DNA from: a virus
Length of the DNA stretch: 28,748 nt
Virus record (IMG/VR): IMGVR_UViG_3300022756_000102
Location: 1-28,748 of that record
Strand: one strand, 5' to 3'
The translations under genes were made by a program, and so were the position numbers. Within the stretch, counting starts at the first letter, position 1. The number at the start of each line of letters is the position of its first letter. The notes under the pieces are model-generated. The model ran no database searches, was not told where the DNA came from, and saw only the letters and a list, made by a program, of their open reading frames with translations. Shown here piece by piece: positions 1 to 28,748 of the stretch.

Positions 1-971
1 GCTGTCACAGCATCACGCAAGGTGAGCTGGGTAGCGGAGTCGATTGAGCTTATGCGGGTAAGAAGGGGCGTTGTGTCAGTGTCGGCTATAAGCACATATT
101 CGTTTGATTCAAAGACAGAGGTGTCGGAGACAGTTACGACCTTGGAGCCGGTAAGCGTGTTGGCGGTAAGGTTTTGGAGACGAGTGCCTAGGGATACAAG
201 ATTCTGACCCTGTTTGGTATAAGTGCCTTCAGGGTTTATGAAGGTGGCAAGACCGCCTGAGAACTTGGTGCGGCCGGCAGATACTGTGGCGGCACCGTAG
301 AAGAGGTAATAGGTGTTGGATACCTTAACGACTGAGCCAGTTTGCAGGATAGTGTCATCAAACGCTCCGGCTGTGCCTACTGTCAATACCTGGCCAAACT
401 TAGTCCAGCTAATGCCGTCAGCGGAGTAAGCATAGGCCAGGTTCTCAACGTCACTTGAGTTACGCCCCGCATACCACATCTTCCAGCGCTTGGCAGGGTT
501 TGCCTCGTCAGCTTCATAGATGACGACGGGGAACATGGCACGGCGCTCATCAACTGTTCCAGCCGTACCGTTTGCAATAATGGGATTGGCAGAATACTTG
601 GTGTAGGTCTGGCCGTAGTCCTTAGAGATGGCAAGGCCGATCTGAAAGCGATCGGTGGATTGACGCCAGCCTGCATAGTAGAGGTAATAGATGTTGTTTA
701 CGATGACGAGCCAGGGGTCTTTTACCACGTTGGCTTCCCAGGTGGCGGCTACAGGAATAAGAAGAGGGTTTGCTGTGTCTCTCTGCCAGTAGACACCATC
801 TATGGAGTAGGCCTGGCCTATGGAATAAGAGATCCCTGAAGGACCGCCATTATAGAAGGCTTGATAGCCGGGGCGGATATTGCCTGAGACCTGTTCAACG
901 GAAGAGAAAACATCGGTTGAAGATAATGCGCCTGATGTAATCGATGAGGGATAGTTCTGCCTGACACTCAA
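1..971 (-). CDS. GH43-like five-bladed beta-propeller protein, tail-associated (C-terminus off window)
   Basis: The reading frame is open from a TTG at 971 to the left edge, giving 323 codons without a stop. The start is chosen because TTG overlaps the TGA stop of the preceding gene (TTGA) and an AAAGGA lies upstream. Repeated blade-like motifs can be read: a DPWL followed by NNIYYLYYAGW near residues 85-102, then AISKDYGQTYTKY, RWKMWYAG, AYSADGISWTKF and NTYYLFYGA. This pattern of W/Y-rich strands with S-x-DG-x-x-W turns is typical of the GH43/GH32/GH68 furanosidase-type propeller superfamily. As the last visible gene of a tail module it may be a virion glycosidase or glycan-binding protein acting on host surface polysaccharide. 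The catalytic acids cannot be assigned by eye, so activity is unproven; binding only is possible. The C-terminal part seen looks like the start of a further beta-rich domain. Confidence 0.72.
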   Translation of the reverse strand, partial: MSVRQNYPSSITSGALSSTDVFSSVEQVSGNIRPGYQAFYNGGPSGISYSIGQAYSIDGVYWQRDTANPLLIPVAATWEANVVKDPWLVIVNNIYYLYYAGWRQSTDRFQIGLAISKDYGQTYTKYSANPIIANGTAGTVDERRAMFPVVIYEADEANPAKRWKMWYAGRNSSDVENLAYAYSADGISWTKFGQVLTVGTAGAFDDTILQTGSVVKVSNTYYLFYGAATVSAGRTKFSGGLATFINPEGTYTKQGQNLVSLGTRLQNLTANTLTGSKVVTVSDTSVFESNEYVLIADTDTTPLLTRISSIDSATQLTLRDAVT

Positions 972-1567
972 AGAAGCGCGTTTCCTTTCTCGTCGAAGCA
1001 GTTCTTATGGACGACTTCTATAACTTTCTCTCTGACGACAGCCCTCTCGACTTCAACGTCACGCACAATCGCATTGGTAACATTAATGTCGGTAACAATC
1101 GAGTTAAGAACCATCTTATCGATAATTATCGGGTTAATAATTTCTTGATCTTTCAGAATCGGATTAATGATCTGTCTATCAACCAGTGTAACCTTATCAA
1201 GCACGATTTCTCTGTCTCGGTAAATCGGACGCTCAACTTCCACATCCTTGTACCTCATGATCACTTCTTCTGTGATTTTGGGCACCTTGATTTCTTTGAC
1301 ACGCTCATCAATGGCAAGAGAGAGTTTGGAGTCAATTAGACTTGAGACTCTCTGAAGTACCTTCTCCGCAATATCCTCAGCAATCACATCGGCTATGGTG
1401 TCAAAGCCTGTTGGAAGCTTGATGGGCTCCTCGATAAATTTTGGGACTTTGACGACTATTTCCTCAAAAATTGGCGATCTAACTCTATACTCAGTTTCAA
1501 TAACTTTGAGTCCTGCAACTATCTGGATTTCCTTAGTTTTCCCTTCTTGAGGGTTAAGTTGTTGCAT
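968..1567 (-). CDS. Decapeptide-repeat protein
   Basis: A 199-aa protein of unknown family. Residues 101-180 can be written as eight rows of exactly ten residues, the clearest being RQIINPILKD, QEIINPIIID, KMVLNSIVTD, INVTNAIVRD and VEVERAVVRE. An acidic residue falls at 130, 140, 150, 160, 170 and 180, and N at 135, 145, 155 and 165. The alternation of hydrophobic and charged residues suggests an extended beta structure (solenoid or fibre). The N-terminal part (residues 20-50) has a looser version rich in V-K-V-P and I-E-E-P. It superficially resembles alveolin-type charged/valine repeats of eukaryotic cytoskeletons, which I take as convergence. It sits between a 105-aa virion-like protein and a GH43-like propeller, so a fibre or linker role is plausible. 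The ATG at 1567 has AAAGAG upstream. Confidence 0.75.
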   Translation of the reverse strand: MQQLNPQEGKTKEIQIVAGLKVIETEYRVRSPIFEEIVVKVPKFIEEPIKLPTGFDTIADVIAEDIAEKVLQRVSSLIDSKLSLAIDERVKEIKVPKITEEVIMRYKDVEVERPIYRDREIVLDKVTLVDRQIINPILKDQEIINPIIIDKMVLNSIVTDINVTNAIVRDVEVERAVVREKVIEVVHKNCFDEKGNALL

Positions 1568-1576
1568 GCTTTCTCT

Positions 1577-1894
1577 TTACTCGTACTCGTAAGTTACAGT
1601 TATTTCTGAGTCCGCTGAAACACGAAAGCATTTGAATAAAGCTAATTGTTGTTGCCCGCGTAATATCAAAATTCCTCCATCTGGAAGGACATGTCCAACA
1701 GTTGTGCTAGGCGTTGTTCCGTTGTAAGTCCAGCGAATTGGATTTCCATAATTAGTTAAGAAGGCTTCCTGCGCACCTCCGGACATTGAGCTATCTTTGT
1801 ACAAAGCCGGTGAAAGCACCTGTACTGCGTTAGTTACAGTAAGTTGCTCCATAAACTTGCCGCAGCCAGCTCTTTGATTGACTACAACAGCCAT
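1577..1894 (-). CDS. Small virion-like beta protein, unknown function
   Basis: A 105-aa protein with no recognised family. It has a beta-rich C-terminal half: GNPIRWTYNGTTPSTTVGH, then DGGILILRG, then a strand pair ending in ITVTYEYE. This layout (R-W-x-Y-x-GTTPS..VGH..L..G..L.L) recurs in small structural proteins of tailed phages, from memory, but no function can be assigned. The ATG at 1894 has a GGGGC-type upstream site at a usual distance. It is the first minus-strand gene after the plus-strand HNH island, which ends the upstream operon at 2622. Transcription therefore either crosses the island or restarts near 1900. Confidence 0.6.
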   Translation of the reverse strand: MAVVVNQRAGCGKFMEQLTVTNAVQVLSPALYKDSSMSGGAQEAFLTNYGNPIRWTYNGTTPSTTVGHVLPDGGILILRGQQQLALFKCFRVSADSEITVTYEYE

Positions 1895-1906
1895 TTTCTA
1901 TGCCCC

Positions 1907-1935
1907 TTGACAACAATGTTTAAAGATGTTATTAT
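1907..1935 (+). promoter_or_regulatory. Sigma70-like promoter of the plus-strand HNH island
   Basis: TTGACA at 1907-1912, a 17-nt spacer, then TATTAT at 1930-1935: six and five matches to the consensus at ideal spacing. The predicted transcript start (about 1942) is only a few bases before the ATG at 1946. The HNH message would therefore be nearly leaderless, or would start at the ATG at 1964. Confidence 0.6.
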
Positions 1936-1945
1936 TGAAAGTACC

Positions 1946-2437
1946 ATGCCACATACGCCTAAAATGATTTACTGTGCTTTCTGCAACAAGCCTTTTATAA
2001 CGACTAGACCAATTCAAAAATGCTGCTCTAGGCATTGCAGTTCTTTGAAGAAGATAGAGTCTAATTCTAAGGTAATATGCTCTGCTGATGGATGTGCAAT
2101 CATATCCAAAAGAAGTAAATTTTGTCCTCTTCACAAGCAGAGACTTTACAAATACGGAAATGCTAATGCTCCTTATAAGATCGCAAAAAAAGGTTCTGGT
2201 CACGTTACAAAGGCTGGTTACAAGACGATTTGGGCTGATAATAGACCAATTCTTGAACATCGTTATATTATGCAAAAGTATCTTAATAGGAAGCTTCATA
2301 GAAGCGAATATGTGCATCATGTTAATGGAAACAAGTCTGACAACAGGCTTGAGAATCTTAAACTCACTATTGCTTCTCAACATGCAAGGGAGCATTTTAA
2401 TAAAAGGATAAAAAATGAAAAAGGTCAGCTTGTTTAA
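1946..2437 (+). CDS. HNH homing endonuclease (HNH_3 type) with N-terminal zinc motifs
   Basis: A 163-aa protein from the ATG at 1946 (ATGs at 1916 and 1964 are alternatives; 1916 lies upstream of the predicted transcript start). It begins with a zinc-ribbon-like stretch (C10xxC13, C26, C27, H30, C31), then a second set (C45, C50, C60, H63). The nuclease part follows: GHVTKAGYKTIW near 85-96, H105, then the HNH core YVHHVNGNKSDNRLENL at 122-138 and H146. This layout is known from free-standing homing endonucleases of phages, which nick or cut intron- or island-free alleles and so spread their own gene. It lies on the strand opposite to all surrounding structural genes, is visibly AT-richer than they are, and has its own promoter. 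These are signs of recent arrival. No intron boundaries are visible. Confidence 0.85.
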   Translation: MPHTPKMIYCAFCNKPFITTRPIQKCCSRHCSSLKKIESNSKVICSADGCAIISKRSKFCPLHKQRLYKYGNANAPYKIAKKGSGHVTKAGYKTIWADNRPILEHRYIMQKYLNRKLHRSEYVHHVNGNKSDNRLENLKLTIASQHAREHFNKRIKNEKGQLV

Positions 2438-2537
2438 GCTAGTATTTTTAGCAGTATTCATAATCATCACGCAGACCTCAGATAGGACGTATGCTGTGAG
2501 TGATGGAACCTCATCTGGTGTTGTGGTTGTAACATGA
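2415..2537 (+). CDS. 40-aa peptide with hydrophobic N-terminal segment
   Basis: ATG at 2415 follows AGGA (2405-2408) at six bases, inside the 3' end of the HNH gene (23-nt overlap). The peptide starts with K2 and K3, then a hydrophobic stretch of about ten residues (LVFLAVFIII), then a polar part ending SSGVVVVT. It looks like a short signal peptide or single membrane anchor. TYA followed by V after the hydrophobic core could be a signal peptidase site. The stop codon overlaps an ATG (ATGA) that opens only a 13-codon frame. No family is recognised. The ribosome binding site and coupling to the HNH gene support translation; the small size keeps confidence moderate. Confidence 0.5.
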   Translation: MKKVSLFKLVFLAVFIIITQTSDRTYAVSDGTSSGVVVVT

Positions 2538-2562
2538 TTAAGCTCATAAGGAAGGAGGTAAC

Positions 2563-2625
2563 ATGCTTGTATTAATCATCTCAGTTCTATTGATAATTGC
2601 AGGAATTAAGTTAATAAACATTTAA
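2563..2625 (+). CDS. 20-aa hydrophobic membrane micropeptide
   Basis: ATG at 2563 sits four bases after GGAGG, within AAGGAAGGAGGTAAC, the closest match to a consensus ribosome binding site in the window. The 20-residue peptide is almost wholly hydrophobic (L, I, V, one S, one A, two G, one K, one N), enough for one membrane span. Its TAA (2623-2625) overlaps the stop of the convergent minus-strand gene (2622-2624). It could be a type I toxin-like or regulatory membrane peptide carried with the HNH gene, or an unselected ORF. No homologue is recognised. Confidence 0.45.
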   Translation: MLVLIISVLLIIAGIKLINI

Positions 2626-3992
2626 CCGCCAAAAAACTTTTTGGCACCTCTGACTCCGCCCTCAAATAGACCTACGCCGCCTGTAGCAACACCTACCCAA
2701 CCTGCAGCTCTTAGAAGTTGAATAGCAGACCTGTATCCGCCAATAGAATCTATGGTAGATTTTGGAAGTAATTCTCTGACAGTAGCTTGAACTTCCTTGT
2801 CTCCAAAGTTACGAGCCATATTGTCCAGCAATACACCAACCTTAAACTTTGACTTAACAGAATTGTACTTGTTAAGCATATCACTGTAAGTCTTGTTTAT
2901 TTGTTCAAGCTGAGGAAACGCATCCAGTTGACTTTTCTTAATGTGGTCTGCAAAGTCTATCAAATCGACTTCATGGTCTGACCAGTTAGCAAATTTTCCT
3001 TTGGCGTAATTAGATTTGACCGATGGAATGTTCGCAATCGCTTGTTTCAATTCCCTTGTCTGGTTAAGAGTCATCTGTGAAGCTGTTGATGGATCTTTAA
3101 TGAAACCGTCTATCACATCAGGCTTTATAGTAGAGCCTGACCTTTTAAGACCGGACTTGATGTCGGAAACTAGTCTCGTATTGTCTTTTGCCATAGCTTG
3201 AAGCTCTGTAAATGCATTTTCTCCGTTAACTACCTGTGTTGGATTTTTTGCTATCAAGTCTTCTAACTGAGTTTCAAACCTGGCTCCAATGGCTCTTTTA
3301 GAATCAAATAGTGAAGCTCTAACTTCCTTGGCAAGTTCAACGGATTTAAAAGCTACTTTGTTTATTGCCTGAGTTACCGGAACGGCAACTCCTCCAATTG
3401 CGGCTCCTACTCCTCCCTGCAATACTCTTTGCTTGATATCCATGAAGTTATCAGGGGCTTCTGTAAATCCTACAAACGCTCCCTCTGACACGCCTCTCAT
3501 AAAATCTTTTGCCATTGTTTTACCTACTAGACCTGGAATGCTTTTAGAAATGGTAGAAGCAGCTTGAGTCGGAGCCACAAGACCTATTATTTTGCCAATA
3601 TTCTCTGAAGTTTTATCTTCTGCTTCAGGATAAGATAGATTGCTTGATTCAAGAATTTTCTTAGTCATGGCTTTAGGAATCCCAAATGAAGCTGTTTGGC
3701 TGACTCCGTCAATCATTGTGCCTATGGTAGATTCCATATTGTTTGGCTTGGTTAAAGTGCCTTGGGTAAGTTGCTCGGCAATAACACTTGGTAGTGAATT
3801 TCCTGCCATAAAGGCCTTGCCGATGAACTGTCTTACTTTAGAAGCTCCTTCATCCAAAACTGTTTGAGTGGAGCTTTTAGCTGGTTTAGTTTCAGCTTTA
3901 GTTTCAGCTATAGGAGAATCACTAACAGCCAAATCAGAATATTGATTTGACGTATCAGGCACGGATAAATCTGCGTATGGATTATCTTCCAC
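2622..3992 (-). CDS. Candidate internal virion / ejection protein
   Basis: A 456-aa protein without a recognised domain. The first 50 residues are polar and acidic with a repeated Y-x-DLxV (YADLSVPD, YSDLAVSD) and a K-A-E-T-K run. The middle holds several glycine/alanine-rich amphipathic stretches (GKIIGLVAPTQAASTI, GGVGAAIGGVAV). A helical segment around LNQTRELKQAIANI follows, and the C-terminus is glycine-rich and hydrophobic (GWVGVATGGVGLFEGG). Membrane-active glycine-rich helices in a large protein late in the tail operon are a usual look for podovirus proteins ejected with the DNA. Function is inferred from position and composition only. The GTG start overlaps the preceding TAG (TAGTG). 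Confidence 0.65.
   Translation of the reverse strand: MEDNPYADLSVPDTSNQYSDLAVSDSPIAETKAETKPAKSSTQTVLDEGASKVRQFIGKAFMAGNSLPSVIAEQLTQGTLTKPNNMESTIGTMIDGVSQTASFGIPKAMTKKILESSNLSYPEAEDKTSENIGKIIGLVAPTQAASTISKSIPGLVGKTMAKDFMRGVSEGAFVGFTEAPDNFMDIKQRVLQGGVGAAIGGVAVPVTQAINKVAFKSVELAKEVRASLFDSKRAIGARFETQLEDLIAKNPTQVVNGENAFTELQAMAKDNTRLVSDIKSGLKRSGSTIKPDVIDGFIKDPSTASQMTLNQTRELKQAIANIPSVKSNYAKGKFANWSDHEVDLIDFADHIKKSQLDAFPQLEQINKTYSDMLNKYNSVKSKFKVGVLLDNMARNFGDKEVQATVRELLPKSTIDSIGGYRSAIQLLRAAGWVGVATGGVGLFEGGVRGAKKFFGG
2628..2645. other. Short perfect hairpin at convergent gene ends
   Basis: GCCAAAAA pairs with TTTTTGGC across a two-base loop. It lies over the last codons of the minus-strand gene, just past the stop of the 20-aa peptide gene. 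It has no U-tract, so it could weakly slow transcription from either side but is not a clear terminator. Confidence 0.25.
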
Positions 3993-4990
3993 TACTTGAG
4001 ACCTCTTTTTTTTGCTAGTGCAACCTTAGAAGGATGAACCTGAACTTTAGTGCCGTCAGGAGCTGTCATTGTAACCATACTGTCTTTTTGAGAGATGCTT
4101 TCTGATACAGAGCTCTTGTAGGGAGTCATGTTGAGATAGTTCTTAAAGCTGCTTACAGGAAGGTTATCAGATATTCTCTTCCTAGAGGTCTCCTCAAGAT
4201 TGGAGTAGCTCTGGTTAATGAGGGAGCCTACTTTCTCATCTCTTAGAGATTCATTCTGAATCCCAAGCCTGTCAATGTTCTCCCTGAAGTATTTGAGAAC
4301 AGATTGTGTGGAGCCTCCGATTTCTTTTGGGTCGGCACCAAGGTAGATTGCAAGGTTAGCCAAGGTCTCTTTGGCAGTAGTTTGTTTAAGCCCTGTGATA
4401 ATGTTTTCTGCGACTTGTCCTTGGTTATTGGGAGATAGGAGAGATGCAAGGGACATTGCAAGTTCAAGATGAGCCGATGGAGGCACTTTGATTTCACCTG
4501 TCTTGGGATCAGTGTTCTGGTCTAGCAGGGTTCTAGCCTTTACGGCTAGGTCAACATTGCGATTGCTGATTCCAATGACTCCAGTTCCTTTCTCAAGCGG
4601 GGCATTTAAGTCGGCTTTAAGCCTTGTTTCAAGTCTGTCTTGTTCAAGGTCTCGTCTTAGAGACAGATTGCCTTGCTTGATTGCCAAGGCTTCTTCTGAT
4701 TGAAACATATCAGGTGCGATCATCTTACCTACACCGAGAGCTTCGGTTGCACTGAAACCGACTTTACTAAGCTTATCAAACTTTTTACTCATGGCGTCTA
4801 GTTCTTCAGGACTTGTGCCCTGCTTAGCCGCATTTGCTAATATTCTTTGGTGAATCTCATCAAAGATAGCTCCTGATTGCCTTTGGTCATCATTCTTCTT
4901 GATTTTCTCTTTGATGGCTTCCAAGGCCGCGGCTTGCCCGCCTGGTAAGGCGGTTCTGAAGGCCTCATCAAATGATTTGCCAAAGCCCAT
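3992..4990 (-). CDS. Candidate internal virion / tail protein, helical
   Basis: A 332-aa protein starting at the ATG at 4990, which overlaps the TAA of the gene before (TAATG) with AAAGGAG upstream. An ATG 27 bases further upstream lacks this support. The sequence is largely alpha-helical and charged. Near the N-terminus is GFGKSFDEAFRTALPGGQAAALEAI, followed by a long helical part with many E, K and Q and an S/T-rich C-terminus ending MTAPDGTKVQVHPSKVALAKKRGLK-like basic residues (shown in pieces: PDGTKVQVHP, then ALAKKRG). No family is recognised. It lies between two other candidate virion-interior proteins and is spaced as part of the same translationally coupled operon. A role in the ejected protein set is an inference from position. 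Confidence 0.65.
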   Translation of the reverse strand: MGFGKSFDEAFRTALPGGQAAALEAIKEKIKKNDDQRQSGAIFDEIHQRILANAAKQGTSPEELDAMSKKFDKLSKVGFSATEALGVGKMIAPDMFQSEEALAIKQGNLSLRRDLEQDRLETRLKADLNAPLEKGTGVIGISNRNVDLAVKARTLLDQNTDPKTGEIKVPPSAHLELAMSLASLLSPNNQGQVAENIITGLKQTTAKETLANLAIYLGADPKEIGGSTQSVLKYFRENIDRLGIQNESLRDEKVGSLINQSYSNLEETSRKRISDNLPVSSFKNYLNMTPYKSSVSESISQKDSMVTMTAPDGTKVQVHPSKVALAKKRGLK

Positions 4991-5943
4991 TAGAGTGCTC
5001 CTTTCTGAGCCATCCAACTGAAGAATGGTTTGATGATGGCCTTTAAGATAGGCTTCGTACTGATGAAGTTTGCTATGGATTCACCGTACTTGATGTATAA
5101 CAACCTGAGCCAGTCTGGGGCAGACATCAGAATGAACCTACGGGCATTATGAGTCCTGGGGTCATCCCAGCCATCGAAGACCGTGGCGGCAACCCAGCAG
5201 AAGAATGGAATAGCATTGCCTACTTTGGTGCCAAATGCACCTGAGGCACCCCCTGTGATACCGCCCAATATGGACCCGAAAGGATTTCCTGAGCTTGCGG
5301 CTTGAGAGCCAAAGATCGACCCTTGTGTATTAAATATGCTTGCATTGAAGGCATTGATTGAATGTTGGTTACTGAAGATGTCATTAGGAGACACATTCTG
5401 AACCAATTGACTTGTGCCGGTTTGACCTTGGACATTAGCTATGCCGCCGATGGGGACACGGCCTGCGGTTGATAACTGAACGTTAAGTCTTCTATCCTTC
5501 AGGCTCTGTTTTAGTTGCTGGAGCTGGACTGATTCGTCTATGCTTCCAAGAGGCGAGATTGCACCCAAGCCCCGCTCCGATTGGCCTGCTCTTACTTGTT
5601 CTAGGAGTCCCGGACTGAGAGCCTCAAATTCTGCCTGGTCATTGCCTCCAAGGTAATCGGCAAGGCCTTTTTGAGCGAGGCCTATCTCAGGATTTAAAGT
5701 ATCTGAGATACGTTTGTACTGTGGAGCAAACCTTTCTTCGAGGTCTAGGGCGGCTTGGGCAAATTGCGGCCCATACTTCGATAGAGAATCAAGCTGCTCT
5801 TGGCTGAATTGACCGCCATATTGCCTCTGGGCTTCAAGGATTTTTGGAAGCGCGTCTATCTGGGCTTGGATTGCCTGGGCTGAGGTTTCAAGGTTTGATG
5901 GTGGTGCCGGAGGTGCGTTCGGGGGGTCTGGTGAGCCGCCTAT
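4990..5943 (-). CDS. Tail-associated protein with proline-rich N-terminus; apparent ATA start
   Basis: The frame is open from a TAA at 5956-5958 down to 4990, about 317 codons. No ATG or GTG falls before residue 126, where the first TTG appears (5568). The part above that TTG is clearly coding: a proline-rich opening (SPDPPNAPPAPP), then helical QAQIDALPKILEAQRQYG, YGPQFAQAALDLEERFAPQY and NPEIGLAQKGLADYLGG. From memory this resembles N-termini of widespread podophage virion proteins that begin MGG followed by prolines. An AAGGAG (5952-5957) stands eight bases before ATA at 5943, so I place the start there. The C-terminal domain, from CWVAATVFDGWDDPR through ILMSAPDWLRLLYIKYG to the end, also looks like a recurrent phage tail-module domain. 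Alternatives are a mutated ATG, a -1 shift from the upstream 31-codon frame, or a sequencing error. Confidence 0.65.
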   Translation of the reverse strand: MGGSPDPPNAPPAPPSNLETSAQAIQAQIDALPKILEAQRQYGGQFSQEQLDSLSKYGPQFAQAALDLEERFAPQYKRISDTLNPEIGLAQKGLADYLGGNDQAEFEALSPGLLEQVRAGQSERGLGAISPLGSIDESVQLQQLKQSLKDRRLNVQLSTAGRVPIGGIANVQGQTGTSQLVQNVSPNDIFSNQHSINAFNASIFNTQGSIFGSQAASSGNPFGSILGGITGGASGAFGTKVGNAIPFFCWVAATVFDGWDDPRTHNARRFILMSAPDWLRLLYIKYGESIANFISTKPILKAIIKPFFSWMAQKGAL

Positions 5944-6035
5944 GTTGGCATCTCCTTATTTAAAGGAGCATTATCAGATATCTGACTTTGCCACTTTGGT
6001 TTAAGATACTTTATTCCTAGATAATTACTAGACAT
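5940..6035 (-). CDS. 31-aa ORF coupled between HNH-AP2 gene and tail gene
   Basis: ATG at 6035 overlaps the TGA of the HNH-AP2 gene (TGATG), and the stop TAG overlaps the presumed ATA start of the next gene (ATAG). The peptide is basic and polar (NYLGIKYLKPKW near the start). It may be a real coupling peptide, a remnant of the sequence in which the endonuclease inserted, or the lost N-terminus of the next gene through a -1 shift. No family is recognised. Confidence 0.35.
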   Translation of the reverse strand: MSSNYLGIKYLKPKWQSQISDNAPLNKEMPT

Positions 6036-6511
6036 CAGACACCTACCATTTTTTTAAAGTTTAATGTTGCAAATTCGCCATGCATTTTAATTGCCTCCAA
6101 ATCATATGCTCTTGCTGCATTTATAAGACTGTTAAATGAACCAAGATAATATTCCTTATTATTATTTCTTATTTTTACCGACCAACTATTTCCTTTTCTA
6201 ACAACTCCTCTATAACCACTTCTTGATTTTCTTCTTAAAGGTGTGTGAGCCATATTCTGACTTCCAGTACAAATTCTAAGATTTTTTATTCTGTTATCAA
6301 GACCATTTCTATTTATATGGTCAACTTGCATATGTCTAGGACAATCCATAACTAACCTATGAACATACACATTCTTTTTATTTATTGTAACTATTGAATA
6401 TTTGATACCAACTTTAGAAGGAGCCAATGAACATATTTTTCTACCCAGAAGTTTTGGCAAACTTTTCCTATCTATTAATATTTTATCTCCCCTAGCTGAT
6501 AAAACTTCCAC
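6035..6511 (-). CDS. HNH homing endonuclease with C-terminal AP2 domain
   Basis: A 158-aa protein starting at GTG (6511), eight bases after AAGGAAG; the start lies within the last codons of the GNAT-like gene. An N-terminal segment leads into the HNH core: VHRLVM near 49-54, then HMQVDHINRNGLDNRIKNLR with the catalytic-type H and N, and a final N-M-A-H. After it comes an AP2/ERF-type DNA-binding domain (SGYRGVVRKGNSWSVKI, YYLGSFNSLINAARAYD, then FATLNF). HNH-AP2 fusions are known mobile endonucleases in phages and plastid or bacterial genomes. The gene is AT-richer than its neighbours, rich in AAA and AAT codons, and disturbs the start of the gene below it. Unlike the island at 1946 it follows the operon direction. 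No flanking intron is evident. Confidence 0.88.
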   Translation of the reverse strand: MEVLSARGDKILIDRKSLPKLLGRKICSLAPSKVGIKYSIVTINKKNVYVHRLVMDCPRHMQVDHINRNGLDNRIKNLRICTGSQNMAHTPLRRKSRSGYRGVVRKGNSWSVKIRNNNKEYYLGSFNSLINAARAYDLEAIKMHGEFATLNFKKMVGV

Positions 6512-6806
6512 AGTAATCTTCCTTTTTTATAAGTGCAATTATTTTTTCAAGACTATACAGTTTAGATAGTCTATCGTGATACTTGTGTCTTTCAAAGTAT
6601 ATCCATATGACGCCTTTGGATCTAAGCAGGGCTTGATGCATAAGGCTTCTGTAGATAGACCAGTCATTGTGATGGCTTGCATGGATCCATAGGTCGGAGA
6701 TGAATAAGTACTCGCCACGGAATTTCTCAATGCCGGATTGACCGACTTGTTTAGAGGCGAGGTAAGCAATGACGCGGCCTGAGGAGTCCTTGACTGTGGT
6801 TATCAT
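6492..6806 (-). CDS. GNAT-fold-like phage protein
   Basis: A 104-aa protein from the ATG at 6806, two bases after the stop of the LamG gene. The core reads like a shortened GNAT acyltransferase fold: beta strands MITTVKDSSGRVIAYL, then GEYLFISDLWIHASHH (the usual strand 4 with W-x-H-P-like end), a helix HNDWSIYRSLMHQAL, and the strand KGVIWIYFERHKYHDR followed by SKLYS. The W-V-H and YFxRxKY signature recurs in small phage proteins I remember as GNAT-like. The usual acetyl-CoA P-loop (R/Q-x-x-G-x-G/A) is not present; HHNDWSIY stands in its place, so catalytic activity is doubtful. The last 20 bases overlap the HNH-AP2 gene, and the C-terminus may have been altered when that gene inserted. Confidence 0.6.
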   Translation of the reverse strand: MITTVKDSSGRVIAYLASKQVGQSGIEKFRGEYLFISDLWIHASHHNDWSIYRSLMHQALLRSKGVIWIYFERHKYHDRLSKLYSLEKIIALIKKEDYCGSFIS

Positions 6807-6807
6807 G

Positions 6808-7485
6808 TTAAAGAAAGATTGCCTGGTTAAGACCTGCACTGGCTTGGCCGTAGGGTGTGGTCTCAGGGGTGAAGGCTGTTGTCCAGCGGGCAACATTGCT
6901 TATTCTAATCTCATCTAACCATCCGTCAAAACAAAGCACACCGTTTCTTGCGCCACCTATTGCCCAACCATTTGTATCGGTAACGGAGGAACTATTAGAG
7001 CCTGAGCCTACAGACGTACCGTTCACATAGAAGTCACAGGCAGAGCCGTTTCTGACAAAGGCGATGTGATACCAAATGGCGGTACTTGGAGACCATGTAG
7101 CGTTAATAACAGTACTTCCCATGATAAAGAACTGAACGTTGCTGGATGAGTTCATGAGAAGGTCACAGTTATTCACAACTGAAGCATTGCGGTTTATGAT
7201 GTATTTCTGGCTTATCGTATTGAATCTTACCCACATATCAATGGTGAAGCTGCCTGCGCCGAAATCATCAGCAGAGATGTGAGGTGCTGTAACAAAGGTT
7301 CCATTCACGCCGTCTACGAGATAACTTGCTGTGCCAAATTTCTGCTGTGCCGTGACAAGTTTTGCGCCTCCGTTTGCAGTCATGGTTCTTGCTTGAGAAG
7401 AAGAGTCTATGAAGGTGGTTGAGTTGTTTGTGCCGTCACAGTGAAGAAGGAGAAGTGTGTTGGCGTCATTTCCTCCGCCAGGCAT
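6808..7485 (-). CDS. LamG/concanavalin-A-like lectin domain protein
   Basis: A 225-aa protein that is nearly all one LamG (Laminin_G_3-type) jelly-roll domain. Strands LLLLHCDGT, SYLVDG, FTIDMWVRFN, WYHIAFVRNGSACDFYVNGT and the closing DGWLDEIRISNVARWT are the standard order of that family; the last is the most diagnostic piece. The C-terminus has a proline/glycine tail. The ATG at 7485 overlaps the previous stop (TGATG). Such domains bind carbohydrates or proteins and occur on phage fibres. The gene lies directly after a fibre-tip-like protein, so a role in host-surface or mucus-type glycan binding is likely. Confidence 0.85.
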   Translation of the reverse strand: MPGGGNDANTLLLLHCDGTNNSTTFIDSSSQARTMTANGGAKLVTAQQKFGTASYLVDGVNGTFVTAPHISADDFGAGSFTIDMWVRFNTISQKYIINRNASVVNNCDLLMNSSSNVQFFIMGSTVINATWSPSTAIWYHIAFVRNGSACDFYVNGTSVGSGSNSSSVTDTNGWAIGGARNGVLCFDGWLDEIRISNVARWTTAFTPETTPYGQASAGLNQAIFL

Positions 7486-8150
7486 CAGCTTGTCCTCAAG
7501 TATTTCAGAGCCAGCACGACTCTAGTTACAGTAGATGCAGAATCAACATTCACCCTCAGAGACTTCCCTGCGGCAATGGCGGCTGTCCAGCCGGTTAAGG
7601 TGGCGTCCTGTGCTTTGGTTGCGGATGAGAGTGTTGGCTTCGCGGATGCCGTGATGGTGTCGGCAACGGTTGGAGGATATGCACTGTACGTATCCACCCA
7701 AAGATCAAGCACAATGGAGCCGGACTGGTCTGCAAGCAGGGTGGATTCTGTGATGGTTAAGCCTACTGGAATATAAACATCAAGTTTAATGCCGGTTGTG
7801 ATCGCAGACCCGCCACCATCTATGATGAGGTTTATGACGCCGGTAAGCGTCGTGATGTAACTGGCTAGTGGGATACCAGTTCCTGTTAAGGCAGACACAT
7901 TGACCTTTGCGGCCGTTGAAATCGTTGCAAGCTTCGTATCTACGATTGCGGCAGAGGAGTTAATATCCGCGTTCACTATTCCGTTCGTTAGGGCGAGCTT
8001 TGAGTAGACAATGCCGGCAGAGGCTGAGATATTCACGTTCTCGATATTTCCGTTATAGTCCGTACAAAGTGGATCGACCTTTCCGTTTAGATTGGCTGCG
8101 TTTACTGTCTGGGGGTCAGCACCATAAGAGGGTAGGACTACAATAGCCAT
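7485..8150 (-). CDS. Tail fibre / receptor-binding-like protein
   Basis: A 221-aa protein. The N-terminal part has a short repeated motif of fibre shafts (SASAGIVYSKLALTNGIV, then NSSAAIVDTKLATIS). The second half, from INLIIDGGGSAITTGIKLDV through SGSIVLDLWVDTY and PPTVADTITASAKPTLSSA to the last strands, is a beta domain that I recognise as a recurrent C-terminal head of phage fibre and collagen-like proteins; its exact name is not certain. The ATG at 8150 lies downstream of GGAGACTCC. It is followed without a gap by the LamG gene. Likely a virion surface protein that contacts the host. Confidence 0.7.
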   Translation of the reverse strand: MAIVVLPSYGADPQTVNAANLNGKVDPLCTDYNGNIENVNISASAGIVYSKLALTNGIVNADINSSAAIVDTKLATISTAAKVNVSALTGTGIPLASYITTLTGVINLIIDGGGSAITTGIKLDVYIPVGLTITESTLLADQSGSIVLDLWVDTYSAYPPTVADTITASAKPTLSSATKAQDATLTGWTAAIAAGKSLRVNVDSASTVTRVVLALKYLRTS

Positions 8151-8151
8151 T

Positions 8152-8361
8152 TTAAGGAGTCTCCTGGGTGATATCGGATTGAAGCTGGTTAAGATTTGAA
8201 ATGAGGGTTGTTCTCTGACGCTTTAAGTCGCTTAACTGCTTATTTAAGACGTCCACCTGTGATTGGATGACCGCGACCTTATTATCGAAAGAAGTCACAT
8301 CACGCTGGATAAGATTGACCTGGGCATCTAAGACTGATAAAGAAAGGCTGGATAAAGGCAC
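8152..8361 (-). CDS. Small coiled-coil protein
   Basis: A 69-aa protein with one long amphipathic helix: heptad-spaced L, V and I with Q, N and S from about residue 10 to 65. This is a predicted parallel coiled coil. The GTG start at 8361 follows GGGAGG at six bases and comes directly after the stop of the nozzle gene. A short coiled coil between nozzle and fibre genes suggests a trimeric linker, needle or attachment stalk. This is inferred from shape and place. Confidence 0.65.
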   Translation of the reverse strand: MPLSSLSLSVLDAQVNLIQRDVTSFDNKVAVIQSQVDVLNKQLSDLKRQRTTLISNLNQLQSDITQETP

Positions 8362-9921
8362 CTAAATCCTCCCTTCGTATGGCCGGGCATGAATTGTATA
8401 TTCAAGGAAAGCCGGGACAGTGGATGAGATTGTGTTCTCGATCTTCACCCTTACCGTTTTCCCGCGGCCTTTAAACTTCGTCCTAAAGTTAGAGGCTCTG
8501 ATTTGGTTCCCGCCTGTTGTGGCGGGGGTCGTAAACGGGGTTTGCAAGGCTCCCGATAAGACAGAAGTCCCAAAGCTTGAGAAGCCCTGACGATCTATAT
8601 CGATTGAATAGTTGTAGGTGGCGTCTGAGCCAGTCTCAGCCACCATCTCGACCGGGTCAAAAACCTTTTCAAAGAATTGATCCTTGAAGTCATGTTGGCG
8701 GGAGATGATTGTTTGAACGATTGTGGTTCCGTTGTCTGTCTCGCCGAATAGGATTTTATAGCAAAGAGAATCGGCTAAGGATGAGCCTCCCACAATAGTT
8801 CTCGTATTGTCCCCGAACCCGAAAGATGTAAACGAGGAGAGATTCCAGGTGTTAATAGGTATCGAGGTCCAAGCGGAGCTGGGGTCACCGTTTCTTTCGG
8901 CTGCGACAGAATCCCAGATCACAAACCGGTTAGGGATGGTAGATGTCCCTACAGGAACACCCAGGATATATAGACCGTTCTCAAACCAGCCCACCGACTC
9001 TTGAATGGCGTCCTGATTGATATCATCCATAATGTCTTGGATGGGTTCAGATATGACACCAAGGCTGATCTTATCAAAGGTCGTGCGGGAGAGGAGCCTG
9101 ACACTGTTGTCGTTGGCTAAGAATATCTGGTCATTTCCAATGTCGGCTACCGTGCGCCCGGCAGTGCAGCCGATTGAGGTTGCAAGAGGCTGGACTGTCC
9201 AATCGGTTAAGGGTGTAGCGCCGGTCATATTGAGAACAAAGATTGAGTCGTTCTTATAGATAATGAGCTCTGAGTTCTTAAACATCTTAAGCCAGGTGAC
9301 TTTGCCTCCGTTACCGGAGCGGACTTTAAAGAGGTTTAGGGTCCTGTCCCAGGTCTGGGGGGCTAAAGTGTTGGAGAAGTAAACATAATCCCTTAGAGAT
9401 TGAGTGAGGCTTCCCGCCGCAAACATCCGGTTATTGGCGGCCCATTCAGCAAATAAAGTGCGAGGAAAGCTCGTATTCGTATTGGCTTCGTCTGTCACGG
9501 CGAAGGAGGTGTCGATAGAGAACACATTATCTGTGCCGTTTAAGATGAATGTGCGGTCCAGGGCCTGGACAAAGTTTGTGGTGAGACCTGTTGTTAAGGT
9601 TGTAAGGCCGGTAATGTCGGTCCAATCGGTAAAGCCAGGGTTTAAACGTTGGATCTTTGTCAGGCGGGCTCTTAAGACTGTGTCTAGTGTAGAACCAGCG
9701 GAGAAGTGATGGAGACCTAAGATTTTGTTGGAGGTTCCGTTTGAAGTGCCGAGGAGTGTGAGACCTCCCCGCTGGGTGACTTTTCCTCGGCGGGTAATGA
9801 TGCAGTTCTCTAGTAGCTCGGCTTGGTTTTCTTTGACAGAGGCGGGTTCAACGCCTGAGTTCTGGCCTCCTGAGAAGTCAGTGCAGCGTTCCTTGATGCG
9901 TTTGGAGGAGAGAATAGGCAT
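8362..9921 (-). CDS. Tail nozzle / stabilisation protein (P22 gp10- or T7 gp12-like)
   Basis: A 519-aa protein whose N-terminus reads DFSGGQNSGVEPASVKENQ followed by LLENCIITRRGKVTQRGG. This is the typical opening of podovirus tail tubular B/packaged-DNA stabilisation proteins (start of a beta-propeller with N, R and RxG motif). The body repeats strands such as LTTNFVQALDRTFILNGTDN, AANNRMFAAGS, YVYFSNT, TWLKMFKNSELIIYKNDS and DIGNDQIFLANDNSVRLLS, which fit propeller blades. The C-terminal third is a beta domain ending in an R-P-Y-E-GRI tail. Its ATG overlaps the stop of the adaptor gene (TAATG), with GGGAG upstream. It would form the distal tube that closes the portal channel. Assigned to the class, not to a particular family entry. 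Confidence 0.75.
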   Translation of the reverse strand: MPILSSKRIKERCTDFSGGQNSGVEPASVKENQAELLENCIITRRGKVTQRGGLTLLGTSNGTSNKILGLHHFSAGSTLDTVLRARLTKIQRLNPGFTDWTDITGLTTLTTGLTTNFVQALDRTFILNGTDNVFSIDTSFAVTDEANTNTSFPRTLFAEWAANNRMFAAGSLTQSLRDYVYFSNTLAPQTWDRTLNLFKVRSGNGGKVTWLKMFKNSELIIYKNDSIFVLNMTGATPLTDWTVQPLATSIGCTAGRTVADIGNDQIFLANDNSVRLLSRTTFDKISLGVISEPIQDIMDDINQDAIQESVGWFENGLYILGVPVGTSTIPNRFVIWDSVAAERNGDPSSAWTSIPINTWNLSSFTSFGFGDNTRTIVGGSSLADSLCYKILFGETDNGTTIVQTIISRQHDFKDQFFEKVFDPVEMVAETGSDATYNYSIDIDRQGFSSFGTSVLSGALQTPFTTPATTGGNQIRASNFRTKFKGRGKTVRVKIENTISSTVPAFLEYTIHARPYEGRI

Positions 9922-10937
9922 TAGTAGCTACTCCCTAAGTCATAAAGGTTTCTCTGGGAATATGCTTTAGGATCTCCGTCGTCTGGGACAATCTGTGTGA
10001 TTAAGTTTCTGGGGCGTCTTGAGTACCAAAGCTCAGTCACACTTTGTGTAAACTTCTTCTCCTGGGCAATGGCGGAGTTTTCCTGTCCGTCTTCCCAAAG
10101 AGCGTCTGAGACAACACCTTCAATAATTTCGTTGGCACATGGAATTATCGGAGCGTCATTGTCGTTGGAGAGGGGAAGCCAGCGCTTCTTGTACCAAACT
10201 TGGGCTGTGCAGTTAGAAGAAGGGGTGGTGGATAGCCTTATCCACTTAAAGTATGGCGCTCTCTCGGTAGGGGAGAGCCTAGAGATAATATTTGCAGATG
10301 TTGTTTTTTCTCTGACGGTAACAATTCCTGCTAGATCCATTAAGATACCGCTTGATGTGCCGGATGTGATGACTAGCTCTGAACCCGCGTCATAGGTGTT
10401 GGTTGAGTCGACTGCTGTGACTCCGGTCAAGGTCTTTGATTCAGATAAAGGCATGCCGTTTACCTCACCTGTGATTCTGATAACCATAGGACTGATGTCG
10501 GAAGCGGAAGTGGAGAGGACTTGGACTTTATCGGCTATGGACATTAAAGCAGAACAGGACTTAGAGCCAATATCGATGTAGTTATCGGGATTCCCGGTCT
10601 GGACGTTCCCTAAGACTTCAAGGGTGACGGCGTTAAAGCGGATATGGTCGCGGATATCAAGTGCTGTGATCTCCTGCCCGTGAGTTTGATCCCAGATCTT
10701 GATTATCTGTTCAAGGTCATATCGGAGAGCGTAATCTCTGATGCCTGAGAGAATGGATAGGCTATAGCTTCTATTCAGCTCATCCCAGGGGAAGCTCCTT
10801 AGGATTCTGTCATAGCGGGTACGGCACCAGTCTTTGACCTTGGGGAGGAGGTCGTTGGCGTTTGTTGTGGAGGTAGATGTGTTTTGCACAAGCGCCATCG
10901 CACGGACTTGAATTCTCTTGAATGTATCGTTTTGCAT
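9921..10937 (-). CDS. Head-tail adaptor / tail tube A-like protein
   Basis: A 338-aa protein. The N-terminal 60 residues (helices with VKDWCRTRYDRILRSFPWDEL) match the pattern of podovirus adaptor or tail tubular A proteins, where a helical bundle with an N/R-x-x-FPW motif docks beneath the portal. A beta-rich insertion follows (TLEVLGNVQTG to TVREKT) and then strands KWIRLSTTPSSNCTAQVWYKKRWLPL, close to the Y-x-x-K/R-x-W-x-P motif common in this class. The C-terminal helix (ANEIIEGVVSDALWEDGQ, then FTQSVTELWYSRR) is again typical. The ATG is coupled to the preceding stop (TAATG). The order adaptor then nozzle agrees with other podoviruses. Confidence 0.75.
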   Translation of the reverse strand: MQNDTFKRIQVRAMALVQNTSTSTTNANDLLPKVKDWCRTRYDRILRSFPWDELNRSYSLSILSGIRDYALRYDLEQIIKIWDQTHGQEITALDIRDHIRFNAVTLEVLGNVQTGNPDNYIDIGSKSCSALMSIADKVQVLSTSASDISPMVIRITGEVNGMPLSESKTLTGVTAVDSTNTYDAGSELVITSGTSSGILMDLAGIVTVREKTTSANIISRLSPTERAPYFKWIRLSTTPSSNCTAQVWYKKRWLPLSNDNDAPIIPCANEIIEGVVSDALWEDGQENSAIAQEKKFTQSVTELWYSRRPRNLITQIVPDDGDPKAYSQRNLYDLGSSY

Positions 10938-12526
10938 TAGTTTCTATCCATGTTGTAAAGTTTCCCAACTTCATTTGCAGTAAGCTGGCGGTCAAATAGT
11001 CTGACTCCGGTCATTGAGAAAGCTCCAAACCCGGCCCCAATTGCCCCCAGAGCGGCCGCTGAACACGTTACTGCGGTGGCTGATGTGACGGCTACATAAG
11101 CCCAACTTCCGGCGCCAAGAGTTGCTCCTAGAACGCCATTCACATAAACAGTCGGTGAGGTCCAAGATGTCGCGGCGATAGTACCGGACGTAATCTGAAG
11201 TGCCTGAGTTCCATTTAAATCAATCCATTCTTCTGTGGTTGTGTCCGTATTCACCCAAAAAGAGAGTGCGTAAATACTTCCAAGACTTCCAAGTGTAATC
11301 TTCGAGTTGGAACCGTTAAAAACCATCGCAGTGCCTGATTTCGTGTTTGCACCACGGGTCATATTGGATGGCGTATAAGATACTTTTGTGAGTCGATCTG
11401 TGAACTTTCCATCTTTCCCATCAAGTGCATCCAGCCAAGCAATAGTTCCACGGTTTACAGCACTGCGAGAGTTTCCAATATCTACATTTGAGAATTTCCA
11501 TCCGGAGTTACCGGAAACATTGATTGAATTTCCTCCGGCATAAAACGTCCCGGTGGCGGCTGAATCCTGAAGAGAAAGGAATCCACATTCAACCATACCA
11601 ACTGATTTTGATAGAGTTGCGGCACTGCCGGCAGATGAGGAATTTATTGTGATTAGATTATTTCCATTTCCAAAGTTATCACCTCCGGTGCCGGTTAATG
11701 TCGTAGTCACACCGGCAGGGAATGTTAGCGTCTTAGTTCCGCCGGATATTTTTGGGAGGGTTAAGAATGTATTGGCTCCTGTGAAAATTACAGGTCCACT
11801 TCCACCGCCGGTAATATTAATTGTGTTGAATGTTTGAGCGCCACCGGCGAATGTCTTTGATGAGGCAGACACATCTGAGATAACGATCTGGGACGTGCCT
11901 TTGTCAAAGGAAAGCAGGGTTTGTGTGGCAAATGTGAATATCGTTCCAACCCCTTTCAGTGTGAGTGTACTATTGCCAAGCTTCAGTGTCCTGGCGTTTG
12001 CGTTTGATGACGCAAATAGTCCGATGGAGTGAGATAGATTAGAATTGTCAGATGCGCCGTCCATTTGGAGTGTGCCGGCAGTCAATGTGACGGTGGCTCC
12101 TGCTCCGGTGGTAAGAGAGTCAATGAAAGCCCACTTGCCGGCCGCTCCGTTAAAAGTAATGTTACCGAATGTCTTTGTGGCAGTGGTTATGCTTTGCTGT
12201 TCTGTTGCAGTTGAGACAAACGATACTGCTGATGTTGCAGCATCTCCAAGGTTGTAGGTCATGCCGGAGGCCATCTTTAAGGCCACGCCGGCAAGCCCGG
12301 CTGTTGCGTCACCAATTGTGAGGGTTACACCTGCTGTGTGTGAGACTGTGCCGGCAAAACCGGTAAAATCAAGACTGCGACAAACCGAACCGGTATCGAT
12401 TGTAATACTGGTAGTGCCAATTCCGACTTGAGCATCATCGGCGGCTGTTGGGGCAACACCGCCGACCCAAGAAGTTCCGGCAGAGAAATTCCCTGCAGCT
12501 CCATTATTCGCTATTCTTGTAGCCAA
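10937..12526 (-). CDS. Beta-solenoid virion protein with C-terminal LamG-like domain
   Basis: A 529-aa protein. Residues 1-340 are rich in G, T, S and N, with short strands and repeated forms like TFGNITFNGAAGKW, TLKLGNSTLTLKG and FNTINITGGGSGPVIFTG. This is typical of right-handed beta-helix or autotransporter-like passenger folds; the opening (NFSAGTSWVGGVAPTAADDAQV) is a G8-like start seen in such proteins. From about 350 a concanavalin-like domain follows (NGSNSKITLGSLGSIYALSFWV, split here after 20 residues) and ends RLFDRQLTANEVGKLY. The TTG start at 12526 is supported by AAGGA at a seven-base distance. Likely a tailspike-like or surface adhesin; no catalytic site is visible. Confidence 0.65.
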   Translation of the reverse strand: MATRIANNGAAGNFSAGTSWVGGVAPTAADDAQVGIGTTSITIDTGSVCRSLDFTGFAGTVSHTAGVTLTIGDATAGLAGVALKMASGMTYNLGDAATSAVSFVSTATEQQSITTATKTFGNITFNGAAGKWAFIDSLTTGAGATVTLTAGTLQMDGASDNSNLSHSIGLFASSNANARTLKLGNSTLTLKGVGTIFTFATQTLLSFDKGTSQIVISDVSASSKTFAGGAQTFNTINITGGGSGPVIFTGANTFLTLPKISGGTKTLTFPAGVTTTLTGTGGDNFGNGNNLITINSSSAGSAATLSKSVGMVECGFLSLQDSAATGTFYAGGNSINVSGNSGWKFSNVDIGNSRSAVNRGTIAWLDALDGKDGKFTDRLTKVSYTPSNMTRGANTKSGTAMVFNGSNSKITLGSLGSIYALSFWVNTDTTTEEWIDLNGTQALQITSGTIAATSWTSPTVYVNGVLGATLGAGSWAYVAVTSATAVTCSAAALGAIGAGFGAFSMTGVRLFDRQLTANEVGKLYNMDRN

Positions 12527-12535
12527 TAGATTTCC

Positions 12536-13012
12536 TTATGCGGCCTGAGCGACTGCCACTGTTCCAGAAAGACCGAAGGGAATACTCATTGCATGGCCAA
12601 ACTGGTCTTCTAGGATCATTGTGATAGTTCCGGCTGCACCAAAGTCTGAGTCGGATGGGGTGATTCGAGCAACCCTCCAGATCTGCTCGGTGCCGGAGGT
12701 TGGGTCATTAGTCCTAAATTCTCCGGAGACGGAGTAGAAGGCGGAGCCCTGGCCGGCGTCTGTTAAGGGGCCTACAGTCCGGTTTTCATTTCCTGGGGAA
12801 GCACTAACAGAGGGTCTGAAGCGGACAAGGAGACCGTCTGTTGTGGTCATGGTGAGGGAGGTTTTAAAGGAGTACCTCACATCGGTTGTGGAGTTGTCAT
12901 CGATGGAAAGAGTGATTGTTTGAGAGGTATTGACGGTGTGTTCGATGCCGGTGGAATCTATGTACTTAAATTGTCCGGCGGTGAAAGTCAGGACGGATGC
13001 AACAGCGGCCAT
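12536..13012 (-). CDS. Beta-rich virion-like protein, unknown function
   Basis: A 158-aa protein with no recognised family. It is predicted all-beta: strands such as VLTFTAGQFKYIDSTGIEH, QTITLSIDDNST, VRYSFKTSLTMTT, SAFYSVSGEF and GTITMILEDQFG. There are no cysteines and few charged residues in the C-terminal ten (VAVAQAA). The ATG has TAGGAG upstream at a usual distance. It is the first tail-module gene after the glycan cassette, ten bases from the beta-solenoid gene. A small structural or decoration protein is plausible. Confidence 0.55.
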   Translation of the reverse strand: MAAVASVLTFTAGQFKYIDSTGIEHTVNTSQTITLSIDDNSTTDVRYSFKTSLTMTTTDGLLVRFRPSVSASPGNENRTVGPLTDAGQGSAFYSVSGEFRTNDPTSGTEQIWRVARITPSDSDFGAAGTITMILEDQFGHAMSIPFGLSGTVAVAQAA

Positions 13013-13058
13013 AAGAGACTCCTAGAAACTCGGTTGGCCTAGTTTTCTAGGTGAGGGT

Positions 13059-13835
13059 TTAAAAGAACTTTTTCTGCCAGATTCCGTGGAAGTCGTCTTG
13101 GACAGGGAATCTATACTCGTAGTTGGACCTACACATGATGGTGTTAAATCCGAGAGATTCCATGTGTTTTGAAATTGAACGCTTATTCCACATGATGAAA
13201 TTGGTGTCATGCTTCCAGTGCATGAAGCAAGAAGATGAACGGGTATTGATGAAGTCGGTATCAACGTCCGATATGAATAGAATACCATCATCTGCAAGCA
13301 ACTTCTTACAAAGCTCCAAACTTCCGACTGGATTTAAGAAACATTTAAGCGTGTGATACATCCAAATGAGGGAGTACTTCATGTTCTCAGGAAACTGGTG
13401 GGTCTCGAAGTCGGAGGCGATAATGTTGCCGACAGAGGTGAATGAGGTGTTCTTGTCGATGATGGTGGGGACCCAGCCGCGTTCAAAGAAGGCTTCTTCC
13501 TGATAGGTGTTGGGACGCCCTACGATGAGGACACGCCTGCCGTAGATTAGCTCCTCAATGAGGGGGGAGTAAATTAAGACAGGGTAGCGGTAGGTGGCTT
13601 CTATCTTCTTGTCGTATTTTGAGTGGAGGAGCCAATAGTTCTGGTCATAAACCTTAGTGGGTCTTTGAGAGTTGAAGACGATGCCGCATGAGCAGGAAAA
13701 CCATTTAGAGGTCTTCCCGTCTTTAGCATTCTTCATGAAATAGACGTGACAGACATAGGCAGAGCAGACGGGGCAGTTGGTGACCTTGAGTTCTGGTTGA
13801 GCTAGAGGACTAGCTTCCCTTTTTAGATTTAAGAT
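13059..13835 (-). CDS. SAM methyltransferase with N-terminal zinc motif; apparent ATC start
   Basis: The C-terminal 200 residues are a class I methyltransferase-like fold: YGRRVLIVGRPNTYQEEAF (motif I region, G-R-P in place of G-x-G), WVPTIIDKN (acidic end of strand 2), YSLIWMYHTLKC (motif III region) and LADDGILFISD (post-III). The first ATG (13736) would remove the first half of the zinc motif. Upstream in the same frame is CPVCSAYVCHV, which pairs with SCSCGIVFNSQRP as in zinc-domain methyltransferases. The frame above holds no ATG, GTG or TTG, but a perfect AAGGAGG (13842-13848) stands six bases before ATC at 13835; I place the start there. The glycine-poor motif I makes activity uncertain. 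The gene closes the glycan cassette and likely acts on sugars or lipids handled by its neighbours. Confidence 0.68.
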   Translation of the reverse strand: MLNLKREASPLAQPELKVTNCPVCSAYVCHVYFMKNAKDGKTSKWFSCSCGIVFNSQRPTKVYDQNYWLLHSKYDKKIEATYRYPVLIYSPLIEELIYGRRVLIVGRPNTYQEEAFFERGWVPTIIDKNTSFTSVGNIIASDFETHQFPENMKYSLIWMYHTLKCFLNPVGSLELCKKLLADDGILFISDVDTDFINTRSSSCFMHWKHDTNFIMWNKRSISKHMESLGFNTIMCRSNYEYRFPVQDDFHGIWQKKFF

Positions 13836-14802
13836 GGTAGACCTCCTTGAAGCGGGTATAGACCTTATCCATAGGAATCCCGTCTGCCATACAAATGGAG
13901 CTATTTGTGACAGGGTTTAAGGGGCACTGGAGCTTCATATCGTAGATGAGGAAAAGACAAGGCGCGCATGGGGCGAGGACTGAGTCAGTTTCGATGGAGT
14001 AGTCATTAAGGAAGTGTTTTGTGATGCACTCACGAGTATTATGGCCCAAGAGACAGATAAGAGTGGTTCCATGGGCGCCCGTCGCGTGGGCAATGCCTGT
14101 GTCTGGTGCAATGACGAGATCGACAAGCTTTGTTAAGGCCATCGACTGACGCATAGGAATATTGCCAGATAGCTTTGTAATGTTTCCTTCCATCGCGTCT
14201 TCTAATATCTGACACTTTACGTCTCCCACCGTGATGATGTGGACATCGGGGTAATCCTTACTGATTTGGTTACATAAGTCCATCATCCATGGGTAGCACT
14301 TGTTGGATCCTGAACCGGCGAGGCCGACTAGTATGTTAAAGGAGCCTGATTTAAGATGTCTCCTTGCATCGTCTAGTTCATGTTCTGAGAAGAACAGCTC
14401 TGGAGTGAGGTTTACACCTTTCCAGTCTTCACCAATGTGTTCAAAGGAATACTCGTAGAAGTTACGGTTAAAGCGGGCGATTCTCTCCTGCTTGGGGAGC
14501 TTATAATTGGGTCCTCTGGGATGCTGGCTTAATGCAACCTCAATGGACTCTGAGAAGTCGATTACTCGCTCACAGTGATTCTTTCTCTGTAGCCACCCGA
14601 TGTGTTCGGCCAGATGCTCTACTTTAATGTTCTCATCATGCTGGATGAGTTTATGGATGTGGGGATTATTCTTAAAAACTTCCATTCCGCGTTTTGAGGT
14701 GACGACATAGAGTTCGTGGCCTTGGAACTTAAGATATCGAAGGACTGGGGTTATAACCAGGCAGTCGCCAAAAGCGGCCGATCTAAATATAAGAATCTTC
14801 AT
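13810..14802 (-). CDS. GT9-family glycosyltransferase (heptosyltransferase-like)
   Basis: A 330-aa protein with GT-B architecture. N-terminal domain: MKILIFRSAAFGDCLVITPV, where G12-D13 is the family's acceptor-side signature. C-terminal domain: FNILVGLAGSGSNKCYPW, then the donor-site motif APDTGIAHATGAHGTTLICLLG. GT9 enzymes move ADP-heptose and related sugars onto LPS cores; several are misnamed and use other donors. A cysteine-rich C-terminal stretch (CAPCLFLIYDMKLQCP, and a later C) resembles the CxPC insert seen in some GT9 relatives. The ATG overlaps the TGA of the GT2 gene (ATGA), so the pair is coupled. It may modify host glycans or phage proteins in the cytoplasm. Confidence 0.87.
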   Translation of the reverse strand: MKILIFRSAAFGDCLVITPVLRYLKFQGHELYVVTSKRGMEVFKNNPHIHKLIQHDENIKVEHLAEHIGWLQRKNHCERVIDFSESIEVALSQHPRGPNYKLPKQERIARFNRNFYEYSFEHIGEDWKGVNLTPELFFSEHELDDARRHLKSGSFNILVGLAGSGSNKCYPWMMDLCNQISKDYPDVHIITVGDVKCQILEDAMEGNITKLSGNIPMRQSMALTKLVDLVIAPDTGIAHATGAHGTTLICLLGHNTRECITKHFLNDYSIETDSVLAPCAPCLFLIYDMKLQCPLNPVTNSSICMADGIPMDKVYTRFKEVYHLKSKKGS

Positions 14803-15587
14803 TTCTCATATACACTGAAGGAGAACCTGCCCCAGGTTTTAGCTTCGCCGTCCAAAGGCATCTGTTTCATGAGCTCTGCGTATTGGAGGCCTGCCAGCTT
14901 CTCTAAAAACTTCTTTTGGTCTGATTCTGCCGTGACGCCGGAAGCCGATGTAGTGACGCTCAGATGATGGATTACGCGGCTTCTTGCAACCATCATCACT
15001 TTCCACCCGTTCATTTTGGCCCGGATGCAGTAGTCAGAGTCAGAGCAGAAGTTTCTGAAACGTTTATCAAGGAGACCTATTTCCCTGACCATACTCATGC
15101 GGAGGAGTCCTGAGGCAAGCGGTATCCAGTTGACCTCGATGGGGATGTCGGGAAGCGACTTCTCATCGGTGAAATATTGGAAGCCGCGTATCAAATCAGC
15201 TCCGCAAAGTTCCATGTTCTGAGGGAGTCTGTCGGGGTGTACACGGATGGATGCGGCGATACCGATGGAGGGGTCGGATGACATGACTTGGACGAGTTCG
15301 TAGAGAAAGCCAGGTTGGGCAATTGTGTCGTTATTCAGGAGAAGAACATAATCGAATCTATCTTGACCCCAGAGGATGCCCTGGTTTGAGGCGTTCGTGA
15401 AGCCGGAGTTTGAGTCTAAGCGCAGCACATTGACCTTGGGGTTCAGGTAAGGAATCTCAGAGCCGTCATCGACTACTAGTATCTCAATGGGTTCTCCAGT
15501 TCCATAATTCTTAACTACTGAGTCTATGCAGGCATCCGTGTAAGAGGCCTTACCGAACATGGGAATGACGATGAAGATGTTATTCAA
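14799..15587 (-). CDS. GT2-family glycosyltransferase
   Basis: A 262-aa protein with a standard GT-A fold: IFIVIPMFGKASYTDACIDS at the N-terminus, nucleotide-sugar motif VVDDGS (38-43), DSNSGFTNASNQGI, metal-site motif LLNNDT (NND, 85-87 in place of DxD) and FCSDSDYCIRAKMNGW with the ED-like base region. This pattern is that of rhamnosyl- and similar transferases. The start is taken at TTG (15587), where it overlaps the previous stop (TTGA) and the protein then begins directly at strand 1; a GTG at 15617 is the alternative. Neither has a good ribosome binding site, so expression may depend on coupling. It is flanked by GT9 and methyltransferase-like genes. Confidence 0.87.
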   Translation of the reverse strand: MNNIFIVIPMFGKASYTDACIDSVVKNYGTGEPIEILVVDDGSEIPYLNPKVNVLRLDSNSGFTNASNQGILWGQDRFDYVLLLNNDTIAQPGFLYELVQVMSSDPSIGIAASIRVHPDRLPQNMELCGADLIRGFQYFTDEKSLPDIPIEVNWIPLASGLLRMSMVREIGLLDKRFRNFCSDSDYCIRAKMNGWKVMMVARSRVIHHLSVTTSASGVTAESDQKKFLEKLAGLQYAELMKQMPLDGEAKTWGRFSFSVYEK

Positions 15588-16042
15588 AGAGGCTTTTTTA
15601 AGGTGATGTGGTAGCACTCAGGGGTCTCTGAGGCAACGTCCATATCGCGAACTTTAGAGACAAGCTCGAATCCTTGTTCCTTACAAGCATCAGCAAAGGA
15701 GTCCATGTCCCAGAGAATATAGTTCACTCTGGGGTTAAAGCCGGTGTATTCGTGAGGACGAGACCAGATCACAAAGTAAGGATCTCGCATAGTGATCTTA
15801 ATAACACTCTCAGGCGTTGACTGGTTAAAGATGTCTTCCAACTTCTTAAGTGGATACTTCTCTGAGTTAAGACTGGCACAAGGCCTTGTCACATTCTGCC
15901 ACTTCGTGAAGAAGATGTTACGGCAGTTGCAGAAGGAGTAACCCATGTCAGGATACAGCATGCTTCTAGTAGTCTCAGGGTCCACGTAGAGGCCCCTTAT
16001 CATCATGCGCTGGACGTGCCCGCAAAGAGGGCATTCCTGCAT
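15584..16042 (-). CDS. Shortened zinc-domain methyltransferase relative lacking the SAM core
   Basis: A 152-aa protein from the ATG at 16042, ten bases after the preceding stop (an in-frame ATG at 16114 would overlap the GT9 gene by 62 bases; neither has a clear ribosome binding site). The first part is a zinc motif, CPLCGH with a second pair CNCRNIFF, as at the N-terminus of zinc-domain methyltransferases. The last 50 residues (NPRVNYILWDMDSFADACKE, then GFELVSKV) match the final helices and strands of such enzymes. The region between is too short for a Rossmann fold, and no G-x-G motif is visible. It may be a deletion product retained for binding, or a decaying gene. It shares its zinc arrangement with the enzymes at 13059 and 17045. 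Confidence 0.6.
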   Translation of the reverse strand: MQECPLCGHVQRMMIRGLYVDPETTRSMLYPDMGYSFCNCRNIFFTKWQNVTRPCASLNSEKYPLKKLEDIFNQSTPESVIKITMRDPYFVIWSRPHEYTGFNPRVNYILWDMDSFADACKEQGFELVSKVRDMDVASETPECYHITLKKPL

Positions 16043-16052
16043 GAAGAAAGGG

Positions 16053-17048
16053 TCAACAGGTGGGAGAGTTTTTGCTACACTCAAGAGCTTCTTGAGCCTT
16101 TTTGACAATGTCATCGATGTTAAACCATACGCATGAGGGCATCTTATTCAGAGTTGGACAGCCCCAGTATTCACGAGGGTTCTTGTGACAGGGGGAGCAG
16201 GAAACAGGGGACTGCAAATAATAGGCGTTTTCAGCGCCTAGAACGTGATTGGCCGGACTCGCGGCGGTTAAGAGCTGTAAGCAAGGGGCATTCCAAGAGT
16301 GGGCTATGAGGGGCAGGCCTGACTCGACACTTATTGTGAGGTCTAGATACTTTGTCATTAAGGCGACACTTCTTATGTTTCTTTTGCCGACCCATGAGAT
16401 GATTCGGTCTCCGGTGAATACTTGCTCTTTGCAATGCTCGTCTCCTGTCAGGAATATGATCGCCTGAGGATAGCGAGTAAGAATCTTCTCTGCCACACCT
16501 TCGGCTTGCATGAACTTTTTGTGGAGTGATGTTCCAGACAGATTAATGAGAATAAGATGGGATGCCTTATATTTCTCGCGAGTCTTAAGAGCTTCCTCAC
16601 GAGCTGCTCGATGGTCTTCCTCTGCATAATAAAGTCCTCCTCGCTCTCCAAGATACTTGTCAGGCAAGTTGCAAGCCTTCGTCATCACGTCATAATAGCT
16701 TATCTTTCCGAAGGAATTTCTGCGGTAATCAGTGCTACGGTAATACCTCGAATCATTCTCGTTCAAGCAGTAGGCTAGCTCAATAGTGTATATGAGATTG
16801 AAGGATAAATCATAGGTCTCCTCGCACCAGTCCCAGTTCTTACGCAGACGGTTATCTGTCAGCTTTGTGTGATCGATGTAGATCAGGTTATCGATGAATG
16901 GGTTATTCTGGAGGATCTGGATGCCCTGGTAGTTTGTCTCAAAGTCTATGCGGTCTACTGAGTAGTGGTCTTTAATGAGGCGGGGAAGGTGGCTGGCAAA
17001 AAGGAGGTCCCCGAGGCCCCCGAATCTCGATATAAATGCTGTCTTCAA
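16053..17048 (-). CDS. GT9-family glycosyltransferase (second copy, diverged)
   Basis: A 331-aa GT-B protein. The N-terminus KTAFISRFGGLGDLLFASHL carries the family's G-x-G-D signature at 11-14. The C-terminal domain has LILINLSGTSLHKK, then AIIFLTGDEHCKEQ and the donor-side pattern DLTISVESGLPLIAHSWNAP, where E-S-G replaces the D-T/S-G of most members. A cysteine cluster (CSPCHKNPREYWGCP, then C) mirrors that of the other GT9 here, suggesting the two share ancestry or partners. The TTG start at 17048 sits in a TTGA overlap, with AGGG and GAGG upstream. The two genes are only distantly alike in sequence, so different linkages are likely. Confidence 0.84.
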   Translation of the reverse strand: MKTAFISRFGGLGDLLFASHLPRLIKDHYSVDRIDFETNYQGIQILQNNPFIDNLIYIDHTKLTDNRLRKNWDWCEETYDLSFNLIYTIELAYCLNENDSRYYRSTDYRRNSFGKISYYDVMTKACNLPDKYLGERGGLYYAEEDHRAAREEALKTREKYKASHLILINLSGTSLHKKFMQAEGVAEKILTRYPQAIIFLTGDEHCKEQVFTGDRIISWVGKRNIRSVALMTKYLDLTISVESGLPLIAHSWNAPCLQLLTAASPANHVLGAENAYYLQSPVSCSPCHKNPREYWGCPTLNKMPSCVWFNIDDIVKKAQEALECSKNSPTC

Positions 17049-18298
17049 ATGACCCTGACCTCAGGGATGGGAAGGATATATTTACAGTTTAGATGCTGTG
17101 TCTTTCTTATTAGCTCCTCTTTAAAATTCCAGGCCAGAAGAAGGATGTAATCGGGACTGTCTTTCTCGAACCGGCTGAAGTCCACTATTGGAATAAGAGA
17201 GCCTGGAGTCCATTTATTCTGCTTCTCCGGGGTGTCATCCACGATGGAGTCAATGAGGGTATTATCTACGTGACAGTAGTTAAGAAGGCTTATCCCCTTG
17301 GCTGAGGCGCCGTAGCCCATCACTTTGGAGCCAAGGTTATAAAGCTCACCCAGGGTGTGAGAGAGGTGAGTTCTTACCGAGTCAACTCGAGAACCGAAGG
17401 ACAGGTAATAATCTTCTGAGTAGAGCCCACGGGATGCCTCAATATCAAGGAACCTGTTAACGGAGCTTTTAACCGGATAAAAGTCTTTTGATGCATAAAT
17501 TCTTAAAGACCCGCCATGGATATCCAGCTCCTCTACATCGAATATGGAAAGGTTATGAGCCCGAAATAGACCAATGAGAGGGGCCAGGAGAAAGTAGGAC
17601 AGATGCTCATGATAGATCGTGTCAAACTGGTTATGAGTGAATAGATCCCACAGGTAAGGAAACTCTGCAACAAAGACTCCATCTTTTTTTAAAGATATCT
17701 CGACGCCGCTTAAGAAGTCGTCCAGGTCATGCACGTGGGCAAGGACATTTGTGGCGATAATGAAGCCTGCGTTGTTGGCCTTGTAGACATATTCCTTTGC
17801 AATGGTGAGAGACCAGAAGGCTTTCAATACCGGGATTGCATAAGGTTTATTGTTGTCACTTAGATAGTCTTTATAGCCATAAGGTTCTGAAGCTAAGTTT
17901 GAGGCCGGTTCTATGCCAAGGAAATGCGAGAAGCCTGCTTTCTGAAACTCTCTTAGAAGACAGCCATCGTTTGAAGCGATATCAACGATGAGGGTATGTT
18001 TCTGTGGCATAAATGTGTCTCTCAGTTTAATGGCAAGGCTATAGCAGTGTTTCTTAAAAGTTTCTGAGACCGATGAGTGGTAGAGATAGTGAGAATAAAG
18101 AAGTGAGGGGTCAACAACAATGGATAGTTGGGATAAGTAGCAAGTTTGGCAAAAAAGCATGCTGACGGGATACTTTTCAGCCTTGAGTGATGGGTGATCT
18201 AGGAGGTTGTTAGAAAGGGGGGCAAAGCCTAGATCGAGGTATTTAAAAAGCTCTTTTGACTTGCAGATCCGGCATGAGGTGAGGGTCTTATAATCCAA
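17045..18298 (-). CDS. Zinc-domain sugar C-methyltransferase-like protein
   Basis: A 417-aa protein with the full three-part architecture of sugar C-methyltransferases (TylC3/NovU type). It has an N-terminal zinc domain (C9xxC12, C50xxC53), a SAM domain with motif I VDIASNDG (105-112), and a C-terminal domain with the family's EFPYLWDLFTHNQFDTIYHE, SYFLL, HGGSLRIY and VMGYGASAKGISLLNY motifs. The HE and Y of the YHEH segment are the expected active-site neighbours. Such enzymes methylate NDP-keto sugars for deoxysugar synthesis. The sugar maker itself is not in the window, so the donor must come from the host or elsewhere in the phage. The start is TTG at 18298, five bases after AAGGAG. It is the first gene after a strong terminator hairpin. 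Confidence 0.87.
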   Translation of the reverse strand: MDYKTLTSCRICKSKELFKYLDLGFAPLSNNLLDHPSLKAEKYPVSMLFCQTCYLSQLSIVVDPSLLYSHYLYHSSVSETFKKHCYSLAIKLRDTFMPQKHTLIVDIASNDGCLLREFQKAGFSHFLGIEPASNLASEPYGYKDYLSDNNKPYAIPVLKAFWSLTIAKEYVYKANNAGFIIATNVLAHVHDLDDFLSGVEISLKKDGVFVAEFPYLWDLFTHNQFDTIYHEHLSYFLLAPLIGLFRAHNLSIFDVEELDIHGGSLRIYASKDFYPVKSSVNRFLDIEASRGLYSEDYYLSFGSRVDSVRTHLSHTLGELYNLGSKVMGYGASAKGISLLNYCHVDNTLIDSIVDDTPEKQNKWTPGSLIPIVDFSRFEKDSPDYILLLAWNFKEELIRKTQHLNCKYILPIPEVRVI

Positions 18299-18316
18299 AC
18301 TGTCTCCTTTTTGGAG
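18299..18316 (-). promoter_or_regulatory. Ribosome binding site with complementary upstream CCTCC
   Basis: Read on the minus strand, CCTCC, five A and GGAG lie in a row just before the TTG start. The CTCC can pair with the GGAG of the ribosome binding site in a small hairpin. This could lower translation of the cassette's first gene. The pairing is short (four to five base pairs), so the effect may be slight. Confidence 0.35.
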
Positions 18317-18317
18317 G

Positions 18318-18356
18318 AAAAAACGCCGAAGGAGAATTAATACTCTCCTCCGGCGT
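18318..18356 (-). terminator. Rho-independent terminator, minus strand
   Basis: Arms of 13 bases (18323-18335 and 18344-18356) pair with one mismatch around an eight-base loop. On the minus strand the stem is followed directly by six T (18323-18318). It lies 14 bases beyond the stop of the 139-aa gene and 25 bases before the methyltransferase start. It thus separates the head module from the glycan cassette, and no promoter fits in the gap between. Confidence 0.85.
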
Positions 18357-18369
18357 AATTTTGACTGCC

Positions 18370-18789
18370 TTAGTTATCCGCTGCCTGAAATGCTTCCCGG
18401 TAGGAGACAACTGTCTGTACTGTGAAAGACGCCGCTGTAGACAGGATTGAGTAGAGGTTTAAGGAACCCCCTGTCGGAATCGTTGTCTCGGTGGCAACAC
18501 TTCCCGATACCACTGCCCCCGCCGCATGAGTGCCGACAAAGATGATGGTGCCTAATGCCACGGTGCCAAGCGAGCTTGTGGCCGCTAAGACCCACTGACT
18601 TGAACCGCCTGTGCCGAGGGTCGTGTTTGACATTGCCCAGTCAACAATCGTGATGGGATTCATCGCGACGAAACTGTCTACAATGCCTGTGGCACGAGTG
18701 CCTGCCGTAACCACTCCGAAGGTCAAGCTCTTTATTGACCCGTAAGATTGGTCGGAATAACTTCTGCCGCCTTTTGAACCAGTAGCCAT
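18370..18789 (-). CDS. Capsid-associated / decoration-like protein
   Basis: A 139-aa protein directly after the capsid gene (17-base gap) with a strong AAAGGAGGA ribosome binding site. It has low charge and is rich in S, T, A and G. It has a polar N-terminus (TGSKGGRSYSDQSYGSIK) and a beta-rich body (SSQWVLAATSSLGTVALGTI, then AAGAVVSGSVATETTI). No family is recognised. High-expression signals, position beside the capsid gene and a following terminator suggest an abundant head protein, such as a decoration or cement protein; a minor structural role is also possible. Confidence 0.6.
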   Translation of the reverse strand: MATGSKGGRSYSDQSYGSIKSLTFGVVTAGTRATGIVDSFVAMNPITIVDWAMSNTTLGTGGSSQWVLAATSSLGTVALGTIIFVGTHAAGAVVSGSVATETTIPTGGSLNLYSILSTAASFTVQTVVSYREAFQAADN

Positions 18790-18806
18790 AGTGTTATCCT
18801 CCTTTC

Positions 18807-19739
18807 TTAGAGTGAGTTAACGGTTATGATGCGGGTTTGACCATCATCTGAGAAGTCCCAGACCTGCTGGAACCCAAGGAGGGCGTACCAGGCGATGCCC
18901 TGGTCGCGGCCATAGTCGGTTGGGATACCGACGCGAATCTCCTCAGGAATTGCAACGCCCTCTCTCACCGCATCTGCTCCGAAGAAGCAGGCCTCACCAT
19001 AGAGACCATTGGAACCATCGGTGTTACCGAGGAAGTTTGTTTCTTCTATAAAGCGAGTCCCGTAGTAACGTCCGACTTCCCCGATGTAGAGGGGGTCCAT
19101 TGTCGTTAGTTGGGCTTTGGCTTCAAAGAAGTCGTAAAGACCTCGGATGGAGTTGGTGGACGCCATAGAAACATACATATCATCGTTAGACCGTCTCGGA
19201 ATAAATAGCTTCTTCATCTGGTCTACGATGTCACGCACGTTCTTGTCAGACATATTGGCACCAGCGGTTGCAGCAGCAGTACCCGCGGTTCCAAAGGTCG
19301 TTGTGGCGGTGTTGGTGATTGTGGCGATGTAGTCGTTCACCATGAACGCTGTGGCGGCCGCACTGTCTAGTACCACTTTCATATCGTTCATGAGGACTGT
19401 GCGGATTGTTTCAGGAACCTGGATATCGGACAAGGACTTTAGCTTCTGAGTGTAGGGGATTGAGTTCCCGAACTCAGTCATCGTTAAAGTGCCTTGCGTG
19501 ATTGTGTAGTTCCTCTTGGGGATGGTATCTGTCTCAGTCAAAGTCCCGCCCGCAGTTGAGATGTTCGAGACTTTATCGAAGAACACCTTGTTACCACGGT
19601 TGGTTCCCGCTGCAGCCTCCATGTCCACAAATTGGCGAAACTTCTGCATGGACTGGGCTTTGTAGCGGACTTCTTTGGACAGGGTGTTATTGGTAAAGTA
19701 GCCACCAAGGGAATTGGTAGCAAATACCTGTTGACCCAT
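18807..19739 (-). CDS. Major capsid protein (N4 gp56-like, HK97 fold)
   Basis: A 310-aa protein with the pattern of N4-gp56-type capsid proteins. The N-terminal part has FTNNTLSKEVRYKAQSMQKF, then FVDMEAAAGTNRGNKVFFDK and SNISTAGGTLTETDTIP (elongated arm and E-loop region); TLTMTEFGNSIPYTQKL follows. The spine and P-domain helices carry ETIRTVLMNDMKVVLDSAAA. The A-domain part has MYVSMASTNSIRGLYDF and YIGEVGRYYGTRFIEETNF, a piece I find diagnostic. The C-terminus returns to beta strands (GIAWYALLGFQQVWDF). The ATG at 19739 has GGAG upstream, 16 bases after the scaffold-like gene's stop. Length agrees with the family. It builds the icosahedral shell. Confidence 0.87.
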   Translation of the reverse strand: MGQQVFATNSLGGYFTNNTLSKEVRYKAQSMQKFRQFVDMEAAAGTNRGNKVFFDKVSNISTAGGTLTETDTIPKRNYTITQGTLTMTEFGNSIPYTQKLKSLSDIQVPETIRTVLMNDMKVVLDSAAATAFMVNDYIATITNTATTTFGTAGTAAATAGANMSDKNVRDIVDQMKKLFIPRRSNDDMYVSMASTNSIRGLYDFFEAKAQLTTMDPLYIGEVGRYYGTRFIEETNFLGNTDGSNGLYGEACFFGADAVREGVAIPEEIRVGIPTDYGRDQGIAWYALLGFQQVWDFSDDGQTRIITVNSL

Positions 19740-19755
19740 GTTTACTCCAAACTTT

Positions 19756-20742
19756 CTATCTGGAGGAAGGTTTGCGAGAGTTTCGCAGTTGGTTCCTAAG
19801 TTTGATTTCTTCTCTTACCTTTTCGGCATCAGAGAGGAGATTGGAGCCGGTCGAAGTCACGTCTTCAATTTCTGTGGCGTCGGGTTCAGCCAGAGATCGT
19901 TTATTGCGTCTCATGGCTTCCAGTCCATCGTCCTTGGGAGTCTTTATAATTCCTTGTTGATGAAGTTCACGATAAGCATCGGCAGTAGCTCTCCTGAGTG
20001 CCGTAGGGCGGTCAGGATCGTTATAGTAGAGTTTATGGAGCTCCGGATCGTTATAGAGCGCCATCGCAACCTGGAAGAGTTTGCCTTTTTGGTTGGCTAA
20101 GGTAAGGTCGTGTGACATGTCAACCTCACCTTTGTCGTTATAGGCGATGTAGTCCTTGGCCAGGTCAAGAAGGGCGTCGTTTTCACGGCGTGAGCGGTCT
20201 TCTGCTTCCCTCTTTATGTTGGCCTGCCGATCTTCCACCTCTTTAATTGCAGCTTCTTTTTCAAGCTTGATAAGGTAGCGAGTTGCGGCAATCTCTTCTT
20301 TCTTGTTGCCTTCCTCGGCCATCTTTAGGATGTAGGCCTCGACCTGTTCTATGGTCGGAGGGGTGTCATCCTTCTTATCGGAGGCAGGGGTAGCTTCAGG
20401 CTTTTGAGACTTAAGCCTTTGGATCTCGGCTCTCGCCTCGGCTAATTCATCTTCCCGGGTCTTCTTCTGGGCCACAACCTGATTGATGCGTTTCTGCACG
20501 GAGGCTTTGATCCGGTCGACTTCAGAGAGTGAAGCATCAAGTTTTTTGCCTTCACTATCAAGCTTCTTCTCTTCAGTCTTTACTTCAAGTTTCTCTTCCG
20601 GAGCAGTCTCTTTTTCAGGAACAAGCTCGTTCTGGGTTATGACCTCTTCTTCTACTTTCTGACGAGGATTATCAATGAGCGATTCATCGGCAGAGACTTC
20701 AGGTTTATCGGGCGTCTCAGCGGCCTTTGGTTCTTCGGTCAT
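19756..20742 (-). CDS. Scaffold-like protein
   Basis: A 328-aa, highly charged, probably helical protein placed just before the capsid gene, the usual spot for a scaffold. Residues 1-70 are acidic, with many E, K and P. Then come a helical charged region (VDRIKASVQKRINQVVAQKK, REDELAEARAEIQRLK) and a Q/E/K-rich coiled part (KLEKEAAIKEVEDRQANIKR). The C-terminal part is polar and basic, ending in RNSRKPSSR, like capsid-binding tails of scaffolds. It has no cysteines. I take the ATG at 20742, with GGGAG six bases upstream, over a TTG at 20754. It would assemble the procapsid and then leave or be cut. Confidence 0.72.
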   Translation of the reverse strand: MTEEPKAAETPDKPEVSADESLIDNPRQKVEEEVITQNELVPEKETAPEEKLEVKTEEKKLDSEGKKLDASLSEVDRIKASVQKRINQVVAQKKTREDELAEARAEIQRLKSQKPEATPASDKKDDTPPTIEQVEAYILKMAEEGNKKEEIAATRYLIKLEKEAAIKEVEDRQANIKREAEDRSRRENDALLDLAKDYIAYNDKGEVDMSHDLTLANQKGKLFQVAMALYNDPELHKLYYNDPDRPTALRRATADAYRELHQQGIIKTPKDDGLEAMRRNKRSLAEPDATEIEDVTSTGSNLLSDAEKVREEIKLRNQLRNSRKPSSR

Positions 20743-20855
20743 CACGACTCCCAAGGAATTTTTAGTCTTCCAAGAAGACTTTAAAGCTCACACCGGTTTA
20801 AAGACTCTAGGTGAGAAGGTCTGTACTAGAATTATTGTATCAGAGGCTCCAAACT
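20743..20855. promoter_or_regulatory. Non-coding gap with hairpin before the scaffold-capsid genes
   Basis: 113 bases without a supported gene. A perfect 7-bp inverted repeat, AGTCTTC with GAAGACT over a three-base loop, lies at about 20767-20783. A CTCAC/GTGAG pair and two copies of TTTAAAG stand nearby. On neither strand is there a full U-tract, so this is not a clear terminator. It may be a processing or regulatory site that sets higher expression of scaffold and capsid. Confidence 0.3.
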
Positions 20856-21050
20856 TTAGGGCGATGTGGAAAGCTCGGAAGAGACTTTTACGTCACCAAT
20901 GAAGTTTCCGGCAGACTCAACTTTTATGGATTCAACGCGGTTAATGTTTGTGATCTTGCCGTTCATGAAATTGATCTGGAGGTGACCGTAGCGCTTATCT
21001 TCCATCCAGCGGATGATCTCAAGGGTTAAGCGCTCTGGGATCTTACTCAA
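20856..21050 (-). CDS. DUF2292 (YezD-like) small protein
   Basis: A 64-aa protein with the recognisable core of DUF2292: a helix EIIRWMEDKRYGHLQINFMN ending in strand YGHLQI, then GKITNINRVESIKV. In that family the pattern is x-YG-x-x-x-I-x-x-x-x-G-x-x-x-x-I-x-x-x-x-K-x-R/K. The family is common in bacteria and also found near sulfur-related genes, but its role is unknown. The start is TTG at 21050 in a TTGA overlap with the previous stop, with AAGGAC upstream. Presence in a phage head operon is unusual; it may be a regulator, or simply a borrowed small fold. Confidence 0.7.
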   Translation of the reverse strand: MSKIPERLTLEIIRWMEDKRYGHLQINFMNGKITNINRVESIKVESAGNFIGDVKVSSELSTSP

Positions 21051-21229
21051 AGAGTTTCAAGGTCCTTCCTGAACTCATGGGTGAATTCTTTGAGGCCCGA
21101 AGTTCCGAATTCTTTCTGGATGCGTTTTACCATCGCGATCTTACGGTTAGTGGAATAGACGTTGGGCTCTTTCCTCTCACGCTTCATAATCTTTCTGGCA
21201 AACTCATATTCAGAGGTTTTATGACTCAT
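21047..21229 (-). CDS. Small basic protein, unknown function
   Basis: A 60-aa protein rich in K, R and E with no recognised family (pieces: EFARKIMKRERKEP, VKRIQKEFGT, EFTHEFRKDLE). It is probably two helices. The ATG overlaps the TGA of the gene before it (ATGA), with AAGGA upstream, and the next gene starts within its own stop. It is one of four tightly coupled small genes between portal and scaffold. Nucleic-acid binding is possible from charge, but unsupported. Confidence 0.55.
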   Translation of the reverse strand: MSHKTSEYEFARKIMKRERKEPNVYSTNRKIAMVKRIQKEFGTSGLKEFTHEFRKDLETL

Positions 21230-21423
21230 ACAACATCCTTGAATATTTCAGCGGCCTTGTGAGAGCCCATATCGATGGCCTCCTGCATCATGTTGCGTTC
21301 ACGGTAGGGAGGCTTGGTGTTTACGGAAAGAGGCTTCTTTGATAGAGCTGTCTCTATTTTCTTAAGCTTTGCGGCATCTTTCATGGCATCAATGATCTTA
21401 TTCACATTCAGTTTAGTTGTCAC
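21226..21423 (-). CDS. Small protein, unknown function
   Basis: A 65-aa basic protein with no recognised family (pieces: KLNVNKIIDAMKDAAKLKKI, ALSKKPLSVNTKPPYRERN, MGSHKAAEIFKD). Two starts compete. An ATG at 21432 lies directly against GGAGG (21433-21437), too close for use; a GTG at 21423 stands nine bases after it, so I choose GTG. The gene overlaps the end of the 148-aa gene and is coupled to the next. Confidence 0.5.
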   Translation of the reverse strand: MTTKLNVNKIIDAMKDAAKLKKIETALSKKPLSVNTKPPYRERNMMQEAIDMGSHKAAEIFKDVV

Positions 21424-21859
21424 TAGTCTCATCCTCCATGAAGGGGTTATAAATGGGAGCAGTCTTCTCAGACTCTTCTTGTTTTTTAGCTTGAGTCAGT
21501 TTATTCCGGGCCACCACAAAGTCGTCCAAGTAATTGTGGAAGTCCATCAAAGCCTTCTGGTAGCCTGCCAGGAAACTTCCCCTGTTTGATTCGGTCCTCG
21601 TTAGGTCTCCATGTTGATATCGTCCGTTTGTAAGGCGCCCTGAAACAGAGGCGATACCTTCTTCGATAAGAGGCTCTAAGATCTCCTTCCATACGGGGGA
21701 GGAGAATAGAGCTGAGACTAAGTCCCCGTTTTCCCTGATAAGGGCGTCTACAGACTTAAGAGGCTTATCCTCGGACTTAAACGGCTTGTTTAACTTTAGC
21801 GGCCCTTGGGTCGCCGAGGGAACCTTGGCTACCTTGGGCGTTTTGCGTTTTGATGCCAT
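21413..21859 (-). CDS. Portal-adjacent head protein, unknown function
   Basis: A 148-aa protein with no recognised family. The basic, lysine/proline-rich first 35 residues are encoded over the last 83 bases of the portal gene in another frame. Then comes a helical part (VDALIRENGDLVSALFSS, WKEILEPLIEEGIASVSG), a motif NRGSFLAGYQKALMDFHNYL, and a charged tail. The helical, GYQ-x-A-L motif resembles small proteins that follow portals in many metagenomic podophages, from memory. The start is uncertain because no good ribosome binding site precedes the ATG at 21859. Likely a head-assembly factor. Confidence 0.55.
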   Translation of the reverse strand: MASKRKTPKVAKVPSATQGPLKLNKPFKSEDKPLKSVDALIRENGDLVSALFSSPVWKEILEPLIEEGIASVSGRLTNGRYQHGDLTRTESNRGSFLAGYQKALMDFHNYLDDFVVARNKLTQAKKQEESEKTAPIYNPFMEDETSDN

Positions 21860-23951
21860 TTTTCATCTGTTCGGATTGGATGTGAATAGAGGCGTGTTTA
21901 TTCATGAGATTGGCAAAGCCTGGGTTCTTCATGGCTTCAGAGCCTTGAGGGGAGTGAGCCCATTCCTCGATGACTTGTAGGTGAATAGCGTCGTTGTCGT
22001 CGGGAGATACTGGCACATCAAAGCCGTTTAACATACGGACGATCTCTGATTGCTGTTCTTCAAGCTCAGATAGCTGAACGTCCTCTGGGGTTGTAATAAA
22101 CTTGGACGTCTGGTCTACATCGGGATCCATGTCGATTAAGTTCTGCAGCATGTTGAATATGTTGGTTGGGGTCACGACTCCTACCGGCTGGCCGTACTGC
22201 ATGATGGTTTGCATTCGCTGGATGGCTCGGGCCTGCTGCATTTGGGAGTCGGTGGCGTCTAAGGAGCCTGACCAGGAAACGATTGTTTTTACCAGGAAGT
22301 CTTCCGGCCTGAGTAATACACCGGCCACCTTCATGGGGCGGTCAACGGCCTGTTTTAAGATAAGATACATGTGCTGGGCTACTTCTGACAGAGTATCTAA
22401 GAAGAGAGCAATATCCATGTTGACTTGTCTTGTGGAGGCCTGATTGATTGCCTGGATTTCAGTTGCGGTGCGAGCTGAGCCTTGGTTGACGGCATTGCGC
22501 TGTGAGAAGTCTGTGATGGAGAGGTATTCTTCTGCGTAGGCTTTGGCTTGTTGCTCAAGGCGCTCGGATGAGACATCGGTTGTGATACCTTTATTCAGCA
22601 TCTCGATCTCGCCGGGTTCTCCCTGGATGACTTGGCCGGGACGCATGCGGATCTCGTCTCCCGCCATGCCGAGCTGCTTTGAGACCCTCCACATGGGAGC
22701 ATTATTCAGCTCATCCCGGATGAGCCTTGCGTTATACATCTTCTCAATGGTCTGGTGGAGCCCTCTGATCTTCTCAGGCACACCGCGGCTTGAGTACCAG
22801 CGGGTATTCTTCACTTCATAGTCGTGCTTCACATAAGTCCACATTCCGTGGTCATAGGGAAACTCCAGCTCCTGCAACACTCTTAAGTCATGAATGGGGG
22901 TCTCATTCTTGTCAGGAGTATGACCGCCTTCCTCGATCCAGGTAAAGACCCACTTTGTATTGTCATACCAGGTCTGGGATTCCCTGACATTGAATAGACC
23001 GGACTTTGTGTCCATTGTGGAGAGGCCTTCTGATACCGCCCAGGAGGTGTTTGTCAGACCGTCATCTGTCACACCTCCCTCGGGATCTAAGGAATCTACA
23101 GTCTTCTTGTCATATATACCCTTATCGGCCTTATCTCTTAATTCCTGGTAGGTCATCCACATGTCGTGGGTGATGCGGGGCAGGCGTTGGGTTTCGGTGC
23201 CTGAGGACGGCACGATAATCCGGAGGCCACGCTCTGGGATAACGGTGGGTTCGGAATAGATCTCCTTCTTTGTGAATGTAAGGACCTTCTTACCGGACCT
23301 GAATTGTTCAATAGCCTTATCTATCTCACGGAGGTCATCTTTGTCCTCAATATCCATCTCCTCACGCTGTGCTAGGACCTGGCGTAATTCCTCTTTCTTT
23401 AGGGTCTTTAAGAGTTTCAGGTCCTCAATAGAGAAGTTATCCTCGATGTTTATCTTCCGGTTTATGGTCTTTGAGAAGAATTTCTCTATGATCTTAAATA
23501 CCGCGTGGCCGTTCTCCAGGAAGTAGTCGACAAATAGCGTAACTTTCTTGGCCCAGCCGAAGTCCCGTTTCTTGACAAGATTGTTTAGTGCCTGCTCAAT
23601 TTTATTGGCACTCATCTTCGTTTCAGGAGTCTTTACTTCTCCGTCATCTAAGGTCACAACGATCTGTTTTTTCATCAAGGTCGCGACAGACACGAACATG
23701 GATTTAAGCTTCACGATAAATTTGTCTGTGATGGGGATGGGTACTTCAGAGGCACCAGGATATGGGCGGTTTGTGCGGCGCTTTAAGCCAAGCCTTGCGT
23801 TATAGGCTACGACTTGTTTATCTTTCCAGACCTGGCGGTCTTGGTCGTCCTGCCTTACTTTTTGGGCAAGTTTCCTGATGAAAGCGTATCGCTCAGAGTC
23901 ATGAAGAGAGAGCTTTTCTGTCTTCTCTTGCGGATCAATTTCAGTTGGCAA
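21777..23951 (-). CDS. Portal protein
   Basis: A 724-aa protein, a usual length for P22-like and related podovirus portals. Features of the class: an opening stretch with RKLAQKVRQDDQDRQVWKDK and PYPGASEVPIPITDKFIVKL (the P-x-P-G-x-S/A-E-x-x-x-P motif is very common in such portals); a beta-rich wing (FSKTINRKINIED onwards); RWYSSRGVPEKIRGLHQTIE and NALLR-like NARLIRDELNNAPMW in the stem region; and AVNQGSARTATEIQAINQAS, a motif typical of the clip-crown part. The C-terminal 100 residues are helical and rich in Q and E, like a barrel. The TTG start at 23951 has AGGA eight bases upstream. It forms the dodecameric DNA channel at one capsid vertex and works with TerL just upstream. Confidence 0.9.
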   Translation of the reverse strand: MPTEIDPQEKTEKLSLHDSERYAFIRKLAQKVRQDDQDRQVWKDKQVVAYNARLGLKRRTNRPYPGASEVPIPITDKFIVKLKSMFVSVATLMKKQIVVTLDDGEVKTPETKMSANKIEQALNNLVKKRDFGWAKKVTLFVDYFLENGHAVFKIIEKFFSKTINRKINIEDNFSIEDLKLLKTLKKEELRQVLAQREEMDIEDKDDLREIDKAIEQFRSGKKVLTFTKKEIYSEPTVIPERGLRIIVPSSGTETQRLPRITHDMWMTYQELRDKADKGIYDKKTVDSLDPEGGVTDDGLTNTSWAVSEGLSTMDTKSGLFNVRESQTWYDNTKWVFTWIEEGGHTPDKNETPIHDLRVLQELEFPYDHGMWTYVKHDYEVKNTRWYSSRGVPEKIRGLHQTIEKMYNARLIRDELNNAPMWRVSKQLGMAGDEIRMRPGQVIQGEPGEIEMLNKGITTDVSSERLEQQAKAYAEEYLSITDFSQRNAVNQGSARTATEIQAINQASTRQVNMDIALFLDTLSEVAQHMYLILKQAVDRPMKVAGVLLRPEDFLVKTIVSWSGSLDATDSQMQQARAIQRMQTIMQYGQPVGVVTPTNIFNMLQNLIDMDPDVDQTSKFITTPEDVQLSELEEQQSEIVRMLNGFDVPVSPDDNDAIHLQVIEEWAHSPQGSEAMKNPGFANLMNKHASIHIQSEQMKNGIKTQNAQGSQGSLGDPRAAKVKQAV

Positions 23952-23965
23952 TCTTATTGTCCTGT

Positions 23966-24163
23966 TTAGTGGGCATATTTATGTCCGGCAGCATCTTGCT
24001 CGATACTTCTTATGTAGGAGATGTGAGAGTGGATTATTCGCTTAAGGAATACTTTATCGATCATGAGAGTGACTGAGGTTCCTTTTTGTCTGTCGACTAA
24101 TTCAATTATACTACAGGCTGTATCCACCTCCTGACGGTAATCATCAAAGAAGGGGTCTTGCAT
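23966..24163 (-). CDS. Small protein between terminase and portal, unknown function
   Basis: A 65-aa acidic protein with no recognised family. It includes a strand/helix pattern (SIIELVDRQKGTSVTLMIDK, then HSHISYIRSIEQ) and histidines near the C-terminus. The spacing is 32 bases after TerL and 14 bases before the portal start. The ribosome binding site is weak. Real by position in a tight operon. Confidence 0.5.
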   Translation of the reverse strand: MQDPFFDDYRQEVDTACSIIELVDRQKGTSVTLMIDKVFLKRIIHSHISYIRSIEQDAAGHKYAH

Positions 24164-24195
24164 GTGAGAGCCTATGATATCAGAATGTTTCTTAT

Positions 24196-25920
24196 TCAGA
24201 GCTGATCCCCCCAGTCGCCATATTCCTCGCCGGACCTGACTTCATCAAAGTGAACAACTGAGCGGTAGCCTTCCTGCTGCTTGACTTCCTTTAAAGAGTG
24301 GGTGTATCGGAGGCCTTCTACCGCCAGGACCCATGAGTCAGCACGGTCTGGGGAGGAGCCGATAAGAGGCTTTATCTCTTCTTTAGATGAGATGTAGATC
24401 CTGCCGTTATCCTTCTTATACTTCGTGGCATTAAGCTGCTTCATCAAGGTATAGTCATCATCTACCTGGATAAGGCCTGCTTTCATTTGCACACTGGCCT
24501 TGTGATAGACCTCATCACGGCGGTTAAAATAAGTGGGGTCTTTTGACTTCTCAGAGGACTTAAACTTGATTACTTTCACACCTCGATCGTTCCGAGCCAA
24601 GAGTTGCACCACGAGATCGGCTACCGAGTTACCAATGGAGTCTGAGATAAAAACCTGGGCCTTATACTTTGTGATGAGGAGGATTGCTTCCGCGGCAAGC
24701 TGAGGGTCGGTGGAGGTCTGGATGAATTTACGCTCAACGATCTGGCCATTATTACAAACGTAGAAGACCGCCTCGTCTTCTCCCTCACCGGCCGGGTCCA
24801 GTGAGACGACTATTCTGTCAGGTGATAACATGGGCTCATTCTGGACCGACTTCTTTAAGTCCTGAAACTCGAATAAAATTCCTTCCTCACTTCCTTCATA
24901 GTTAATGTCCAGTTCTTGAGCGATCTCAACCTGATCATGGTTACGTCTCTTACATTCGTTTTGGTACCAGGCATCATCCTTGTCGGGATGGAGTCTCCAG
25001 TGGAGAGATTTAATGTCAATGATGCCGGAATGTCTTAATTTCGCGAACTGGTTATTGAAGCCGTGAGGTGTGGAAACAACTATCCGGCAGTTTGTGGAGT
25101 CGGCTGAGGCACGCCAAGCTGACGAATCACATTCCCAGAATGCGAACTCATCAAAGAAGATGGCGCGTCTCCTGCCGCCTCTTGAGAAATTATTGTTTGT
25201 GGCCTCGCCGGTTATCGTGGACTTCGTGGCGGGATTAAGAAGCCTCATGTAGTTTGAGTGACTCTTCCAATCAAAAGTGTCCGGCAGCATCCATTTGGGA
25301 AGGTTGTGGAGTAGGAATCTTACTTTCTCAAGGAGTGTATCCATATTTCCCATGACGTCGATATACTGTTCTTTGCGGCTTCCGACTAGAAAGTCCTGAC
25401 CCTCTCCTCCAAATAACCAGTACCATGTGAATACCGCAAGCACACACCATGTCACTCCCATGTCGCGGGACTTATCAATTAAGATGTCCTTCTGGTCTCT
25501 AATGTGCTCCCAGATGGATGTGATGAGAGTGTCTTCATAGTCATAAGTGATGAACGGAATGACAGAAGGTGTGACACGAGGATTGTAGGTAACCGAATAC
25601 TGATTCACCCAGTAGAGCACATCGTTCTTACACATCTGGATCTGGACTTTCCTCAGATCCCACTTCTTTTCCGCGGCCATAAGAAGGTTAAGCCGGTCCT
25701 TAGTGTTCTGGTACAGATCTTTCGAATAGAACTTCCCTCCGTAGGTCGTGTCAACGGCAGGTTCGGGTCGTTCCGGTTCGGGCGGCAGAGGAATGGGCAC
25801 CGCGTGCTTAGGATGGGCCTGGTTCCATTCTTCCAGGTTTTTTAGATGCGCTGCTTCGGGGTCTAGTCTCTTACTAGAATGCGGCGCGATGTACAAGAGG
25901 GGTTTTGGTTCATCCGGCAA
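24196..25920 (-). CDS. terL: Terminase large subunit
   Basis: A 574-aa packaging motor. The ATPase domain has a Walker A-like SRDMGVTW (151-158), Walker B IFFDEFA (254-260), and a coupling motif STPHG near 283-287. The C-terminal nuclease of RNase H fold has VVSLDPAG with D375 and a second acidic site at FISDS (D427). The ATPase pumps DNA into the procapsid; the nuclease cuts concatemers. Subfamily (and so headful or cos packaging) cannot be told by eye. The start is TTG at 25920, the only suitable codon before the conserved part; it lies in the first copy of a 17-base direct repeat. No strong ribosome binding site is visible, so translation may be weak or coupled to a short upstream frame. 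Confidence 0.92.
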   Translation of the reverse strand: MPDEPKPLLYIAPHSSKRLDPEAAHLKNLEEWNQAHPKHAVPIPLPPEPERPEPAVDTTYGGKFYSKDLYQNTKDRLNLLMAAEKKWDLRKVQIQMCKNDVLYWVNQYSVTYNPRVTPSVIPFITYDYEDTLITSIWEHIRDQKDILIDKSRDMGVTWCVLAVFTWYWLFGGEGQDFLVGSRKEQYIDVMGNMDTLLEKVRFLLHNLPKWMLPDTFDWKSHSNYMRLLNPATKSTITGEATNNNFSRGGRRRAIFFDEFAFWECDSSAWRASADSTNCRIVVSTPHGFNNQFAKLRHSGIIDIKSLHWRLHPDKDDAWYQNECKRRNHDQVEIAQELDINYEGSEEGILFEFQDLKKSVQNEPMLSPDRIVVSLDPAGEGEDEAVFYVCNNGQIVERKFIQTSTDPQLAAEAILLITKYKAQVFISDSIGNSVADLVVQLLARNDRGVKVIKFKSSEKSKDPTYFNRRDEVYHKASVQMKAGLIQVDDDYTLMKQLNATKYKKDNGRIYISSKEEIKPLIGSSPDRADSWVLAVEGLRYTHSLKEVKQQEGYRSVVHFDEVRSGEEYGDWGDQL

Positions 25921-25930
25921 TTTGATTCAT
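25914..25930. repeat. 17-bp direct repeat, copy 1 (over the terL start)
   Basis: CCGGCAATTTGATTCAT, identical to the copy at 25971-25987. A shorter relative, CCGACAATTTG, lies between at 25948-25958. Copy 1 spans the TTG start of terL. Confidence 0.9.
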
Positions 25931-25970
25931 CCAGCTTCTCGCCTAGTCCGACAATTTGTGCAGCTCATTC

Positions 25971-25987
25971 CCGGCAATTTGATTCAT
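25971..25987. repeat. 17-bp direct repeat, copy 2
   Basis: Identical to 25914-25930, offset 57 bases. Read on the minus strand it gives an ATG and the first codons of a 14-codon frame, so it could also act as a leader-peptide start. Confidence 0.9.
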
Positions 25988-26017
25988 ATCGTCCACATGC
26001 TCTGCACAGAAAAAAAT

Positions 26018-26063
26018 ATAAAAATTGGGAGGGAGTCTCACAAAATTATATAAAAATTGGGAG
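26018..26063. repeat. Two ATAAAAATTGGGAG direct repeats
   Basis: Exact 14-base copies at 26018-26031 and 26050-26063. Read on the minus strand each carries CCCAATTTTTAT, with TATAAT-like sequence beside the second copy. They could be binding sites or tandem promoters for terL. Confidence 0.7.
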
Positions 26064-26080
26064 AGGCTCTATTCCAATTA

Positions 26081-26116
26081 TCCCCCCGCCCTCATTTCAG
26101 GGGGGTGGGGTACCCC
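26081..26116. other. GC-rich imperfect hairpin with a GGGGTACCCC palindrome
   Basis: A CCCCCCGCCCT run faces AGGGGGGTGGGG across a six- to eight-base loop, with mismatches, in an AT-rich surrounding. The 10-base perfect palindrome overlaps its right side. There is no U-tract on either strand, so a plain terminator is unlikely. Confidence 0.5.
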
Positions 26117-26172
26117 TTCCGGCCAAGAAATTTCTACCAGGTCCAGATATTCTATTAACATGGTAATGCTAT

Positions 26173-26250
26173 AAGTATTGGTAACTTATGCTTAGTAGTA
26201 CTAATACTTGATTAAGTCAATGTCCTATAATCCAGATTGTGTCAAGTATT
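26173..26250. repeat. AATACTT/AAGTATT inverted repeat set
   Basis: AAGTATT at 26173-26179, AATACTTGA at 26203-26211 and its exact complement TCAAGTATT at 26242-26250. Three half-sites in alternating direction around a possible promoter suggest an operator. Confidence 0.55.
26192..26220 (-). promoter_or_regulatory. Possible minus-strand promoter for terL and the late operon
   Basis: On the minus strand TTGACT (26220-26215), a 17-base spacer, then TACTAA (26197-26192). The -35 matches five of six; the -10 only three of six. It overlaps the AATACTT half-sites. Weak by itself, kept because of position. Confidence 0.3.
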
Positions 26251-26314
26251 CTACGAGAGCGTGTTAATGGACCAATTATTATTACGCGATACTCAGTTCA
26301 ACAGTTAGATCAGA

Positions 26315-26848
26315 CTAGCCCAACAATTTCCTAGTGAATTCCCACAATTGAGACTGGTTCTCAACGCCGGTGACTATAACTTGAGTGTTATTGATAACTG
26401 TTGATTGAGATTGATTATCATTTCCTTCTAATTCCATGCGTTGGGCATTCAATATTTCCACTAAATCATGCGATGTTCGAGGCGCAATCGTCTTTAATCC
26501 TCTCATTTCGCATTGTTTCATCCTTCTAAATCTTCTCACTTTCTCCATTTCTTGATCGATTGCTATCAACGCATGACTTGCTTTAATGATTTGTGAAACG
26601 CGTACTTCTGATATCCCGAATTCTATGGCTATGTCCTTCAAGCGCAAACCTTCCTTATACCGCTCGATCAAGGCTTTGTTGCGGTCTGAAGTACTGGTAA
26701 AGATCCTGGAAGAGCCGTTTAAAGGACGTTTAAAGACTTCTAAAGTGGGATCTAAAGCGTCTGTGACTGTGCTATTTACAGGTATTGAATCTCTCGAAAG
26801 GGGATTTTGGGACGGGACCTCAGAAGCCGGCGCGGATTCTATGTCCAT
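26315..26848 (-). CDS. Terminase small subunit-like HTH protein
   Basis: A 177-aa protein with a polar N-terminal tail (about 50 residues, S/P-rich) and a helix-turn-helix near 55-85: NKALIERYKEGLRLKDIAIE, then FGISEVRVSQIIK, the usual pattern G-x-x-x-x-x-I-A-x-x-x-G-I-S-x-x-x-V. A helical middle (EMEKVRRFRRMKQCEMRGLK) and a Q/N-rich C-terminus ending QSQLWEFTRKLLG follow; such a tail can bind the large subunit. Place just upstream of terL supports terminase small subunit. A simple transcription regulator is the alternative. The ATG has no strong ribosome binding site. Confidence 0.68.
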   Translation of the reverse strand: MDIESAPASEVPSQNPLSRDSIPVNSTVTDALDPTLEVFKRPLNGSSRIFTSTSDRNKALIERYKEGLRLKDIAIEFGISEVRVSQIIKASHALIAIDQEMEKVRRFRRMKQCEMRGLKTIAPRTSHDLVEILNAQRMELEGNDNQSQSTVINNTQVIVTGVENQSQLWEFTRKLLG

Positions 26849-26934
26849 GCTGGCAGTATATCAAATTGAGTTAAACGGTGGCAAGTGGGAAATGTTAGGT
26901 GATAGACAATTTTCACGTGCGTAGCAGATTTCTC

Positions 26935-26963
26935 TTGACAATGCGGAGTATGCGGAGTATGCT
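26935..26963 (+). promoter_or_regulatory. Sigma70-like early promoter
   Basis: TTGACA at 26935-26940, a 17-base spacer, TATGCT at 26958-26963 (six and four matches at ideal spacing). The spacer and -10 hold two direct copies of GCGGAGTAT, and the -10 lies inside GGAGTATGCTACACA. That 15-base unit returns at 27161-27175 before the next gene. The repeats overlapping the -10 suggest repressor or activator sites. Confidence 0.72.
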
Positions 26964-27175
26964 ACACACTAGATTTAATAACAGGGGATCTAAAATGAAA
27001 AGTCAATGCAATGCTTGTAAGAAAGAGGCGAAATATCTTGTTGGAAAAGATAGGACGCCGCTATGCAAAATACACGCGGCAATGAGAAACAACGTGGACA
27101 ATTCAAAGCAGTCTAAGCTTGGTGCAATATTGACGGAAGCATTAAAGAAGATGGTTTAGTGGAGTATGCTACACA
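26954..27175 (+). repeat. GGAGTATGCTACACA repeat pair (26954-26968 and 27161-27175)
   Basis: Two exact 15-base copies, each ahead of a plus-strand gene; an additional partial copy (GGAGTAT) lies at 26945-26951. The second copy also supplies a TATGCT, with a poor -35 (TTAAAG at 27142-27147) 17 bases upstream. It could mark a shared operator or a second, weaker promoter. Confidence 0.7.
26995..27159 (+). CDS. Small zinc-finger-like early protein
   Basis: A 54-aa protein starting at the ATG at 26995, six bases after AGGGGA; upstream ATGs in the frame lie within the promoter and are discarded. It has C5xxC8 and, after 15 residues, C24xxH27 (CNACKKEAKYL then PLCKIHAAM), a small zinc-binding knuckle, followed by a basic helix (KLGAILTEALKKM). 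Such short phage zinc proteins are early gene products of unknown role, perhaps binding DNA or host proteins. It is first behind the strong promoter at 26935. Confidence 0.68.
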   Translation: MKSQCNACKKEAKYLVGKDRTPLCKIHAAMRNNVDNSKQSKLGAILTEALKKMV

Positions 27176-27288
27176 TAGGTTGGTAAATTGGTTCTTTGTA
27201 AGTAACGAGACGGCGAGCCGGACAGTCGATTGATTGTCATAAGAAAATAGGCGGTCTCATAATCGAAGTAAATCTGCGGAGGTATGAA

Positions 27289-28170
27289 ATGGTATATCAG
27301 AGCGTTATTAAAACTGCAAAGGAAGCGATCATAGCGGCGGGTTTAAACTGGAAGATAGCAAAGCATGATGTACTTTATAGAATGCAAGATGACATCAGGC
27401 AATATGATGACGCGAAAGCAATCGTCAGGGAAGATAACGGGCAAGTGTTGGGTATTGTCGGCAATCGTTATGTTCCTATCCAAAATGAAGAGGTGTTCGG
27501 GTTCCTTGATTCATTCGTGGATAACGGCGAGGTTATCTATAAGTCAGCTAATTCCTATAAGCAAGGGCGCGTGATATCTGTTGATCTGTCATTGACTAGG
27601 GAAGATAAACATACAATCAGGGTTGGCGATGATATTGAAACGCTGATTAGGGTTGTTACTTCTCATGATGGATCAGAGAAACTATCGGCCAGGTTGGTTA
27701 TGAACCGGCTGGTGTGTAAAAATGGGCTTGTCAGGCCGAATACCTGTTTTGCGTTTAACGTGAAGCACACGGAGAATGCAAAGATTGCCATAAATAACGG
27801 CAGGGAGCTGTTAGAAGTGGCAAGGATATTCGGGTCTGAAATGGCAGAAAATGCTCGTAAAATGGCCAACACGCTTATTACAAGTCAGGCAGCGAGGGCT
27901 TATGTTTTACGGGTGCTGAAAGTCGATGATCCGCAGAAGATAGAGACGAGAACAGAAAACAAGGCCGAGGATATTCTGGCGCTTGGTATTAGGGGGCGTG
28001 GGAATAATGGCCGGTCTCTATGGGATGTATACAATGGCGTAACAGAATATGCCGATCACCATATTTCAACACGTGGTGATAATGACCGCTTAACATCAAG
28101 TGTTTTGGGAGGCGGATTGCAGTTGAAGGAGAGAGCTTATAGCGTGGCGCAGGAGTTCGTACACGTTTAA
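27289..28170 (+). CDS. DUF932 (phage/plasmid TIGR03299-like) protein
   Basis: A 293-aa protein with the full DUF932 pattern: AIVREDNGQVLGIVGNRYVPIQ at the N-terminus (here read in two parts, the GNRYVPIQNEEVFGFLD being diagnostic), YKQGRVISVDLSL, then the strongly conserved DDIETLIRVVTSHDGSEK, RLVMNRLVCKNGLV, and VKHTENAKIAI; the C-terminal part has NGRSLWDVYNGVTEYADHH and ends with a short helix. The family is widespread on phages and plasmids; its role is not known, though a link with DNA replication or recombination has often been suggested. GGAGG lies six bases before the ATG. The gene stands alone between a zinc protein and a structured RNA stretch. Confidence 0.9.
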   Translation: MVYQSVIKTAKEAIIAAGLNWKIAKHDVLYRMQDDIRQYDDAKAIVREDNGQVLGIVGNRYVPIQNEEVFGFLDSFVDNGEVIYKSANSYKQGRVISVDLSLTREDKHTIRVGDDIETLIRVVTSHDGSEKLSARLVMNRLVCKNGLVRPNTCFAFNVKHTENAKIAINNGRELLEVARIFGSEMAENARKMANTLITSQAARAYVLRVLKVDDPQKIETRTENKAEDILALGIRGRGNNGRSLWDVYNGVTEYADHHISTRGDNDRLTSSVLGGGLQLKERAYSVAQEFVHV

Positions 28171-28292
28171 GTTTCCTCCGCAGAGGAACCGGAGCGGGCA
28201 AGTGGAAGCCCTCCGGCGTAATGCACAAGCTAGGTTCCAAGTCCTAGTCAAACGGCAAGGGGTTGGCTGTGGGGATAAACAAGGGAGGCAAT
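28171..28292 (+). other. Structured non-coding stretch after the DUF932 gene
   Basis: Three hairpins in a row: TTCCTC-CGCA-GAGGAA (28173-28188); CCGGAG...CTCCGG (28189-28216) with an inner GGC/GCC; and CTAGG...CCTAG (28230-28247), whose loop reads TTCCAAGT, one base from a tRNA T-arm loop. None is followed by T residues. It may be an RNA processing or leader structure; no full tRNA can be folded. Confidence 0.4.
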
Positions 28293-28445
28293 ATGAAACC
28301 AATGACGGAAACACAGTGTTTGGACAAGGCAGTTCAACTGCTGGAAATGTTTATAAAGTGTGGTACATCGAACGAGGTATTGCCGATGAGGGAAGTCTCT
28401 AGAATTGCCCAAGAGTTCATAAACAAGGACTACTGCGAACAATAG
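28293..28445 (+). CDS. Small helical protein, unknown function
   Basis: A 50-aa protein starting at the ATG at 28293, four bases after GGGAGG. Its pattern is helix (QCLDKAVQLLEMFIKCG), turn, helix (LPMREVSRIAQEFINKDY), with two cysteines. No family is recognised. The leader around its start is closely repeated at the gene at 28673. Confidence 0.55.
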   Translation: MKPMTETQCLDKAVQLLEMFIKCGTSNEVLPMREVSRIAQEFINKDYCEQ

Positions 28446-28455
28446 GGGGGATAAA

Positions 28456-28596
28456 ATGAGCGAGGTATTAGGCAGGAAGATCGTAGCACCGAAGAAATGC
28501 GCGCATTGCGAAGAGACAGAGCTTCATTATTCGGCACTTTGCAAAGACTGGTATCACGAATTGAAGGATGGTGGGAGGCATTGGCAGAAGGCTTAA
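28456..28596 (+). CDS. Small cysteine-rich protein, zinc-binding likely
   Basis: A 46-aa protein. Its ATG at 28456 follows a GGGGGG run with only a weak ribosome binding site (GGGGGGATAAA). It has C15xxC18 and, further on, C29 and H34 (KKCAHCEE, then LCKDWYHEL), giving a possible zinc site, plus a basic C-terminus ending RHWQKA. No family is recognised. Position in a series of small early genes and the ordered cysteine pairs support it. Confidence 0.5.
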   Translation: MSEVLGRKIVAPKKCAHCEETELHYSALCKDWYHELKDGGRHWQKA

Positions 28597-28672
28597 TCAG
28601 AGGCAAGGCCGGAAGGCCTCAAGGCAAGCATGGATTGTCTTGGGTGGCAAGGATGGGAAACAAGGAGGCACT

Positions 28673-28748
28673 ATGAAACGAATGATGGTGAATGACACCA
28701 AGAGGCGGCTGTTTTGTGCTAGGCATGATTACGTGGACGAGAGCGGTT
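28673..28748 (+). CDS. Start of a small early gene (C-terminus off window)
   Basis: ATG at 28673 stands five bases after AAGGAGG. The 25 visible codons begin KRMMVNDTKRRLFCARHDYV and are basic, with a C-A-R-H that could be half of a metal site. The gene is cut by the window edge. The leader resembles that of the gene at 28293. Confidence 0.5.
   Translation, partial: MKRMMVNDTKRRLFCARHDYVDESG

Follow-up and report, generated by a model that had tools for sequence, protein, structure and literature searches.

The window analysed here is a stretch of 28,748 nucleotides of viral DNA (IMG/VR record IMGVR_UViG_3300022756_000102), in which a cassette of six genes for glycosyltransferases, methyltransferases and a zinc protein follows the capsid gene and a small neighbouring gene, g139. 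This cassette is probably a viral locus for building a glycan with which the phage decorates its own particle, and g139 is the most likely acceptor. More tentatively, we propose that the glycan type can be switched: this uncultured clade may obligatorily glycosylate a decoration protein, and the protein and its matching transferases and sugar genes would be exchanged as one unit, from the capsid stop codon to a constant GT9 gene, like bacterial capsule loci.

Layout of the locus

On the minus strand of the window, genes for the small terminase (by position), the large terminase, a head-tail adaptor/portal protein, a scaffold-like protein (by position) and the capsid protein precede g139. After g139 come the six cassette genes, g158, a LamG-like protein, g338 and the head-closure-like g519. 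A longer record, IMGVR_UViG_3300021510_000002 (39.4 kb), encodes proteins identical to those of the window where they were compared. The gene starts of Zn, GT2 and MT2 were revised by comparison with relatives, and the features are as follows.

18807..19739, minus strand: major capsid protein, N4-gp56-like, 37-41% identical to those of Vibrio phage 219E41.1 and E. coli phage PTXU04 (phrog_1357, E 4e-13; TIGR04387, E 2.5e-13, below its cut-off; relatives)
18370..18789, minus strand: g139, small jelly-roll protein adjoining the capsid gene (alignment, AlphaFold, co-variation, swap breakpoints)
18323..18356, minus strand: terminator-like hairpin, 15 bp and a T-run, between g139 and the cassette
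17045..18298, minus strand: MT1, predicted zinc-containing nucleotide-sugar 3-C-methyltransferase (TylC3/TcaB9-like)
16053..17048, minus strand: GT9a, glycosyltransferase family 9
15584..16084, minus strand: Zn, zinc ribbon and methyltransferase C-terminus without SAM core
14799..15587, minus strand: GT2, glycosyltransferase family 2
13810..14802, minus strand: GT9b, GT9, best-conserved gene of the cassette
13059..13835, minus strand: MT2, zinc-ribbon methyltransferase
12536..13012, minus strand: g158, conserved gene directly 3′ of the cassette
9921..10937, minus strand: g338, conserved; proposed head-completion adaptor by position
8362..9921, minus strand: g519, head-closure (Hc3)-like (phrog_578, E 0.002)

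Domain and profile matches recovered the six genes with the identities and the order given in the initial annotation. That annotation placed them between capsid and tail genes. The capsid side stands, but the downstream neighbours are head-completion genes and the tail genes come only after these. It also described coupling by short overlaps. With the refined starts, the cassette genes overlap by 4, 32, 4, 4 and 26 nt, which makes translational coupling across them credible at the level of sequence. Elsewhere in the window, HNH-endonuclease-like ORFs at 1844-2437 (plus strand) and 6035-6511 (minus strand) are, by eye, probably homing elements. The LamG-like gene (10937-12526), between g158 and g338, is a second variable site, which holds other ORFs or nothing in relatives.

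The cassette had further been described as lying within the structural operon. Its location in the head region is right, but the strong hairpin at 18323-18356 divides the head genes from the cassette. Therefore, the phrase "inside one operon" needs qualification. In relatives, the hairpin after g139 had z < −3 at 23 of 34 loci; at each of eight other junctions this was the case in 0-3 of 10-34. A clear T-run is missing from the hairpin of many relatives. At the analogous position, phage PTXU04 has an annotated terminator. Sites found in a sigma-70 promoter scan were no more frequent than in shuffled sequence. Late action of the cassette is plausible from its position; because of the conserved hairpin in front of it, timing and level of expression are not readable from position. 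The hairpin would fit strong expression of capsid and g139, with less read-through into the enzymes. In two relatives, a tRNA-Thr(TGT) gene lies between g139 and the cassette (L005:4433-4508 and L010:8492-8564).

Enzymes of the cassette

MT1 contains a Methyltransf_13 zinc domain and Methyltransf_14 (E 7.5e-45), and aligns over its whole length, FDTIYHEHLSY included, with a TylC3-type D-mycarose 3-C-methyltransferase (E 2e-68). It has the zinc-binding N-domain, the SAM core, the Methyltransf_14 C-domain and the FDTIYHEHLSY motif of TylC3/TcaB9 enzymes, and the solved sugar 3-C-methyltransferases of this type are its relatives over the full length. MT1 is predicted to be a nucleotide-sugar 3-C-methyltransferase. 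Its start is a TTG behind AAAAAGGAG. GT9a matched the GT9 profile with an E value of 7e-4, slightly short of the Pfam cut-off; judged through its relatives, it is clearly GT9-like. GT2 matched the glycosyltransferase family 2 profile (E 4.6e-18) and is rhamnosyltransferase-like from weak matches; its start is most likely TTG 15587. The Zn protein combines a zinc ribbon with the C-terminal part of an MT2-type methyltransferase. Because this protein, in which the SAM core is absent, is kept in about 16 relatives, its label in the initial annotation, a core-less methyltransferase relative, is correct. Full-length methyltransferases occupy its position in other relatives. The most likely start of Zn, TTG 16084, matches MSV..LP of relatives.

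GT9b is a divergent GT9 (profile E 8e-6, above the Pfam cut-off) with the motifs GD, DTGxxH and a CxxC-C-C tail, in which G12-D13 are almost invariant. The solved sequences nearest to it are an uncharacterised GT9 protein and LPS heptosyltransferase II, both weak matches, and the NCBIfam equivalogs for LPS heptosyltransferases (WaaC/F/Q) were not reached (best 28 bits, cut-off 170). The CxxC-C-C tail is reminiscent of the iron finger found in the protein heptosyltransferase TibC; motifs of this type are widespread in GT9, and the resemblance was not used. MT2 (E 3e-6) consists of a zinc ribbon and a SAM fold, and its SAM motif I is degenerate (VLIVGRP) in the branch of the window. Its start is most likely ATC 13835, upstream of the listed ORF and 6 nt after a perfect AAGGAGG; the window reads ILNLKREA where relatives have MLNLKKEA with ATG. 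This ATC (13833-13835, minus strand) is possibly a rare start codon or a recent loss. PHROGs yielded almost no annotation for the cassette genes.

Distribution of the cassette

Contigs were gathered by the capsid protein alone, with no selection for sugar genes, and were then scored for downstream glycosyltransferases. Contigs were counted only when they had at least 1.5 kb downstream of the capsid gene, and a few rows are near-duplicates. A glycan cassette was present at the site in 46/46 contigs with a capsid identity of at least 55%, in 6/8 at 45-55% and in 2/9 below 45%; its presence and absence need two changes on the capsid tree. Relatives without a cassette, which the initial annotation had named as possible counter-evidence, thus occur only at capsid identities below 55% and not within the clade. 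The search for the same order in other phages, also proposed there, showed it for homologous genes in dozens of independent contigs. Therefore, the arrangement is far beyond chance. The view that these genes are not in a moron position was borne out, the cassette having a constant place in the head region of all close relatives, and its universality in the clade and its fixed site rule out a moron or private insertion. Glycan genes that look "moron-like" can belong to the core of a head module.

The isolates PTXU04 (Escherichia coli), HelliStehle (Bas95, E. coli) and Vibrio phage 219E41.1 resemble the window in their capsids (35-41% identical) and head-module gene order. Unlike the window, they possess no glycan cassette and have only short hypothetical genes at the site. 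In distant contigs, a gene directly or nearly directly behind the capsid gene encodes a polypeptide of about 500-1,058 aa with a GT9 domain; two of these polypeptides also contain an FkbM-type methyltransferase domain. Very long fused GT9 and FkbM-type methyltransferase polypeptides lie directly after the capsid gene at L126:4962-8069 and L131:7706-10879.

GT9a, GT9b, MT2 and g139 had no homologue among 50,697 phage records, and the clade is without an isolate in the records searched. A scan of bacterial genomes with GT9b gave only a weak match in Robertkochia and L031, a contig from a Candidatus Omnitrophota MAG, which seems to be viral itself. Thus, no cellular parent cluster was found. The capsid matched 2/384 Omnitrophota MAGs and 0/395 Bacteroidota, on contigs of 4-5 kb. 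The clade contigs in MAGs (L031, G005 and G318) are suggestive only of Omnitrophota as the host phylum, because binning error could explain them. An endonuclease-like ORF of 165-220 aa (intron or intervening sequence) splits the capsid gene in several contigs (L022:4413-6061, L061, L115 and L139:684-2232); such an interruption is also seen in a contig from an Omnitrophota MAG.

Variation of the cassette among relatives

At least nine gene sets occur at the site, and at least 17 changes of cassette type are needed on the capsid tree. The GT9b-MT2 pair is near-constant at the 3′ end. The simplest form is GT9-MT-GT9-MT, and the type found in the window is MT1-GT9-Zn(-O-methyltransferase)-GT2-GT9-MT2. 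Other cassettes contain GT4 enzymes and a hexapeptide acyltransferase (L020, L103), B12/radical-SAM enzymes (L096, L114), the rhamnosyl O-methyltransferase RMNT_CmcI (L005, L012) or a GDSL esterase (L105). Those of L003, L039 and L069 encode DegT aminotransferase, FdtA, RmlD and an epimerase for amino-sugar synthesis. Thus, some viruses of the clade make sugar donors themselves. In L106, the first cassette gene encodes a fusion of a methyltransferase with an MptE-like domain of the Maf/PseD superfamily (E 6e-16), whose similarity to PseD falls far short of the NCBIfam cut-off; a radical-SAM enzyme is next. The MptE-like domain is absent from the window. Members of the Maf/PseD superfamily are cytoplasmic O-glycosyltransferases that modify flagellin (PMC11339370, PMC4065374).

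Co-variation and exchange of g139 with the cassette

In alignments, g139 begins with a conserved YSDPSYG, and its body varies. Its AlphaFold model is an all-beta jelly-roll of eight strands (pLDDT 81), and a second g139 type was also modelled as a jelly-roll (pLDDT 80). Fold matches in the PDB were generic jelly-rolls with TM scores of at most 0.56, and no specific decoration protein was among them. The Ser/Thr content is 28% in g139, 17% in the capsid protein, 26% in g158 and 26% in the LamG protein. We propose g139 as a candidate capsid decoration protein and glycan acceptor. When the profiles of both g139 types were compared, one shared row biased the result, which was set aside. In distant relatives with GT9 downstream, g139-like genes stand in tandem behind the capsid gene (four copies at L072:7025-8249 and two at L065:7406-7835).

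When capsid distance was controlled, g139 distance followed cassette composition with a partial r of 0.79. The same value was 0.45 for the portal, 0.41 for the scaffold, 0.33 for g338, 0.25 for g148, 0.13-0.21 for g158 and about 0 for GT9b/MT2. Because the permutation p of the partial Mantel test was at its floor (0.0005) for g139 and the controls alike, the co-variation argument rests on effect size. Among viruses with close capsids, g139 distance was 0.33 with like cassettes versus 0.69 with unlike ones.

The exchange can be seen in L095, L106 and L122, whose capsid proteins are 95-97% identical. Nucleotide homology among them ends 13 nt past the capsid stop codon and returns at the start of GT9b; their g139 proteins have no meaningful alignment, and the replaced stretch comprises g139 together with the 5′ cassette genes. 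The left edge of the exchanged block thus takes in g139 and leaves out the capsid gene, as it would if g139 had to fit the variable enzymes. Because the cassette is exchanged together with a gene next to the capsid gene, the decoration of virion proteins is favoured among the options in the initial annotation; the acceptor and the chemistry are what we infer beyond it.

Alternative targets of the glycan

The initial annotation also considered O-antigen or LPS-like glycans and a change of the host surface. The LPS core or another surface glycan would then be altered late, which would block re-adsorption or superinfection, and g139 would be a head-borne adhesin for the same glycan. GT9 and GT2 are typical for LPS core and O-antigen, and weak NCBIfam matches to heptosyltransferases were obtained. 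The GT9 enzymes of LPS are soluble and require no membrane partner, and C-methylated sugars are found in surface glycans; LPS-core editing by soluble GT9 enzymes would be possible with this gene content. However, GtrA, the flippase that accompanies GtrB and a membrane Gtr transferase in the Gtr serotype-conversion cluster, was absent from 20 related records (the control was positive in 8/14 genomes), and Pfam scans gave no ligase, polymerase, flippase or lipid-linked priming transferase domain. The cassette ORFs encode few strongly hydrophobic proteins, and the window contributes none to those ranked highest. Moreover, a Maf-like domain stands in place of the first transferase in L106, and the genes are tied to the capsid/g139 boundary, not to tail fibres or lysogeny genes. 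A host-surface role, the main alternative, is unlikely on these grounds.

Alternatively, the acceptor may be another virion protein, such as the capsid, a tail protein or a fibre protein with a LamG domain, with g139 hitch-hiking in the block. Because g139 lies at the block edge, physical linkage alone could account for its co-inheritance, and the acceptors in mycobacteriophages are reported to be capsid and tail-tube proteins (PMC12363180). However, the capsid is near-invariant across the 17 cassette changes, the remaining virion genes follow the cassette far less than g139 does, and g158, on the opposite flank, does not track it. We consider such an acceptor quite improbable. That the enzymes glycosylate hypermodified DNA against host nucleases is very unlikely: phage glycosyltransferases frequently act on DNA and the GT2 of one relative resembles a TET-associated GT family below threshold (E 0.029), but no thymidylate-synthase-family enzyme was found in 20 records (control positive), the site adjoins the capsid gene and not replication genes, and sugar C-methylation and amino-sugar genes are present. 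In the TET/JBP search, the controls gave no match either, so absence there carries no weight.

If the cassette decorates the particle through g139, its soluble enzymes would act in the host cytoplasm on host nucleotide sugars. MT1 would C-methylate a keto-sugar nucleotide, GT9a, GT9b and GT2 would assemble a short glycan, and MT2, with Zn as a non-catalytic partner, would methylate it. g139, whose gene separates the capsid gene from the cassette, would present the glycan on the capsid, and the benefit may be masking of the particle or tuning of binding. The virion glycotype would be switched by exchange of the block of g139 and variable transferases and sugar genes, while the capsid gene and the GT9b-MT2 pair would be retained.

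Comparison with known systems

Phage virion glycosylation is known from a few mycobacteriophages. Here, a multi-gene glycan locus that is conserved yet hypervariable forms part of a head module, and a candidate acceptor changes along with it. A literature search that covered few subscription papers, and hence is not proof of absence, turned up no description of a multi-gene glycan locus that is polymorphic, lies in the head module of a phage and is exchanged with a capsid-adjacent protein. If our proposal is true, some phages possess exchangeable sugar coats, which would influence how stable the particles are, how they adsorb and how they are recognised. The clade would then also provide a tractable set of cytoplasmic protein-glycosylation pathways that include sugar C-methylation.

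Bacterial polysaccharide and O-antigen loci likewise have constant edges, between which transferase and sugar genes are swapped. The cassette differs from them in that no flippase, polymerase or ligase was found, its flanks are viral head genes, and a gene of the virion region lies inside the swapped block. In flagellin glycosylation, the soluble transferases Maf and FlmG modify a filament protein in the cytoplasm (PMC7591256, PMC11339370, PMC4065374). L106 has a domain of the Maf superfamily, whereas the window has GT9 and GT2 instead of Maf. In chloroviruses and mimiviruses, transferases and nucleotide-sugar or modifying enzymes build an unusual particle glycan in a similar way (PMC5408694, PMC4691112, PMC9614988). 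These are large DNA viruses of eukaryotes (algae, amoebae); the cassette would work alike without being a member of that group.

The closest likeness to our proposal is in mycobacteriophages, in which phage glycosyltransferases (Che8 gp110, Corndog gp38) modify the phage's own structural proteins and the glycans shield the particles (Freeman et al. 2023, as cited in PMC12363180 and PMC12619734). Phage-encoded glycosyltransferases are likewise present in the window and its relatives. In the mycobacteriophages, as described there, capsid and tail-tube subunits are the targets of single glycosyltransferases. In contrast, the locus described here is a polymorphic pathway of 4-10 genes with sugar C-methylation, which occupies one fixed site and is exchanged together with a capsid-adjacent protein.
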